64,000 nt of DNA from Balneolaceae bacterium (GTDB lineage Bacteria > Bacteroidota > Rhodothermia > Balneolales > Balneolaceae), in assembly GCA_034521445.1 (NCBI GenBank), contig JAXHMM010000006.1:62001-126000 (forward strand). Direction: 5' to 3'. This document shows positions 1 to 64,000 of this stretch, piece by piece. How positions within the stretch are numbered: position 1 is the stretch's first letter; each line of letters starts with the position of its first letter. Made by a program: the position numbers and the translations under genes. The notes beneath the pieces were generated by a model, which ran no database searches, was not told the DNA's origin, and saw only the letters and a program-made list of their open reading frames with translations.

Positions 1-434
1 CCGGTGGCAATGATAAACTTGTCGGCCTTGATCTGCTCAAGGGTCTTGCCGTCCTCGTCCTCTACCTTAATCTGGCCGGCGGATTCAAAGACGCCCTTGC
101 CTTCAAAAACCTCAATCTTGTTGGCCTTCATCAGAAACTGCACGCCTTTGCTCATCTTGTCGGCTACGTTCCGGGAGCGCTTGACCATGCCCTCGAAATC
201 GGCGGAGTATCCCTCCACCTTCACGCCGTAATCAGAAGCGTTGGCAATGCTTTCGTACACCTCGGCCGAGCGGAGCAGCGCCTTGGTGGGTATACAGCCG
301 ATGTTCAGGCAGACCCCGCCCAGGTGACGTTTCTCGACAATTGCCGTTTTAAATCCCAGTTGCGAAGCGCGGATGGCCGCCACATAGCCGCCAGGTCCCG
401 ATCCGATTACACAGAGGTCAAATTCTTTAGCCAT
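1..434 (-). CDS. lpdA: Dihydrolipoyl dehydrogenase (E3), N-terminal part, runs off the window
   Basis: Reading the minus strand from the ATG at 434 gives MAKEFDLCVIGSGPGGYVAA, an FAD-binding Rossmann start with GSGPGG. It is followed by the redox-active disulfide motif GGVCLNIGCIPTKALLR at about residues 38-54, the hallmark of dihydrolipoamide dehydrogenase. Only about 144 codons are present because the 3' part lies before base 1. The enzyme is the flavoprotein E3 of the pyruvate and 2-oxoglutarate dehydrogenase complexes and of glycine cleavage; it reoxidises lipoyl groups with NAD+. No E1 or E2 gene is visible in the window. Its promoter must lie in the divergent gap before the lipoprotein gene at 601. 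Confidence 0.93.
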   Translation of the reverse strand, partial: MAKEFDLCVIGSGPGGYVAAIRASQLGFKTAIVEKRHLGGVCLNIGCIPTKALLRSAEVYESIANASDYGVKVEGYSADFEGMVKRSRNVADKMSKGVQFLMKANKIEVFEGKGVFESAGQIKVEDEDGKTLEQIKADKFIIAT

Positions 435-600
435 GAGTCCGTTTTTTCCAGTTTATTAGGGAAGTTCTGCGCTGTTAAAAAGGCGCTCTAAGTTAAGCAT
501 AATAGGTGGAAGGTGAAACGGACATCGGGGCGGAACAATTCCTCCCGCCTGCCATTCAAAGGCTTTGAACGCCAATACCAACAAAGCACCACAGCACAAG

Positions 601-1374
601 ATGAACATCATTTTGAAGAAACTCACAGCACCCGTAGTACTGCTCTGCATGAGCCTGGCCCTGGCCTCCTGCCTGGACAGCACCTCTTCCTCCGACGACG
701 ACGGGGAGGCCTTCAACCACCAGCGCAATCCCGGCACCTCGGCCGAGGCTCTGCTGAGAGACAGCACCTATACCTCCCTGGCTGTGGAAGTGGACTACAT
801 GCCGGGACACGAACCGACCTCGGAAGCCCTAGACAGCCTGAAATCTTTCCTTGAGCAGCGTCTCAACAAGAGCAATATCACCGTCCGCACGCCCACAGAA
901 ATCCCTACCGGCGGGCAGCAGGCCTACTCCGCCTCCGACGTGCGCGACCTGGAGGCCGAGCACCGCAACAACACGACCAGCGCGAGCAGCAGCACGCTTG
1001 AGGCCTATATCATTATCGTGGACGGCGAGTACACCGAATCCAACGTCCTGGGCATCGCCTACTACAACACTTCCACGGCCTTCTTCGGACCCACCATTCA
1101 GTCGGCCAGCTCGGGCGTGGGAGCACCCTCACAGCAGAAAATCGAGGGTACGGTTTTCCGACACGAGTTCGGGCACATCATGGGACTGGTGGGCGTGGGC
1201 ACGCCCGTGCAGGCCTCCCACCAGACGGGCGACGGTCAGCACTGCAACCGGGACGGCTGCCTGATGGAGCCCTCCGTGGAGACCACCGATTACTTTGCGA
1301 ACCTGTTCGACGGAGACATTCCCAACCTGGGTTCCTACTGCATCAATGACCTGCAGGCCAACGGCGGGAAGTAG
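601..1374 (+). CDS. Lipoprotein zinc metalloprotease, archaemetzincin-like motif
   Basis: The ATG at 601 is preferred over a TTG at 565 because it starts directly on a lipoprotein signal peptide, with hydrophobic residues 8-22 and lipobox LASC (Cys24). An acidic, Ser-rich linker follows. The catalytic region has HEFGH at residues 188-192, then G195, then a Cys215-x4-Cys220-x-Met222 element. HExxHxxG followed by Cx4CxM is the archaemetzincin (M54-like) arrangement. The usual third ligand position of the HExxHxxGxxH core is Gly198 here; His207 or His214 could take its place after a short insertion. At 257 residues it should be an outer-membrane-anchored peptidase. The family is inferred from the motif and the substrate is unknown. 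Confidence 0.7.
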   Translation: MNIILKKLTAPVVLLCMSLALASCLDSTSSSDDDGEAFNHQRNPGTSAEALLRDSTYTSLAVEVDYMPGHEPTSEALDSLKSFLEQRLNKSNITVRTPTEIPTGGQQAYSASDVRDLEAEHRNNTTSASSSTLEAYIIIVDGEYTESNVLGIAYYNTSTAFFGPTIQSASSGVGAPSQQKIEGTVFRHEFGHIMGLVGVGTPVQASHQTGDGQHCNRDGCLMEPSVETTDYFANLFDGDIPNLGSYCINDLQANGGK

Positions 1375-1391
1375 GGCCTGAGTGTTGGGAC

Positions 1392-3005
1392 CTACTGCTT
1401 GAACTTGAAGAGGTTCTCCGCACCCACCTTCTCCTCAGCCTGGTTGAGCGCGTAGGCGCTGTCGAATAGCACGATGGGGTTCTCCTCCATGTCTTTGGTA
1501 ACGTGGGTGGAGTAGCTGCTCTCCAGCTTGTCGATGAGCTTCTCGTCTTCTGGCAGCCAGCGGGCGGCGTGGTAGGAGACGCTGGACATGTTCAGCTCGC
1601 AGTTGTACTCGGTAGCCATGCGGTGCTTGACCACGTCGAACTGCAGGGCCCCGACCGTGCCCAGGAGCAGTTCGTTGCCCACCCCGTGGGGCACCTCGAA
1701 GACGTGCACCACGCCCTCCTCGGCCAGCTGCTTCAGTCCCTCGCGCAGCTGCTTCCGCTGGAAGGGGTCCTTGGTCGAACATTTCATAAAATGCTCGGGG
1801 GTAAAGAGAGGAATGACGTTGAAGCGCACCGGCTTGTCCTTGTAGATAGTGGTGCCGATGCGGAAGGAGCCGGGATTAAAGAGGGAAACCACGTCGCCGG
1901 GCCAGGCTTCCTCCAGAATGTGGCGCTCATCGCCCATCAGGGTGTGCGGGGTGGACATTTTCACCTGCTTGCCGTTGTCGGCCTGGGTGACCTCCAGTCC
2001 CCGCTCGAATTTCCCCGAGGTGATCCGCACGAAGGCCGCGCAATCGCGGTGGTCAGGATTCATGTTGGCCTGCATCTTGAAGACGAATCCCGAGAAATCG
2101 TCCGTCAGCACCCGCTCCACACCCTCCTCGTCGGCATAGGGCTGCGGCGTATTGGCCATGTCGGCAAAATATTTCAAGAATACATCCAGCCCGAAATTGT
2201 TCAGGGCCGAACCGAAGAAGACAGGGGTGCATTTACCCTGCAGATAGGACTCACGGTCCATCATCTCGTACATGTCCTCGGTCAGCAGCACCTCCTCGTG
2301 GAATTTTTCCTTTTCGAAATCGGAGAGAGTGGCCTGCTCCAGGCCCTCCTCCAGTCCCACAAGCGCCGTTTCGGCCTTCTTGGCCCCGTGTTTCTCCTTG
2401 CGGTGCAGGTAGAGCTGGTTGCCGATCAGATCGTAAATGCCCTGGAAATCCTTTCCGTAGCCCAGCGGCCAGGAAGCGGGCACCGGCTCGATACCCAGCT
2501 GACCCTCGATATTGCTTATCACATCCAATGGCTCCAGACCGGGGCGGTCGCACTTGTTGACGAAGGTGATGATGGGAATCTCCCGCATCTTACAGACCTC
2601 AAAGAGCTTCTCGGTCTGTTCCTCCACGCCCTTGGCCACGTCAATGACCATCAGGGCGGTGTCGGCCGCCACCAGGGTGCGCAGGGTGTCCTCCGAAAAG
2701 TCCTTGTGCCCAGGGGTGTCCAGCAGGTTGTACTTGATCCCGTTGTTTTCGAAACGGAGCACGGAGGAGGTCACCGAAATGCCGCGTTCCTTCTCGATGG
2801 CCATCCAGTCGGAGGCGGCGAAGCGGGAAGCCTTCCGCTGGCGGATGGATCCCGCCTCGTGGATGGCGCCCCCGTAGAGCAGCAGCTTTTCGGTGAGGGT
2901 GGTCTTTCCGGCGTCGGGGTGCGAAATAATCGCAAAGGTGCGGCGACGGCGCGCCTCCTCCTCTATGCGTTTCTGCTTTTCGGTAAGGGTTTCGGTCGTG
3001 GACAT
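1392..3005 (-). CDS. prfC: Peptide chain release factor 3
   Basis: This 537-residue translational GTPase recycles RF1 and RF2 from the ribosome after peptide release. G1 (SHPDAGKTTLTEKLL), the effector loop around RFAASDWMAIEKERGISV, G3 (DTPGHKDFSEDT) and G4 (NKCDRPG) are all legible. The SDWMAIEKERGISVTSS stretch separates RF3 from EF-G and LepA. The open frame extends upstream to 3026, but the ATG at 3005 (MSTTETLTEKQKR) matches the usual length and start of the family. No clear Shine-Dalgarno is seen. The gene is convergent with the lipoprotein gene, with 17 bp between the stops. Confidence 0.96.
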   Translation of the reverse strand: MSTTETLTEKQKRIEEEARRRRTFAIISHPDAGKTTLTEKLLLYGGAIHEAGSIRQRKASRFAASDWMAIEKERGISVTSSVLRFENNGIKYNLLDTPGHKDFSEDTLRTLVAADTALMVIDVAKGVEEQTEKLFEVCKMREIPIITFVNKCDRPGLEPLDVISNIEGQLGIEPVPASWPLGYGKDFQGIYDLIGNQLYLHRKEKHGAKKAETALVGLEEGLEQATLSDFEKEKFHEEVLLTEDMYEMMDRESYLQGKCTPVFFGSALNNFGLDVFLKYFADMANTPQPYADEEGVERVLTDDFSGFVFKMQANMNPDHRDCAAFVRITSGKFERGLEVTQADNGKQVKMSTPHTLMGDERHILEEAWPGDVVSLFNPGSFRIGTTIYKDKPVRFNVIPLFTPEHFMKCSTKDPFQRKQLREGLKQLAEEGVVHVFEVPHGVGNELLLGTVGALQFDVVKHRMATEYNCELNMSSVSYHAARWLPEDEKLIDKLESSYSTHVTKDMEENPIVLFDSAYALNQAEEKVGAENLFKFKQ

Positions 3006-3142
3006 GCAGTGTTTTCGGGCTTTCACCGGAACAAGAGGACCGGCTTTTTTAACGAAGGCTGAAAATAGGAATATCTCAGCGATTTATCACGGGCCGCGCA
3101 GGGGGTGTTGGCCCAAGCGGCGGCATACGCCGAATACCGCTC

Positions 3143-4009
3143 CTAGAAGAGATCCAGCTGCTCGTCCTGCCGCTCCACGGGCCAGGGGGGCATGGGCTCC
3201 ATCTCGATCAGCTCGCCAAGCATGCGGTGGAAGGCGCGGGCGATGGAGGGCTGGCTCACGCGGTCGGGGGAGTGGGTGAAAATGTAGGGGTGTAGCCCCT
3301 CGCGGATCCAGTCGGCCGCCACGATGGCCCACTCCTTCAGGTAGGTTTCGTTGTTCAGGGCATCGTTGGCCCCTACGAAGCGTACGAAAGGCCTGGAGCC
3401 GGTGGTCTCAAAACGCACCGGCAGCTTCGGTTTCTTTTTTTTCGCCTCCGCAACGGTGGGATCGACCGCCGGCATGGCGTGCAGCTTGCGTGTGTCGAAA
3501 GTTACCCGGTCCACGTTGTAGCTTTTGAGAAGGCGGTTCAGCCGGTTCTCCACACGGCCGTGGTCGAAAAAGCCGGGGTGGCGCACCTCCACGGCATAGG
3601 CGTAGGTGCGCGGCAGCATGCCCAGCAGACGCTCCAGCTTCGGGAACTGCTCCGGGGAGAAATGGGTCGGAAGCTGAATATGAAAAGGTCCCAGCCGCTC
3701 GGCGATGGGATCGAAAACCTCCAGGAAGCGCAGCACCTCTTCCTCTGAGCCGGCCAGTTCTCCCACGTGGGTAAGGGAGCGGTGAAACTTGAAACAGAAC
3801 TTGAAGCCGTCGGGTGTGCAACGCCCCCAATTGCGTACGGTTTCCTGGTCGGGCACCCCGTAGAAGGTGGTATTGCCCTCCACGGCGTTAAAGACACTGG
3901 CGTACTGAGTCAGGAACTGCTCCGGGCGGGCGTCGTCGGTAAAGAACCGTCCCGTCCATTCTTTCAGGCTCCAGCCTGTGCATCCGATATGATATCTGGT
4001 TATGGCCAT
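3143..4009 (-). CDS. DUF72 (YecE-like) TIM-barrel protein
   Basis: The 288-residue product begins with YHIGCTGWSLKEWTGRFF and continues with VEGNTTFYGVP and FKFCFKFHRSLTH. These are characteristic stretches of the DUF72/YecE family, which adopts a TIM-barrel fold. The family has no firmly established reaction, so I give none. It has no signal peptide and should be cytoplasmic. It lies 30 bp downstream of the fatty-acid hydroxylase gene on the same strand, so the two could be co-transcribed. Confidence 0.88.
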   Translation of the reverse strand: MAITRYHIGCTGWSLKEWTGRFFTDDARPEQFLTQYASVFNAVEGNTTFYGVPDQETVRNWGRCTPDGFKFCFKFHRSLTHVGELAGSEEEVLRFLEVFDPIAERLGPFHIQLPTHFSPEQFPKLERLLGMLPRTYAYAVEVRHPGFFDHGRVENRLNRLLKSYNVDRVTFDTRKLHAMPAVDPTVAEAKKKKPKLPVRFETTGSRPFVRFVGANDALNNETYLKEWAIVAADWIREGLHPYIFTHSPDRVSQPSIARAFHRMLGELIEMEPMPPWPVERQDEQLDLF

Positions 4010-4039
4010 CTGCGTAGGATACCCCCTCGGTGTGAACGC

Positions 4040-4660
4040 CTATTCGGACGGCATGGTGCCGAAGACGCGGTCCCAGAAGGTGGTGGAGACCCCGTAGGCC
4101 TTATCCGGGTGTTTGTAGTGGTGGATGGCGTGGTGGCGGTACTGCGTCTTCAGCACCGAGGGCACCTTGCTGCGGTGTACGCAGATGTGGATGTAGGCGT
4201 AGATCATATAACCCGTCATGAAGCCCGGCATGAAGAGATAGACCCAGTCGCCCATGGCCAGTCGGAAGCCTCCGTAGAGCAGTGCGATGACGATCAGTCC
4301 CGGCACCGGGGGCATCATCAGACGCTCGCGGTCGCGGGGATATTCGTGATGTATGCCATGCAGGGTGTGGGCGATGCGGTGGGCGAGCTCCGATCCGGGA
4401 AAATACTCATCCAGGTGGTTCACATAGCGGTGAAAGACGTACTCAAAGAAGGTCCAGAAGAAAAAGGCGAAAAGGACAACTCCCAGCGCTGTTCCCATCG
4501 ATTCGGCCACGCCTCGCTGCCAGGCCACCCAGACCATGCCCAGGGAAATGGCTGTATAGAGACTGGCCGATACGGGGGCGGGTGCTTTGGTGAGCATCTC
4601 CAGGAATTCGTTCCGGAACATCCGGCCCTGGCCTTCGTTCTTGATCTCCATCTCTTTCAT
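4040..4660 (-). CDS. Fatty acid hydroxylase / sterol desaturase family membrane protein
   Basis: A 206-residue membrane protein with the di-iron histidine clusters of the fatty acid hydroxylase superfamily: HRYVNH, HTLHGIHHEYP, HICVHRS and HHAIHHYKHP. Four hydrophobic helices lie around and between these boxes. The spacing resembles Scs7/FAH12-type 2-hydroxylases that hydroxylate acyl chains of sphingolipids or other membrane lipids; Bacteroidota-like bacteria often make such lipids. The start MKEMEIKNEGQGRMFRNEF is the longest reasonable one; an internal Met at residue 14 is an alternative. Substrate specificity is inferred only at family level. Confidence 0.86.
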   Translation of the reverse strand: MKEMEIKNEGQGRMFRNEFLEMLTKAPAPVSASLYTAISLGMVWVAWQRGVAESMGTALGVVLFAFFFWTFFEYVFHRYVNHLDEYFPGSELAHRIAHTLHGIHHEYPRDRERLMMPPVPGLIVIALLYGGFRLAMGDWVYLFMPGFMTGYMIYAYIHICVHRSKVPSVLKTQYRHHAIHHYKHPDKAYGVSTTFWDRVFGTMPSE

Positions 4661-4813
4661 AGGTGCCTCTCATTTCCCGTTCCGCTTGAGAAACCATTTT
4701 TGCCTCTCTCGGTATCCCACCTCCATATTAGTTTAATTTTCCTCAACTTGAAAATATTTGGTATTTCCACGGCCACTTGCATCCTGTGGTGAAACATCCG
4801 CATTTGATATACG

Positions 4814-4840
4814 TATTTGTTCTATAATTTAAAACAAATA
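4814..4840. promoter_or_regulatory. Candidate PadR operator, 8-bp inverted repeat
   Basis: TATTTGTT (4814-4821) and AACAAATA (4833-4840) are perfect inverse complements separated by 11 AT-rich bases. The dyad ends 7 bp before the ATG of the padR-like gene at 4848, and an ATACGTAT palindrome sits just upstream. PadR proteins commonly repress their own operon by binding such dyads over the promoter, so autoregulation is the likely reading. Binding itself is inferred. Confidence 0.55.
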
Positions 4841-4847
4841 GTTGCCC

Positions 4848-5186
4848 ATGGACATTCTGACGCGCATGGAGGAGTTGCTCCTGCTTGTGGTATGGAAACT
4901 GGAAGATGAGGCGTACGGCCTGGCTATCCGCAATCGGCTAAATGTACTGACCGGCAGTGACCATTCGGTAGGGGCGGTTTACACCCCACTGAAACGAATG
5001 GCGCGCCGCGGATTTCTCGAAACGTGGGAGGGCGATCCCACCGAGGAGCGCGGGGGTCGCTCCAAACGATTCTACAAGCTGACCCCCAAAGGTGTACACG
5101 CCCTCCGGCAGGTTCGCAGCCTGACCGAATCGGCCTGGAGTGATTTACCCGCCCAGGTCTTTGGACTCACCCTCAGAACCTCCTGA
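4848..5186 (+). CDS. PadR-family transcriptional regulator
   Basis: The 112-residue protein has the PadR winged-helix pattern: helix RMEELLLLVVWKLEDEAYGLAIRNRL, recognition segment SVGAVYTPLKRMARRGFLETW, and the wing GGRSKRFYKLTPKG at about residues 70-83. I use the ATG at 4848 (MDILTRMEE) rather than the upstream TTG at 4842. The next gene, a large permease, starts 7 bp after the stop, so the two form an operon. PadR plus prefix-domain permease is a recurrent pair in Acidobacteria and related phyla. The regulator probably senses a small lipophilic molecule and represses the permease; the ligand is unknown. Confidence 0.9.
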   Translation: MDILTRMEELLLLVVWKLEDEAYGLAIRNRLNVLTGSDHSVGAVYTPLKRMARRGFLETWEGDPTEERGGRSKRFYKLTPKGVHALRQVRSLTESAWSDLPAQVFGLTLRTS

Positions 5187-5193
5187 CTTTGTC

Positions 5194-7806
5194 ATGAATC
5201 AATCCCCCTGGCCCCTGCGGCTTCTCGACCGGCTTCTGCCGGACGACCTGCGCCACCTGGCCGGCGATCTGGAGGAGGAGTACCGCCGGAATCTCAGGGA
5301 GGGCGACGGCCGCCGCGCCCTGCTCCGGCTCTGCATGCAGGTCGCCCGTTCGCTGCCCTTTTTCCTGGGACAAACCCTCAAATGGAACGTTGTTATGATC
5401 CTGCACTACCTGAAAACCGGCTTTCGCGTATCCCGCAAGCATCTCAGCTTCTCGCTGATCAACGTGGTCGGGCTGGCCGCCAGCATGGCCGTCTGCCTGC
5501 TGATCCTGTTGTTTATCGTCGACCAGAAGAGCTACGACCGGTTCCATCCGCAGTCGGACCGCATCTACCGGGTGGTCACCGACTACAAGTCGTCAAGCAA
5601 TACCGGGTCCAGTCTCTACGCCACGACCCCCTCCAGTCTGGCCCGCATCCTCCGGGAAAACTACACCGGTGTTGAGCAGGCCGTGCATATCCGTGAAAGC
5701 TTCCACGAGGAGCTCCGGTATGGAGGGGAGACCCTCTCCCTGGGCGGCATCTACACCCATCCCGAATTCCTGGAACTCTTCGGCTTCGAGCTGCTGCACG
5801 GCAATCCGGAGACGGCCCTCAGCGAGCCCGGCTCCATCCTGCTCAGCGCCGAAAATGCCCGCCGGCTCTTCGGAGAAGATACCGATCCCGTAGGCCAGAC
5901 CCTCTCGGCCATCGAGGGACGTACCTACACGGTGACCGGCGTTATCGACACCGACGTGCGTACCCATATGGACTTCGACGCCGTGGTTCCTTTCTCCACC
6001 GTGGAAGACGACACCGGCTGGGAATCGGGCAGCGGGGAGTGGACAAGCACCATCTACAACTCCTTCACCTACCTGCGGCTGGCGCCCGGCGCCCATGACC
6101 GACTGCAGGCGCAGCTTCCCGGCCTGGTAGAACGCAACTACGTGGACTCCGAGGGCGAGTCGGTCATCCGCGAGATGCGACTGCAGCCCATCACCGGCAT
6201 CGCCCTGGGACCCAACCTTTCCAACGAACTGGGAATAGTGATGCCCGGCCTCATCGCATGGTTCCTGGCGGGCTTCGCCGCGGTAATCATTCTCATCGCC
6301 TGTTTCAACTACGTCAGCCTGACCGTGGCAAGGGGACTGACCCGAAGCCGCGAGGTGGGTGTGCGCAAGGTGATGGGGGCCCTGCCCTCCAGCATTCTCA
6401 AGCAGTTCCTGGTTGAATCGGTGCTCATCTCCGTGCTGGCACTGCTCTTTGCCCTGGGGCTGCTCAACTGGCTGCTCCCGCAGTTCAACAGCCTCTACTT
6501 CATGGGCATGACGGAAAGCCAGATCGGCCGGGACCTGCTTGCCGACTACGGGACCTACGTTCTGTTCCTGTTCTTCAGCATCTTCATCGGCATCCTGGCC
6601 GGCCTCTACCCGGCCTGGCACTTTACGCGATACCAGCCGGCGCGCGTGCTGAAGGGCACCGGCACGGGCGGCGGTGGACGTCCCCGGCAGACGCTCAAGA
6701 AGGTGATCACCGTGACCCAGTTCACCTTTTCGATCATATTCATCATTACCTCCATCGTGCTGTACCAACAGTTTCGGTACATTTCCACGACCGACTACGG
6801 GTTCGACGAGGAGCGCGTGCTCAACGTGGACCTGCAGGACGTGCCCTACGATCGCATGAGGGCATCGCTCCTCGCCCAACCGGAGGTAATTTCGGTCGGC
6901 GCCACCTCGGTGGTCCCGGCCCTGGGCTCCATCCGCGGCGCGTGGATGGTGAGCGATTCGACGGGCCAACGGATGCGCGGCCACCACTTTTCGGTGGACT
7001 CCAGTTTCATTACCACCATGGGAATCCAACTGCTGGCCGGTCGCAATTTCAACCACAACCTGGCCTCGGACTCGCTTCACGCCGCCATTTTAGGCCGCTC
7101 GGCGGTCCGGGCTCTGGGACTCCAAAGCCCCGCACAAGCCCTGGGCGCCTCCGTGACGATCAACGATACCGAGTGCACCGTCATCGGGGTGATCGAGGAT
7201 TTCGTCTCGGCCGATCCCACCCGCATCGGTGATCCGATCGTGCTGCGATGGCGACCCAGCTACTTCGGCAACGCCGTGGTGAAGGTGCGCGAGGGGGGTA
7301 TGGAGGCGCTGAACGGCAAGCTGGAAGGCCTCTGGGCAGAGGCGGGCAGCAGCTACGCCCCACGCTACGAACCCTTCGCCGAGCAGCTCGCGCAAAGCTC
7401 GAATGTGCTCATCTTCCGGGATTTCATAAAAATCTTCGGCCTGACGGCCCTGTTCTCCGTGCTGATCTCCTGCCTGGGACTGCTGGGTATGGCCATGTAC
7501 GCAGCCGAAAATCGAGTGAAGGAGATCGGTATCCGCAAGGTGCTGGGCGCCACACGACGCCAGCTCGTGCTACTGCTCTCCCGGGAGTACCTGGTGCTGA
7601 TCGGCATCGCGGTGCTGATCGGTACGCCGCTGGCCTGGGCAGCCAATTCGCTGATCCTCTCGCTGATGTCCAACAGCATCAGCCTGGAACCCGTCGTCTT
7701 CCTGGCCGGCATCCTGGCCACCACGGCCACAGCCCTGCTCACCGTGACCTCCCAGACGCTGCGCGCCACACGGGTCAAGGTGGTGGACAACCTGCGGAGC
7801 GAATAG
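5194..7806 (+). CDS. PadR-linked FtsX/MacB-type permease with N-terminal prefix domain
   Basis: This 870-residue protein differs from the other permeases here by an extra N-terminal prefix of about 65 residues. The prefix includes LLPDDLRHLAGDLEEEYRRN; GDLxEEY is typical of prefix domains in PadR-associated permeases. After it come TM1 (near SLINVVGLAASMAVCLLILLF), a periplasmic MacB-like domain, a three-helix FtsX block with SREVGVRKVMGALPSSILKQF, a second periplasmic domain and a last FtsX block with VKEIGIRKVLGATRRQLVLLLSREYL. The start at 5194 follows the PadR stop by 7 bp. No ATPase lies nearby, so it would need an ATPase from elsewhere or act in a mechanosensory role. The C-terminus VKVVDNLRSE resembles the paralogues. 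Confidence 0.9.
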   Translation: MNQSPWPLRLLDRLLPDDLRHLAGDLEEEYRRNLREGDGRRALLRLCMQVARSLPFFLGQTLKWNVVMILHYLKTGFRVSRKHLSFSLINVVGLAASMAVCLLILLFIVDQKSYDRFHPQSDRIYRVVTDYKSSSNTGSSLYATTPSSLARILRENYTGVEQAVHIRESFHEELRYGGETLSLGGIYTHPEFLELFGFELLHGNPETALSEPGSILLSAENARRLFGEDTDPVGQTLSAIEGRTYTVTGVIDTDVRTHMDFDAVVPFSTVEDDTGWESGSGEWTSTIYNSFTYLRLAPGAHDRLQAQLPGLVERNYVDSEGESVIREMRLQPITGIALGPNLSNELGIVMPGLIAWFLAGFAAVIILIACFNYVSLTVARGLTRSREVGVRKVMGALPSSILKQFLVESVLISVLALLFALGLLNWLLPQFNSLYFMGMTESQIGRDLLADYGTYVLFLFFSIFIGILAGLYPAWHFTRYQPARVLKGTGTGGGGRPRQTLKKVITVTQFTFSIIFIITSIVLYQQFRYISTTDYGFDEERVLNVDLQDVPYDRMRASLLAQPEVISVGATSVVPALGSIRGAWMVSDSTGQRMRGHHFSVDSSFITTMGIQLLAGRNFNHNLASDSLHAAILGRSAVRALGLQSPAQALGASVTINDTECTVIGVIEDFVSADPTRIGDPIVLRWRPSYFGNAVVKVREGGMEALNGKLEGLWAEAGSSYAPRYEPFAEQLAQSSNVLIFRDFIKIFGLTALFSVLISCLGLLGMAMYAAENRVKEIGIRKVLGATRRQLVLLLSREYLVLIGIAVLIGTPLAWAANSLILSLMSNSISLEPVVFLAGILATTATALLTVTSQTLRATRVKVVDNLRSE

Positions 7807-7824
7807 CCCCGGGTACCGCGCCGG

Positions 7825-9684
7825 TCACCCTCCTCCGTTGCCGGCCCTGCTGCCCAGCCAGGAGCTGCGAAAGGCACGCATGGCCTCGGTAAGCTCTCGA
7901 CCGGCATCCTCGTAGGGCACCACCTCCAGGCTGGGATCTTCGGCCAACACCAGCTCGCCTGAATATTCCTCCCCAAGAGACGTCCAGCGCACCTGCAAGG
8001 TGTCGCCGGGCGCCCGGGAGGCCAGCAGGCGGTTGAGCACCTGCGCGTCGGAAATCGCACGTCCGCCCAGCGACAGCAGTCGGTCCCCCTCGTCCAGTCC
8101 CGCCTCGTAGAGCGGGCTGCCCACCAGGGTGTTGTCCGATATCACCGCCTCGCCCGCCTCGAAATCGATTTTGTTGCCGCCGAACTGCAGCACGGCCGCT
8201 CCGGGGTTGGAGCGTATCAGCAGGAAGCCGGCCTTGGCCAGCAGACGCTCGTAGTCGGGCACCCCGCGGCCGTAGATGTAGCGGTGGAAATAGTCAGCCG
8301 CGAAGGCGGAGTCGCCCGTCACCTCTGCAAGGGTCTCCCTCAGGTCGGCAATCTGGTAGGGCTGCTCGGTCACCCCGTACCGGCGCCACACCTCACGCAT
8401 GTAATCGTCCAGTGTAAGGTCCTCAAACTGTGACCGCAGACTCAGGTCCAGTCCCAGTCCAATAGCCGCCCCCCAGGAGTAGTAGGAGACGAAGGTATTG
8501 TCCTTGTTCTGGGCATCCACCGAGGTGGCGGCATCCACGAAGGGGGCCTGCATGCTCATCTGCACGGGGGTGTAGTAGCGGCGTCCGGGGGCGTTGATCA
8601 CCCCGCTGAGCAGGTTGCCGATGCCCCGTGCATAGCGCGCATCGTCGTAGAGGCCCGCGCGCCGTATGGTAAGATCGTCGTAGTAGCTCGTAAAGCCCTC
8701 GGCGAACCAGAGCGTGCCCGTGACGTTGGCCTCCATGAAGTCGAAGGGTTCCAGGCTGGCCGGACGAATGCGCTCCACATTCCAGGAGTGAAAAAACTCG
8801 TGCGACAGGGTGCCCAGGTTGCCCAGGGCGCCGTCGCCCGCCAACGCGCGGCCGCTGGTAAGAACGGTGGAGTTGCGGTGCTCCATGCCGTCGCCGTAGA
8901 CGTAGGGCAGGTAGTCGGCGATGAACGTGTAGCTGCCATAGTCGAAGGGGGCCGGCTCGCCAAAAACGGCGATCTGCTCGTCCACCACCTTCCGGGCCAT
9001 GTCGGCGTAGCGGGCCACTTCTTCGGAAGTGCCGTTGTGATGCACCGCCAGGCGGATCTCATAGCTGGCCGTATCGGAGGAGACGGTCCAGCTCTCCACC
9101 TGCTGCGCGCTCAGTTCGGTGGGACTGTCCAGAAAATAGTCCAGGTCCGGGGCGCTGAAACTGTAGCCGCCCTCCGGCCGCAGCTGCGTGGCAACATCCC
9201 AGTCGCTCCCCTCCGGCGGGTGGAAATTAACGCGGACGGGACGCTCCTCCAGGCTGCCCGCCCAGGCAAAGGTGGCCGGAATATTCAGGTGGGCATGCTG
9301 CTCGTTTACGCCCGAATAGGTGCCGTCGGCATGGCGTGCGAAGAGGGTGTAGGTGAAGCGCACGGTCCCGTCGTGTCCGCTGACGATCCAGTTGTGCAGA
9401 TCGGGACGGTGGATATCAAGGGTGTCCCCCTCCCCGTCCACCGCATGCACGCGGTAGACGTTCTTGGCGAATTCATGGAGGGCGTAACGGCCCGGCGATG
9501 TGCGGCTCATGGTGAAACGCACGGTGGGACCGGACAGATTCTCCAGGGTAAGGGTGATCTCCGCTTCGTTGTGGACGGCGTTGGGGAAGCGCACGTCGTA
9601 GGTTACCGTAGTGTTTTCGGAGCTGCCGGAGCAGCCGGCCAGCAGGAAGGGGAGCAGCAGAAGGGTGGCATACAAACGGATCAT
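7825..9684 (-). CDS. M61-family glycyl-aminopeptidase-like lipoprotein with PDZ domain
   Basis: A 619-residue peptidase that begins with a lipoprotein signal, MIRLYATLLLLPFLLAGCSG. It carries HEFFH at residues 295-299, followed by SWNVERIRP and EGFTSYYDDLTIRRAG, the M61 zinc site and its Glu ligand. A beta-rich N-terminal domain precedes the thermolysin-like core. The C-terminal ~110 residues, with VISDNTLVGSPLYEAGLDEGDRLLSLGGR, form a PDZ domain. Members cleave N-terminal Gly or Ala or act as periplasmic/outer-membrane peptidases. It lies 88 bp downstream of the permease at 9773-12244 on the same strand, and its own promoter could lie in that gap. Confidence 0.9.
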   Translation of the reverse strand: MIRLYATLLLLPFLLAGCSGSSENTTVTYDVRFPNAVHNEAEITLTLENLSGPTVRFTMSRTSPGRYALHEFAKNVYRVHAVDGEGDTLDIHRPDLHNWIVSGHDGTVRFTYTLFARHADGTYSGVNEQHAHLNIPATFAWAGSLEERPVRVNFHPPEGSDWDVATQLRPEGGYSFSAPDLDYFLDSPTELSAQQVESWTVSSDTASYEIRLAVHHNGTSEEVARYADMARKVVDEQIAVFGEPAPFDYGSYTFIADYLPYVYGDGMEHRNSTVLTSGRALAGDGALGNLGTLSHEFFHSWNVERIRPASLEPFDFMEANVTGTLWFAEGFTSYYDDLTIRRAGLYDDARYARGIGNLLSGVINAPGRRYYTPVQMSMQAPFVDAATSVDAQNKDNTFVSYYSWGAAIGLGLDLSLRSQFEDLTLDDYMREVWRRYGVTEQPYQIADLRETLAEVTGDSAFAADYFHRYIYGRGVPDYERLLAKAGFLLIRSNPGAAVLQFGGNKIDFEAGEAVISDNTLVGSPLYEAGLDEGDRLLSLGGRAISDAQVLNRLLASRAPGDTLQVRWTSLGEEYSGELVLAEDPSLEVVPYEDAGRELTEAMRAFRSSWLGSRAGNGGG

Positions 9685-9772
9685 GAGAGAGACAGAATAT
9701 GGGTTGGCATTGCGGAAGGCTGGAGAATGGCACCGCGCCGTCAGAAAGTCAAGCCGGGGATACGCAGAAGGC

Positions 9773-12244
9773 TTACTCCTGGCGGATACTCTCCACGGGA
9801 TTCATGAGCGCGGCCTGCAGGGACTTCCAGCCTACGGTGAGCAGGCAGAGCAGCAGGCTGAACAGGCCCGCGCCCAGGAAGATGGCCGCCGCGTTCCATC
9901 CCAGGTCGATGCGATAGGGAAATTGCGCGAGCCAATCGCGCGCGGCGAACCAGATCACCGGCCAGGCGATAAGGTTGGCGACCAGCACCAGTTTCAGGTA
10001 GTCTTTCGAGAGCAGAGCAAGGATCTGTGAGATGGAGGCGCCCAGGGTTTTACGCAGCCCAATCTCGCGGGTGCGCAGGGAGGTGGTGTAGGAGGCCAGC
10101 CCGAAGAGTCCAAGGCAGGCCACGACGATAGCCAGCAGCGTGAGTCCGCCGGACAGGCGGGCCATCTGCCGCTCGGAAGCGTAGGTCTGGCTGAGCTCCT
10201 GTTCGTGAAAGGTATAGCGGAATGGATCGATGTGGTTTACCTCCTCCCATGCGCTTCGAAGCGCCTCAATGCCCTCCTGTGTCCGTCCCGGCGCCAGCCT
10301 GGCCGCCACGTACTGGATGTGGCGCACGATGGGTTCGCCCTCGCCGACCACGCGGATGACCAGGGGACCCACTTCTTTGCGCAGAGTGGTGTGGTTGAAG
10401 TTCTCGGTCACGCCGATTACCGTGAAGGTCTGTCGCTCCTGCACCGAGGAGTCGAGGTGAAACTGGGCGCCGACAGCCTCCTGGGGCGTATCGGCGTCCA
10501 TAAGCTGCAGCATCTGCCGGTTTACCATAACCGCCTGGTCGGCATCGGTGCTGAAGTCCCGTGAGAAGCCGCGCCCGGCAATGACCGAAATGTCGTAGGT
10601 ATCCAGGAAGTCGAAAGTTACGAAAAGCGCCGGGTTGGATCCCCCCGCGGCGCCGCTTCCGCTGGCCGCGGCGTCTGCTGCAGAGGGCGTAAACATGTAA
10701 AACATTTCCTCGTCCGCCCCCAGCACGTATTCCGAACCGGCCACGCCGGTTACCGCGGGACTCTGCAGAGCCAGATCGCGAAATTTGGGATAGTACCAGG
10801 CGATGAGCGTCTGCGACATGGGCATGACTACCACACGCTCCGTATCGTAGCCCATATCACGCGACTGCATATGGCCGAGCTGTTGGTAGATCACCACCGT
10901 GCCAATGATTAGTATGACCGACACGCTGAACTGGAACACCACCAGTCCTTTCCGAAAGAGGGTAGCCGACTCCGCGCCGCCCCCGCGACCCCGCAGAATG
11001 CGGGCGGGCTCGAAGCCCGACAGGTAGAGCGCGGGATAGAGTCCCGAGAGGATGCCCACCAGTAGGGTGATGCCCAGCAGGCCCAGCAGCATCGCAGGGT
11101 CGGCCAGTGGACGAAAAACCAGGGGCTTGTCCACGAAATCGACGAAAAAAGGCAGGGCCGCCTTCACCATCACTGAGGCCAGCACCACGGCCAGAAAAGT
11201 GAGCAGCAGCGACTCCCCGACGAACTGTCCGAGCAAGGTCCGCCGGTCGGCTCCCAGCACCTTGCGCATGCCCACTTCACGGCCCCGCTCCATGGAGCGC
11301 GCCGTAGCGAGGTTCACAAAGTTGATGCAGGCGATGACCAGCACCATGAGGGCGATGCCCGAAAAGAGCAGCACGTAGTTCCAGGAGCCCGTGGGACCCA
11401 TCTCCTCCCCTCGGTCGGAGTGCAGGTGAATGTCGGTCACCGGCTGCAGGGCCAACTCCACACGCTCGCCCTCGGGCCGGTTGGGATGGTAGTAGGTGTC
11501 GGCAAAGTTCGGTAGCTGCGACTCAAGGGCTTCACGCTGCACGCCCTCGGCCAGCTTCACGTAGGTCCAGACCGGATTGGCGTACCAGCTCTCGTCGTAG
11601 GGCTGTCCCCCGAACAGCGCGGGAAGCGTGGTGAAGGAAGCGAGAAGCTCCAGCCGCAGGTGGGAGTTTTCAGGAAGGGTTTCCATCACGCCGGTCACCG
11701 TAAAATCGAGCACCCCCTTGTAGCTGAGCGTCTTGCCCATGGGATCCTCCTCCCCGAAATAACGGCGGGCGGCCTCGCGTGTGAGTACCACCGACTGAGG
11801 GTCCCTCAGCGCGGTGCGGGCATCGCCGGCCGCCATCCCGATGTCAAAAAATTCCAGGGCGGTGGAGTCGGCGAAGTAGAAATACTCCTCGACAAAGGAG
11901 ATGTCCTCCTCAGCGTAGCGCAGGGTGTGCGAATCCTCCTGCATGTTGTAGAAGCGCGTTGTGCTCTCCACCATCTCCGGGTATTCCTGCTCCAGCGAAG
12001 GGGCCACCCGGAAGGGCACCGAGGCGTAGGGCTCGGACTTGGTGGGCGAAAGGGAGGTCTGCACAAAACGGTACGTCCGCTGCCTGTCGGGGAGAAAATC
12101 GTCGTAGCTCAGTTCGTGCAGCACGTATAGGGCCGTCAGTATACAGCAGGCGATACCGATGGCCATGCCCAGTATGTTGAGAAAGGTGTACCCCTTATTG
12201 CCCAGCAGATTGCGCAGGGCAACCCGTAAATAGTTTCGTAGCAT
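9773..12244 (-). CDS. FtsX/MacB-type ABC transporter permease
   Basis: The 823-residue product shows the double MacB layout used by the paralogues here. TM1 is at about 19-42, then comes a periplasmic domain. Helices follow at about 286-306, 343-363, 383-405 and 431-453, then a second periplasmic domain to about 690, then helices near 693, 751 and 785. Coupling-helix motifs are GREVGMRKVLGADRRTLLGQF and TREIGLRKTLGASISQILALLSKDYL. A Ser/Gly/Ala-rich loop (SAADAAASGSGAAGGSNPA) in the second periplasmic domain is peculiar to this copy. No ATPase is adjacent. The roughly 200 bp upstream region carries neither the sigma-54-like element nor the TGTTCG dyad seen before other permeases. Confidence 0.9.
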   Translation of the reverse strand: MLRNYLRVALRNLLGNKGYTFLNILGMAIGIACCILTALYVLHELSYDDFLPDRQRTYRFVQTSLSPTKSEPYASVPFRVAPSLEQEYPEMVESTTRFYNMQEDSHTLRYAEEDISFVEEYFYFADSTALEFFDIGMAAGDARTALRDPQSVVLTREAARRYFGEEDPMGKTLSYKGVLDFTVTGVMETLPENSHLRLELLASFTTLPALFGGQPYDESWYANPVWTYVKLAEGVQREALESQLPNFADTYYHPNRPEGERVELALQPVTDIHLHSDRGEEMGPTGSWNYVLLFSGIALMVLVIACINFVNLATARSMERGREVGMRKVLGADRRTLLGQFVGESLLLTFLAVVLASVMVKAALPFFVDFVDKPLVFRPLADPAMLLGLLGITLLVGILSGLYPALYLSGFEPARILRGRGGGAESATLFRKGLVVFQFSVSVILIIGTVVIYQQLGHMQSRDMGYDTERVVVMPMSQTLIAWYYPKFRDLALQSPAVTGVAGSEYVLGADEEMFYMFTPSAADAAASGSGAAGGSNPALFVTFDFLDTYDISVIAGRGFSRDFSTDADQAVMVNRQMLQLMDADTPQEAVGAQFHLDSSVQERQTFTVIGVTENFNHTTLRKEVGPLVIRVVGEGEPIVRHIQYVAARLAPGRTQEGIEALRSAWEEVNHIDPFRYTFHEQELSQTYASERQMARLSGGLTLLAIVVACLGLFGLASYTTSLRTREIGLRKTLGASISQILALLSKDYLKLVLVANLIAWPVIWFAARDWLAQFPYRIDLGWNAAAIFLGAGLFSLLLCLLTVGWKSLQAALMNPVESIRQE

Positions 12245-12445
12245 GCCTGCTCCTTGCGTTGGTCAACAATCCCGGCACGCCCCTTCCGGCTTGCCGGTGC
12301 CTATAGGCCTATTTAAAAATAAGAGCGCCAAAGAGCAACGATGTTACAAATTAGATGTGGCAAGCCTAATATATTTGCTTATTCTAATATTTGTAAATGA
12401 TCGCCGGATATAGCATTCTGTACGTCGATTTGCTCCGGAATTCTA

Positions 12446-13567
12446 TCAATTCACCGGCTCCAGCATAGGGATGATCTCGTGCTCCAGCAGGTTGAAGACG
12501 GGACGCTGGTAGCCGCGCTCGTCGGAGGTTTCTGTGGGGTCGGAGGTCATGACCACCACCGCCTCCAGGTCCGGTATCATTAAGATATACTGCCCTCCGT
12601 AGCCCCAGGCGAAGCGAACATGATAGCCGGATACCGGCCGTTTCCACCATAGGTAGCCGTAATCGTAGGGGTTGTAGTTGCTCCGGGTGTAGGTGCGGAA
12701 GGAATCTTTCAGCCAGGCGCGGGAGACGATACGTTCGCCCTCCCAGACCCCTCCGTCAAGGACCATCTGTCCAATTTTCACCATGTCGGAGGGGCGCAGG
12801 GCCATGTTGTTGCCGCCCATATAGTGACCCTGCGGGTCCCGGTCCCATCCCCCCACCTCGATGTCCAGGGGACCGAAGAGATGACGGTTGGCAAAAGCGC
12901 GGGTGCTCATGCCTGCGGCCCTGGTCAGGATGACCGATAGCAGGTGGGTGGAACCGGTGCTGTAGACCATATCGCCCCCGGGACGGTCTTCCATGGGCTG
13001 CTCCAGGGCGAACTCCACCCAGTCGTCGCTCACTACCCAGCGGCCATAGTTGTGAAAGCTGGTCGTCTCCAGACCCGCTCGCATGGTGAGCAGATCCTTG
13101 ATGGTGATGGAGCGTTTGATCTCACTGTCAATATCCTCGAAATACTCAGGCAAGTAGTGACGGATGGGCTGATCCACCGAATCGATGATGCCGCGGTCCA
13201 CCGCAATACCTATGAGCAGGGAGAGCACACTTTTGGAAGCCGATTTCAGGTTCATGGTTCGGCCGGAGGACATCCCGTCGAAATAGCGCTCCATGACCAG
13301 GGTGCCCTTCTGCTGGACCAGCAGGCTGCGGACGGCATTGATGTCGTCGGCGCGATTCGTGAGAGAGGAAAGGGTGGCGGAGTCGGGATCCGCAGGCGCT
13401 GTGATGGCCAGCGGTTCCTCGTCGCTCTCAGCGGCAGCGGTTTCGGCGACGTTTCCTGCATGGGCGGAATCCGGACGGTCACCCGGCTGCTGCCATATCC
13501 ACGCGACCCCCGCAAGCAACAGCAAAGGAAGCCAGAGGTAATGTTTGTTCCCGCCTTCAAGCTTCAT
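12446..13567 (-). CDS. Serine hydrolase of the class C beta-lactamase / NylB-like group
   Basis: The 373-residue protein starts with a hydrophobic signal or anchor segment (residues 9-25). The SxxK nucleophile lies in LKSASKSVLSLLIG, a Tyr motif in YSTGSTHLLSVIL, and a WGYGGQ motif near the C-terminus replaces KTG. This set is typical of 6-aminohexanoate-dimer hydrolase and EstB-like enzymes rather than true beta-lactamases. It probably works in the periplasm on ester or amide bonds; the substrate is unknown. It is on the same strand as its neighbours, 200 bp upstream of the permease at 9773-12244, with a separate promoter likely. Confidence 0.87.
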   Translation of the reverse strand: MKLEGGNKHYLWLPLLLLAGVAWIWQQPGDRPDSAHAGNVAETAAAESDEEPLAITAPADPDSATLSSLTNRADDINAVRSLLVQQKGTLVMERYFDGMSSGRTMNLKSASKSVLSLLIGIAVDRGIIDSVDQPIRHYLPEYFEDIDSEIKRSITIKDLLTMRAGLETTSFHNYGRWVVSDDWVEFALEQPMEDRPGGDMVYSTGSTHLLSVILTRAAGMSTRAFANRHLFGPLDIEVGGWDRDPQGHYMGGNNMALRPSDMVKIGQMVLDGGVWEGERIVSRAWLKDSFRTYTRSNYNPYDYGYLWWKRPVSGYHVRFAWGYGGQYILMIPDLEAVVVMTSDPTETSDERGYQRPVFNLLEHEIIPMLEPVN

Positions 13568-13642
13568 GTATGAACGTCGTTCCTGGTTGTGGTTGGCTAC
13601 AGCCTAAGGAGAAAAGGGGCGGAAACGTTCACGCGAGGCGGT

Positions 13643-13906
13643 TCAGATCGCCTCACGGTGGCGAAACGTGACCGGGATCTTGTCCTCCCAGGGTGTACCA
13701 ATATGGTAAATTTCCCAGTCGGAATCATAATTGTGGATCCGGTCCCGCAGAATGGACACCAGGTCCTCGGAACTTCCGGCCCTGACGTCCCAGTCGAAGG
13801 TCTCGACGCGGAATTTCATGCTGCGCTTCTCCCCGTTCACGTAGACGTCCAGGTTGACCACCTTGTCTACGTCGGGTACCGTAAACTGCACTCGTACGTT
13901 ATGCAT
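13643..13906 (-). CDS. Small conserved-looking protein of unknown function
   Basis: The 87-residue product (MHNVRVQFTVPDVDKVVNLDVYVNG...) is predicted to be mostly beta-strand with a central helix around SSEDLVSILRDRIHNY. I do not recognise a family. It begins 27 bp after the TAG that ends the full reading frame of the broken permease upstream, so it is probably co-transcribed with that gene. There is no signal peptide, so it is likely cytoplasmic. Charged and aromatic residues near the C-terminus (DWEIYHIGTPWEDKIPV) may bind a ligand or partner, but this is a guess. Confidence 0.65.
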   Translation of the reverse strand: MHNVRVQFTVPDVDKVVNLDVYVNGEKRSMKFRVETFDWDVRAGSSEDLVSILRDRIHNYDSDWEIYHIGTPWEDKIPVTFRHREAI

Positions 13907-13933
13907 GGTATGGTATTGGGGTTATGGGAATGG

Positions 13934-14044
13934 CTACTCGCTGCGGAGCGCATCCACCGGGTTGGCACGTGCGGCCCGGAGGGACTGCCAGCTTACCGTG
14001 AGCCAGGCGATGAGCAGACCGCCTGCGGCGGCGCCCGCAAAGAT
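13934..14044 (-). pseudogene. Separated C-terminal tail of the permease above
   Basis: In the same frame as 14045-16321 and directly after its TGA, 36 codons read IFAGAAAGGLLIAWLTVSWQ and then SLRAARANPVDALRSE before TAG. That is the eighth membrane helix and tail found in every paralogue of this window. Restoring a sense codon at 14045-14047 (TGG, Trp, is one base away) would give a normal 795-residue permease. Confidence 0.85.
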
Positions 14045-16321
14045 TCAGGGACTCATGCCGGCCTGGTAAGCAAAGTTGCTCAGCCAACGGTCCATCACCA
14101 GGTAGGCCGCCGGCACGGCAACGGCGATGGCCACGGCCACCGGCCAGGTGAAGCTTTTGTTGAGTCGCAGGATGATATCCTTAATATCGGCGCCCAGCAC
14201 CCTCCTGATGCCGATCTCCTTGGTGCGCTGTTCGGTAATGTAGGAGGAGAGCCCGTAGAGTCCCATACAGGAGACCAGGATGGCCAGGCCCGTAAAAAGT
14301 GCCACAATACGGGCCAGGATTTTTTCATTACCCAGCATCTGTTCAAAATTACGGTCCATGAAATAATAATTCATGGCTTCGTCGGGAGACCGGCTGTTCC
14401 ATAGTTCATGCATCGAAGCCAGCACCGTTTCGACCTGTCCGGATTCGACTTTTAACAGCAGGCGGTTTCCCTGGCGGTATCCCGGATGGTACATCAGTAC
14501 AGTGGGCTCAATGCGTTTGCGAAGGCTCTCGTAGTTAAAATCACTGACGACCCCGATTACCTCGTAGCGATCGTTGATGCGCGCACCCAGGGCCTCGCCG
14601 GTCAGTCCCAGCTCGCTCACCGCGCTTTCGTTTAAAACCACCGTACTGGTATCGGACGGATTGCCCGAATCAAAATACCTGCCTTCCAGCAATCTGAAAC
14701 CCATTAGGGAGGGGAAAGCAGCGTCGGCCAGAAATCGCTGGATGGAGGCGGGCTCTTCCATCTGAGGCGTCTGCATATTGATAATGGAAATGCCCTGGCC
14801 TGCCGGGATACGGTTACTGAACCCGGCAACTTGAACGCCCGCCAGGCGGGACGCCTCCTCGCGGAGGGCTTCCCGTCCCTGCCCGAGGTCGTTCAGGTTG
14901 TCAACGACCAGGACGTTTTCGGTCTCAAGGCCCATATCTTTCTGCTGCATGTAGTCAAGTTGTCGATAGACCACTCCGGCGCAGATAATCAGGCCGATGG
15001 ATATGGCAAACTGGGAGATCACCAGGGCATTGCGGAGAGGCGCCGACGAAGCCGAGCGGTAGGTGCCCTTCAGCACGCTCACCGGGTCGAAGCGGGTAAG
15101 GTAGAAGGCGGGGTACAGCCCGGCAAGCAGTCCCACCAGCACCGCGATACCCGACATCGAAAGAACCTGGACGGGAGACTGAAGGACGGTGTCCAGAAAA
15201 GCCAGGCCGGTCATGCTTTTGAAGGCCGACAGGAAGATTTCGGCCAGTCCCAGGGCCAGCACCATGGCCATCAGGCAGAGAAGCACCGATTCCATCAGGA
15301 ACTGCATGACCAGCGCGGGCCGGCCGGTTCCAAGGGTTTTGCGGATGCCCACCTCCCGGGCACGCGTGGCACCGCGCGCGGTTACCAGGTTAATAAAGTT
15401 GATAGCTGCAATGAGAAGGATGAAGAGGGCCACGATGCCGAAGGCCCGAACGTTGGTGCGGTCGCCGGTGGGACCGATCTCAAATCGCTGGTCCGATTGC
15501 AGGTATATATCCTCAATATTCATGGTCAGAAAGCGGTAGCCCGTTGCGCTCGTCTTCCACTCCTCGTAGGAAAGGGAACCGCCCAGGGCGGGATAGATCT
15601 CCTGCTCAACCAGGCGGTCCAGCGCCTCCCGGTACGCTGCTTCCGACACCCCTTCTCTCAGCTTCACGTAGTTGTAGGAGGAAGCCGAGGTCCAGCTTCC
15701 CTCTTCCGGATAACGTGTACTCAACCACATGCGCGCAGGGATGTGCGAGCGGTAGCCGCGATCTTCCACCACCCCCGCTACCGTATAGGGTATCTCCTCC
15801 TCGCCTACCAGGATCTGTTCGCCGATGACGCTCTCGTACCCGGTCCCCTCCTGTCCAAAATAGGTGCGGGCCAGCTCGTCGGTGAGCACCACCGCATTCG
15901 GGTCGTCCAGGGCGGTGGAGGGATTCCCTGCCACAAAACGATGTGAAAAAACTTCGAAGAAGGCACTGTCCGCCCGGAAGGCATCGGGTTGACGGAATTC
16001 CTCCCCGCCTACATGCATCACCGGGTTCTGCGCCCAGTCAATCTGCGTGGTGCGCTCCACCTGTGGGAAGCCGGTCCGCATCACCTCGGCGAATTTCGGC
16101 GGACCCGGGGCCATGTCGCCGATATTGTAGAAATTTGCGCCAACGCGGTAGATCCGTTCGGAGTCCTGGAAATGACGATCGTTGCTGGTCTCCTGGTGCA
16201 CCCACATGCCGATGATCAACGTACAGGCCAGGCCGACGGCCAGCCCCGCGATGTTGATGGCAGAATAGCTGAAGCGACGTCTCAGGTTGCGGAAAGCGAC
16301 TTTCAGATAATTCAGAAACAT
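14045..16321 (-). CDS. FtsX/MacB-type permease ended early by an in-frame TGA
   Basis: This frame gives 758 residues with the usual first seven helices and motifs TRAREVGIRKTLGTGRPALVMQF and TKEIGIRRVLGADIKDIILRLNKSF. It stops at SNFAYQAGMSP, just before the last helix. The same frame continues after the TGA (14045-14047) through 36 further codons to a proper paralogue-like end. The gene is therefore a nonsense-mutated permease, or carries a sequencing error or a recoded stop. A sigma-54-like element at 16381-16397 and an upstream dyad region at 16438-16490 place it under the same control as two other permease operons. Without the eighth helix the protein is probably impaired. Confidence 0.85.
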   Translation of the reverse strand: MFLNYLKVAFRNLRRRFSYSAINIAGLAVGLACTLIIGMWVHQETSNDRHFQDSERIYRVGANFYNIGDMAPGPPKFAEVMRTGFPQVERTTQIDWAQNPVMHVGGEEFRQPDAFRADSAFFEVFSHRFVAGNPSTALDDPNAVVLTDELARTYFGQEGTGYESVIGEQILVGEEEIPYTVAGVVEDRGYRSHIPARMWLSTRYPEEGSWTSASSYNYVKLREGVSEAAYREALDRLVEQEIYPALGGSLSYEEWKTSATGYRFLTMNIEDIYLQSDQRFEIGPTGDRTNVRAFGIVALFILLIAAINFINLVTARGATRAREVGIRKTLGTGRPALVMQFLMESVLLCLMAMVLALGLAEIFLSAFKSMTGLAFLDTVLQSPVQVLSMSGIAVLVGLLAGLYPAFYLTRFDPVSVLKGTYRSASSAPLRNALVISQFAISIGLIICAGVVYRQLDYMQQKDMGLETENVLVVDNLNDLGQGREALREEASRLAGVQVAGFSNRIPAGQGISIINMQTPQMEEPASIQRFLADAAFPSLMGFRLLEGRYFDSGNPSDTSTVVLNESAVSELGLTGEALGARINDRYEVIGVVSDFNYESLRKRIEPTVLMYHPGYRQGNRLLLKVESGQVETVLASMHELWNSRSPDEAMNYYFMDRNFEQMLGNEKILARIVALFTGLAILVSCMGLYGLSSYITEQRTKEIGIRRVLGADIKDIILRLNKSFTWPVAVAIAVAVPAAYLVMDRWLSNFAYQAGMSP

Positions 16322-16380
16322 GGGACAGCGGTTACTGGTCAGGGGAGTTCACGAACGGAAGCAGGGCTCCCTATGACAAT

Positions 16381-16397
16381 CCCCAAAAATCATACCA
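16381..16397 (-). promoter_or_regulatory. Sigma-54-like promoter element of the 16321 permease
   Basis: On the minus strand the sequence is TGGTATGATTTTTGGGG, matching TGGYAYG-N4-TTG. The GG of the -24 box is present; the -12 box is TTGG instead of TTGC. A block differing at one base (TGGTATGATTATTGGGG) lies at a similar place before the three-permease operon (41881-41897). It sits 60 bp upstream of the ATG at 16321. Sigma-54 use is inferred from this conservation and from the nearby NtrC-type gene. Confidence 0.55.
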
Positions 16398-16437
16398 TTG
16401 CGCAGGGATGGCCCGGAGATGTGCGATAAGCCACTTT

Positions 16438-16490
16438 AACGTACGCCGGATGTTCGAAATGATACGAAGGGCGTACGCCAGCGGACACCC
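16438..16490. promoter_or_regulatory. Candidate enhancer (UAS) with TGTTCG and GTACGC half-sites
   Basis: TGTTCGAAATGATACGAA (16451-16468) is followed by GGGCGTACGCCAGCGGAC, and CGTACGCC precedes it in inverted orientation to GGCGTACG. The first half-site begins 54 bp from the -24 end of the promoter element. The same order of sites with about three quarters identical bases occurs at 41950-41986, where the distance is 53 bp. I read it as a binding region for an NtrC-type activator. Confidence 0.5.
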
Positions 16491-16508
16491 CCGGGCCCCG
16501 GCGCAGCA

Positions 16509-16910
16509 TCACCAGAGCGATTCGATGAATTTGTATTGCGCAATACTTTTATCCTTTGTGATGAGGATCGCATGCTGATCCATACAGCTGGCCACAATAA
16601 TTCGGTCTGCAGGGTCACCGTGAAAAGTTCCCGGCAGCCGGGTAGAGAGAACCGCAATTTCAGGGGAGAGAGGAAGGAGATTGATTTTCGGCTTATCCAG
16701 CGCTTTGGATATCCACTGCTGGACATCCATGGCCAGACCCAGCCTTTCCTTAGCCACCAGCATGGCAACCTCCCAACATGAGATTGCACAGATTCCGATT
16801 CGCTCGGCTTCGGAAAGTTTGCGCCGGGCCGTATCGGACAGCTTATCGGAATCCGTAGCGAACCATATCCAGGCATGCGTATCGAGAACAATCACCGGTC
16901 GGCCTCCCAA
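16509..16910 (-). CDS. vapC: PIN-domain toxin (VapC-like ribonuclease)
   Basis: A 133-residue PIN protein with the acidic active-site set Asp in VLDTHAW, Glu in SCWEVAM, and Asp in GDPADRIIVA plus TKDKS. It should be a Mg2+-dependent RNase, typically cutting tRNA or rRNA when free of antitoxin. The ATG at 16910 overlaps the antitoxin gene by 19 bp; an internal GTG at 16895 (VIVLDTHAW) is an alternative start that would shorten the overlap. TrpHis after the first Asp and the DPADR motif are typical of the Phd-linked PIN subgroup. Confidence 0.9.
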   Translation of the reverse strand: MGGRPVIVLDTHAWIWFATDSDKLSDTARRKLSEAERIGICAISCWEVAMLVAKERLGLAMDVQQWISKALDKPKINLLPLSPEIAVLSTRLPGTFHGDPADRIIVASCMDQHAILITKDKSIAQYKFIESLW

Positions 16911-17116
16911 TCATCATCCATCGACGCTACAATGTCTTTCTCAAAAAGGATGCTGCCCTTCAAATCGTTATTCTCTTCCTCATCCTGAACCAGGGGAACC
17001 ACTTCCGCCACAGGCTTGCCGTACTTGGTGATGGTTATATGTTCGTTGGTTCCCCGAATGGTGTCAATGAGGGAGAGGCAGTGCTTTTTAAATTCGCTGA
17101 TCGATATGATTTTCAT
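16892..17116 (-). CDS. Phd/YefM-family antitoxin
   Basis: A 74-residue protein, MKIISISEFKKHCLSLIDTI..., with the Phd/YefM DNA-binding N-terminus and the ITKYGKPVAEVVPL strand. The acidic C-terminal third (KDIVASMDDDWEAD) would wrap the PIN toxin encoded next. It should neutralise the toxin and repress the operon; a dyad overlaps its start codon at 17115-17142. Toxin and antitoxin frames overlap, which implies translational coupling. Confidence 0.9.
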   Translation of the reverse strand: MKIISISEFKKHCLSLIDTIRGTNEHITITKYGKPVAEVVPLVQDEEENNDLKGSILFEKDIVASMDDDWEADR

Positions 17117-17142
17117 GACTAAATTTATTTAACTATAGTCAT
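17115..17142. promoter_or_regulatory. Inverted repeat at the antitoxin start, likely autoregulatory operator
   Basis: ATGACTA (17115-17121) and TAGTCAT (17136-17142) are perfect inverse complements with 14 AT-rich bases between them. The dyad touches the antitoxin start codon (17116), the expected place for a Phd/PIN complex to repress transcription or initiation. Confidence 0.5.
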
Positions 17143-17262
17143 TTCAAAGTAGTTAAGATTGGATAAAAACTCCATTCTAATCCGTGCCCCCATGACTGGT
17201 ACTGAACTCATTAAGCAGACCTGGCCCCTTCACACCCACCGGCCATGGCAGTTGGATGGGAC

Positions 17263-18309
17263 TCAGGGTTGGAGCAGTACTTTGATACATGCCCCCTTTT
17301 CCGTGTCGAAAAGGCGGTAAGCCTCGAGAGCATCGTTCAACGGGATGGTGTGTGTGATGACGGACTCCAGTGGAAAGGCACCAGCAGCAGCTTGCGAGAG
17401 CAGCTCTTCGGCGTAGCGGCGGGCGGAGCATCGGCCCGCCTTCAGGGTCAGGTTCTTGTCGTAGATCTCCGGGGGCTTGAAGGGCAGCGCCCCGTAGGCC
17501 TGCACGCCCACCGTGGCCAGAATGCCGCCGGGACGAAGCAGCTCGAAAGCGTCGCGCATGGAGTCCCTGCTGCCTACCGCCTCCAGGACCTTGCCTACTC
17601 CACGTCCCCCACAGGCCTCCCGCAGGCGATCGCGGTGGTCCGCCTCCCGTATGTCCACCGGCACGGCACCCAGCTCCCGTGCCTTTTCCAGTCGCAGCGG
17701 GATGGCATCCAGGGCAAAGATCTTCTCCGCCCCCCTGAATTGCGCCGCCATCACGCACATGAGTCCGATAGGCCCGCATCCCACCACGGCGCAGCTGTCT
17801 CCGGGACCGATCTCGGCCATTTCCGCGCAGAACCACCCGGTCGGAAGATTGTCGCCCATCAGCACCGCCTGCTCCCAGGAGAGCTCCCCGGGTTTGGCTA
17901 GCAGAGTGGCGTCGGCCATGGGCACGCGTACGTATTCGGCGTGGGCCCCGTGCAGTCCCTCCCCATCCTCCACCCATCCGAAAAGCCGGCTGCTTCTGCA
18001 GCGGGCCGTCAGCCCCTCCCGGCAGTAGTCGCATGAGCCGCAGTTGACCGTGAAGGGACTGATGACAGGGTCGCCTTCCGAAAAGCGTTGGACCCCCTTA
18101 CCGATCTCCGCCACCCTGCCCGTGAACTCGTGTCCCATGACAGTACCGCGGTCCAGTCCGGTTTCACGCCCGTGGTAGATGTGCATGTCGGAGCCGCAGA
18201 GGGCGGCGCGCTCCACTTTGACGATGGCGTCGCCGGGTTCCTGTATGCTGGGTTCGGCTATGTCCTCCAGGGCTGCCTGTCGAATGCCCTGGAAAGTGAA
18301 TGCCTTCAT
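17263..18309 (-). CDS. Zinc-dependent medium-chain alcohol dehydrogenase
   Basis: The 348-residue enzyme has catalytic-zinc residues in ALCGSDMHIYHG and MGHEFTG. The structural zinc loop is CGSCDYCREGLTARC, and the Rossmann motif is AVVGCGPIGLMCVMAAQ. It is a canonical medium-chain dehydrogenase/reductase of the glutathione-independent formaldehyde or sorbitol/threonine dehydrogenase type; it oxidises an alcohol with NAD(P)+. The exact substrate cannot be read. It is cytosolic, single, and lies between the two toxin-antitoxin pairs, with a truncated peptidase on the other strand 65 bp upstream. Confidence 0.92.
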   Translation of the reverse strand: MKAFTFQGIRQAALEDIAEPSIQEPGDAIVKVERAALCGSDMHIYHGRETGLDRGTVMGHEFTGRVAEIGKGVQRFSEGDPVISPFTVNCGSCDYCREGLTARCRSSRLFGWVEDGEGLHGAHAEYVRVPMADATLLAKPGELSWEQAVLMGDNLPTGWFCAEMAEIGPGDSCAVVGCGPIGLMCVMAAQFRGAEKIFALDAIPLRLEKARELGAVPVDIREADHRDRLREACGGRGVGKVLEAVGSRDSMRDAFELLRPGGILATVGVQAYGALPFKPPEIYDKNLTLKAGRCSARRYAEELLSQAAAGAFPLESVITHTIPLNDALEAYRLFDTEKGACIKVLLQP

Positions 18310-18374
18310 GGCAGAGAATTAAATGATCGCTCACCGGCAATGATAGCGAAATTCCCGCCCTTTTCGCAGCATGA

Positions 18375-18983
18375 CTGCTGCCCGGCCGTGATCCCGATCG
18401 TAACAGACAGGCCGTTACCTACCTGGCCCATTACGATCACGTGGGATTCGGCGAACCGGAGGAGGGGGACGCCATTTGGAACGGCTTTATCGACAACGCC
18501 TCCGGAACAGCGGTGGTTCTTGAACTTGCCCGAATATGGGAATCCGTACGGCCTGCACACCCCGTCCTGTTCCTGTTCACAAGTGCCGAAGAGCAGGGTC
18601 TGCTGGGTGCCAACTGGTTCGTACACCGTCCCCCCGTGAAACTGGATCGCATAAAGGCCGTCATCAACATTGACGGGGGCTTTCCGCCCGGTGACATCCG
18701 CAGTTGGAATCTGGCGGCAAGCCCTTCGTTTCGGTCTGCTCAGAAAACCGCGAGTAGAATGGAGAAAAATGGACATGAAGTGATGCTACGCCCGCTTTCA
18801 CCCGATTCTGACCACTGGCCTTTTCACAAAGCAGGGATTCCCGCACTCTTTCTCTATCCGAGCAGGCAAGCTGACTCGGACCACATTCATACGCCTGACG
18901 ACGAATGGCAGGACGATTTCCCCTTTGAGGGACTTAGGCTCTATGCCGAAATGGCCTTATTGCTTGGACAGTCACTGCAGTAA
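18375..18983 (+). pseudogene. M28-family peptidase lacking its N-terminal part
   Basis: From 18375 the frame reads LLPGRDPDRNRQAVTYLAHYDHVG. It continues with the M28 metal and catalytic motifs FIDNASGTA, SAEEQGLLGA, INIDGG and DHIHTPDDE up to the stop at 18983. An in-frame TGA at 18372-18374 closes the frame just before the LLPG segment. Signal peptide, propeptide and any PA domain are absent. The only apparent start is a GTG at 18441 inside the AHYDH zinc motif, so a functional enzyme is unlikely. All metal-binding motifs are otherwise intact, suggesting fairly recent truncation. The normal gene would encode a secreted aminopeptidase of roughly 450-550 residues. Confidence 0.75.
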
Positions 18984-19077
18984 GAGCAAACGGCCAAGGG
19001 AATGTACGTAACCGTCCACCGAACGCCGGGGTGATGGTTCCACCGGCGAGGAAGCATTCCCGTACCGCAGGGTGGTG

Positions 19078-19128
19078 TAATGTAATACGACTTCTCTATG
19101 TATTACACATACATTTTGTATTACATTA
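19078..19128. promoter_or_regulatory. Three half-site operator upstream of the AbrB/PIN pair
   Basis: TAATGTAATAC (19078-19088) is the inverse complement of GTATTACATTA (19118-19128), and a further GTATTACA lies at 19100-19107, exactly 18 bp before the second. The cluster ends 50 bp before the antitoxin gene. Such repeated half-sites are typical targets of AbrB/VapB-type antitoxins with their toxin, so autoregulation is likely. Confidence 0.6.
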
Positions 19129-19177
19129 TGTGATTGTATAACTTCCTGTCAGGAAAGCTAAGAAGACCGGTCTACCC

Positions 19178-19435
19178 ATGAAAACCACCATGACTCAAAA
19201 AGGCCAGATCGTCATTCCGGCGGAGCTTCGACGGAAATATGACCTGAAAGCCGGAACCACCATACATGTGGAAGAGGAAAACGGAAAAATTGTACTAAAA
19301 CCGGTTACGGCGGCTTATATCCGCAGCCTGAGAGGGATACTGAAAACTCCGGAAGGAGAAAAGTCAGCACTGGACATGCTGAAAGAAGAGCGGGAAGCCG
19401 ACAGGAGACGAGAGGATGAAGGCTTTAGTTCTTGA
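19178..19435 (+). CDS. AbrB/MazE/SpoVT-type antitoxin (VapB-like)
   Basis: An 85-residue protein with the swapped-hairpin AbrB fold at residues 4-48: MTQKGQIVIPAELRRKYDLK, then GTTIHVEEENGKIVLKP. A charged C-terminal helix (ALDMLKEEREADRRREDEGF) would bind the toxin encoded by the overlapping next gene. The GQIVIPAELR pattern is diagnostic. It probably represses its own promoter through the repeats at 19078-19128. Confidence 0.92.
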   Translation: MKTTMTQKGQIVIPAELRRKYDLKAGTTIHVEEENGKIVLKPVTAAYIRSLRGILKTPEGEKSALDMLKEEREADRRREDEGFSS

Positions 19436-19814
19436 CGCCTGGCCCCTTCTGGCCTTCTATCTTGAAGAGCCCAAGGCTCAAAGTATCGAGCGTATTCTGA
19501 TTGACAGCCAGCATAACGGAACCGAACTCCTGATATCGGTCGTCAATACAGGAGAGATATGGTACGCTGTCTGCCGGGCACACGGTAGTCATGAAGCAGA
19601 CCGGATCATACATACCATTCAGGAGCTGAATATTGCCATCAAACCCGTGGACTGGAACCTGACCCGCATGGCCGCAGCCTTCAAGGCATCGGGAGGACTC
19701 TCCTACGCCGACTGCTTCGCCGCCGCTCTGGCCCGCCGCGAGCAAGCCGCCCTGGTCACCGGTGATCCCGAATTCCGCCGCCTCGAGGGAGAGATCGAGA
19801 TCAACTGGATATAG
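19416..19814 (+). CDS. vapC: PIN-domain toxin (VapC-like ribonuclease)
   Basis: A 132-residue PIN protein whose acidic quartet is visible as LVLDAWPLLAFY, VNTGEIWY, LSYADCFAAALA and LVTGDPEFRRLE. It overlaps the antitoxin gene by 20 bp, as usual for VapBC modules. The final residues EGEIEINWI match many VapC ends (often IKWL). It differs from the PIN toxin at 16509-16910 both in sequence and in its antitoxin type, so the two modules are not recent duplicates. Confidence 0.92.
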   Translation: MKALVLDAWPLLAFYLEEPKAQSIERILIDSQHNGTELLISVVNTGEIWYAVCRAHGSHEADRIIHTIQELNIAIKPVDWNLTRMAAAFKASGGLSYADCFAAALARREQAALVTGDPEFRRLEGEIEINWI

Positions 19815-19835
19815 GAAACCTGGCCGGCGCAGGCC

Positions 19836-22604
19836 TCAGTTCCCGTCGGCCTCCAGCCAGATCTTGTCGAGGTAGTCAATGCCCTCGGTCATCCACGCCG
19901 GCGCGGGCTCGCCCTTCACATAGTGGTCAAACCACTGCTTCATGCGCACTAGGAAATCCTTCTGGTTGGCTTCGCGTCCCAAGTGGTGTCCCTCGCCGGG
20001 GTAGGTCAGCAGCACCACCTCCTTGCCGAGGCGGCGGGCGGCGTTATAGAACTCGAGTCCCTGCATGTAGTCCACCGCGCCGTCTTCGGTGCCGTGGAGA
20101 ATCATGAAAGGCACCTCAATGTCGGGCGCGTGATACATGGGATTCTCGCGGTTGTAGGCCTCGCGATCGCTCCAGGGGGTCACGCCGCGTCCCATGCGTA
20201 CCTGTCCTATCTCCATGATGCCGTGGTGGTTGGTGCCCGAGCTTCCGTAGATGTTGTTGTAGAAGCTGGTCAGGTTGGTCGGGGGGGCGCCTGTCACCAC
20301 GGTGGCGAACATGTCGGTCTGCGTCAGGATGAAGGAGGACTGGTATCCGCCCCAGCTGTGTCCCTGCAGGCCGATACGGTCGGGATCGGCGATGCCCATG
20401 TCGATCACCCGCTGCGTGGCCGCCGTGATGCAGTCCAGCGAGCTGGTGCCTGGCCTTCCCGTCTGGTAGACGTTGTCGGGCATGAGCACGGCGTAGCCGT
20501 TGCTGGCGTAGGTGGACATGTGCGGACGGTCGTCGTAGACCGGCATGGAGTACTGGTGGTGGCGGTCGGACATCTGCTCGTAGAAATAGACGAGCATGGG
20601 AACCTGGTCGCCCTCCTCGTAACCGGCCGGCAGGGCCAGCGTTCCCTGCAGGGTAATGCCGCGGTCGTTGGTGTATTCCACCAGCACGCGGCGTCCCCAG
20701 CGGTACTCCGACTGCTGCGGATTGGCGTCGGTGATCTTCCGCAGGCTGCTGAAATCGGTGTCGGTCACGTGATAGTCGGGAAATTCCACGAAGGTCTCAC
20801 GCGTGAGGATCACCCGGTCGGCGTCGCGTGCCTTCTCCACGTCACCGAAGGCGTAGTCCTCGTAGCGCAGCGGTTCGGGCTCATCGCCCAGCTCAAGCCG
20901 CCAGAAACCGTCCTTCTTGGTCCAGTCGCCGAAGGCTGCCAGCAGCATGGGATCGGAAGTATCGATCCACTCCTCTTCGGGGTCCAGGGTCTCGTAGCGG
21001 AACTCAATGCTGTCCTGCTCGCCCAGCCCCTGGGTAATGTTCACCGCCTCCGAGCCGTCGAGGGCCAACATCCAGAGGTCGTACTTGTGGTTCATGATTA
21101 CGTGCTCGCCGTCAGCCGTCCAGCCCGCCTCCCCGTAGGTCGGGTTCTCGTGGGGATAGGGATGATCCGTGTCCATAAAGCTTACTGGGGCGGCGTCTGA
21201 GAGGTTGGTCTTTGTGTCCTCTTCCAGGTCGTAGACCATGAGGGCCGTGTCGGCGTCGGTGACCTGCTGGTAGAGGTAGTAACGGCCGTCGGGCGAATAA
21301 CCCACGGGACGTTTCACCTCGTTGGCGAACATCGTGCGCTCGCCACTCTGCAGGTCCACCCGGTAGAGGTCGGCCGGGGAGACGCCCCAGTTGATGTCGC
21401 TCTCATAAGGCTCTTCGTTGCGGCCCACCGCGTAGCGGTTGTGGTCGGAGAGCTGCACCTCCCTCATCTCCTCGTCGGTAAGACGGGTGAAGCGCCCGCT
21501 GGCAGGGTCCCAGGTGGCCGCCCAGGTAAAGTTGCGGTCCCAGAAGGCCTGCTGCTCCTGCACGGTCTGAATGCGGTCGTCCTTCCAGTGAAAGACGTCT
21601 ACATTGGGGAGGGTGTCGCGATCCGCTTTGATATCGATTTCCTGTTCGTTCAGTCCCAGGTGTAGATATTCACCGTCGGCGCTGAAGGAAGGGCTTCGGT
21701 TTTCGCTGATCACCATGCCCTCGGGAAAGCCGGACATCCCGGCGGGGTCGAGCACGGTTTTCTGTGGGGTGCCGCCCAGGTTGGCGACATGCAGCACGGC
21801 ATTGATGCGGTGGTGGAGGCTGTCAGCCTCGTGTCCCTTCAGGGCGACCAGCTGACGTCCCTTCTCCTCCCACTCGTCACGCGGCGCGCCGGTGTCGTCC
21901 CAGGACAGCTCGCTGTAGGTGGCGCTGTCGGCGTCCAGGGTATGCAGGGCACCCGTCTCGAGGTTTCGCAGGTAGAGCCCATTGCCCGTCATTTCGCTGG
22001 CGTCGACCAGGTACGCCAGCATATCGCTGCGATTGTTAAAGGCGAATTCGGAGACGTTGCCGATATTCATGACCGTGCCGTCCTGCAGGTTGCGCAGGAT
22101 CAGGTCGCTGCCCTCATGGTCGCTGTCGTCGTCCTCGGGCTTCTCGCGGTGTACGGCCCACCAGCGGCCGTCTTCTGAAAAGGTCATGCCGGCGGCGCGC
22201 TGGATCTGCACCTTCTCTCCGGTCTGCAGATTAAGCAGCCAGGCGGTTTCGTGCACCGGCTGGTTGCGGCCCTGCATCTGCTCGCGGGTCTCCTCGTCCG
22301 GCGTGGTCACATAGGAGACGTAGCGGCTGTCGTCGGAAAATTCGGCATCCTCCGCCACCGGCATGCGGTAGACCTGGTCGCTGTCCAGGTTTTTGACGTA
22401 CAGGGTGTCGTCGCCCCCGTTGGGCTGTAGTCCGTAGGCGAACCACTGTCCGTCGTTCGAAATTTCCGCGCCGTTGATGTGCTTCCAGCGGTCGTAGTCG
22501 TCCACCGTCAGCACCTTCTTGTTATCCTGAGCCTGTAGGTCGGTGGCGCTGCCCAGCAGCAGAAAGGCGACGGCCAGCATGGTGATTGTTCGTGCGTATC
22601 GCAT
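19836..22604 (-). CDS. Secreted S9-family prolyl oligopeptidase-like peptidase
   Basis: The 922-residue protein has a signal peptide (MRYARTITMLAVAFLLLGSA...LQAQ) if started at 22604, which I prefer over the open frame up to 22670. A beta-propeller-like region with repeated WD-type blades (for example FSDDSRYVSYV, FSEDGRWWAVHR, YSPDGRYYLYQQ) fills most of the N-terminal part. The alpha/beta hydrolase domain has Ser750 in GHSWGGYQ, Asp in LHGTEDGAVDY and His in PGEGHHLG. It is a periplasmic or outer-membrane serine peptidase, probably a dipeptidyl- or oligopeptidase in nutrient acquisition. Upstream, TTTG-N17-TATCTTATC resembles a promoter. Confidence 0.92.
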   Translation of the reverse strand: MRYARTITMLAVAFLLLGSATDLQAQDNKKVLTVDDYDRWKHINGAEISNDGQWFAYGLQPNGGDDTLYVKNLDSDQVYRMPVAEDAEFSDDSRYVSYVTTPDEETREQMQGRNQPVHETAWLLNLQTGEKVQIQRAAGMTFSEDGRWWAVHREKPEDDDSDHEGSDLILRNLQDGTVMNIGNVSEFAFNNRSDMLAYLVDASEMTGNGLYLRNLETGALHTLDADSATYSELSWDDTGAPRDEWEEKGRQLVALKGHEADSLHHRINAVLHVANLGGTPQKTVLDPAGMSGFPEGMVISENRSPSFSADGEYLHLGLNEQEIDIKADRDTLPNVDVFHWKDDRIQTVQEQQAFWDRNFTWAATWDPASGRFTRLTDEEMREVQLSDHNRYAVGRNEEPYESDINWGVSPADLYRVDLQSGERTMFANEVKRPVGYSPDGRYYLYQQVTDADTALMVYDLEEDTKTNLSDAAPVSFMDTDHPYPHENPTYGEAGWTADGEHVIMNHKYDLWMLALDGSEAVNITQGLGEQDSIEFRYETLDPEEEWIDTSDPMLLAAFGDWTKKDGFWRLELGDEPEPLRYEDYAFGDVEKARDADRVILTRETFVEFPDYHVTDTDFSSLRKITDANPQQSEYRWGRRVLVEYTNDRGITLQGTLALPAGYEEGDQVPMLVYFYEQMSDRHHQYSMPVYDDRPHMSTYASNGYAVLMPDNVYQTGRPGTSSLDCITAATQRVIDMGIADPDRIGLQGHSWGGYQSSFILTQTDMFATVVTGAPPTNLTSFYNNIYGSSGTNHHGIMEIGQVRMGRGVTPWSDREAYNRENPMYHAPDIEVPFMILHGTEDGAVDYMQGLEFYNAARRLGKEVVLLTYPGEGHHLGREANQKDFLVRMKQWFDHYVKGEPAPAWMTEGIDYLDKIWLEADGN

Positions 22605-22759
22605 AAGTATCCCGTTTGTTTTAGCGGAGAGGTGATAAGATACATTGTCTGATGTAGAACAAAGAATCAAGCGGAGTAATGTTAAAATTTGTCAGGTGAC
22701 ATTTCCGGGCAAAGTCCTTATGCTTTCAGCAAACCCACCCAAACGCATGACCACCGCTT

Positions 22760-23182
22760 ATGTCCGATAACAAGACCTCCGCGAACGAGGGCGACGTGGA
22801 CGCCTACCTCAACGGGCTGGAGGACGATCAGCAGCGCCTCGACTCCTTCGTGCTCCTTGAGCTCATGAAAGAGGTGACCGGCAAGGAACCAAAAATGTGG
22901 GGAGGCACCATCGTCGGCTTCGGACAATACCATTACAAATACGAGAGTGGAAGGGAGGGTGACTGGTTCCTGACCGGCTTCGCCCCCCGCAAAGGCAAGC
23001 TTAGCATCTATATTATGGCCGGCTTTGACGATTACCATAAGCTGCTGGAGGAGTTGGGGCCCCACAAGACGGGACAGTCCTGCCTCTACCTGAAAACCCT
23101 GGAGAATGCCGACATGGAGGTGCTGCGCCGCCTGGTCAAGCGTTCGGTGGAGTACATGCGCAAAAACTACAAGGACGGGTAG
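22760..23182 (+). CDS. DUF1801-domain protein
   Basis: The 140-residue product has the DUF1801 (YdhG-like) pattern: VDAYLNGLEDDQQRLDSFVLLELMKEVTG, EPKMWGGTIVGFGQYHYKY, FAPRKGKLSIYIM, and GQSCLYLKTLENADMEVLRRLVKRSVEYM. The fold binds an unknown ligand and the family has no assigned reaction. It is soluble and cytosolic. It stands alone between the divergent S9 peptidase and a small minus-strand gene. Confidence 0.85.
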   Translation: MSDNKTSANEGDVDAYLNGLEDDQQRLDSFVLLELMKEVTGKEPKMWGGTIVGFGQYHYKYESGREGDWFLTGFAPRKGKLSIYIMAGFDDYHKLLEELGPHKTGQSCLYLKTLENADMEVLRRLVKRSVEYMRKNYKDG

Positions 23183-23283
23183 ATTCCGGCTTCACGGTCC
23201 GCCTGCTGCCTCACTCCATCGTAAAGGGAGAAAAAGGCGGGCGGTTTAAAGACATGGTCTGCAGGTCGTGGGTCGTGAAATGA

Positions 23284-23661
23284 TTATTCGTGGCCGTAGA
23301 AGTGCCCCTTGAGATTGGGGCTGTCCGGCAGCTCCGAAAGCCTTCGCTCCCCGTCCAGGAAATTGATGATGGAGCGGTAGCCCGTTTGCAGCTCCTCGTA
23401 CTGCCCCTCCTCGGCTTTGACGGTAAAGCTGTAGACGCGCTCCCGGCCGTTGTAGACGGTCACCCGGTAATGCCCGGTGATATCGCGGTCCAGGCGCACC
23501 TCGAAGATGCCGTAGGTAAACTGGTGGATGCGCCTTCCCCGCTCGATGCCGCCCGATTCACGCTGGCGTATCTCCCCGATAAGCGAAGGCAGGTCCAGCT
23601 CAGGGCGGTGCGCCCTGGACGCTTCGCCGTTGGAAAGCCATTCTTTGAAAAATCTAAGCAT
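23284..23661 (-). CDS. Hypothetical protein, 125 residues
   Basis: I do not recognise this protein. It has an amphipathic N-terminus (MLRFFKEWLSNGEAS), a helix PSLIGEIRQRESGG and then beta-strands (FTYGIFEVRLDRDITGHYRVTVYNGRERVYSFTVKA). It lies 89 bp downstream of the ABC ATPase on the same strand, so it may be co-transcribed. The open frame is clean and the codon use is like its neighbours, which supports it as a real gene. Confidence 0.6.
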   Translation of the reverse strand: MLRFFKEWLSNGEASRAHRPELDLPSLIGEIRQRESGGIERGRRIHQFTYGIFEVRLDRDITGHYRVTVYNGRERVYSFTVKAEEGQYEELQTGYRSIINFLDGERRLSELPDSPNLKGHFYGHE

Positions 23662-23750
23662 GGACCTGACTCCTTTCCGGTTGGGGACTTTTTCCCTCCC
23701 AATATAACCGTTTCAAAGCATCATGCCCGCAGCCCGCAGGGGGTGCCCAA

Positions 23751-24458
23751 TCAGGAGAGGTTGACCTGCTCTTCCTGTTCATCGTAGGGATCTTCCTCCG
23801 TAATCACCCCGTCCTTGAGATTGATGATGCGGTCGCCGTAGGAGGCCATCTTTTCAGAGTGGGTCACCTGTATAATGGTAACCCCCTCCTCGCGGTTCAG
23901 TTTCTGGAACAGCTCCATGATCTGCTCGCTCTGCTCGGAGTGAAGATTACCGGTAGGCTCGTCGGCCAGTATGAGCCGGGGATTGCCGATGATGGCACGC
24001 GCCACGCCCACCACCTGCTGCTGGCCCCCGCTGAGCTGCGGCGGGAAGAGGTCCTTTTTGGCCACGATGTTGAACTTGTCCAGCATGTCGGCCACAAGGC
24101 TCTTGCGCTGTTTGCCCTTGACCTTCCGGTAGAGCAGGGGCATCTCGATGTTTTCATAAACCGTCATCTCATCGATGAGGTGGTAGGCCTGGAAGACGAA
24201 ACCAATGTGAGACTTGTGGTACTCCGACTTCTGCTTTTCCGACAGGCTGTGCACCGGCTCGTCCAGAAACCAGTACTCGCCATCAGAGGGCTCGTCCAGG
24301 AAGCCCAGGATGTTCAGGAGGGTGGACTTGCCCGCGCCGCTGGGTCCCATGACCGTCACGAATTCGCCGGCTTCTATGTCCAGGTTGACACTCTTGAGAA
24401 TAAAGGTGCGCTGGAAGCGCTTGTCTACGTACTTGTCGATGTTTCTGAGCTTGATCAT
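23751..24458 (-). CDS. ABC transporter ATP-binding protein, MacB/LolD type
   Basis: The 235-residue ATPase has Walker [13 protein letters not shown]-loop [18 protein letters not shown], signature [14 protein letters not shown], Walker [12 protein letters not shown] and the H-loop VTHS. The signature-following VGVARA replaces the usual RVAIARA, with Val for Arg. It is the LolD/MacB type that pairs with FtsX-like permeases. A permease remnant (24706-24864) and the permease at 25068-27476 lie upstream on the same strand, so it may once have been their direct partner. A tail of about 15 acidic residues ([15 protein letters not shown]) extends the usual end. Confidence 0.93.
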
Positions 24459-24705
24459 AGATCCCGTATAGGTTTCGGTGTCCTTTCCTTGTTAAGGTAC
24501 AAATTTTCGGGCCGGCCGCAGGCCTGCGCCTCGCGACTCCCCGGCCTGGAGATTAATTCAACAACCGTACCAAATTTCCAAAGGCTCCATTAAAGCTTCC
24601 AAAGGTGATTTTCTCTCCTCTGCCAACCCTGATCACCGGCCGGGGTGTGCGATATCGAACACCCCGTGGGCGACCGGGGCGGCCGGGAGCGACGGACCCG
24701 CAGAT

Positions 24706-24864
24706 CTATTCGCTCCGCAGTGATTCCACGGGATCCATGCGGGTGGCCTTCCAGGACTTGTAGCTGACCGTCAGCCAGGCCACCAGCACCGTCATCCCGC
24801 CCATAAGCAGGAAAAGGCCCGGTCCGATCATGACCTGGTAGGCGAAGTCTTTCATCCACTGACC
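24706..24864 (-). pseudogene. C-terminal remnant of an FtsX-type permease
   Basis: The minus strand reads WGQWMKDFAYQVMIGPGLFL, then a hydrophobic helix, and ends SYKSWKATRMDPVESLRSE followed by TAG (24706-24708). This equals the last two helices of the paralogues. Homology stops abruptly just upstream of GQW, and the sequence beyond reads as unrelated. The remnant lies in the 609-bp gap between the ATPase (24458) and the permease (25068). In the rest of that gap I see only two copies of CCTTTGGAA just after the ATPase start side (about 24570-24605) and no further gene. Confidence 0.75.
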
Positions 24865-25067
24865 CCATAGACCGAAAAAATTTCGTGAATACCGCGGCTT
24901 GTGCCGCCCGGTACGGGGTCAGCGCCGATGAGACCCATATCCGCATTACCCTCTCCTGAGTCCGCTTTGGCTTCTTCCCCGGGGGAACAGAGTACATTCG
25001 GTCGCTATCCCCCAACCCTATCTAGGACACCTGGCTTTGCATAATCATTCGCACTACAAAGAGTAAA

Positions 25068-27476
25068 CTACTCCGAGCGAAGCGCCTCGGCGGGATTGGT
25101 GGTGGCCGCGCGAACCGACTGCCAGCTCACTGTCAGCAGGGCCAGCAGCACCGCCCCCAGGCCGGCCAGGACAAAGACACCCGCGCCGATGTCGATGCGG
25201 TAGGCGAAGTCAGCCAGCCACTGGTTCATGACGTAGTAGGCGACCGGGATGGCGATGACAAAGCCGAGCATCACCAGCTTCAGGAAATCCCTGCTGAGGA
25301 GGGTGACGATGTTGGTGACCGTAGCCCCCATCACCTTGCGCACGCCGATTTCCTTCACGCGCCGCTCGGCCGAAAAGGCGGCCAGGCCGTAGAGTCCCAG
25401 GCTGGCGATCACGATGGCTACAAATGTAAACAGCCCGACCACCCGGCCGAAACGCCGTTCGGTGCGGTACATGGCGTCGAACTTGTCGTCGAGGAACTCG
25501 TAGGTAAACGCCGAGTTGGGCGAGAAGGGAGCAACCACCTCCTCGATGCGGTCCATGGCTTCGCTGATACGGTCGGGCGCCAGTTCAGCGACGATATAAC
25601 CTCCCCCGTAAAAATTGGAGGATTCCTGGTTCATGAGGACGATTGCCTCGATCTCGCTGTGCAGGGAGCTGATGTGGAAATCTTCGGTTACACCTACGAG
25701 TTTGCCCTCCGCCGATCCGATGCTGAACGCCTTGCCAACGGCCTCCTCGGGCGTCCAACCCAGAAGTTCCGCCGCCTTTCTGTTGATGATGTAGGAGGGT
25801 GGCGCATCCGCTCCACCCGCGGAGGAAAAATTACTGCCGGCCACCAGTTCGATATCGAGCAGAGGAATTAAATATTCGTCCACCGTTGCCGGAGCTATGG
25901 TTACGGCCTTCTCGGTGTCGGTCCCCGCCTCGGAGGAGTACGAAGAGGGAGGGTTGCTGAAACGGATATTGAACTCCCCCGGCACACCGCCCGATGCCGA
26001 AACCGTCTCGATACCGGTATACCCGCGCAGGCCGGATGCTATGGATTCGCGCTGGTTCCATGCATCCTGTGAGGAAAGATCCACCGTCACCACCTGCTCC
26101 CCGTCAAAACCAAGGTCCTTGTTCTGGGTAAATTGCAGCTGCCGGTAAACGACCATAGAGCCGATGATGAGTACCAGTGCGATGGCGAACTGCCCCACCA
26201 CCAGCGCCTTGCGCAGCAGGGAGCCCGAACTGCCGCGGGATTTCTGGTTGCGCAGTACCGTGACAGGTGCAAAGCGGGAGAGGTACAGAGAGGGATAGAG
26301 CCCGGCCAAAAGACCCACAGCCGCGGCCGCCAGCACCAGCCAGGCCAGGAAAGCTCCCCCGCTGCTCCAATCCAGGTGGGTGCCGAAGAGCTCGTTGAAC
26401 CAGGGCAGCGCCAGCATGGCGAGCACCGCCCCCAGCAGATAGGCGCCCACGCTCAGGATCATCGACTCGCCTACGAACTGGCCCGCCAGCTGAAGTCGGC
26501 GGGCGCCGAGCGACTTGCGCACGCCCACCTCCTTGGCCCGCAGTGAGGCGCGGGCCGTGGCCAGGTTGACGTAGTTCACACAGGCGATAATCAGGATAAA
26601 GAGGGCCACCGATCCGAAGAGATAGAGATAGGCCCGGTTGCCGGTAAAACCCTCGTCACGCGACAGGTCCGACAGGTGCAGTTCGGTAATGGGCGTAGCA
26701 AAATACTCCTGGGAGTACTCCCCTTCGTCGTTGGGCTCATAGTGGCTCTCCACCAGCAGGCGGAGCTGTTCCTCCATAGCTTCAAAGTCATCCGTTGATC
26801 GTAGCAGAGCGTAGGTATAGTAGGAATATGAGTTCCAGGAATCCGGACTGCGCCGGGTCTCGGACATGGTGCGGGAAGAAACCAGGGCATCATAGCCTAT
26901 ACTGGAATTGAGCGGCTCGTCCTGGATAACGCCGGTTACCTCGAGGGTGAGGAGGGTGTCGCGTTTCTGCCACCAGAGGGTTTCGCCCATGGGATCGGTC
27001 CCTTCCCCGAACAACTGCTCGGCTGAGGATCGAGAGAGCACAATGCTGTTAGGCGCGGCAAGGGCTTCGGATTCACTACCCGACAGCATTTCGAAGGAAA
27101 AAATATCAAAAAAGGCTGGATCGGAATACTTGCCCTGGGAAACCTCTGTGAAATTCTGCCCGTCGGTGCTCAAATTCAGACTGCCGGTACCAGTCACCCG
27201 CGTGGCAGCCTCCACCTGGGGAATTTCCTCCGGAAGGGCGTCGGCCAGGGGCCAGGGCGTAGCCAGCATCTGCCCGAAAAAGCTGGAACTGCTGCCGATG
27301 GCGGCGATACGGTCGGCGTTATCATGGAAGTCGTCAAAGCTGAGCTCCTCGCGCATGTAGAGGCCGATGAGCAGGCAGCAGGCCATGCCGACGGCCAGGC
27401 CGGTCAGGTTGATGAGCGAATAACTTTTATGCTGGGTGAGGTTGCGCCAGGCAATTTTCAGATAATTTTTCAGCAT
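25068..27476 (-). CDS. FtsX/MacB-type ABC transporter permease
   Basis: The 802-residue permease has TM1 at LINLTGLAVGMACCLLIGLYM and coupling motifs RAKEVGVRKSLGARRLQLAGQF and VKEIGVRKVMGATVTNIVTLLSRDFL. It ends with ATTNPAEALRSE. Its second periplasmic domain is Ser/Gly-rich (NPPSSYSSEAGTDTEKAV). It is the permease nearest the ATPase at 23751-24458, though a remnant intervenes. The 180 bp to the next permease upstream contain GTACGT elements but no TGGYAYG-N4-TTG box. Confidence 0.9.
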   Translation of the reverse strand: MLKNYLKIAWRNLTQHKSYSLINLTGLAVGMACCLLIGLYMREELSFDDFHDNADRIAAIGSSSSFFGQMLATPWPLADALPEEIPQVEAATRVTGTGSLNLSTDGQNFTEVSQGKYSDPAFFDIFSFEMLSGSESEALAAPNSIVLSRSSAEQLFGEGTDPMGETLWWQKRDTLLTLEVTGVIQDEPLNSSIGYDALVSSRTMSETRRSPDSWNSYSYYTYALLRSTDDFEAMEEQLRLLVESHYEPNDEGEYSQEYFATPITELHLSDLSRDEGFTGNRAYLYLFGSVALFILIIACVNYVNLATARASLRAKEVGVRKSLGARRLQLAGQFVGESMILSVGAYLLGAVLAMLALPWFNELFGTHLDWSSGGAFLAWLVLAAAAVGLLAGLYPSLYLSRFAPVTVLRNQKSRGSSGSLLRKALVVGQFAIALVLIIGSMVVYRQLQFTQNKDLGFDGEQVVTVDLSSQDAWNQRESIASGLRGYTGIETVSASGGVPGEFNIRFSNPPSSYSSEAGTDTEKAVTIAPATVDEYLIPLLDIELVAGSNFSSAGGADAPPSYIINRKAAELLGWTPEEAVGKAFSIGSAEGKLVGVTEDFHISSLHSEIEAIVLMNQESSNFYGGGYIVAELAPDRISEAMDRIEEVVAPFSPNSAFTYEFLDDKFDAMYRTERRFGRVVGLFTFVAIVIASLGLYGLAAFSAERRVKEIGVRKVMGATVTNIVTLLSRDFLKLVMLGFVIAIPVAYYVMNQWLADFAYRIDIGAGVFVLAGLGAVLLALLTVSWQSVRAATTNPAEALRSE

Positions 27477-27656
27477 GCTTGATACCGTTGATTATTATTC
27501 CATCGACGTACCCCTGCCGAGGTACACCCTCCTGACGAAGTAGACGTACGAAAAGTTTTATCGTTACACCCATAGATGCACAAAAGGGGCGAAGCGCTAC
27601 AGAAAGGTGTAGGGAACAGAGGTATATCCGGCAGGAATATGCGGCCGGAGTTACCC

Positions 27657-30023
27657 TCACTCCGAGCGCAGCGAATCCACCGGGTTGGCCAGGGCCGCGC
27701 GAAGCGACTGCCCGCTCACCGTAAGCAGGGCGATGGCCAGGGCCGCCCCTCCCGCGAGCAGAAAGACACCCGCGCCTATATCAATGCGGTAGGCAAAATC
27801 GGCCAGCCACCACTTCGCCCCGTAATAGGCTGCCGGCACAGCAATCACAAATCCCACGGCCACCAGCTTGAGAAAATCACTGCTGAGGAGGGTTACAATG
27901 TTGGCAGCTGTAGCACCCAGTACCTTGCGTATGCCGATCTCCCGGGTACGGCGCTCGGCGGAATAGGCCGCCAGGCCAAAAAGACCCAGGCAGGCAATTA
28001 CGATGGCAAAACCGGAAAAAATGTTGAAGATTTTTGCCAGGCGAAGCTCGGCCCTGTAGTCCTGGTCCATAATCTGGTCCAGGAAACTATAGTTGAGGGG
28101 GAAAGCGGGTTCGAACTGCGACCAGGTGTTCCGCACCTGGTCAATGCCCGGACTCATGGCGTCCTCGCGCAGACGCACCATAATGGTGGACATTCTTGAC
28201 CCGGCGCCGTGTATATTCCGAAGGGCCACCGGCTCGATGGGATCAAAGAGTGTAGTCTCGTGAAAATTCTTCACTATACCGATCAGTCGGCCGTTGGGCC
28301 GGTTGATGGGCTGTCCCACGGCATCTTCGTGTCCCAGGGCACGGGCTGCAGCTTCGTTCAGAATCCAGGCGTCAGTACTGTCGGACGAACGCTCCGGATC
28401 GAAAGTACGTCCCTCCAGGAGTTCCAGTCCCATGGTTTCGAGGTAGTCGTAGGAAACGGCGAAGACGCTCATGCTGATGGTACCACCATCGGCGTCACGA
28501 TAGCCGGTACGCATGCTGATCCGGTTGGGCAGGGTGCCCGCCGAGACCGACTCGACGTCGGCGTTCCGAAGCAGCTCCTGCCGAAAGGCCCCGAAGCTGT
28601 TCTCCACCCGGTCGCTGTTATTGTGGATGACCATGATCTGCTCGTCGTTGCCGTCCAGCCGCTCCGTGCGGATAAAATCCATCTGCCGGGAGATTAGCAG
28701 CGAGGCGATAACGATGGCGATGGAGATGCCGAACTGGGCCACAACCAGTCCCTTCCGCAGCCCGGTGCTTTTCCCGCCTGCCTGCAGACCCGATCCGCGC
28801 AGGATATCCGAAGGGCGGAATGACGCCAGGTATAGCGAGGCGTAGGCCCCGCTGAGCAGTCCGACAGCCAGCAGGGTGCCCGCCAGCATCCCCAGCCAGG
28901 ACCAGCTGAACGCGAAAAGCGAGCCGAGTTCCACGTCGAAGTAACCCATGACCAGCGGCTTGACCGACTCGACGAGCACCATGGAAAGTCCGAAGGCCAC
29001 CGAGCAGGTGATCAGCGATTCCATGGATATCTGCCGCAAAATCTGTCCCCTTCCGGCACCCAGCGTTTTGCGTATGCCGATCTCACGGGCACGTTCGGCC
29101 GAGCGCGCAGTAGCCAGGTTTATAAAATTGATACAGGCAACCAGCAGGATGAGTCCCGCAACGGCCAGCAGGATACGGATATAGATCACCCGGCTCCCCT
29201 CCGCCAGGCGGCTCTGCGGGTAGAGGTGGATATCGGTGACAGGCTGTAGAATGAGTCCGTAGTCACCCACCGCACCCTCGGGCATCCTGATGTTATCCTC
29301 CACATAGCCGGGCAGTTTCCGGCGGAAAGCGTCCGCGTCGGCCTCAGTATTCAGCAGCAGGTATCCGTTCGCCATGCGTATGTTCCACATGCTGTAAAAG
29401 GGATGGTCGGCGGGGAAGTCCTGCCGCCCCGCCAGGGCCTCGAACTCGAAATGGGTGTTAGTGGGCAGATTGTGCAAGACCCCGCTGACGGTATACTCTG
29501 TCGTATTCTGATAGGTAACCGACTCCCCGATAACGTCGGTACGTCCGAAAAGACGTTGCGCCAGGTCCTCCGTCAGCACCAGTTGTTCGGGACTGGAGAG
29601 CGCCTCCTCCGGATTGCCGTACAGCATGGGCAGGTCGAACAGGGAGAGGAAGGCCGGACCCGCCTGCGCCCACTGTTCAACATAGAGTTCCCGCTCACCC
29701 CGAAGCAGGAAGTGTCCCGAGCGCTGCGAAACCCGTACGCCTTCCTGCACCTCGGGATACTGCTCTGCGAGCTGCCCGATAATGGGTTCGGGCAGCTGGT
29801 CGTGAATGGACTCCCCCAGACTGCTTCCACGGTCGTGCATTAGAACCCGGTAGAGACGGTCGGAATGGGCAAGCTGCTCATCGTAGCTGTACTCGTGGCG
29901 TACAAAAAGCAGAATCATGATAAAAACGGTCAGCGCAACCGTCAGGCCCCCGATATTGACCAAGGCGTAACTCTTGTTGCGGGTCAGGTTGCGCCAGGCG
30001 ATCTTGAAATAGTTTGCAAGCAT
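27657..30023 (-). CDS. FtsX/MacB-type ABC transporter permease
   Basis: The 788-residue protein has the eight-helix double-module layout, with motifs RAREIGIRKTLGAGRGQILRQI and TREIGIRKVLGATAANIVTLLSSDFL. TM1 uses IGGLTVALTVFMIMLLFVRHEYSYDEQL, a version shared with the permease at 34629-36980; both also have VYRVLMHDxGSS or VYRVLMHYTDSG after it. These two are therefore the closest pair by eye. The 3' end shares long DNA stretches with other copies. A TATTAC-CAAT-GTAATA dyad at 30077-30092 lies 54 bp before its start codon. Confidence 0.9.
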   Translation of the reverse strand: MLANYFKIAWRNLTRNKSYALVNIGGLTVALTVFIMILLFVRHEYSYDEQLAHSDRLYRVLMHDRGSSLGESIHDQLPEPIIGQLAEQYPEVQEGVRVSQRSGHFLLRGERELYVEQWAQAGPAFLSLFDLPMLYGNPEEALSSPEQLVLTEDLAQRLFGRTDVIGESVTYQNTTEYTVSGVLHNLPTNTHFEFEALAGRQDFPADHPFYSMWNIRMANGYLLLNTEADADAFRRKLPGYVEDNIRMPEGAVGDYGLILQPVTDIHLYPQSRLAEGSRVIYIRILLAVAGLILLVACINFINLATARSAERAREIGIRKTLGAGRGQILRQISMESLITCSVAFGLSMVLVESVKPLVMGYFDVELGSLFAFSWSWLGMLAGTLLAVGLLSGAYASLYLASFRPSDILRGSGLQAGGKSTGLRKGLVVAQFGISIAIVIASLLISRQMDFIRTERLDGNDEQIMVIHNNSDRVENSFGAFRQELLRNADVESVSAGTLPNRISMRTGYRDADGGTISMSVFAVSYDYLETMGLELLEGRTFDPERSSDSTDAWILNEAAARALGHEDAVGQPINRPNGRLIGIVKNFHETTLFDPIEPVALRNIHGAGSRMSTIMVRLREDAMSPGIDQVRNTWSQFEPAFPLNYSFLDQIMDQDYRAELRLAKIFNIFSGFAIVIACLGLFGLAAYSAERRTREIGIRKVLGATAANIVTLLSSDFLKLVAVGFVIAVPAAYYGAKWWLADFAYRIDIGAGVFLLAGGAALAIALLTVSGQSLRAALANPVDSLRSE

Positions 30024-30076
30024 GGGAAGGAATTTGTTTGCCGGTTGCCCGGCGCCGCCCTTTCGGTCCGGCCCGG

Positions 30077-30092
30077 TATTACCAATGTAATA
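30077..30092. promoter_or_regulatory. Small dyad upstream of the 30023 permease
   Basis: TATTAC and GTAATA are perfect inverse complements around CAAT. The position, 54 bp before the permease start in the divergent gap with the cupin gene, suits an operator, but a 6-bp dyad can arise by chance. Confidence 0.25.
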
Positions 30093-30260
30093 AATAATGG
30101 AGGCGGCGCAAGGCTATTCCTTACAGGCAGCACACGCCCCTCACCGGATGCACGGCCTGTCCTTGCAGGTCTGCTTGCGGTTATCCCTCATCCTGTTCAT
30201 TTTACCCCGGCAGGGAAGACATGCGGAAACCATCCTTAACCAGGTCAATGGAGGGCCCAG

Positions 30261-30593
30261 ATGAATCAAGGACACATCAAACCGGCGGAAGTGGTCAATC
30301 TGAATACCCTGAAGAGGGAGATGGACCGGGACGCCACCTATGCCCTGGTTAAAACCTCCGACATGGAGGTCATCCGCATGGTGATGCCCGCCGGCAAGGA
30401 GATCGCCGAACACAGCGTGGAGGGTGAGATGTCTGTGCAGTGCATGAAAGGCCATGTCCTCTTTTCGGTGGACGGCAAGACCCAGGAGCTGATAGAAGGG
30501 GACTGGCTCTACCTGAACCGCGACCAGTCCCATTCGCTGAGCGCACTTCGCAATTCCATATTGCTGGTGACTATTCTCTTTACGGGAGAGTAG
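30261..30593 (+). CDS. Cupin-domain protein
   Basis: A 110-residue single-domain cupin. The first motif region reads VIRMVMPAGKEIAEHSVEGEMSVQCMKGHVLFSVDG, and the second ELIEGDWLYLNRDQSHSLSAL. Metal ligands can be proposed as His71-type and His in SHSLS, but the first motif keeps only a partial HxH set. It is likely a small metal-binding sensor or stress protein of the cytosol. It is divergent from the permease at 27657-30023. Confidence 0.8.
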   Translation: MNQGHIKPAEVVNLNTLKREMDRDATYALVKTSDMEVIRMVMPAGKEIAEHSVEGEMSVQCMKGHVLFSVDGKTQELIEGDWLYLNRDQSHSLSALRNSILLVTILFTGE

Positions 30594-30628
30594 CGGCCGG
30601 ATCTACGCCCGACAGCCGTTCGCCCCGC

Positions 30629-30799
30629 CTAGTACTCCTCCTTGGGACCCAACTCCGCTTCCTGGGCATCCACCAGGTCACGCACGTCCTGCAGCAGTTG
30701 CTGGGCATCGTAGACGATGCCGTCCTTGATGGTGTACTGTATGCCCTTCACGCGTATGAACTCTCCGATCTTCGAAGGCTGCGCCCAGGCGGTCTGCGC
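30629..30799 (-). pseudogene. C-terminal remnant of an amidohydrolase
   Basis: Directly after the TAG of the S10 peptidase and in the same frame, 57 codons read AQTAWAQPSKIGEFIRVKGI, then YTIKDGIVYDAQQLLQDVRD, and end with LGPKEEY. The IQYTIKDGIVYDA-x-LL-x-DVR pattern is the usual end of imidazolonepropionase-like amidohydrolases (the ...VVKNGVVYDA... tail). There is no start codon of its own and no active-site region. It is best read as the tail left when the rest of an amidohydrolase was deleted up to the S10 gene. Confidence 0.6.
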
Positions 30800-32317
30800 C
30801 TACTCGTACTTGATGGGTGCCCCCTCTTCCGGCAGTGACTGAAGGATAAACTCCCGGATGTCTTCGTTGGAGGTCTCCAGATCTTCCGAGCGCAGATACA
30901 TCATATGTCCGCTGCGGTAGCCCTCGAAGCGGAAACGGTCCTGCAGCTTGCCCGAGGGATCCAGGTTCCACATCACGTATTTGGCCGTGAAGTAGTCGGT
31001 GGCCCCATCGAAGTAGCCCGACTGGATCATCACCTGCAAGCTGGGATTTTCGGCCATGGCCGAGCGCAGCATCTCACCGGTCCGATTTCCGTCGCTGTTC
31101 CACGGGCGAACCGGGCCGGATACATAGTATTGCAGGTCTGTTCTGAATCCGAGCTGCTCCTGCAGGTAGTGGTTGATGGCCGGGGTGAAGGAGTGTTTCC
31201 AGGAGGAATACTCGGGCGAATAGTCGGGACCTTCGCCGGCAGACTTCCGGTCGATGCCTTTGTAGCGGGAATCGAGCCGGCCGATGGTGTAACCCTCGTC
31301 GCGCAGCAGCTCCTTCCAGTAAGCGTCGTTGGGCACCGCCAGGTTGTGGCTGAGCACAAACTCCTCGGAAACCCCGGCATAGCGGGCCACCTGGGCGGCC
31401 ACCTGCTGCCTGCGGGTGTCTTCCAGGAAGCCGCCGCGGCTCAGCGCCGGCAGGTACTCGTCGATGGTATAATCTTCCACTTCGGAAAGCAGTTCCTCCA
31501 AATCCCGGTTCTGCAGGTCGGAGGGAAGCTGATTGTGGTACCAGGCTGCGGCCGTGTAGTAGGGAAGCTTGAGCACCGGCGCCCGGGGCTCAGGTCCCTC
31601 CGGATTCAGCCCAAGTCCCGTTGGAGAGACCAGAATCACCCCGTTCAAAAACATCCAGTGCGAACCCTGTAGCTCGCCGGCCAGGCCCGAGACGCGGGGC
31701 GTGCCGTAACTCTCCCCGATCAGGTACTTGGGCGACTCCCAGCGATCCTGCCGCGAGATAAAGGTGTCGATCCAGTCAGCCAGATACTCGATGTCCTCGT
31801 TCACGCCAAAGAACTGCTCGCCCTCCCCGTCGTTCACCATGCGTGAAAGGCCGGTGTTGACAGGATTCACGTAGACAATGTCGGCCACGTCGATGATGGA
31901 GTGCGAATTGTCCTCCACGCCGTAGGGTTGTACGGGGAAGCCCTCATCGCTGATCTTCAGTTTTTTCGGGCTGGTATATCCCAGGTGCATCCAGAGAGAA
32001 CCTGCACCCGGTCCCCCGTTGAAAGAGACAAAAATGGGACGCATTTCGTCGTTCTCGACGTCGGTGCGCCGGTAGTAGGTGTAGAAGAGGGAGGCATCGG
32101 GCTCGCCGTCCTCCCCGTAGACCGGCTGGGTGCCGACCGTAACTTCATATGGAATCTGCTCGCCCTTGACCGTCACCTCGTCGGTGGAGGTGATAGCGGT
32201 GTCAACCGGCAGGCTGGTCATCTGCGCCCGGGCCGAATAGGAAGATCCCAGGCCCACCAGGATGAGCACCAGAACGGTAAGAAGATTGCGTGACAGAACG
32301 TTGGAAGATAGCATCAT
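30800..32317 (-). CDS. Secreted S10 serine carboxypeptidase-like peptidase
   Basis: The 505-residue enzyme has a signal peptide (residues 9-31, ending SARAQ). The oxyanion-hole motif is FNGGPGAGSLWMHLGY, the nucleophile lies in IGESYGTPRVSGL, Asp in SGYFDGATDYF and His in YRSGHMMYL. This is the complete Ser-Asp-His set of family S10. It should trim C-terminal residues of peptides in the periplasm or outside. The stop TAG is in frame with an amidohydrolase remnant, so a fusion or read-through product is conceivable but not supported. A TATATTCG element lies about 65 bp upstream. Confidence 0.92.
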   Translation of the reverse strand: MMLSSNVLSRNLLTVLVLILVGLGSSYSARAQMTSLPVDTAITSTDEVTVKGEQIPYEVTVGTQPVYGEDGEPDASLFYTYYRRTDVENDEMRPIFVSFNGGPGAGSLWMHLGYTSPKKLKISDEGFPVQPYGVEDNSHSIIDVADIVYVNPVNTGLSRMVNDGEGEQFFGVNEDIEYLADWIDTFISRQDRWESPKYLIGESYGTPRVSGLAGELQGSHWMFLNGVILVSPTGLGLNPEGPEPRAPVLKLPYYTAAAWYHNQLPSDLQNRDLEELLSEVEDYTIDEYLPALSRGGFLEDTRRQQVAAQVARYAGVSEEFVLSHNLAVPNDAYWKELLRDEGYTIGRLDSRYKGIDRKSAGEGPDYSPEYSSWKHSFTPAINHYLQEQLGFRTDLQYYVSGPVRPWNSDGNRTGEMLRSAMAENPSLQVMIQSGYFDGATDYFTAKYVMWNLDPSGKLQDRFRFEGYRSGHMMYLRSEDLETSNEDIREFILQSLPEEGAPIKYE

Positions 32318-32508
32318 AAAACCCTTTTGGTTGCATTTGAAAAGCCGGCCGTTCGACCGGGTACCCCCGCGAATATATGAAATTCCCTCCCTCTATATGA
32401 TACCGGCCGAAATTCCGGCAGGGTGAAGGGTCCGAATCAGCATTGGGGAATCCTTCGGTAGCCCCTATTTTATCATGCACCCTGCATCCCCGCACCTCGA
32501 AATCCCAC

Positions 32509-33354
32509 ATGTTCAGACTAGGAGAATACCAGACCCTCAACGTATCACGCAGCACCGAGCACGGCTATTACCTGCAGAACACATCCTCACGCTCAGACGA
32601 GGAGGTGCTCCTGCCTTACGGCCTGGCCTTCCGCGAGCTGAAGAAAGGGGAGAACGTCCGCGTGTTTCTCTTCCTGGACGGTGAGGAGCGGTTGACAGCC
32701 ACCATGCAGGAGCCGCCCATCACCCTCGGCGGCCTCGCACGGCTGAAGGTGAAGGACGTCAACCGGCAGGGCGCCTATCTAGACTGGGGACTAAGCAAGG
32801 ATCTGTTTGTGCCCTACAGCGAACAGATCGGTACGATGGAGGAGGGACGGTCCTACCTGGTCTACCTTTACCTGGACGAAAAAAGCGGGCGGCTCGTCGC
32901 CACCGAAAAGTTTGACCGTTATCTGGACAAGGGAGAGATAGATCTGCAGGAAGAAGAGGAGGTGGACCTGTGGATACGCCATCGCACCGACCTGGGCTAC
33001 AATGTCGTCATCAACGAAAAGTACAGCGGACTGATCTATCACGATGAATTTTTCTCCGAGGTCGGCTACGGAGACCGGACAAAGGGCTACATCAAGCAGA
33101 TCCGGGACGACGGCAAGATCGACGTGACCCTGCGTCCCATTGGCTACGACAAGGTGGAGCCCAGCGCCGGGCTCATCCTGGAGCGCCTGAAGGATGCAGG
33201 CGGCTACCTGGATTTACACGACAAAAGCGATCCTCAGGAGATCCGCAACCGGCTGCAGATGAGCAAGAAAACCTTCAAGAAAGCGATCGGCCTACTTTAT
33301 AAAAAGGAGATCATCAGGATTGAGGACGACGGGATCTATCTGGCGGAGGGATAA
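32509..33354 (+). CDS. CvfB-like S1-domain RNA-binding protein
   Basis: The ATG at 32509 (MFRLGEYQTLNVSR) gives 281 residues, the normal CvfB length, so I prefer it to the longer frame from 32443. Successive S1-like OB domains are visible: GEYQTLNVSRSTEHGYYL, LARLKVKDVNRQGAYLDWGLSKDLFVPYSEQ, and VDLWIRHRTDLGYNVVINEKYSGLIYHDE. A C-terminal winged helix follows (NRLQMSKKTFKKAIGLLYKKEIIRIEDDGIYL). The family binds RNA and modulates virulence or stress genes in Firmicutes; its role here is unknown. It is divergent from the S10 gene. Confidence 0.9.
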   Translation: MFRLGEYQTLNVSRSTEHGYYLQNTSSRSDEEVLLPYGLAFRELKKGENVRVFLFLDGEERLTATMQEPPITLGGLARLKVKDVNRQGAYLDWGLSKDLFVPYSEQIGTMEEGRSYLVYLYLDEKSGRLVATEKFDRYLDKGEIDLQEEEEVDLWIRHRTDLGYNVVINEKYSGLIYHDEFFSEVGYGDRTKGYIKQIRDDGKIDVTLRPIGYDKVEPSAGLILERLKDAGGYLDLHDKSDPQEIRNRLQMSKKTFKKAIGLLYKKEIIRIEDDGIYLAEG

Positions 33355-33404
33355 ATCCCCACGAATGGTCGGCACATCCGTATGAATACCATACCCCCTT
33401 GTCT

Positions 33405-33470
33405 TATTGACTCTATTAATATAAATTAAGTCAATGTGCTACCCTAATTAATATTAATTAAGTCAGTATA
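33405..33470. repeat. AT-rich 32-bp spaced direct repeat with TTGACT dyads
   Basis: TATTAATATAAATTAAGTCA (33414-33433) recurs at 33446-33465 with two changes, exactly 32 bp later. TTGACT just before the first copy and AGTCAA at its end also form a dyad. The stretch lies 30-90 bp before the DUF4143 ATPase start and is far more AT-rich than the surroundings, so it may hold its promoter and operator. Confidence 0.6.
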
Positions 33471-33493
33471 GTGACGTTTTTGTCAATATAATT

Positions 33494-34627
33494 ATGCTCA
33501 TACCCCGATTCATCACGAACAAGATAGAAGGCGATCTGGGTAAACAGAAAGTGATTCTTCTATATGGAACGCGCCGCACCGGTAAAACAACCATTATTGA
33601 ATACCTCGCAACCAAATATAAAAACGACACGCTGATCCTGCCGGGCGAAGATCTGCAGATAGCCGAAATATTGAAGAACAGAACCGTGAAAAATTACCGC
33701 CGCATCATCGGTGACAAGAAAATTGTGGTCATTGATGAAGCGCAGGCAGTCCCTGAAATCGGCATGTGCCTGAAATTTATGATCGATCAGATCCAGGGAA
33801 TAACGATTATCGCCACAGGAAGCAGCAGTTTTGATTTTGTATATCGTACCGGGGAGCCCCTGGTGGGAAGAAACATAGTATATCAACTGCATCCGCTTGC
33901 CCAGGTTGAGTTGTCGGTGAGAGAAGATCACCTGACTACCCGCCTCAACCTGGAACAGCGATTGATCTATGGCAGCTATCCGGAACTATGGCATATGGAG
34001 AGCACCGGGGACCAGGAGCAGTATTTGCAACAACTTATTCAAAGCTATCTTCTGAAGGACCTGCTTATTCTGGAAAACGTCAAAGGAGCAAACGTTCTCT
34101 ATAAATTGCTGCAACTTCTCGCCTGGCAGGTCGGCAGTGAGGTCAGTACTGTTGAGCTGGGAGAGAGCCTCCAGATGAGCAAGAATACGGTAGATCGCTA
34201 TCTCGATCTGTTGTCAAAGGTGTTCATCATCTATCCGTTGGGAGGGTTCAGCCGGAACCTGCGCAAGGAAGTAACCAAGAGAAAGAAATGGTATTTTTAC
34301 GATAACGGCATACGCAACGCATTAATCCGGGATTTCAGGCCCCTGCAAGCGCGCAACGATATAGGCCAGCTTTGGGAGCAGTATGTCCTGGGCGAACGCA
34401 TGAAATTCAACAGCAGCAGGAATCACATTCCCAGATATTATTTCTGGCGAACCTACGATGGCCAGGAAATTGATTTTCTGGAACTTGACAACCGGCAGAA
34501 TATACAGGCCATTGAATGCAAATGGAGGGAAAGAGGAGCCAAACCACCGGCGGCTTTTTCAAAGGCCTATCCTGAAGCTCGCTATGAAGTGGTAAATAAG
34601 TCGAATTACCTGGACTGGATTACGTAA
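33494..34627 (+). CDS. AAA ATPase with DUF4143 C-terminal domain
   Basis: The 377-residue protein has Walker A GTRRTGKTT (residues 25-33), Walker B-like KKIVVIDEAQAVPEIG and a sensor-1-like IATGSSSFDF. The C-terminal DUF4143 region includes RWYFYDNGIRNALIRDF-like and EQYVLGERMKFN segments, then a nuclease-like EIDFLELDN...IQAIECKW. That E-x-D-x-n-ECKW pattern is reminiscent of PD-(D/E)XK folds. Function of the family is not settled; members are mobile and often patchily distributed. It is more AT-rich than its neighbours and converges with the next permease with one base between the stops, which suggests later insertion. Confidence 0.88.
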   Translation: MLIPRFITNKIEGDLGKQKVILLYGTRRTGKTTIIEYLATKYKNDTLILPGEDLQIAEILKNRTVKNYRRIIGDKKIVVIDEAQAVPEIGMCLKFMIDQIQGITIIATGSSSFDFVYRTGEPLVGRNIVYQLHPLAQVELSVREDHLTTRLNLEQRLIYGSYPELWHMESTGDQEQYLQQLIQSYLLKDLLILENVKGANVLYKLLQLLAWQVGSEVSTVELGESLQMSKNTVDRYLDLLSKVFIIYPLGGFSRNLRKEVTKRKKWYFYDNGIRNALIRDFRPLQARNDIGQLWEQYVLGERMKFNSSRNHIPRYYFWRTYDGQEIDFLELDNRQNIQAIECKWRERGAKPPAAFSKAYPEARYEVVNKSNYLDWIT

Positions 34628-34628
34628 C

Positions 34629-36980
34629 CTACTCCGTCCGCAGCGAATCCGCGGGATTGGCCCGTGCCGCGCGGATTGACTGGCCGCTGACTGTCAGCAG
34701 GGCGATCAGCAAGACGGCCGCTCCCACCGCAACGAAAGTCCACGCACCCAAATCAATCCGGTAGGCGAAATCCTGCAGCCAACGGCTAACCCCATAGTAA
34801 GCTATCGGCACGGCCACCAGGAAGCCCAGGCCAACCAGAAGCAGGAACTCCCGCGAGAGCAGAGCCACAATGTTGGAGACTGTCGCCCCCAGCACCTTGC
34901 GTATACCTATTTCCTTGGTCCGCCTCCGGGCGGAGAATGCCGCCAGTCCGAAAAGTCCCAGGCACGAAATTATAATTGAGAAGCCCGCGAAGCCTTTGAA
35001 CACCGATGCCATGCGAAGCTCCGCCCGGTACCGGCTGTCAAGCTCTTGGTCCAAAAAGGTGTAGTCGAACGGATAGCCTGTCTGAAACGAATCCCAGGTC
35101 TCCCTCACCTGCCGGAGTCCTTCCGAGATCTGTCCCTCAGGCAGTCGGATAAAAAGATTCCTCTTTGCCAACCCTTCCTCTCCGTAGCGGAATACCGTCG
35201 GGGTGATCCGTTCATAAAAAGTCTGGGCGTGAAAATCCTCCACTATACCCACCACATGGGCGTTAACCGGTTTTTCGACAAACTGGCCGCGGGCCTCCTC
35301 CACCCCGAACAGCCGGGCGGCCGACTCGTTCAGCAGCACGTTATCGGTGCTGTCGCCGTCAATATCACGACTTAGAAAACGACCGGAAATCAGGTCTGTC
35401 CCCAGGGTCTCCAGGTAGGAATGGCTGCCCTCTATCCAGTACAGCCGGCTGGGCACGTCCAGCTCGTTCTCCTCCAGTTGCATGTACATTCCCGGCTGCC
35501 CCAGCATATTTCCAAATGCCACCTGCTCGACAGAAGTATTACGGAGCAGTTCCTGTCGAAAGGTATCAAATTGATCGCTGACTGCATTGCTGCGGTCGGT
35601 GATCATCAGGATCTGCTCATCCTCTCCGTCCATGCGATTTTCCTGTATATAGGTCATCTGTCGGGATATCAGTACGGTAGCCAAAATCACGACAAGGGAC
35701 ACGGCAAACTGGATCACCACCAATCCCCTCCGAAGCGAAGCCTTCGACACTCCCCGGACACCGAATTGTCCCTGGAAGATCTGCTTGGGTGTAAATCCCG
35801 ACATGTAAAAGGCGCAGTAGGCCCCGCTCATCAGAGTAACTCCCGCAAAAAGGGCTGTGAGAATCAGAACCCCCTCGAGATTCAACCAACTCATCGCACT
35901 CAGATCCAATCCCAGCACCTGCTGTATATGGGGCAGGAGCGCCTCAAACAGCATCAGCCCAAGAAAGAAGCCTATGCTGCAGGTAAGAGCCGTTTCCACC
36001 ATCACCTGCTGCACTACCTGAAAGCGGCTGGCCCCTACCGATTTACGTACCCCGATTTCCCGGGTCCGCTCCATGGCGCGTGCCGTAGCCTGGTTGATAT
36101 AATTGACACAGGCGATAAGTAGAATCAGAAGAGCTACGGCAAAAAATATCCGTATGTAGGTCATCTTGTCCGACCCGCCCTGGCGTCCCTCCGGATATAG
36201 ATATATCTCCGACAGAGGTTGCAAAACCATCCGGCGAGTGCTCAGGTCGGTGTCTTCCCTGTACTTGGCGTAGGTACGGATATAATCCGGAAATTTACGT
36301 TCCAGCTCGGCCGCACTGTTTTCGGACAGTTTCAGATAGGTAGGAGCCGTATGGTACTGCCAGCTTCCCATCTCGCTCTCCTCCGTTCTCATCACCGCCT
36401 TGAAACCCATGTGGGTGTTGGACGGGGGATCCTCCACCACGCCGGTAACCGGCCGTTCCATCCGCTTGTTCAGGGAAACCGTTTCTCCTATAGGATTTTC
36501 TTCTCCAAAGAGTCGCCGTGCGAGGGACTCTGTAATCACCATCGCATCGGGCTGGGAAAAACTCCTTTCCGCCGATCCGTACAGGAAAGTATGGGAAAAT
36601 ACCTGGAAGAAATCCTGCGTGGCAGTCATGACCCCCTCCTCGTAAAACTGCCGGTCGCCATACTCAAACAGGTACTGCATGGAGGAGGGGGGAAGGGTCT
36701 TGACCCCAAACAACACTTCAGGATAAGTCTCCTCCAGATGGCCAGCCAGTCCCATAGGAGTGCCCGAAAATATGTTCCCGCTGTCGGTGTAATGCATAAG
36801 CACCCGGTAGACCTGGTCTGACTCCGGCAGGTGCTCTTCGTAGCTGGTTTCGTGCCGGATATAGAAAATGATGACCATGAACACGGCCAGCGCCACCGCC
36901 AGACCGGCGATATTGATGAAGGCGTATCCTTTATTACGAGCCAAGTTTCTCCAGGCGATTTTAATGTAATTAAGAAACAT
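34629..36980 (-). CDS. FtsX/MacB-type permease, third gene of a three-permease operon
   Basis: A 783-residue permease whose stop faces the DUF4143 ATPase gene. Motifs are RTREIGVRKSVGASRFQVVQQV and TKEIGIRKVLGATVSNIVALLSREFL, ending AARANPADSLRTE. Its N-terminal region (IAGLAVALAVFMVIIFYIRHETSYEEHLPE) matches the permease at 27657-30023 better than its operon mates. Only 28 bp separate it from the permease before it, so it is transcribed with it. No ATPase is in the operon. Confidence 0.92.
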   Translation of the reverse strand: MFLNYIKIAWRNLARNKGYAFINIAGLAVALAVFMVIIFYIRHETSYEEHLPESDQVYRVLMHYTDSGNIFSGTPMGLAGHLEETYPEVLFGVKTLPPSSMQYLFEYGDRQFYEEGVMTATQDFFQVFSHTFLYGSAERSFSQPDAMVITESLARRLFGEENPIGETVSLNKRMERPVTGVVEDPPSNTHMGFKAVMRTEESEMGSWQYHTAPTYLKLSENSAAELERKFPDYIRTYAKYREDTDLSTRRMVLQPLSEIYLYPEGRQGGSDKMTYIRIFFAVALLILLIACVNYINQATARAMERTREIGVRKSVGASRFQVVQQVMVETALTCSIGFFLGLMLFEALLPHIQQVLGLDLSAMSWLNLEGVLILTALFAGVTLMSGAYCAFYMSGFTPKQIFQGQFGVRGVSKASLRRGLVVIQFAVSLVVILATVLISRQMTYIQENRMDGEDEQILMITDRSNAVSDQFDTFRQELLRNTSVEQVAFGNMLGQPGMYMQLEENELDVPSRLYWIEGSHSYLETLGTDLISGRFLSRDIDGDSTDNVLLNESAARLFGVEEARGQFVEKPVNAHVVGIVEDFHAQTFYERITPTVFRYGEEGLAKRNLFIRLPEGQISEGLRQVRETWDSFQTGYPFDYTFLDQELDSRYRAELRMASVFKGFAGFSIIISCLGLFGLAAFSARRRTKEIGIRKVLGATVSNIVALLSREFLLLVGLGFLVAVPIAYYGVSRWLQDFAYRIDLGAWTFVAVGAAVLLIALLTVSGQSIRAARANPADSLRTE

Positions 36981-37008
36981 GGATCCGGGGTTTAGGAATT
37001 ACGAATGC

Positions 37009-39333
37009 TTACTCGCTTCGGAGTGACTCCACCGGGTTGGCCCGGGCGGCACGTACCGACTGCCAGCTGACGGTTAACAGTGCGATCAGCAGGGCGGCCC
37101 CACCCGCCAGGGCGAACACACCTATGCCGATTTCGACCCTGTAGGCAAAGTCCGCCAGCCACCGGTCCATGGCATACCAGGCTACCGGGGCGGCGATCAA
37201 AAAGCCGACGGCCACTTGCAGGAGAAAATCGCCCGAGAGGCGGGCGACGATACTCTCGGTAGTCGCGCCGAGCACCTTGCGTATGCCGATTTCCCGGGTT
37301 CGGCGGCGGGCTGCCAGCGCGGCCAGGCTGAAGAGTCCCATACAGGCGATAACGATGGTGACCAGGGAAAAGGCCCAGAAAATTTGTGCGAAGCGGTGGC
37401 TGCTCCGGTAGATATCGGCTATGCTGTCGTCCAGAAATGTGTATTCCATGGGTACGCCTCCGGCGACTTCGCTCCAGGCCTCGCGCAGGCGGTCGAGCGT
37501 CGGCCCGACCGATCCGGCCTGGAGACGAACATTCAGCGTATTGAATCCATCACGTCCGATTTGAAGGGCCAGTGGACCGATTTCGCTGTGGAGGGAGCGG
37601 TAGTGGAAGTCCGACACCACACCCGTGATCCGTCCCTGGAAGGGCAGGGCATCCAGCCCAAGCAAGGCGCCCAGGTTTTCGCCCTGGAACTCCTCGCTAT
37701 TCACCGCACGGGCAAAAGATTCATTGACCACCCACTCTCCCTCCTGAAGGTTCATGGGCGCTCCCGAAAGAGATCGAATGCCCATAAGAGATAGAAACTG
37801 GGGATCTACCGTCAGCACGGAAAAATGGGGGAAGGGACCTTCCTCCAACGTAAATTCCATGGCCCCGGATACGCCCACCGATCCACCGGAAGCGGCTACG
37901 CCCTCTACACCCGACACCCCCTGCATACGCTGCTTGAGCACCTCGTACTGTTGCTGCTGCTCACCCTTCAGGGATATGGTAATCACATGCTCCCTGTCGA
38001 AGCCCAGGTCGGACTCCATCATGTAGTCCAGCTGGTTCTGTACGATGAGCGTGCTGCAGATGAGGGCAATGGAGACGGCAAACTGGAACACCACCAGTCC
38101 CTTTCGCAGCAGGCTGTTTCCCGACGACTGTGCCGTTTCGTTACGGAAGATGGCCGAGGGATCCAGGCGCGCCAGGTAGAGCGTCACGTAGGCGGCTGAT
38201 AAAACGGTTATCACAAGCACCAGGGGAACCAGAAGGGCCCAGAGCCACGGATCGAGCAGCCCGTAGGAACTCAGCGTGACGCCGGGGATGGCGCTGGCCA
38301 GGGGATAGACCATCTCCACCATCAGCAGGGCTGCGGTAACGGCAAGGAGGCTCGCGAGGAAGGACTCGGAAAGGAAACGCAGGGAAAGCTGCGAGGGCCG
38401 GGCACCCATGGCCTTCCGCACGCCTACCTCCCGACTGCGCGGAATCAGCTGAGCTATGGAAAGGTTGATATGGTTGACCACTGCAATAAGCAGCAGAAAA
38501 AACGCGGCAAAGGAAAAGATATAGAGATAACTCACGTCGCCGGACGCATCAAAGGCGTAGAGATGCAGCTGATCCAGGCGCTCCAGCATATAGCCCTGCA
38601 GAGCCGGGTTTTCGCTGTTTGCCCGGGTAAGTGCCAGCATCTGTTGTTTGACTTCGCCGGTATCGGCACCGGGTGCCAGCAGCACGTAGCTGGTGATGGA
38701 GGATATTCGCTCCCATTGCAGGGTATTATCCGCCGGATTTGCCAGAATGTGAAAAGGCAGTTCGGTGGCGCCGGGAGGGTTGGCGATGATGCCCATTACG
38801 GTCAATTGCCGTTCCTGTTCGGAAACGGTAATCACCTTGCCTACCGGATCCTCCTCCCCGAAATACTTCTCGGCCATGCGTCGGGAGATCACGGCGCTCC
38901 CGGGCGCGGCAAGGGCCTCTTGCGGGCTCCCCCGAAGAAAGGCAACGGTAAACATGTCAAATACGGCCTGCTCGGTGTAGAACAGGTCATCCTCGTAGAA
39001 GGATCGGTCCCCGTACTCTACCAGGGTGTTCTCCCTGCGGGTCAGCCGGGCGGCGTTCTCCACGCCGGAGGCCTCCTGCCTCAGGGTCCGGGCCAGCAGG
39101 CTGGGTGAGCGGTTGCTGAGCACCTCCTGCCCGCTGTACTCCATTTGCTGGCCAATTCGGTAGATACGCTCCGCCTTGGCGTGATGCGACTCATAGGTCA
39201 GTTCGTGATGGACGTACAGTCCTACAAGTATGCAGCAGGCCACCGCGACGGACAGGCCCAGGGTGGTCACCAGGCTGTAGCCCTTGTTTTTCCGCAGGTT
39301 GCGCCAGGCGACTTTAAGATGGTTCGATAACAT
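37009..39333 (-). CDS. FtsX/MacB-type permease, second gene of a three-permease operon
   Basis: The 774-residue protein keeps the two FtsX blocks (PRSREVGVRKAMGARPSQLSLRF and TREIGIRKVLGATTESIVARLSGDFL). It is the shortest full-length copy; its periplasmic domains are trimmed. TM1 has LGLSVAVACCILVGLYVHHELTY. A deviation is NHINLSIAQLIPRSR in place of the common FVNLATARSxxRAR just before the first coupling helix. Gaps of 22 and 28 bp join it to its neighbours. Confidence 0.92.
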   Translation of the reverse strand: MLSNHLKVAWRNLRKNKGYSLVTTLGLSVAVACCILVGLYVHHELTYESHHAKAERIYRIGQQMEYSGQEVLSNRSPSLLARTLRQEASGVENAARLTRRENTLVEYGDRSFYEDDLFYTEQAVFDMFTVAFLRGSPQEALAAPGSAVISRRMAEKYFGEEDPVGKVITVSEQERQLTVMGIIANPPGATELPFHILANPADNTLQWERISSITSYVLLAPGADTGEVKQQMLALTRANSENPALQGYMLERLDQLHLYAFDASGDVSYLYIFSFAAFFLLLIAVVNHINLSIAQLIPRSREVGVRKAMGARPSQLSLRFLSESFLASLLAVTAALLMVEMVYPLASAIPGVTLSSYGLLDPWLWALLVPLVLVITVLSAAYVTLYLARLDPSAIFRNETAQSSGNSLLRKGLVVFQFAVSIALICSTLIVQNQLDYMMESDLGFDREHVITISLKGEQQQQYEVLKQRMQGVSGVEGVAASGGSVGVSGAMEFTLEEGPFPHFSVLTVDPQFLSLMGIRSLSGAPMNLQEGEWVVNESFARAVNSEEFQGENLGALLGLDALPFQGRITGVVSDFHYRSLHSEIGPLALQIGRDGFNTLNVRLQAGSVGPTLDRLREAWSEVAGGVPMEYTFLDDSIADIYRSSHRFAQIFWAFSLVTIVIACMGLFSLAALAARRRTREIGIRKVLGATTESIVARLSGDFLLQVAVGFLIAAPVAWYAMDRWLADFAYRVEIGIGVFALAGGAALLIALLTVSWQSVRAARANPVESLRSE

Positions 39334-39355
39334 GCGGGCTATTTTGAATGGATGA

Positions 39356-41776
39356 TTATTCTGAACGCAGCGACTCCACCGGGTTGGCCAATGCGGCCCG
39401 TATCGACTGCCAGCTCACCGTCAGCAGGGCAATCAGCAGGGCGGCGCCTCCCGCCAGGGCGAAGACGCCGGCTCCGATCTCGATCTTGTAGGCGAAATCC
39501 GCCAGCCACCAGTCCATTGCATAGTACGCCACCGGCACGGCGATCACGAAGCCGATGGTTACCAGTTTGATGAAATCTTTACTGAGGAGGGTGACAATGT
39601 TCGATACGGTCGCCCCCAGCACCTTGCGGATACCAATCTCCTTGGTGCGCCGCCGCGCCGCCAGCGCGGCAAGGCCGAAGAGCCCAAAGCAGGCCAGCAG
39701 GATGGAGGCGCCGGATGAAGCCTTCATGATGGTTCCCCAACGCTGCTCCTCGGCGTACTGCCTGCGCACGTAATCCTCCAGGAAGGTGTAGCTGAAGTTC
39801 TCGTCGGGCGCGACCTCCGTCCATAACTCCTCCAGCCTCCCCAGTGTGCTGCTTACCGTGGCGGTGTTAATGCGCACCAGGATACTGTAGACAGGATATT
39901 CGCTTTGATTTTCTCGGTGCATATAGGCCACCGGCTCTATCTGGTTGTAGAGATTCATGGTGTGATAGTTCTCCATGACCCCGATGACCTGCATGCCTTC
40001 GAAATTGCCCCATTTGTCATCGATCGTCTGGCCGATGGGCTGCTCCCACCCCATCTCCTCTACAAGGCGCTTATTCACGATCATCCCGTTCTTCAACTCG
40101 GCGGGCCGTTCCCGGGAGAATGCCCTTCCGGCTTCCAGCTCGATGCCCATGGTCTCCATGTAGTGTTCGTCAGCCACCTCGCCATGTATTACCCCGCTGT
40201 AGGCTTCGGTACTCACGCCGAAGATTCCCGAGGTAAAGCCATCCAGCTCCTCCATATTCTCGAAGAGGCCGGAGGTGCCGGAAACGGCTTCCACGCCGGG
40301 TATGCGGCGTGCTTCTTCGTGGAACCGACGGTAGATTTCCGCCCCGCGTTCGGCGTTGCCCAATCCCCCGGCCTCAAGGCGCACCACGCCCTCCGGCTCG
40401 TAGCCCAGGTCGGTGTTGGTCATGTAATGCAGCTGCTTTTGCATCAGCACCGTGACGGCGATAAATGAAATGGTCATGGCAAACTGCACCACGATGAGCG
40501 AGCGTACCAAGGGAGAAGTCCGGCCACCGCCGGTTGACTTCCGGAAGATGGAGGCGATGCTCCTGCCCGACAGCACCAGAGCGGGATAGACGCCCGTCAG
40601 GAGCGTGGCCAGCAGCAGCACGCCCCCCACCAGCAGCAGGAGCCCGGGATCCTGCAGGAAATTCATGGTCACCTGCTGCTGCACCATCTGCTGGAAGAAG
40701 GGCAGGAGCAACTCCGCAAGCAACAGGGCCGCCAACAGGGACAGGCAGCAGGTCAGGAAGACCTCGCCCAGAAACTGGCGCGCAAGCTGCCCGCGGTCCG
40801 CGCCCACCACCTTGCGTATGCCGATCTCCCGGTCTCTCGTGGCGGCGCGGCCCAGGGTCAGACTCACAAAATTGATGCCCGCGATGGCCAGCACCACCAG
40901 GGCAATGACGCCCAGCACCAGCGGGTAAAGAGGATTGCTCTGGGGTAACATGGAGCTGACCTCCTGGCTGAAGTATATTTCATCCACCGGCTGAAGCCGG
41001 AGCTCCGTCTTGAACTGCTCGCCCACCGCCCCGTAGTTGTCTGTTACAAAGGCGGGCAGCTTCTGAGCAAGCGTCCGGACATCGGCGTTCTCGTTCAGAA
41101 GCAGCCAGGTCTCGCCCCAGCCGCTGGCCCAGGCCCTCTGGCCTGCGGGAAAATCCCGGGGAATGGCCTCGAAGGGAATAACCATGCCGAATTCCAGGCT
41201 GGAGTTCCGGGGAGGATTCTCCGCCACGGCAGATACGGTGAAGGCATGCTCGGTATCCTGGATGACCACAGGGAGGGAGTTGCCCACCACATCCGTCGTA
41301 CCGAACAGTTCCCGGGCTTTCGATTCGGTCAGCACCACATTTTGCCGGCTGGCCAGGGCCTGGGAGGGGTCGCCCTGCCGGAGGGGAAAGGTGAACATCT
41401 GAAAAAATTCGGGACCGGCGACCAGGGACCGCTCCGTCCGGAAGGTCCCCTCCTGTTCCACCTGCACCATGGCGCCCCCTACTTTGATAGCGGAGGCAAT
41501 TTCAGGCAGCTGCTCTTCCAGGCGCTCCGCCAACAAGTGCGGCGATATGGCCCCGTGGCGAACTTCCTCTGTACGGGGATTTGTCTCCGTTTCCACCACC
41601 CGGTAGAGGCGGTCGCCGTTTTGGTGAAATTGATCGTACGACCACTCAAAACGCACGTAGGCCGCCAGCAGGATACAGCATGCGATGCCCACCGCCAGTC
41701 CGCCGATACTGATGGCCGAATCGATCTTGTGATTGAACAGGTTACGCCAGGCGATCTTGATGTAATTCTTGAGCAT
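39356..41776 (-). CDS. FtsX/MacB-type permease, first gene of a three-permease operon
   Basis: The 806-residue permease heads the operon 41776 to 34629. Coupling motifs are TRDREIGIRKVVGADRGQLARQF and TKEIGIRKVLGATVSNIVTLLSKDFI, ending ALANPVESLRSE. The second periplasmic domain includes MEELDGFTSGIFGVSTEAYSG. A sigma-54-like element and a two-site dyad region lie 105-210 bp upstream of its start, almost the same arrangement as before the permease at 16321. That supports co-regulation by an NtrC-type protein. Confidence 0.92.
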   Translation of the reverse strand: MLKNYIKIAWRNLFNHKIDSAISIGGLAVGIACCILLAAYVRFEWSYDQFHQNGDRLYRVVETETNPRTEEVRHGAISPHLLAERLEEQLPEIASAIKVGGAMVQVEQEGTFRTERSLVAGPEFFQMFTFPLRQGDPSQALASRQNVVLTESKARELFGTTDVVGNSLPVVIQDTEHAFTVSAVAENPPRNSSLEFGMVIPFEAIPRDFPAGQRAWASGWGETWLLLNENADVRTLAQKLPAFVTDNYGAVGEQFKTELRLQPVDEIYFSQEVSSMLPQSNPLYPLVLGVIALVVLAIAGINFVSLTLGRAATRDREIGIRKVVGADRGQLARQFLGEVFLTCCLSLLAALLLAELLLPFFQQMVQQQVTMNFLQDPGLLLLVGGVLLLATLLTGVYPALVLSGRSIASIFRKSTGGGRTSPLVRSLIVVQFAMTISFIAVTVLMQKQLHYMTNTDLGYEPEGVVRLEAGGLGNAERGAEIYRRFHEEARRIPGVEAVSGTSGLFENMEELDGFTSGIFGVSTEAYSGVIHGEVADEHYMETMGIELEAGRAFSRERPAELKNGMIVNKRLVEEMGWEQPIGQTIDDKWGNFEGMQVIGVMENYHTMNLYNQIEPVAYMHRENQSEYPVYSILVRINTATVSSTLGRLEELWTEVAPDENFSYTFLEDYVRRQYAEEQRWGTIMKASSGASILLACFGLFGLAALAARRRTKEIGIRKVLGATVSNIVTLLSKDFIKLVTIGFVIAVPVAYYAMDWWLADFAYKIEIGAGVFALAGGAALLIALLTVSWQSIRAALANPVESLRSE

Positions 41777-41880
41777 GTTACCTCACTGTATCGTTGTTGA
41801 AATGAGCATCTTGAAACCGGCAAACGGTTCATCCGAATGATCTGCGAAAACCTCTAATCAGTCCCGGTACGATACTATTT

Positions 41881-41897
41881 CCCCAATAATCATACCA
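41881..41897 (-). promoter_or_regulatory. Sigma-54-like promoter element of the three-permease operon
   Basis: The minus strand reads TGGTATGATTATTGGGG, one base away from the element at 16381-16397. It carries the -24 GG and a TTG at the -12 position, with GG where GC is usual. The ATG is 105 bp downstream. Confidence 0.55.
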
Positions 41898-41949
41898 GTT
41901 TCCTTTACCGGGCATAACAATCGATATATGGAGATGTGTCCCCTCAAAT

Positions 41950-41986
41950 TGTTCGTATTGATACAACGGGTGTACGCAGGCGTACA
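41950..41986. promoter_or_regulatory. Candidate enhancer (UAS): TGTTCG site and TGTACGC-AG-GCGTACA dyad
   Basis: TGTTCGTATTGATACAAC begins at 41950, 53 bp from the end of the promoter element, and TGTACGCAGGCGTACA (41971-41986) is a perfect dyad with a 2-bp centre. Both match the order of sites at 16451-16490. No other feature is visible in the 294 bp between the operon start (41776) and the remnant at 42071. Confidence 0.55.
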
Positions 41987-42070
41987 GTTTGATAGAAACA
42001 AACAGTGCTCATCTATGCTCACGCCGCCCGAACAGATTCCATCCCAACAGTAATCGGCACTTGTCGCTTC

Positions 42071-42127
42071 CTACTCCGACCGCAGCGTGTCCACCGGGTT
42101 GGCCAGGGCGATGAGCAGGGTGACGCC
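42071..42127 (-). pseudogene. Permease C-terminal remnant with an internal deletion
   Basis: The minus strand reads GVTLLIALANPVDTLRSE and TAG (42071-42073). Intact copies have LLIALLTVSWQSLRAALANPVDSLRSE, so the middle is missing. In the intact copy at 27657 the deleted stretch is bounded by CCAGGGC and GCAGGGC, and joining these repeats gives the sequence seen here. It lies 13 bp downstream of the TolC-like gene. Confidence 0.75.
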
Positions 42128-42140
42128 TGAAGGCGCGCGG

Positions 42141-43640
42141 CTATTCCATGCCTACACTGTAATCGATCATCTGGTTGTCCCTGAAATTGTAGAGGGTCAT
42201 CCGCCGAAGGTTGTAGAGGCCGGTCCAGAAGCGGCTCAGCTCTCGGATGTAGGCCACGCGGGCGGCATCCCGCTGGGCCTGGGCCTGGAAAAGGAACTCT
42301 ATATCGGTGTCGCCGACCAGGTAGCGGGTCTGAGCCACATCGTAGCGTCGCTGGGCAATACCGTCCGATTCGCGAGCCAGCTGCACCTGGTTGCTGCGCT
42401 GGAGGAACTCCCTCACCTGCGTCTCCACACCCTGCACGAATTGCTGTCGCTGGTAATCGATCATCGTGGCTGTTCGGCGCTGCTCGTTGCGTGCGGCGTT
42501 CACCTGCGCCCGCTGTTGGCCCCAGTTGAAAATGGGTATCTGGAAACCCATGGTAAGGAACTGGCTGTTTTGGGTTTCGGTGTAGAGATCGGCCAAGTCC
42601 TCCGAGGTCTTGTTGATGCCATATCGGGCAATCAGATTCATCTGCAGGTTGGACTGCGCCTTCTGCTGCGCGAAGTTGGCGTCGGCCTGCATCTCCTGCA
42701 GCTCGTACCGGAGGGCCTCGTTGTTGTTCTCCATGGCCAGCTGTACGGCGCGGTCAATCTGGACGTTGACTTCCGGCAGCTCCTCCGGCGCATCAAGCTC
42801 CATGGAGACGTCGGTGGAGTAGCCCAGGAAAATCTTGAAGTTGTTCAGCACCCGCTGGTATTCTATTTCGGAGTTGCTCACCGACACCTGTGCGTTTTTC
42901 AGTTCCAGCTCGGAGGCCAGTAAATCGTTCTCTGAGATATCGCCCACCCGGTAGCGCGACAGGTTGATGGTATGGATGGAATCGTTGCTGGCCCTGTTGA
43001 AACGGGCGTTCTCCAGCTGCACCTGCGCCAGGTAGACATTGAAAAAGTTCTGCGCTGTTCGCTGGGCGACCTGCTCCATGTTCTGCACAAACTGCTTCTG
43101 GGCAATCTCAAAGCGCAGCGGCTCAATGCGGTTGCGCCATTTGAGGTTGTTGTACTGGAAGATAGGCTGAACAAACTGCGCCTGCAGGGGTGTGCTGCTC
43201 CAGAGGTAGCTGTTCTCTCCGCCGAAGATGCCCAGGCGTCCAATTTCCGACGACAGCGAAAGTCGGCCTCCAGTCAATGGAATGTTCTGGTTGACCGAAA
43301 GCTCCGCACCGGCATTTGACTGCACCTGGTCGCGGAAGACCACGCTCCCGTCGGGCTGTGTGACGGGAATAATGCTGCGGTTGTAGTTGGGGGCGTCGCC
43401 CGACAGGTCCAGACTGGGCAGCAAGTCCGCCCGGAAGGCTCGGTACTGCCACTGGCTGGCAATCATGTCGAAGCGTGCCAGGCGCGCCTCCGGACTCTGG
43501 TCCTGCGCAATTTCGATGGCCTCCTGCAGGGTGAGCGTGCCCAGCTGCTGCCCGCTCTGGGCCTGCACCGGCAGGGCTAGCCCAGCCCAGAGCAGCATGA
43601 TCAGTACGATTGATGAACGTTTTTTGCTGAATAAATCCAT
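42141..43640 (-). CDS. TolC-family outer membrane efflux protein
   Basis: The 499-residue protein has a signal peptide (residues 9-28, ending PVQAQ). Two long TolC-type coiled-coil repeats follow: LTLQEAIEIAQDQSPEARLARFDM and, in the second half, long helices such as QQRAQVNAARNEQRRTATMIDYQRQQFVQGVETQVREFLQ. It should form the outer-membrane channel of the pump encoded just upstream (permease, ATPase, adaptor), the last gene of that operon. The gap to the permease is 65 bp. Confidence 0.92.
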   Translation of the reverse strand: MDLFSKKRSSIVLIMLLWAGLALPVQAQSGQQLGTLTLQEAIEIAQDQSPEARLARFDMIASQWQYRAFRADLLPSLDLSGDAPNYNRSIIPVTQPDGSVVFRDQVQSNAGAELSVNQNIPLTGGRLSLSSEIGRLGIFGGENSYLWSSTPLQAQFVQPIFQYNNLKWRNRIEPLRFEIAQKQFVQNMEQVAQRTAQNFFNVYLAQVQLENARFNRASNDSIHTINLSRYRVGDISENDLLASELELKNAQVSVSNSEIEYQRVLNNFKIFLGYSTDVSMELDAPEELPEVNVQIDRAVQLAMENNNEALRYELQEMQADANFAQQKAQSNLQMNLIARYGINKTSEDLADLYTETQNSQFLTMGFQIPIFNWGQQRAQVNAARNEQRRTATMIDYQRQQFVQGVETQVREFLQRSNQVQLARESDGIAQRRYDVAQTRYLVGDTDIEFLFQAQAQRDAARVAYIRELSRFWTGLYNLRRMTLYNFRDNQMIDYSVGME

Positions 43641-43705
43641 TGCGTATCGTTTGGTTCGGTTAAGTACTCATAGGTACGAAATATAGTCGCACACTTACAA
43701 TCTCG

Positions 43706-46102
43706 TCACTCCGAGCGCAGCGAATCCACCGGGTTGGCGGTGGCCGCCTTCAGGGACTGCCAGATGACCGTCGCCAAGGCCACCAGAAGGGCCGTACCCC
43801 CGGCCGCCAGAAAGATCCCGGGTCCAATGGTAATGCGGTAAGCAAAATCCGCCAGCCACTGTCCCATGACGTAGTAGGCCGCGGGGGCCGCAATCACGAA
43901 TCCCAGGGCTACCAGCTTCAGGTAGTCCCTGGAGAGCAGCACGACGATACCCGACACCGTCGCGCCCAGCACCTTGCGCACACCGATCTCCTTGGTGCGC
44001 CGCTCGGCGGTATAGGCTGACAGTCCCAGCAGACCCAGGCATGCTATGAAGATAGCGATCACCGTAAAGACCCAGAAGATGTTGGCCAGGCGCTGCTCCG
44101 TGCGGTATTGCCGGTCGAGCTGCTCGTCCAGAAAATGATAGTAGAACGGACGGTCCGTCACGTGACGGTTCCACGCCCGCCGCACCGCTTCCAGTCCGCC
44201 GCTCACCTGCCCGTCGGCCAGCCTCACAAGGATGGTCTCCTGCGAACCCGTCTGGAACTCCGCCACCAGCGGTTCGATGGGCTGGTGCATCGATTCGATG
44301 TGGTAGTCCTCCACGATGCCCACCAGAATCCCGGTGCCGTTGTATTGTATTTCCTGTCCCACCTTGTCCCACAGATCCTCCACGTTGGCCAGCGTTTCGT
44401 TAATGATCTTGGCGTTGGCGGCCTCCAGATCGGATATTCCCGCATCCCGGAAGTGTGTCCCGGCGACCATTTCATAGCCTAATGTACTAAAATAATCGTA
44501 CTCTACCCACATCACATTTAGAAAGTCAAACTGCGAGGTGGTGTCGGATGGTGTGAAACCGCTGAGAAATCGAATATCTCCTGGCATCTGCCCCGCCGTT
44601 ACACTTTCTATGGCCGGAGAGGAAAGCAGCTCCCTCTTGAAGGTATCGTACTGCTGGTCGACGGCCTCGTTTTTGTTTTCAACCACCAGCACTTGGTCGC
44701 CACGCACATTCAGGCGTTGCTTGCGTATATGCTCCATCTGGTTGTAGATGGTCACGGAAGCCAGAATGAGCATGATGGAGCCGGTAAACTGCCCCACCAC
44801 CAGCACCTTCCGGAAACGGCTGCTGCCCGCTCCGCCCGGAAAGAGCCCCTTGAGCACGCGGGAGGGAGAGACGCCTGAAAGCACGAAAGCCGAATAACTC
44901 CCGCTCAGCAGTCCCACAATCACGGCCACGGCCGCCACCACGGCAAGACCCAAGGGCTCCCAGACCGGCTGCATGCTCAGTCGTGTATCGAGCAAACGGT
45001 TAAAGGTTGGCAACGCCAGCTCGGCCATCAGCAGGGCCGCCAGCATGGAAATGGTAGACAGCAACACCGACTCCATCAGAAACTGCCGCAGAAGCTGTCC
45101 CCTGTGCCCTCCCATTACTTTGCGAACGCCCACCTCGCGGGCGCGCTGGGACGAGCGCGCGGTGGAGAGGTTCATGTAGTTCACGACCGCAATCAGCAGT
45201 ATCAGCAGGGCGGCGGCCGAAAAGATGTAAATGTACTGGAGGGGCCCCGTACGTGTGGCCGTGCCGAGACTGGGATAGAGATGGGCATCCGTCAGGGGCT
45301 GTACACGGAGATCGTACTGCTCGTCCGCGCCTTCGGGCTGCTGGTTCTCCATAAAAGCCGGCAGCTTGTCCCGGAAGGCGGCGATGTCGGCGTCCGCCCT
45401 CAGCTTGATATAATTCGCATTGCCGAAATTCCACCAGTAGGGCGACCCGCTCTCCGGCTGAAAAGGGATCAGCATGTCGAAAGTAATGGAGGAGTTGTAG
45501 GGCAGGGTCTCCAGCACGGCTGCAACGGTGTAGGTGGTCTCGCCTTTGTCGATGCGCTCCAACCCGTCGCCTTCCAGGCGCATGGTGGACTCGTCGCGGG
45601 TGGTGATGGTCTCACCTACCACGCTGGCGCTGCCGAAATATTTTTCGGCAAACGGCCTGGTGATCACCACGGAACGGGGGCTCTCGAGGGCTCCCTCTAC
45701 GCTGCCGTGGGCCACCGGAAAGGAAAAAGGCTCCAGGTAGCCGGGGTTTACATACCGTACGGAATTCTCATAGAACTGTCGCCCGTTGGCCGAAACCAGC
45801 AGCTCCCGGGCGGTGGTGCTGACGGCCCAGGATTCCACCTCCGGATACGCTTCCGCCAGTCCCATGGCGATATCCTCCATCAGTCCGGTGCGTATGTCAC
45901 CGCTTTCGGTCTCCTCGGCCACCACGCGGTAGATGCGGTCGGCCCCCTCGTGGAAGGAGTCGAAGGTAAGCTCACGCACCACAAAGAGAGCTATAATCAG
46001 GCAGACGGCCAGACCCACCGACAGCCCAAGGGCGTTGATCAGCGTAAAGGCGCGGTTCTTGACCAGGTTGCGCCAGGCAATTTTCACGTAGTTTTTCAGC
46101 AT
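43706..46102 (-). CDS. MacB-type permease of a tripartite efflux operon
   Basis: The ATG at 46102 (MLKNYVKIAWRNLVKNRAF) gives 798 residues and matches paralogue starts; the upstream extension to 46168 overlaps no other signal and is unlikely. It has QRAREVGVRKVMGGHRGQLLRQF and TKEIGVRKVLGATVSGIVVLLSRDYL. This is the only permease here with its ATPase and adaptor next to it. Order is adaptor, ATPase, permease, TolC, with 16 bp to the ATPase gene. It likely moves a lipophilic substrate or lipoprotein-like cargo across the periplasm. Confidence 0.93.
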   Translation of the reverse strand: MLKNYVKIAWRNLVKNRAFTLINALGLSVGLAVCLIIALFVVRELTFDSFHEGADRIYRVVAEETESGDIRTGLMEDIAMGLAEAYPEVESWAVSTTARELLVSANGRQFYENSVRYVNPGYLEPFSFPVAHGSVEGALESPRSVVITRPFAEKYFGSASVVGETITTRDESTMRLEGDGLERIDKGETTYTVAAVLETLPYNSSITFDMLIPFQPESGSPYWWNFGNANYIKLRADADIAAFRDKLPAFMENQQPEGADEQYDLRVQPLTDAHLYPSLGTATRTGPLQYIYIFSAAALLILLIAVVNYMNLSTARSSQRAREVGVRKVMGGHRGQLLRQFLMESVLLSTISMLAALLMAELALPTFNRLLDTRLSMQPVWEPLGLAVVAAVAVIVGLLSGSYSAFVLSGVSPSRVLKGLFPGGAGSSRFRKVLVVGQFTGSIMLILASVTIYNQMEHIRKQRLNVRGDQVLVVENKNEAVDQQYDTFKRELLSSPAIESVTAGQMPGDIRFLSGFTPSDTTSQFDFLNVMWVEYDYFSTLGYEMVAGTHFRDAGISDLEAANAKIINETLANVEDLWDKVGQEIQYNGTGILVGIVEDYHIESMHQPIEPLVAEFQTGSQETILVRLADGQVSGGLEAVRRAWNRHVTDRPFYYHFLDEQLDRQYRTEQRLANIFWVFTVIAIFIACLGLLGLSAYTAERRTKEIGVRKVLGATVSGIVVLLSRDYLKLVALGFVIAAPAAYYVMGQWLADFAYRITIGPGIFLAAGGTALLVALATVIWQSLKAATANPVDSLRSE

Positions 46103-46118
46103 GCTTCGGGAATCACTC

Positions 46119-46808
46119 CTAGACGTGGAAGCCTTCCTGCATGTTTTCGGTGACAATGTGGCCATCAAATAGGTGAATCACCCGGCGCGCGTAGTCGGCG
46201 TCGTGCGGGGAGTGGGTCACCATCACGATGGTGGTGCCCGCCTCGTTCAGCTCGGCCAGCAGCTTCATCACCTCGTCGCCGTGGTCGGAGTCCAGGTTAC
46301 CGGTGGGCTCATCGGCCAGGATCAGTTTGGCGTTGGCCACCACGGCACGGGCAATGGCCACGCGCTGCTGCTGACCCCCGGAGAGCTGCTGGGGGAAGTG
46401 GTTGCGGCGATGCATCATGTTCATGCGCTCCAGGGCGGCCTCGGACTTCTCCTTGCGCTCCTCGGAAGAGGCGCCCAGGTAGAGCAGCGGCAGTTCCACG
46501 TTTTCAAAGACGGTCAGCTCGTCAATCAGGTTAAAGCTCTGGAAGATGAATCCAATGTTTCCTTTGCGAAGCTGGGCGCGCTCACGCTCGGACCTGTCGG
46601 CCACCTCGTGGCCCAGGAAAGAGTAGGACCCTTCGGTGGGGTTGTCCAGCAGACCCATGATGTTCAGCAGGGTGGATTTCCCGCATCCCGAGGGACCCAT
46701 GATGGCGCAGAACTCCCCTTCGGTGATCTCCAGGTTGACGTTGTTCAAGGCGGTGGTCTCCACCTCCTCGGTAGTGTAGGTCTTCTTCAGGTTTTTGGCG
46801 TTGATCAT
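46119..46808 (-). CDS. ABC transporter ATP-binding protein of the efflux operon
   Basis: The 229-residue ATPase has Walker [13 protein letters not shown]-loop [23 protein letters not shown], signature [14 protein letters not shown], Walker [14 protein letters not shown] and H-loop VTHS. All are intact, unlike the Val substitution in the copy at 23751-24458. It is the MacB/LolD type. It lies between the adaptor (35 bp) and the permease (16 bp), and may energise other permeases in the window too. Confidence 0.94.
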
Positions 46809-46843
46809 GATGGCAAGGTTTGTAGGGTTGGTTTGTTAAAAGG

Positions 46844-48133
46844 TTATTGCAGGTTCAGCACCTCGTTGTCGCCGAAGGTCTCGTAGCTGGAGGTGATCAC
46901 ACGGTCGCCCTCCTCGAGTCCTCCGAGCACCTCGAAGTATTCGGGATTCTGCCGGCCGATGCGAATATCGTGGCGCACGGCCTGGCTGCCGTCGTCGCTA
47001 AGCAGGTAGACCCAGTTGCCGCCGCTGGTCTGAAAGAAGCCGCCCTTGGGCAGCAGCAGGGCCTGGGCCGACTCGCCCAATTCAAGGCGGATGCGCGCCG
47101 TCAGCCCGCGGCGCAGGCCGTCCGGCACCTGGTCGACAAACTGCATCTCCACCTGGAACTGCCCGTTCTCGATGGTGGGATAGATGCGGGTAATCTCCAG
47201 CACATAGGTGGATCCATTGAAGTCCCAGGTCCCGCGAAGTCCCGTAGTAATGCGCTGCAGATGGTACTCGTCGATATTCACGCGCAGCTTGTAGCTGTCC
47301 AGCACGTCCACCTGTCCAATGCGGGTGCCACGGTTTATGGACTGTCCGGCGTTGAATTCGTTCATGGTAAGCTGCCCGTCCACCGGGGCGGTCACAGTGA
47401 GGTTATCCAGGTTGTCCTGGGTGGCCTCCAGGTAACTCTCCACACGCCGCTGCTCCTCCTGCAGATCCTCCAGCTGGTTCTGGGTGCTGACGGAGTCGTT
47501 GCGTGTGGACTGCTGCTCCAGGCGGAAAATTTCCTGCTGGTGACGGTAGTCGTCCCGGGAGCGACGGAACTCAGCCTGCGGGATGGCACCTTCCTGGTAG
47601 AGGGTGCTGTCGCGCTCGTACTGGTTGCGCGTTTCGGTAAGCGAATGGCGCGCGTTGGCCAGCTGGCTCTGCAGGTTGAGCAGGCGACGCTCCAGATTGT
47701 ATCGCTGGTCACGCAGGCTGTTGAGCTGTTCGTAGTAGCCGCCGGTCCGCTGCATGATCGTCAGCTCCAGCTCGGGATTGTTGAGAGTCAGAATGGTGTC
47801 GCCCTCCTCCACCATGGCGCCCGACTGCAGGTAGATCTGGTCCACCGTGCCGCCCTCCGCCGCATCGATATAGGTGGTGCGGATGGGCTCCACCGTCCCG
47901 TTCTGGCTGATAAATTCCTGGAAGGTACCCTGCTCGATGGTGCTGACGGTAAGCTTTTCGCGGTCGACGTTCAGCGTGGAGCGCACGTCCATAAAGACGA
48001 AGCTGTAGACAAAGAGCGCCACGATGGCCACCCCTCCCACGATCATGGCGATACGCTTGGGCGTCCAGTAGCTCTTGTTAATTTTCTTGTCCATCCCCGC
48101 GCTGGAAATGTCCTTGTCTGAATAATCCGGCAT
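46844..48133 (-). CDS. Periplasmic adaptor (HlyD/MacA-type) of the efflux operon
   Basis: The ATG at 48133 (MPDYSDKDISSAGMDKK) gives 429 residues; the reading frame upstream to 48286 crosses the promoter and is rejected. An inner-membrane anchor lies at about residues 28-48, a barrel-sandwich-type segment follows near TSTIEQGTFQEFISQNGTVEP, and a long coiled-coil hairpin at about 130-240. Next come the lipoyl-like and beta-barrel parts with VTAPVDGQLTMNEFNAGQS. It bridges the permease and the TolC channel. It is the first gene of the operon and directly follows the sigma-54-like promoter. Confidence 0.93.
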   Translation of the reverse strand: MPDYSDKDISSAGMDKKINKSYWTPKRIAMIVGGVAIVALFVYSFVFMDVRSTLNVDREKLTVSTIEQGTFQEFISQNGTVEPIRTTYIDAAEGGTVDQIYLQSGAMVEEGDTILTLNNPELELTIMQRTGGYYEQLNSLRDQRYNLERRLLNLQSQLANARHSLTETRNQYERDSTLYQEGAIPQAEFRRSRDDYRHQQEIFRLEQQSTRNDSVSTQNQLEDLQEEQRRVESYLEATQDNLDNLTVTAPVDGQLTMNEFNAGQSINRGTRIGQVDVLDSYKLRVNIDEYHLQRITTGLRGTWDFNGSTYVLEITRIYPTIENGQFQVEMQFVDQVPDGLRRGLTARIRLELGESAQALLLPKGGFFQTSGGNWVYLLSDDGSQAVRHDIRIGRQNPEYFEVLGGLEEGDRVITSSYETFGDNEVLNLQ

Positions 48134-48178
48134 CTTCTGTTCGTTCCTTATGTTCTGGTTGCTTGCGATTCCAATATA

Positions 48179-48195
48179 TTCAACATGCGTGCCAA
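48179..48195 (-). promoter_or_regulatory. Sigma-54-type promoter of the efflux operon
   Basis: The minus strand reads TTGGCACGCATGTTGAA, close to the classic TTGGCACG-N4-TTGCW with GG and the CACG core intact; only the -12 GC is GA. It lies 46 bp before the adaptor start. A TATATTGG -7-like box overlaps the downstream edge (about 48168-48178), so a housekeeping promoter cannot be excluded. Confidence 0.65.
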
Positions 48196-48245
48196 AAAAA
48201 TATGCGGCCTCTGAGGGCGGCTGGGCACGTCGGAGGCGCCCCTTC

Positions 48246-48284
48246 GTGTACACTGGAGAACAACAGGTGTTCGAATTCGAACAC
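48246..48284. promoter_or_regulatory. Candidate enhancer (UAS): GTGTACAC and an 18-bp perfect palindrome
   Basis: GTGTACAC (48246-48253) and GTGTTCGAATTCGAACAC (48267-48284) lie 51 and 72 bp from the -24 end of the promoter. The TGTTCG-N4-CGAACA core resembles the sites upstream of the permease operons at 16451 and 41950. The region is between the divergent pump and regulator genes, so it may control both. Confidence 0.6.
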
Positions 48285-48410
48285 ATTTCGTTACATTTCC
48301 GTATAGCAACGATCCCAGGAGGCCGGAAGCCCCCTATGAGAAAGGCATGATCTTTGATCCCCTACCTATAGACGAACAGACGAGTTTTCCATTAAAAAAG
48401 TTTTAGACCG

Positions 48411-49790
48411 ATGAGCGACACGACAACCGGAAGGGTACTGGTGGTGGATGACGACAGCGACGTGCTGCAGGCCGCCAAACTCTTCCTGAAACAACATGTG
48501 CGGCAGGTTGACACCGAAAAATCCCCGCGCTCCATTCCCAACCTTCTGAAGAACTACAACTACGACGTGGTGCTGCTGGACATGAATTTCACCGAAGACG
48601 TCTCCAGCGGGGAGGAGGGATTTCACTGGCTGGAGAAGATCCTGGAGATGGACCCCTCCCTGGCCGTGGTGCTCATAACGGCCTACGGCGATGTGGAGAA
48701 GGCCGTAAAAGCCGTGAAGCTGGGCGCCACCGATTTCGTGATGAAGCCTTGGCAGAACGAGAAGCTGCTGGCCACCATCACTTCCGCCCTCAACCTGACG
48801 GAGTCGCGGCGGGAGATCGACACCCTGCGCAGCCGCCAGAAACACCTTTCGGCCGACATTGACCAGCACTACCAGGAGATCATCGGGAAGAGTCCCCGGA
48901 TGAACAAGATTTTCCAGACCATCGAGAAGGTGGCCAAAACGGACGCCAACGTGCTGATCACCGGTGAGAACGGTACCGGCAAGGAGCTGGTGGCCCGCGC
49001 CCTGCACCGCCGCTCGGACCGCAGCGAGGAGGTGTTTATCAATGTTGACATCGGCGCCATTCCCGAAAATCTCTTCGAAAGCGAGCTCTTCGGTCATACC
49101 AAGGGCGCCTTCACCGACGCCAAGGAATCACGCGCCGGCCGTTTCGAAGTGGCCTCCGGGGGCACCCTCTTCCTGGACGAGATCGGCAACCTCCCCCTGC
49201 AGCTGCAGCCCAAGCTGCTCTCGGCTCTGGAGACGCGCAAGATCACCCGTATCGGATCCAACAAGCCGGTGGAGGTGGACATCCGGCTGGTCTGCGCCAC
49301 CAACGAGCCGGTGCATCAGATGGTGCAGGAGAGCCGCTTCCGCCAGGACCTGCTCTACCGCATCAACACCATCGAGATCAAGCTGCCGCCCCTGCGCGAG
49401 CGCACCGAGGATATTCCCCTGCTGGCCAAGCACTTCCTGCAGCGTTACGCCAGGAAGTACGGCAAAGAGATCACCACCCTTTCGGAACCGGCCCTCAAGA
49501 AGCTCTCCCTCTACCACTGGCCGGGCAACGTGCGGGAACTGCAGCATTCGGTGGAGCGTGCCGTCATCATGACCGACCACAGCGTGCTGCAGCCCGAGGA
49601 CTTTCTGCTTACTTCCATGGGCGGGGAGGAGTCGGCCATGGTCTTCGATGACTATAACCTGGAGGAGATCGAGAAAACGGTGATCCGCAAGGCGCTGGAC
49701 AAGCATGAGGGCAACATCTCCAAGACGGCCGACGAGCTGGGACTCACCCGAGCCTCCCTCTACCGCAGAATGGAGAAGTATGATCTTTAA
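48411..49790 (+). CDS. NtrC-family sigma-54-dependent response regulator
   Basis: The 459-residue protein has a receiver domain with Asp57 as phospho-acceptor in VVLLDMNF and Lys in FVMKPW. An AAA+ domain with Walker A GENGTGKE (near residue 185) and GGTLFLDEIGNL follows. The C-terminal Fis-type HTH is KTVIRKALDKHEGNISKTADELGLTRASLYRRMEKYDL. The loop that contacts sigma-54 reads GAFTDA at 232-237 instead of GAFTGA. It should activate sigma-54 promoters such as that at 48179-48195. The kinase gene overlaps its end by 11 bp, so the pair is co-translated. Confidence 0.94.
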   Translation: MSDTTTGRVLVVDDDSDVLQAAKLFLKQHVRQVDTEKSPRSIPNLLKNYNYDVVLLDMNFTEDVSSGEEGFHWLEKILEMDPSLAVVLITAYGDVEKAVKAVKLGATDFVMKPWQNEKLLATITSALNLTESRREIDTLRSRQKHLSADIDQHYQEIIGKSPRMNKIFQTIEKVAKTDANVLITGENGTGKELVARALHRRSDRSEEVFINVDIGAIPENLFESELFGHTKGAFTDAKESRAGRFEVASGGTLFLDEIGNLPLQLQPKLLSALETRKITRIGSNKPVEVDIRLVCATNEPVHQMVQESRFRQDLLYRINTIEIKLPPLRERTEDIPLLAKHFLQRYARKYGKEITTLSEPALKKLSLYHWPGNVRELQHSVERAVIMTDHSVLQPEDFLLTSMGGEESAMVFDDYNLEEIEKTVIRKALDKHEGNISKTADELGLTRASLYRRMEKYDL

Positions 49791-51147
49791 AAATTTTCGT
49801 GTCGGCGTGGTGCTCCGGGTCGGGGGGCTGGTGGCCTCCATCGCCCTCTGGATGTACCTGGTCTACTCCACCAGCTACTACGTGAGCATGGTTATCCTGG
49901 CGCTGGTGATCGTCTCCCAGATTGTGCACCTGGTGCGCTACGTGGAGCGTACCAATTACAAGCTCACCCGCTTTCTCAACTCCATCCGATACTCCGATTT
50001 CTCCCAGACCTTTCCCGACCACGGGCTGGGCAGCTCCTTCCGGGAGCTGAACCACGCCTTTTCGCGGGTGATCGACGAATTCAAGAAGGAGCGCTCCGAG
50101 AAGGAGGAGAGTTTCCGCTACCTTCAGACCGTGGTGCAGCACATCGGCATCGGGCTCATCTCCTTCAACAAGCAGGGGGAGGTGGAGCTGATCAACACCG
50201 CCGCCAAGCGCCTCTTCCAGATCCCCGCGCTGCGCAACGTGCAGGCCCTGCGCTCCATCAGCGAGCCGCTCTACAAGGCGGTAAGCGGACTCAAGGGCGG
50301 CAACCGCACCCTGGTGAGGGTGGGCATCGGCAGCGAAACCTTGCAGCTGGCTATTTCGGCCACCGAGTTCCGCATGCATAACGACCTCTACAAGCTGGTC
50401 TCCTTCCAGAACATCCACTCCGAGCTGGAGGAGAAGGAGATGGAGGCCTGGCAGAACCTTACCCAGGTACTCGCCCATGAGATCATGAATTCGATCACAC
50501 CCATCGCTTCGCTGTCGGACACCATCCACATGCTGCTGCGCAAAAACGCCGTGGAGCAGAACGGGGAGTACATCATCGACCGGGAGTCGCTCGGGGACGT
50601 CTCCGATGCCCTGGACACGATCAACAACCGCAGCCACGGGCTAATGCGCTTCGTCAACTCCTACCGCGACTTCACGCAGATTCCCGAGCCCACCTTCGAC
50701 CATTTCAGCGTAAGGGAGCTGCTGGTACGCGCCCGCAACCTCAACAAGGGGGAGGCCGAGGCGCAAAACGTGCATATTGAGGTTTCGGTTCAGCCGGAAA
50801 CCCTGGAGGTGACCGCCGATCCCCACCTCATTGAGCAGGTACTCATCAACCTCATTAAGAACGCCTTCCGCGCGCTGGAAGACAAGGAGAACGCCCGCAT
50901 TGGACTCTCCGGCTCCCTCGACGCCGACGGCACCGTGCTCATCCAGGTCGCCGACAACGGCCCGGGCATCAAGCCCTCGAATCTGCAGAAGATCTTTATT
51001 CCCTTCTACAGTACCAGCCAGCCCACCTCCCGCGGCGGCTCCGGCATCGGACTCAGCCTTTCGCGGCAGATCATGCGCATGCACCGCGGCACCCTCACCG
51101 TGAGGACCGACGAGCAGGAGGGCACCACCTTTACCCTGCGCTTCTAG
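49780..51147 (+). CDS. Membrane sensor histidine kinase, NtrY-like
   Basis: The ATG at 49780 (MIFKNFRVGVVLRVGG) overlaps the regulator gene by 11 bp and is preferred over the spurious longer frame. Two membrane helices in residues 7-55 are linked by a short loop (YSTSYYV), so there is no periplasmic sensor domain. A PAS-like segment follows (VVQHIGIGLISFNKQGEVELINTAAKRLFQ). Then come His233 in LAHEIMNSITPIASLSD, the N-box NLIKNAFRALED, DNGPGI and the GSGIGLSLSR G-box. It should phosphorylate Asp57 of the regulator and probably senses membrane state. Confidence 0.94.
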   Translation: MIFKNFRVGVVLRVGGLVASIALWMYLVYSTSYYVSMVILALVIVSQIVHLVRYVERTNYKLTRFLNSIRYSDFSQTFPDHGLGSSFRELNHAFSRVIDEFKKERSEKEESFRYLQTVVQHIGIGLISFNKQGEVELINTAAKRLFQIPALRNVQALRSISEPLYKAVSGLKGGNRTLVRVGIGSETLQLAISATEFRMHNDLYKLVSFQNIHSELEEKEMEAWQNLTQVLAHEIMNSITPIASLSDTIHMLLRKNAVEQNGEYIIDRESLGDVSDALDTINNRSHGLMRFVNSYRDFTQIPEPTFDHFSVRELLVRARNLNKGEAEAQNVHIEVSVQPETLEVTADPHLIEQVLINLIKNAFRALEDKENARIGLSGSLDADGTVLIQVADNGPGIKPSNLQKIFIPFYSTSQPTSRGGSGIGLSLSRQIMRMHRGTLTVRTDEQEGTTFTLRF

Positions 51148-51164
51148 GCAGATCAATCATCTTT

Positions 51165-51194
51165 TTTGCTTTCCGCCCTACCTCGTATATTCCG
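51165..51194 (+). promoter_or_regulatory. Candidate housekeeping promoter, TTTG and TATATTCCG
   Basis: TTTG (51165-51168) lies 17 bp before TATATTCCG (51186-51194), 26 bp upstream of the glycosyltransferase start. TATATTCCG occurs again at 57109-57117 before a lipoprotein gene, and TATATTGG at 54427-54434 before the arginine deiminase gene. These resemble the Bacteroidota TAnnTTTG -7 element. Confidence 0.4.
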
Positions 51195-51220
51195 TCAACG
51201 CCATAAACGGAAAGGGCCTG

Positions 51221-53467
51221 ATGATGCTGAGCAAACCCCGTCTGTCAATCATACTCTGCTTTTCCGGCGAGCAGGATGTTATTGAACCCACCCTCAACAC
51301 CCTCTACGGGCTGAAGGAGGTGCCCTTTGAACTCTTCCTGGTAGACGACCGCCACACCGAGGAGAGCCGACAGGTTATACAGTCGCTGCTGGATTTTCAC
51401 GGCCACGAGCAAACCTACTACTACGAGCATCCCGCTTTCGGAGGGAGGGGTCTGCGGATCAGTGAAGTGCTGCCACAATGCAACACACCGTATATCTGGT
51501 GTCCGGAGTCGGCGGGGGAGATTGACGGGGAGGCCCTGATGGAGAGCCTGGACCTGCTGGAGCAGCAGAAGCTGGCTTTCCTCACCTCCGCCTCCCTGCC
51601 CGACAGCACAGATGGATGGCTGGAGCTGGCCGGCCGCGATCAGTGGCCCGAGGACGGCCATTTTCTCTGGAACTTCGATGTCATCGACGCCGCCAGCCGT
51701 TTTTTCAACCCGGAGGCGCGCCACTACCCCGGACTGGGCCTGGCCGCGCGCCTTCAGCCCACCTACGCGGCGGCATTGGTGGATCCCTTTCAGCAACCCT
51801 GTGAACAGGCAAAGCGCGAACCCCTCACGCCCTCCGTACGCCGGGAACTGCTGGGCGTGCTGATGAAACGCTACGACGCTGACGGCGCTGACCGCAAGCG
51901 TCTCTACGAACGCTACGAAGAGTATACGCGCGAGGGGGTGGAGTACCCGGGCCTGGAAGGCGACCTGCTGGTGGAAGCCAAGAATCTGAAAGAGGCGGGA
52001 CGCTTTAGCGGCGCCATGGAGCTGGTAGAGCATGTGCTCAAGCGCAACCCGGACCACTCGGCCGCCAAGAAGCTTAAAATGGAGATCCTCGAAAAGCGAA
52101 GGCGCTTCGTGGAGGCCTCCGAAATCAAGCACGAGCTGGAGTGGCGGTCTACGCAGACCCGGCGGCGCACCGCCCCCGGCGAGTTCAAGACCAGTGTCAT
52201 CATCCCCACCACCGCCCACGGTAAACCCGCCCTCGAGCACTGTCTGCTCAATCTCTCCAACCACTGCGACAGCGCTGCAACCGAACTCATCGTCGTCGAT
52301 AACGCCAGCCTGGACAATACCCACGACTACCTGGAGGAACTGAAAGAGAAGAACTTCCTCAACTGCAAGGTGATCACTAACAGCCAGAACATGGGCTTTG
52401 CGGCCTCGGTCAACCAGGGACTCAAGCGCGCAGGCGGGACCTACGCCTGCATCCTGCACAACGACGTGGAGATCAAGGGACCCGTGATCCGGCAGCTGGA
52501 AAACTACCTTGACGAAAATCCCGACTACGGCATGGTGGGTCCCCTTGCCAACAAGACCCTCTACCCCGAACAGGCCACAAGAGCCTGGGAAGAGCCCAAG
52601 GGACTCCAGCCCACCGAGATTCTCGACAGCTTCTGCATGATGATGCGCACGGGCATGGGCGTGGAGATGGACGAGTCCTTCGAGCTGGCTTTCTTCGAGG
52701 ACTTCGACCTATGCTTTCAGATTCGTGACAAGGGCTACCGGGTGGGACTGGCCACCGACGTGTCGGTGACGCACTACCTGGGCACCACCACCTTCGCGCT
52801 GGACCTAGACATCGACAGTCCCCAGTACTACAAGAACGTGGCCTTTTTCAACGAAAAGTGGGACATCGACGTCTATTCGGAGGAGAAGTTGCGCGCCATG
52901 GGCACTTTCGACCAGCTTTTGGCCCTGGACGAGCTGGTGAATCCCCTCTTCCCCGAACCCTCCCTGCAGGCCTGGTACAAGGAGATCTTTACCGACGAGC
53001 TTCGCACGGAGATTATGAATACCGACCTCGACCCCGAGACCCTCTGCACGCTGGTGCACCTGTTCATGGTGATGGACGAGCGCGAGGTGATGCGCCGCCT
53101 GGAGGACCGCCTCGACAAGGTGGAAATCTCCGCTTCGCTCATCTACGACCTGGTACGCTACTACTTCGACAAGAACATCTTCTCACGCTGCCTGCACTAC
53201 CTGAACCGACTGGAACCCGGCAAGGAGTCCTTCCAGTCGGAGCTCTACCGCCTGGCCATCGCCGTGGAGGAGAAGGAGCTGGAGTCGGCCGTCCCCCGGC
53301 TGCGCGATCTGCTCGATAGAGCCCCTTCCAACCCCTATCTCTACAAGCTGGCAGGCGAAATCTACGAATTCGAGGGCGACACCGAGGAGGCCGAATCCTT
53401 CTACCGGATCGCCGCACAGATCAATCCCTTTCTCTTTTCCGACGCCGGCAGCGAGGTACGCAGCTGA
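51221..53467 (+). CDS. Two-domain glycosyltransferase family 2 protein with TPR regions
   Basis: The 748-residue protein has an N-terminal degenerate GT2 fold (SIILCFSGEQDVIEPTLNTLYGLKEVPFELFLVDDRH). It is followed by a helical TPR-like middle (EAGRFSGAMELVEHVLKRNPDHSAAKKLKMEILEKRRRFVEA). A second, canonical GT2 domain lies at about 325-560 with SVIIPTT, ELIVVDNASLDNT, NMGFAASVNQG, LHNDVE and ELAFFEDFDLCFQIRDKG. The C-terminal ~150 residues are again TPR-like. It probably transfers a sugar to a surface polymer or glycoprotein; the TPRs may gather partners. It stands alone and starts at the first of two Met codons. Confidence 0.85.
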   Translation: MMLSKPRLSIILCFSGEQDVIEPTLNTLYGLKEVPFELFLVDDRHTEESRQVIQSLLDFHGHEQTYYYEHPAFGGRGLRISEVLPQCNTPYIWCPESAGEIDGEALMESLDLLEQQKLAFLTSASLPDSTDGWLELAGRDQWPEDGHFLWNFDVIDAASRFFNPEARHYPGLGLAARLQPTYAAALVDPFQQPCEQAKREPLTPSVRRELLGVLMKRYDADGADRKRLYERYEEYTREGVEYPGLEGDLLVEAKNLKEAGRFSGAMELVEHVLKRNPDHSAAKKLKMEILEKRRRFVEASEIKHELEWRSTQTRRRTAPGEFKTSVIIPTTAHGKPALEHCLLNLSNHCDSAATELIVVDNASLDNTHDYLEELKEKNFLNCKVITNSQNMGFAASVNQGLKRAGGTYACILHNDVEIKGPVIRQLENYLDENPDYGMVGPLANKTLYPEQATRAWEEPKGLQPTEILDSFCMMMRTGMGVEMDESFELAFFEDFDLCFQIRDKGYRVGLATDVSVTHYLGTTTFALDLDIDSPQYYKNVAFFNEKWDIDVYSEEKLRAMGTFDQLLALDELVNPLFPEPSLQAWYKEIFTDELRTEIMNTDLDPETLCTLVHLFMVMDEREVMRRLEDRLDKVEISASLIYDLVRYYFDKNIFSRCLHYLNRLEPGKESFQSELYRLAIAVEEKELESAVPRLRDLLDRAPSNPYLYKLAGEIYEFEGDTEEAESFYRIAAQINPFLFSDAGSEVRS

Positions 53468-53538
53468 GGCGCACGCCTGCGGCACGATGCGCGGCCCATG
53501 TCTGTTATGAAGGCCACCATGCAAGCTACAACCGCCTC

Positions 53539-54384
53539 ATGCCCACACCCTCCGAAATAAAATCGCTGGTCTCCCTGCTGGAAGATCCCGACCCCTACGT
53601 GCAGTCGGAGGTCAGAAGCCGGCTCTTCGAGCTGGGCGAACAGGCCGTGCCCCTGCTGGACCAGCAGAAAAACGAGGTGCGGGACCCGTCCGAGAAGGAA
53701 CACATCAACGAAATCATCCGCTGGATCACCTTCGGCAGCCTGGAGGAGGATTTCGTGGAGCTGCTGCAGCTGGGCATCGACAGCCCCTCCCGGCTGGAGG
53801 ATGCCGCCTTCACCCTCTGCCGCTTTCACAACCCCACCCTCCGGGAGCGGGAGTACGTCAAGAAGCTCGACCGCTTTGCCGACTTGGTGGAGAACCGCAT
53901 ACGCTACAGCCTGAGCGAAACCCAGAAAATGCACAAGCTGCTCGACTTCGTCTTCGACGACCTGGGCTTCCAGGGCAGCACGGACGACTATTACCATCCC
54001 GAGAACTCTTACCTGAACCGGGTCATCGACCGCCGCCAGGGCCTCCCCATCTCCCTGGGCCTGATTGTGCTTTTCCTGGCGCGCCGACTGGAGCTTCCCT
54101 TTTACGGGGTGAACATGCCCATTCATTTCATGCTCAAGTTCCGCGGCGAAAAGGACGAGTTGCTGATCGACCCCTTCGACCGGGGCAAGGTGGTTACCTA
54201 CAACCAGTGCTACTACTTCCTCAAGCAGAACGGCCTGGATCCCCGCAGCGAGCACTTCGAGACAGCCGGCGAGCGCGAGATCCTGGCGCGCTGCATCCGT
54301 AACCTGGTGCACAGCTACTCCCGCCGGGAGGAAGAGGAAAAGGCCGGCCAGCTTAAGCAGCTCCTGAAGATGGTCAGCAACTGA
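53539..54384 (+). CDS. SirB1/transglutaminase-like protein
   Basis: The 281-residue product has the SirB1-type core RRQGLPISLGLIVLFLARRLELPFYGVNMPIHFMLKF...LLIDPFDRG at about residues 170-215. It is preceded by HEAT-like helices (LEDPDPYVQSEVRSRLFELGEQAVPLLDQQ). The catalytic Cys of true transglutaminases is not present; Ser or Leu stand in its place, as in the SirB1 family in general. Function is not established, so I give none. A C-terminal TPR-like helix pair lies near RCIRNLVHSYSRREEEEKAGQLKQLL. Confidence 0.82.
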   Translation: MPTPSEIKSLVSLLEDPDPYVQSEVRSRLFELGEQAVPLLDQQKNEVRDPSEKEHINEIIRWITFGSLEEDFVELLQLGIDSPSRLEDAAFTLCRFHNPTLREREYVKKLDRFADLVENRIRYSLSETQKMHKLLDFVFDDLGFQGSTDDYYHPENSYLNRVIDRRQGLPISLGLIVLFLARRLELPFYGVNMPIHFMLKFRGEKDELLIDPFDRGKVVTYNQCYYFLKQNGLDPRSEHFETAGEREILARCIRNLVHSYSRREEEEKAGQLKQLLKMVSN

Positions 54385-54477
54385 ACGTGCGGCGGCCGTA
54401 GGTTTTCGGAAGGATGCCGGAACACGTATATTGGTCAGCCGTACCACTCCCCTGAAATTTCACGCAGCGCTACCCTA

Positions 54478-55716
54478 ATGAAGTTATCTGTACGCTCCGA
54501 ATCCGGCCTCCTGCAAAGTGTCATCGTGCACACCCCCGGCCGGGAGGTCTCCCTCGTCAACCCCGAAATGAAGGACGAGCTGCTCTTCGACGACATTATC
54601 TTCGAGGAGGACGCCCGCCAGGAGCACGAGGGCATGCTGGAGGTGCTGCGGGCCGCCATGCCTTCGGACGGCGCCATCTACCAGATCACCGACCTGATCC
54701 GCGAGAGTTTTGAGAAGGAGGAAGCCCGCGAACATTTCATCCGCAAACTGGTGGACCGCCATCCCGAGGAGAATATCCACACGGTGGAGGACGAGCTGCA
54801 CCGGCTGGACCCGGCCGAGTTGCTGCAGTTTGTAGTGGAGGGACACACCCCCGGGCTTCACAATTTCACGCTCTATCCCACGCCCAACCTGGTCTTCACC
54901 CGCGACCTGGCGGCCATGGTGGGCGACGCCATCCTGCTCTCCCGCCCCGCCATGCAGGCGCGCCTGCGCGAAGCCCTCATGATGGAGGCTGTGATCCAGT
55001 TCCACCCCCTCTTCGCCGAAACCCGCAGCCGCTGCATCACCATCGCCGACGGGACCTCCATCGAGGGCGGCGACGTGCTGGTGGCTTCCGATCGCGTGGT
55101 ACTCATCGGCATGAGCGAGCGTACCTCTTTCAGCGGACTGATGCGCGCCGCCGAGCGCCTGCTGGAGACCTCCGTGGAGCACGTGCTGGCGGTGGATATT
55201 CCCAAGCAGCGCGCCTCCATGCACCTGGATACCATTTTTACTTTTGCCGCCCCCGGCGAGTGCCTGGTTTTCGCTCCCGCTATCACCGAACGCCGCAACA
55301 ACGTCATCGACCTGAGCCGCACGGGCGGACAGGTGACGGCCCGCACCATGCCCTCCCTGAAGGAAGCCATGGAGGAACTGCTGGAGCGGGAGTTCACCTT
55401 CATGAACTGCGGTGGAAGCGACCGTACCGACCAGTTCCGCGAGCAGTGGACCGACGGCGCCAACGTCTTTGCCGTAGCCCCGGGCGTGGTGGTGGGTTAC
55501 GAAAGGAACCACCACACCTTCCGGGAGCTGCAGAACCACGGCTACCGGCTTATGAACCAGCACGAATTCATCGAGCGCTACCGCGACGCCGACCTGCCTG
55601 AGAACGTGGGAGAAGGCGACGAGAAGGTGGCCGTGAGTTTTGTGGGACACGAGCTGTGCCGGGGACGCGGGGGCGCGCGCTGCATGACCATGCCAATCGC
55701 AAGAAAAAACGGATAG
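54478..55716 (+). CDS. arcA: Arginine deiminase
   Basis: The 412-residue enzyme has the arginine deiminase signatures FTRDLAAMVGD, EGGDVLVASDRVVLIG, HLDTIFTF, MNCGGSDRTDQFREQWTDGANVFA and the catalytic Cys402 in ARCMTMPIARKNG. It hydrolyses arginine to citrulline and ammonia, a step in arginine fermentation or acid resistance. No carbamate kinase, ornithine carbamoyltransferase or antiporter lies nearby, so the usual arc operon is absent here. The gene has a TATATTGG box about 44 bp upstream. The next gene starts 4 bp after its stop. Confidence 0.93.
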   Translation: MKLSVRSESGLLQSVIVHTPGREVSLVNPEMKDELLFDDIIFEEDARQEHEGMLEVLRAAMPSDGAIYQITDLIRESFEKEEAREHFIRKLVDRHPEENIHTVEDELHRLDPAELLQFVVEGHTPGLHNFTLYPTPNLVFTRDLAAMVGDAILLSRPAMQARLREALMMEAVIQFHPLFAETRSRCITIADGTSIEGGDVLVASDRVVLIGMSERTSFSGLMRAAERLLETSVEHVLAVDIPKQRASMHLDTIFTFAAPGECLVFAPAITERRNNVIDLSRTGGQVTARTMPSLKEAMEELLEREFTFMNCGGSDRTDQFREQWTDGANVFAVAPGVVVGYERNHHTFRELQNHGYRLMNQHEFIERYRDADLPENVGEGDEKVAVSFVGHELCRGRGGARCMTMPIARKNG

Positions 55717-55720
55717 TGGA

Positions 55721-57046
55721 TTGAACGAAGACAACGGAAGTCAGAACGATGAAATCGGCACCGGAGGGGACCGCGACCATTCCGACGCCTCCCCCAGACC
55801 CGGGCGGCGGGCCCGCAACCTGGCCCGCTGGGATTCGACGGTGCTCGACGCCGATGGCGAAGAGGATGGCGACACGGGCGGAGCGGGGGACTACGACCTC
55901 AAGACCGTCGCCAAACACCTGGGACTGTTCCTGGCCACCGTGGCCACTGTGGCCCTGACCGGGGCCAGCTTTGTGGGCTTCAACGCCAGCCTCTTTCCAC
56001 TGGTCATGCCTTCATGGCCCGATTTTATGCGGGGACTGCTCTTCGCCGCGCTGCTGCTGGCCTTCCTGGGCGTGCATGAATTCGGTCATTTCTTTGCCGC
56101 CATGAAGCACAAGGTGCGGGTGAGCCTCCCCTATTTTATTCCCATTCCCCTGGGCATCGGCACCCTGGGTGCGGTCATACGCATCAAGGAGCGCATCCGC
56201 GACACCCGCAAGATGTTCGACGTAGGCGTGGCGGGTCCCCTGGCCGGGCTGGTCGTCTCCCTGGCGGTACTGCTCATTGGCTTCGCCACCCTTCCCGATC
56301 CCTCCTACATCCAGAACTTTGAAGGCCACGAGGCCGTCAAAAACTATGTGGCCCAAAACGGGGTTTTTCCCGAAACCCCGCCTGAGCCCGCCTCGGAGGA
56401 GAGCGGCGGACAGGGTACCCTCATGATGGGGGAGACCCTGCTCTACAGTTTCCTGGCGAGTTTCTTCGAGAACGTACCCCCCATGTACGAGATGTATCAT
56501 TATCCTTTCCTCTTCGCAGGCTGGCTGGGACTCTTTTTCACCGCCCTCAACCTGATGCCGGTGGGTCAGCTGGACGGGGGACACATTCTCTATTCGTTGA
56601 TCGGCTTCCGGCGTCACCGCACGGTGGCCCGCTACACCTTCGCGGCCCTCACCATCCTGGCCGGCATTGAGGCGGTGCCCTTTATCCACCAGTCGCTGGG
56701 AGACTGGGACACCTCCGTGGGATCGCTGAGCTGGCTGCTCTGGGCAGGAGGACTCTACCTGCTGCTGAGGCGCGCCTTCCATGGCGACCACCGCTGGGTG
56801 GCTCCGCTGCTGGCCCTCTCACTGGTCGCCTCCGCCGCCTGGCTCTACGGCTGGGTGGGACACTTCGACACCCAGCACTCCCTCATCTGGGTCTTCTGGT
56901 GCGCCTTCATCGCCTACTTCGTGGGCATCGAGCACCCTCCCGTACAGTACGAACGACACCTCGACCCCGTCCGGCGGCGGCTGGGCTGGTTCAGCATGGG
57001 AGTTTTCCTGCTCTGCATCAGTCCCACCCCCCTCTACTTCGTCTAG
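55721..57046 (+). CDS. Site-2 protease family (M50) intramembrane metalloprotease, TTG start
   Basis: A 441-residue membrane protein with zinc-site HEFGH (119-123) in GVHEFGHFFAAMKHKV and Asp285 in NLMPVGQLDGGH, the M50 pair. Several helices, a long charged N-terminus (residues 1-65) and C-terminal helices near TLILAGIEAVPF and AWLYGWVGHF are visible. No ATG precedes the core, so the TTG at 55721 is the most plausible start, 4 bp after the arginine deiminase stop. It is expected to cleave transmembrane regulators or signal peptides inside the membrane. There is no PDZ domain, so it resembles the EGY1/YwhC group more than RseP. Confidence 0.86.
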   Translation: MNEDNGSQNDEIGTGGDRDHSDASPRPGRRARNLARWDSTVLDADGEEDGDTGGAGDYDLKTVAKHLGLFLATVATVALTGASFVGFNASLFPLVMPSWPDFMRGLLFAALLLAFLGVHEFGHFFAAMKHKVRVSLPYFIPIPLGIGTLGAVIRIKERIRDTRKMFDVGVAGPLAGLVVSLAVLLIGFATLPDPSYIQNFEGHEAVKNYVAQNGVFPETPPEPASEESGGQGTLMMGETLLYSFLASFFENVPPMYEMYHYPFLFAGWLGLFFTALNLMPVGQLDGGHILYSLIGFRRHRTVARYTFAALTILAGIEAVPFIHQSLGDWDTSVGSLSWLLWAGGLYLLLRRAFHGDHRWVAPLLALSLVASAAWLYGWVGHFDTQHSLIWVFWCAFIAYFVGIEHPPVQYERHLDPVRRRLGWFSMGVFLLCISPTPLYFV

Positions 57047-57150
57047 GAGGGGAGCTCGGAACCTTCCGCAGCTCTCGCTTGTATGATGAATCGGGCAACC
57101 ACTATTTGTATATTCCGCATCGTCGAACAAAAAATCCAAGATCCCTTTTC

Positions 57151-57570
57151 ATGCGCACCTTAACCGTCATACTTCTCGGCGCCTTGCTTGCCGGCTGCTC
57201 CGGCACCGGCACGCAGGACGTTGAGCAGCAGGTGAACCAGTATATTGCAGAGGACCAGTATGAGCAGGCCCTGGAGCTGCTGGGCCGCACCGATTCCACA
57301 GAGACCGACGCCGACCTTTCCACCCTCCGCGAGAAAACGCACCTGAACTACGGAATCTACCTGGAGTACCGGGGACCCGAGGAGCAATCCATGCGCGACC
57401 GCATGACCACGGCCCTGGAGCAGTTCATCGAAGTGCTGCGTATCAACCCGGCCAACCAGAAAGCCATCTCCGAGGTGGAGCAGATCATGGGCATCTACGA
57501 TACCATGCCCGACCGGGGTCCGGGGGAGGAGATTCTCTCCGACCTGCGTGAACTGGGATTTGACTACTGA
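57151..57570 (+). CDS. Small lipoprotein with helical repeats
   Basis: The ATG at 57151 (MRTLTVILLGALLAGCSG) opens a clear lipoprotein signal with lipobox LAGC. The remaining 120 residues are helical with TPR-like features: VNQYIAEDQYEQALELLGR and ALEQFIEVLRINPANQKAISEVEQ. It likely sits in the outer or inner membrane and binds a partner by its helices. A TATATTCCG box lies 42 bp upstream. SmpB follows after 14 bp, so both may be one transcript. Confidence 0.78.
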   Translation: MRTLTVILLGALLAGCSGTGTQDVEQQVNQYIAEDQYEQALELLGRTDSTETDADLSTLREKTHLNYGIYLEYRGPEEQSMRDRMTTALEQFIEVLRINPANQKAISEVEQIMGIYDTMPDRGPGEEILSDLRELGFDY

Positions 57571-57584
57571 ATCCGACTGCGACC

Positions 57585-58052
57585 ATGTCCAACGCCAACC
57601 CCACCATAGAAAACCGCAAGGCGCGCCACGAGTACCACGTCCACGAGACCTTCGAGGCGGGCATCGTACTGAAAGGCACCGAAGTGAAGTCGCTGCGCGA
57701 CGGCAAGGCCAGCCTCGGCGAAGCCTTCGCCTACATGCAGGACGGGGAGGTATGGCTGCGCGACATGTATATCAAGCCCTACAAGGAGGGCTCGTGGGCC
57801 AACCACGAGGAGCGGCGTCCTCGCAAGCTGCTGCTGAAAAAGCGGGAGATCGCCGAACTCGACAAGGCGGTCACCCGCAAGGGCTTTACCATTATCCCGT
57901 TGAAGCTCTACTTCAAGAACGGCTACGCCAAAATTCTGATCGGGATCGCGGAAGGAAAGAAGAAGTACGACAAACGGGAGGATATCAAGGAGCGGGACGT
58001 TAAGCGGGAGATTGATCGTAAAGTGAAAGGAAGCTACAAGATAAATCTCTAG
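57585..58052 (+). CDS. smpB: SsrA-binding protein
   Basis: The 155-residue protein has the SmpB core: NRKARHEYHVHETFEAGIVLKGTEVKSLRDGKASLGEAFA, then EEGSWANHE-like contacts and the basic tail EGKKKYDKREDIKERDVKREIDRK. It carries tmRNA to stalled ribosomes in trans-translation. The tail keeps KKYDKR, needed for decoding-centre contact. No tmRNA gene (ssrA) is visible in the window. Confidence 0.95.
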   Translation: MSNANPTIENRKARHEYHVHETFEAGIVLKGTEVKSLRDGKASLGEAFAYMQDGEVWLRDMYIKPYKEGSWANHEERRPRKLLLKKREIAELDKAVTRKGFTIIPLKLYFKNGYAKILIGIAEGKKKYDKREDIKERDVKREIDRKVKGSYKINL

Positions 58053-58065
58053 CACAACCCCTCCC

Positions 58066-58575
58066 ATGACCACCCGTACCGCCTGCCATACAACATTCCT
58101 TGCCCTGCTGTTACTGTGGGGCCTGCAGCCTGCGCCGGCTGTGGCCCAGGAGGAGCCCGAAATGAACATCGTTGAGATTGTGGAGAACACCCCGCGGCTT
58201 TCGGTGCTCAACCGGGTGCTGCAGGCCAGCGGCATGAAAGACAGTCTGCGCACCGGCGGTCCGTACACCATGTTCCTGCCCGTCAATGAGGCCTTCTACG
58301 AGCTGCCCTATGCCGAGCGCAGCTTGTTGTGGGACACCTCCAACCGCGCACGCATCCGCCGCATTCTCAGCAATCATATACTCGACCGACGGATGACCTC
58401 CGAAGAGATGGCGGCCCGCAGCAACATACCCTCCCGGCTGGAAGACCTGCCCGTCGACACCACCGGCAACTTGATACAAGTAAAAGGCGCCAACATCCTG
58501 CAGCCTGATGTGGAAGCCGTCAACGGGATGGTTCATGTGATTGACGCCATCCTGATGCCCTCCTATGTGGAGTAG
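58066..58575 (+). CDS. Secreted fasciclin (FAS1)-domain protein
   Basis: The 169-residue product has a signal peptide (residues 9-28, ending AVAQ). One FAS1 domain follows, with PRLSVLNRVLQASGMKDSL, GPYTMFLPVNEAFYELP, RIRRILSNHILDRRM and GNLIQVKGANILQPDVEAVNGMVHVIDAIL. FAS1 modules mediate adhesion; bacterial ones are secreted or surface bound. It follows smpB by 13 bp and might be in the same transcript, although the signal-peptide cargo is unrelated. Confidence 0.9.
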   Translation: MTTRTACHTTFLALLLLWGLQPAPAVAQEEPEMNIVEIVENTPRLSVLNRVLQASGMKDSLRTGGPYTMFLPVNEAFYELPYAERSLLWDTSNRARIRRILSNHILDRRMTSEEMAARSNIPSRLEDLPVDTTGNLIQVKGANILQPDVEAVNGMVHVIDAILMPSYVE

Positions 58576-58662
58576 CGTTGCGGTCCGGCCTTATAGAGAA
58601 AAGGCCACCCCCTCGCCTCCGTGGCGGGACGGAGACGAATCGAGGCAGCCTTTTCATGTAGA

Positions 58663-59086
58663 TCGGGGATGTCCTGTAAGCCGAATTCTGTCAAGGACAA
58701 TCATTTATCTGGGTTCCGGCTCGCACCGGAACTCAAGCGTTCCACCCGGCAGCATGGCGACGAGCGGCGCGCTGCCTGCGTGAACTTGCACCCCGTGAGG
58801 TTTACCCTGCCTCCGAACGTCGCCGCCGGAGCGGTGGGCTCTTACCCCACCTTTTCACCCTTACCCTTCGCTCTCCCGTCCCGGCTTCCGCCTGAGATGG
58901 GATGCAACCGCGTCGGGCGGTATGTTTTCTGTGGCACGGGCTTATCCCTTGTTCCCGCCTCGTCCCGAACGGATCGGTGTACGGGCGGGAATACGGAATA
59001 CTTCCTGTTGGGAAGCACGGTGCTCGTAGGTGTTCGGACTTTCCTCATCCCGACTTGGTCGGGACGCGATTGCCCGGACATCCGCC
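58663..59086 (-). ncRNA. rnpB: RNase P RNA (type A)
   Basis: The minus strand contains the universally conserved pieces in order. The 5' arm GGATGTCC (59083-59076) pairs with GGACATCC (58674-58667) as helix P1. GAGGAAAGTCCG follows near 59048, AGGGTGAAAAGGTGGGGTAA and AGAGCCCACC in the middle, and ACAGAATTCGGCTTACAGGA at the 3' end. It is the catalytic RNA that removes 5' leaders of pre-tRNAs. The approximate ends are set from P1 and may differ by a few bases. Confidence 0.93.
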
Positions 59087-59090
59087 TGTG

Positions 59091-59098
59091 ATAATATA
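59091..59098 (-). promoter_or_regulatory. Probable -7 element of rnpB
   Basis: TATATTAT on the minus strand ends about 5 bases before the P1 5' end, the right place for a -7 box. TTAGGTATTAGGTAT just upstream is a short direct repeat of unclear role. Confidence 0.5.
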
Positions 59099-59153
59099 CC
59101 TAATACCTAACACTTCCGCGGGGGCGGGACATTCGCCGGGCAGAAAGGGATCC

Positions 59154-59888
59154 TTACTCGGAAAGTTCTTCCTTTGCCTGTTCGAAGAAGGAGGGATCCA
59201 CCACGATACGGCCGCTGTTCTCGTCGATGATGATCTTGTTCTTGCGGCGCACCTCCACCTGCGTCTGGGGCGGCAGGGCCATGCCGAGCGCAGCGCCCTT
59301 CTCCATGGCCACCACGGCCAGCCCGTTGGTGAGGCCCTCGCGCAGGCGGTTGTAGCTGCGAAGGTAACGTTCGTCGATATTCTCCTCGATCTCCTCGCGC
59401 TTATTCAGGAGCTCCTGCTCCTCCGATTCGGTCTCGCCGACCACCTTGTTAAGGTTTTTCTGCTTCTCGTCGTGCAGCTTCTGGGTCTTGTCCAGCTCCT
59501 CCTGCGCCTCCTCGAGCTCGCCCTCGATCTCCTCCTGGCGCTTTTCGATCTCCTCACGACGGGACTCGGCGTTTTCAATAATCTGCTTCTGGGCGTCAAT
59601 CTCCTTGGTGAGGGCGTCGTATTCGCGGTTGTTGCGAACCGACATCTGCTGCTCCTCGTATTTCTCCATCTTGTTCTCGGCATCCTGCACTTCGAGCTCC
59701 AGATTGCTCAGCTCCACCTTCAGGTCGGTCTTCTCCTCCTCGAGCTGGCTGATCTTGGCCTCGTAGCGGTTGATGTCGGTCTCGATGTCCAGAATCTCTT
59801 CGGGAAGGTCACCGCGTAGCTGCTTGAGTTCGTCAATCCGGGTGTCAATATATTGCAGATTGGCTAGCTGCTGTAGTACTTCTTCCAT
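59154..59888 (-). CDS. Coiled-coil protein related to C4-type zinc-ribbon proteins, Cys-free
   Basis: The 244-residue protein is mostly coiled coil (residues 5-175, rich in Glu, Lys and Gln). It ends with the region that in homologues is a zinc ribbon. The expected Cys-x2-Cys pairs are absent: it reads EKGAALGMALPPQTQVEVRRKNKIIIDENSGRIVVD, with the conserved LPPQ-x-Q and GRI-x-V backbone but no cysteine. Zinc binding is therefore lost. The gene lies 35 bp downstream of the Nif3-like gene and on its strand, a common pairing for this family. Confidence 0.85.
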   Translation of the reverse strand: MEEVLQQLANLQYIDTRIDELKQLRGDLPEEILDIETDINRYEAKISQLEEEKTDLKVELSNLELEVQDAENKMEKYEEQQMSVRNNREYDALTKEIDAQKQIIENAESRREEIEKRQEEIEGELEEAQEELDKTQKLHDEKQKNLNKVVGETESEEQELLNKREEIEENIDERYLRSYNRLREGLTNGLAVVAMEKGAALGMALPPQTQVEVRRKNKIIIDENSGRIVVDPSFFEQAKEELSE

Positions 59889-59923
59889 GGGTCAGGCTGT
59901 GGTATGATTTATTCCTGCGTTGA

Positions 59924-60964
59924 TTAGGATGATTGCGGAATGTAGACATTCATGGGGTTGGTGTTCACCCCGGTTTCCATCACGTTCAATTCTTCAAAAG
60001 CTTCCTGCAACTCGTGCTGCAGAGTGGAGGCGATGGGGATCTCGCTCTCGTAGTGGCCCGCGTCGACCAGCAGAAAAGGTTCGGTATCGACGAACCAGTC
60101 GTGGTATTTGATGTCGGAGGTCACGAAGGCCTGCGCGCCCTCGGCTACGGCCCGCGAGGTGAGCGAAACGCCGGCTCCCCCGCAGACGGCCACCTTCTTG
60201 ATACGTTCGGCCTCTCCCGAAAAGCGAAGCGCCCTTGCGTTGAGGGTGCCGGATACCTTCTCGAGAAACTCCTGCTGGGTGAGTCCCTGGTCACGGTAGA
60301 GGCCCACCACCCCCATGCCGAAGTTGTTGGAAGGGCTGGCCACTTTCATGACCTGGAAACTGCCGCGGTCGAGGAGGCCCTTCTTGCGCAGCTCCCTTTT
60401 AAGTCCCCCGACGTTGTGCTCGTCGATGATGGCCTGGTAGGTGTACTGCTCGCCCTTTCGCCCCTCCACACGAGAATAGTGAGCCTCCTCGGCGGAGTAG
60501 TAGTTGAGCAGCTTGAGCACCGCTTCGTGGTCGTTGTGACTCGTGGTCAGTACAATCTTGCGGCTGACGGGATAGCCCGCCTCCAGAAATTTGAGATTCT
60601 CCAGTCCCAGCTTCTCGGCCAACACGAAGGAGACCCCGTCCAGGGCCGCGTCGAGATTGGTGTGGGCGGCAATGAGGGCGACATCGTTGCGTATGAGCTT
60701 GTAAATGATGCGCCCCTGCTCACCGGTGGGATTGATGCGGTCGATACTCTTGAAGATAAGCGGATGGTGAGAGACGATGAGCTCGCATCCCTTTTCCACG
60801 GCCTCCTCGGCCACCTCCATGGTCACGTCGAGGGTGGTGAGTACGCGGGTGACCTCCCGGTCCGGATCTCCCAGGAGAAGTCCGACGTTATCGTATTCCA
60901 ATTTGGTGCTGGGGGGCGCCCACTGGTGAAGAAAGGTGGATATATGCCGGACCCGTGTATTCAT
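59924..60964 (-). CDS. Nif3-like dinuclear metal centre protein
   Basis: The 346-residue protein has the Nif3/YbgI metal motifs ELIVSHHPLIF, ALIAAHTNLDAA, and near the C-terminus VTSDIKYHDW and DAGHYESEI. It is longer than the 250-residue E. coli YbgI because of an inserted domain at about 125-225 with KIVLTTSHNDHEAVLKLLNYYSAEEAHYSRVEGRKGEQYTYQ, typical of the long subgroup. Proposed roles include GTP cyclohydrolase-like and metal-chaperone functions; none is certain. Confidence 0.92.
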   Translation of the reverse strand: MNTRVRHISTFLHQWAPPSTKLEYDNVGLLLGDPDREVTRVLTTLDVTMEVAEEAVEKGCELIVSHHPLIFKSIDRINPTGEQGRIIYKLIRNDVALIAAHTNLDAALDGVSFVLAEKLGLENLKFLEAGYPVSRKIVLTTSHNDHEAVLKLLNYYSAEEAHYSRVEGRKGEQYTYQAIIDEHNVGGLKRELRKKGLLDRGSFQVMKVASPSNNFGMGVVGLYRDQGLTQQEFLEKVSGTLNARALRFSGEAERIKKVAVCGGAGVSLTSRAVAEGAQAFVTSDIKYHDWFVDTEPFLLVDAGHYESEIPIASTLQHELQEAFEELNVMETGVNTNPMNVYIPQSS

Positions 60965-61221
60965 CGTCGTTTGAACTCCTTATTGGTTGGAGTTCCGGGT
61001 CTTCGGGCACAATCGCCCGACGGGCAGGCAGGATACGACAGGATGGGGAAAATCTGAGCCAGTACTTGCAAGTCCGCTTTAAAATCTTGGATTTAGTCTG
61101 TAAAAATACGATTTAAATCCGTTTGTTAAAAGGTTATTTTTTATGGAATCGTTTGAAGATTCAGTGCCCTAATCCCAACCCCTGCGGGCCGAAGGCCCCA
61201 ATCAGGCGAAACACCACACGC

Positions 61222-61923
61222 ATGTCCGAAGATATTCCATCGAACCTGGAGCAGCTGCAGCAGCGCATCGACAAGGCCTGCCGCGAAGCGGGCCGCAATC
61301 CGAAAGATATTACCCTGGTCGCTGTTTCCAAGACCAAACCGCTGGAACGCATCCGGGAGGCCTTTGCCTGCGGACAGGTCCACTTCGGGGAGAACCGCGC
61401 CAAGGAGCTGCAGGACAAGATGGAGGGATGGGACGAGCCCGACGTGCGCTGGCATATGGTCGGCAACCTGCAGACCAACAAGATCAAGTATATGGTGGAG
61501 CGTGTGGACTGGATCGACTCGGTTCCCAAAAAGAAAATTCTGAGAGAGATCGAGAAGCGCGCTTCCCGCATCGACCGGGTGATCGACACCCTCATCCAGG
61601 TGAACATCAGCGGGGAAAACCAGAAGAGCGGCTGCGAACCGGAAGACCTTCCGGGGATTCTGGAGTACGGGCAGGGACTGGAACACGTGCGCATACGGGG
61701 ACTGATGGGCATCGCCTCGCTGGTGGACGACCCCGAGGAGGTGCGTCCCGAATTCCGGCTGATGCGCGAGCTCCTGCAGGAACACCGCACAAGCTACGGG
61801 GGCAACGTGCAGCTGGAACACCTCTCCATGGGTATGACCAACGACCTGGAGGTAGCCATCCAGGAAGGATCCACCATGCTGCGGGTGGGGCGCGCCATCT
61901 TCGGCGAACGTAACTATGGATGA
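61222..61923 (+). CDS. YggS-family pyridoxal-phosphate homeostasis protein
   Basis: The ATG at 61222 (MSEDIPSNLEQLQQR) gives 233 residues, normal for YggS; the longer frame from 61123 has a Cys/Pro-rich unconserved lead and is rejected. PLP-lysine lies in VAVSKTKPLERI, then HFGENRAKELQDK, WHMVGNLQTNKIK, and LSMGMTNDLEVAIQEGSTMLRVGRAIFGER. The protein balances PLP and amino-acid pools. It is often found before divisome genes; here two PspB-like proteins and a DivIVA-domain protein follow. Confidence 0.92.
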   Translation: MSEDIPSNLEQLQQRIDKACREAGRNPKDITLVAVSKTKPLERIREAFACGQVHFGENRAKELQDKMEGWDEPDVRWHMVGNLQTNKIKYMVERVDWIDSVPKKKILREIEKRASRIDRVIDTLIQVNISGENQKSGCEPEDLPGILEYGQGLEHVRIRGLMGIASLVDDPEEVRPEFRLMRELLQEHRTSYGGNVQLEHLSMGMTNDLEVAIQEGSTMLRVGRAIFGERNYG

Positions 61924-62034
61924 CCTCAGCCGTGAAAGATACCTTGCCCGCGGCGCGTGTTTCATTAATGAAGAAATTTGGTACATTAGAATTATAAGGA
62001 CAACCATCCTGTCCCCAATGCAATCCCCCTTGCT

Positions 62035-62343
62035 ATGAATGTCTGGGTTTTTATCATCGTAATGGTCGCCATCGTCGGAGGCCTGATTACCGAATACCAG
62101 AAGAACAAAATGAACATGCTCGAGCGCAGTGAGCACAACGAGGAGGAGGTGGATGAGCTGCGCAAGCTGGTGGAAAACCTCAAGACACGTATAGAAAATC
62201 TGGAGGCCATCGCCGCCGGAGAGCCCGACGACTTCAAGGTGGGAGCCGGAAAGGGCATGAAGGAAATCGAAATCGAGCAGTCGGACATCCGTGAGGAGAA
62301 CCGCAAGCAGGTGTCCGACCTGGCCAACAAACAGCGGAGCTGA
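62035..62343 (+). CDS. PspB-like small membrane protein
   Basis: A 102-residue protein with one N-terminal helix (VWVFIIVMVAIVGGLIT) and a coiled-coil segment, ERSEHNEEEVDELRKLVENLKTRIENLEAIAA. That arrangement and the RIENLEAI motif resemble phage-shock protein B (membrane anchor plus leucine-zipper-like helix). Its stop overlaps the next gene's ATG by one base, a sign of translational coupling. PspB partners PspC in envelope-stress sensing; no pspC or pspA is seen here, so the role is inferred. Confidence 0.72.
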   Translation: MNVWVFIIVMVAIVGGLITEYQKNKMNMLERSEHNEEEVDELRKLVENLKTRIENLEAIAAGEPDDFKVGAGKGMKEIEIEQSDIREENRKQVSDLANKQRS

Positions 62344-62747
62344 TGTTCATGGATGTTGAAGCCATTATTATCGTAGCCATCGTATTCGGCACCCCTCTTG
62401 TGGGATTCACCCTTTACGGGATCTACAGGCTGCTCAAATTGTGGATAGGCGGGCCTTCTGGAGAAGTGGTTCCCCGGCAGGATTTCAACCGGCTGGGCAA
62501 GGCTTTCGTGGAATTCAAGAAGGACGCTGAGCGCCGCATACGCAACCTGGAGGCTATAGCGACGGAGGAAGAAGACGACAAGTCCGCTTCCCAAAGCTCC
62601 GGCAGCGGCACGCGTCAGCTGGGCGGGCCGACCGACACCATCGAGGTGGAAGGCGGCCGGGAGGGCAACCCCAAGGAGGCCCGCGAGCAGAAAAACAGCG
62701 GGGAATCCTCCGACGGAAGCAACTTGAGAAACATGCTCCGCGAATAG
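62343..62747 (+). CDS. Second PspB-like small membrane protein
   Basis: The 134-residue protein again has an N-terminal helix (AIIIVAIVFGTPLVGFTLYGIYRLL) and the RIRNLEAIATEEEDD segment, clearly parallel to the gene before it. After that is a disordered, Ser/Gly/Glu-rich tail of about 60 residues. The two genes look like ancient tandem duplicates. The start ATG at 62343 overlaps the previous stop by one base; ATG at 62349 is an alternative. Confidence 0.7.
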   Translation: MFMDVEAIIIVAIVFGTPLVGFTLYGIYRLLKLWIGGPSGEVVPRQDFNRLGKAFVEFKKDAERRIRNLEAIATEEEDDKSASQSSGSGTRQLGGPTDTIEVEGGREGNPKEAREQKNSGESSDGSNLRNMLRE

Positions 62748-62802
62748 GCGTTTAATCACCCACGCTCCACTTCCAACCACCGGCCACCAAGGCACTTACC
62801 AT

Positions 62803-63450
62803 ATGAAGCTCACCGCCCTTGAGATCAAACAGCAGAAATTCGAGAAGGGACTGCGCGGCTACGACACCGATGAGGTACAGGCCTTCCTGGGACTGGTCTC
62901 CAACGAATGGGAAAACCTGGTGGCCCGGAACCGCGAACTGGATCGCAAGGTGGAGAAGCTGGAGGAGAAGCTGAAGCATTACGAAAAGGTGGAGCAGGCC
63001 CTCCACGAAACCCTGCAGACGGCCAAGGACTCGGCCGATCACAAAATGGAGAATGCGCGCAGAGAGGCTCGCAACACCCTTGAGAAGGCGGAGATGGAGG
63101 CCGACGCCATTGTGAATGAGGCCACCCGCACGCGTCGGGAGGTCCGCCATGACATCCTCCGCCTGCTGGACCGCCGCCGGGAAATCATCGGCGGCATCCG
63201 TTCCTACCTGGAGCTGGCGCGGGAGTCCCTGGATCATTTCGACCGCGATGAGGCCGGGCTCTTTGAAACGCCCCGCGTCGGCGGGAAGGAACAGGATGAG
63301 TCCGAGGAAACCAGCGGGGAAGGTTCGACCCGGGGAGACAACGGCAGCACACGGGAAGTCCCCGATGAAGATAGAGGCTCCGATAGTGACGGCGAAGGAC
63401 AGGACGCCGGTACCGGGGAGCTGGACGACATTATTGACGAGCTGGATTAG
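62803..63450 (+). CDS. DivIVA-domain protein
   Basis: The 215-residue protein opens with the DivIVA N-terminal module MKLTALEIKQQKFEKGLRGYDTDEVQAFL. A coiled coil follows at about 30-150. The C-terminal third is disordered and acidic (for example GEGSTRGDNGSTREVPDEDRGSDSDGEGQ). DivIVA proteins sense curved membrane at poles or septa and recruit partners. It lies 56 bp after the PspB-like pair, so all three could form one envelope-linked unit. Confidence 0.9.
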   Translation: MKLTALEIKQQKFEKGLRGYDTDEVQAFLGLVSNEWENLVARNRELDRKVEKLEEKLKHYEKVEQALHETLQTAKDSADHKMENARREARNTLEKAEMEADAIVNEATRTRREVRHDILRLLDRRREIIGGIRSYLELARESLDHFDRDEAGLFETPRVGGKEQDESEETSGEGSTRGDNGSTREVPDEDRGSDSDGEGQDAGTGELDDIIDELD

Positions 63451-63533
63451 ACTGTAAGCCCCCTTCCCCTTATCTTTGGCTTTCACCGGCGAGGAAAGCC
63501 GCCATCCCAATTGAACCTCCTTTCCCCAAGCCC

Positions 63534-64000
63534 ATGCCCCGAGAAACGGTAGAAGACTTCCGCCGCAAGCGCGACGAAGCCCTCGAATACATCCGGCAGC
63601 AGACCAAAATGCGCCCCGACTACATGCTCATACTGGGTACAGGACTGGGTCAGCTGGCCGACGAGATGGAGGTCGCCATGAGTGTCACCTACGACGACAT
63701 CCCGCATTTCCCCGTCTCTACCGTCGAAAGTCACGCCGGACGCCTGATTTTCGGCAAACTGGGCGGCAAGGAGATCGTCGCCATGCAGGGACGCTTCCAC
63801 TACTACGAGGGCTACACCATGCAGCAGATCGCCTTCCCCGTACGGGTGTTGAAATCGCTGGGTTGCGGCACCCTCATGGTCAGCAATGCCTGCGGCGGCA
63901 TGAATCCCAATTACCGGCGCGGGGACATCATGCTGATCAACGACCACATCAACTTGCTGGGCGACAATCCCCTCATCGGTCCCAACGACGACGAGCTGGG
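63534..64000 (+). CDS. Purine nucleoside phosphorylase, N-terminal part, runs off the window
   Basis: From the ATG at 63534 (MPRETVEDFRRKRDEALEYI) the frame stays open to base 64000 (155 codons). It shows LILGTGLGQLADE, VSTVESHAGRLIFG, MQGRFHYYEGYTMQQIAFPVRVLKSLGC and SNACGGMNPNYRRGDIMLINDHINLLGDNPLIG. These are the PNP/MTAP trimeric-class motifs: phosphate loop, histidine loop and NACGG. It cleaves purine nucleosides with phosphate in salvage. The 3' end is outside the window. Confidence 0.93.
   Translation, partial: MPRETVEDFRRKRDEALEYIRQQTKMRPDYMLILGTGLGQLADEMEVAMSVTYDDIPHFPVSTVESHAGRLIFGKLGGKEIVAMQGRFHYYEGYTMQQIAFPVRVLKSLGCGTLMVSNACGGMNPNYRRGDIMLINDHINLLGDNPLIGPNDDEL

Follow-up and report, generated by a model that had tools for sequence, protein, structure and literature searches.

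One of about fifteen full-length ADOP-type permease genes in the genome of this Balneolaceae bacterium carries an in-frame TGA codon just before the segment coding for its last helix, and the remainder of the family-typical reading frame follows the stop in an undisturbed state. Most likely this redundant transporter gene is present as a nonsense allele, an ordinary event and not a new form of decoding, and we consider it probable that it arose by a recent single-base nonsense substitution. The coordinates given here refer to the window, the whole stretch of 64,000 nucleotides of contig JAXHMM010000006.1 that was analysed.

The permease is transcribed leftwards, with its ATG at 16321 on the minus strand. 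The open part (codons 1–758; 14048–16321) is defined by the reading frame together with the Pfam and TIGR03434 matches and lacks the last helix; codon 759 is the TGA at 14047–14045, and the frame from 14045 to 16321, including the TGA, codes for 758 amino acids, in agreement with the first-pass annotation. The same frame then continues for 36 codons (13937–14044; IFAGAAAGGLLIAWLTVSWQSLRAARANPVDALRSE) to a TAG at 13936–13934, the position at which, from the frame and the alignment, genes of this family typically end. The first-pass annotation had read these 36 codons as the missing eighth helix followed by an ANPVDALRSE terminus, and both the alignment of relatives and a profile of their tails bear this out, the helix assignment being by alignment to relatives only. 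The DNA thus still encodes a full-length form with the last helix and the N-P-V-x-x-L-R-x-E end, although this last part lies beyond the TGA. No insertion or deletion disturbs the frame before or after the stop, and the earlier view that no frameshift is needed holds.

The interrupted gene has the organization of the ADOP duplicated permeases (TIGR03434; PF12704 and PF02687, twice each), with two tandem MacB_PCD and FtsX units extending over its whole length and two matching stretches for each of the two Pfam families (E-values of 1.4e-33 for MacB_PCD and 3.8e-23 for FtsX), and the frame past the TGA encodes the last helix and NPVxxLRSE end of that family. It differs from the ADOP permeases in that a TGA precedes the last helix, and in that its match to TIGR03434 (residues 6–743, E-value 7.9e-99) scores 331.8 bits, below the curated NCBI cut-off of 622.3 bits. 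The low score reflects the branch to which the protein belongs and not the stop, because an intact paralog at 9776–12244 also falls below the cut-off, with 293.3 bits. Since the cut-off is missed, we refer to the gene as ADOP-type and not as a member of TIGR03434.

The resemblance of the tail to the family is not due to chance, as the 36 codons score 69.6 bits against an HMM of the corresponding tails in 43 relatives, with the interrupted gene itself excluded, whereas the best of 2000 shuffled versions reaches 14.2 bits. The closest relative within the family (L042) is 47% identical and open to its end, and the level of identity to it is 348 of 748 positions in the body and 18 of 36 in the tail; a peptide search for an ortholog closer than this one found none. 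Matches at E-values up to 1e-100 are present in 44 of the 92 genomes covered by the family-wide scan, and in the comparison set our assembly alone represents its genus. The alignment comprises 116 relatives, including 14 intact paralogs from the same genome and 73 sequences that came from scanning other groups of bacteria. All 116 have 36–37 residues after the TGA column and none ends at the TGA, so that homologues naturally terminating at this site, which the first-pass annotation had named as a reason to doubt an interruption, are absent from the sequences aligned. The complete extension in every relative contradicts the idea that the gene is a natural shorter permease variant with the downstream match as a mere leftover, for which nothing speaks beyond the open frame itself and to which we assign next to no likelihood.

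Because none of the 116 relatives ends at this point and no indel is needed, the TGA is read as a substitution inside a full-length gene, and a substitution-type in-frame stop before the last helix is well supported by the sequence comparisons. The first-pass annotation went further and proposed a G-to-A change in a TGG tryptophan codon. Its appeal to a substitution stands, and tryptophan is indeed the commonest residue in the TGA column across the 116 relatives (W 60, G 17, D 6, M 6, L 6, and others), but TGG itself is only plausible as the ancestral codon, for in the four closest relatives the column reads Leu, Gly, Leu and Gly (codons CTT, GGA, TTG and GGC). Within the bacterium's own family (43 sequences) the column holds G 12, W 7, D 6, M 5, and others. 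As the gene is GC-rich, a change from TGG to TGA is a reasonable supposition, but a change from GGA to TGA would equally be a single step.

The fourteen other full-length ADOP-type genes of the genome are without an inner stop, and two of them (L025 and L026) use TGA as their terminator. Two weak FtsX matches (L036 with TAG and L039 with TGA) were also flagged as having inner stops, and these were set aside as their frames stop at ordinary gene ends with no interruption. Nine of the fifteen copies are clustered within about 41 kb of a single contig (G000:C6:67395-108102), including those at 9773–12244 and 14045–16321 of the window, and a comparable ADOP array surrounds L042 in its own genome (G080). 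The permease is flanked directly upstream by a leftwards-transcribed PIN-domain gene (16509–16910) and directly downstream by a leftwards-transcribed open reading frame of 87 residues without a Pfam match (13643–13906); at 19178–19814 a rightwards-transcribed MazE-type antitoxin gene is followed by a PIN-domain gene, likely a VapBC-type pair.

There is no visible decay on either side of the TGA. At the 75 strongly conserved columns, defined as those in which at least 90% of the other sequences agree, the interrupted protein departs from the consensus at 2, against 2 to 16 for its paralogs in the genome, and the tail is uneroded. The stop is therefore recent, or a mistake in the assembly, or one that leakage makes tolerable, and the missing decay fits a very young mutation, a base-calling or assembly error, and a selected leaky stop equally well. 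With a nonsense mutation, normal translation would end at the TGA and yield a 758-residue protein ending in the loop before helix 8, which, lacking the last helix, would probably fold or assemble poorly and be inactive; the copy would thus be a loss-of-function allele or a young pseudogene, and its loss may be tolerable by virtue of its many paralogs. The absence of the in-frame stop from all of the aligned relatives and paralogs is what is expected of a nonsense allele.

A base-calling or consensus error, or a mixture of strains, with a true sense codon at 14045–14047 and an ordinary full-length permease, accounts for the sequence nearly as simply as a nonsense mutation, given that one wrong base would suffice and that body and tail look fully constrained. 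The assembly (3.2 Mb in 18 contigs, with 97.8% completeness and 3.84% contamination) and its position as the sole genome of its genus compared also leave room for an error of this kind. The TGA site is not a homopolymer, however, the other ADOP paralogs have no inner stops, and substitution errors are generally rare where a short-read consensus is deep, such that we regard an error as a possibility to be taken seriously but on the whole unlikely.

Decoding of the TGA was considered in several forms. UGA is leaky in some bacteria, with leakage of about 12% in Escherichia coli versus 0.04–0.08% in two Pseudomonas species (PMC9481147), and with rates so variable from one bacterium to another the gene may yield some full-length protein. 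Near-cognate tRNA-Trp(CCA) might occasionally read the TGA to give a little full-length permease, and the stop might even be retained to lower expression, in keeping with the uneroded tail and with reports that in-frame stops under purifying selection are widespread in prokaryotes (PMC7918605). None of the relatives compared shares this stop, however, so the conservation between species expected of programmed read-through is lacking, and there is no sign of selection for the stop. The tRNA-Trp found is an ordinary one with anticodon CCA and a 5-bp anticodon stem, whereas the form able to read UGA has a stem of 4 bp (PMC13092985), and neither a suppressor tRNA nor a UCA anticodon was found in the tRNA loci scanned, which are part of the genome's set. 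The read-through context that the first-pass annotation suggested looking for did not materialize, as no stimulatory hairpin follows the TGA and the downstream RNA folds slightly worse than its shuffled versions (z +1.1). We consider leakage improbable, and the stronger proposition, a kept, leaky stop by which this lineage would hold its full-length permease at a low dose, very improbable. Programmed recoding fits the frequent occurrence of tryptophan in this column, but is extremely improbable in either form: selenocysteine is rejected in that those matches to a tRNA-Sec model that were scanned are tRNA-Leu, -Ser, -Tyr and -Cys genes and no SelB match exceeded the cut-off, and a TGA=Trp code is rejected in view of the release factor 2 (RF2) in the genome, the tRNA-Trp described above, and the TGA terminators of intact paralogs.

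A recent nonsense substitution in one of the permease copies is therefore our preferred reading, and similar interruptions occur elsewhere in the family. An ADOP permease in genome G024 (L068; C12:200933-203332, minus strand) has one in-frame TAG at codon 746, at a helix 7 position that is mostly Trp or Tyr in relatives, and another ADOP permease match (G081:C110:10-2418) has one in-frame TAA. Both share with the present gene a lone stop in an otherwise open frame, but their stop codons are other than TGA and that of L068 lies in helix 7. Reports of in-frame stops in prokaryotic genes that nevertheless stay under purifying selection are widespread (Belinky et al. 2021, PMC7918605), and the permease is like these cases in having a single in-frame stop with the frame conserved on both sides, but differs in that the stop is without a counterpart in any relative compared. 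The literature on ADOP and on permease pseudogenes turned up nothing useful. An annotation of the genome should flag the gene as interrupted and should keep the last 36 codons out of the intergenic sequence. The significance beyond annotation is little, and the permease would extend by one the examples already known of in-frame nonsense codons in bacterial transporter families with redundant members.
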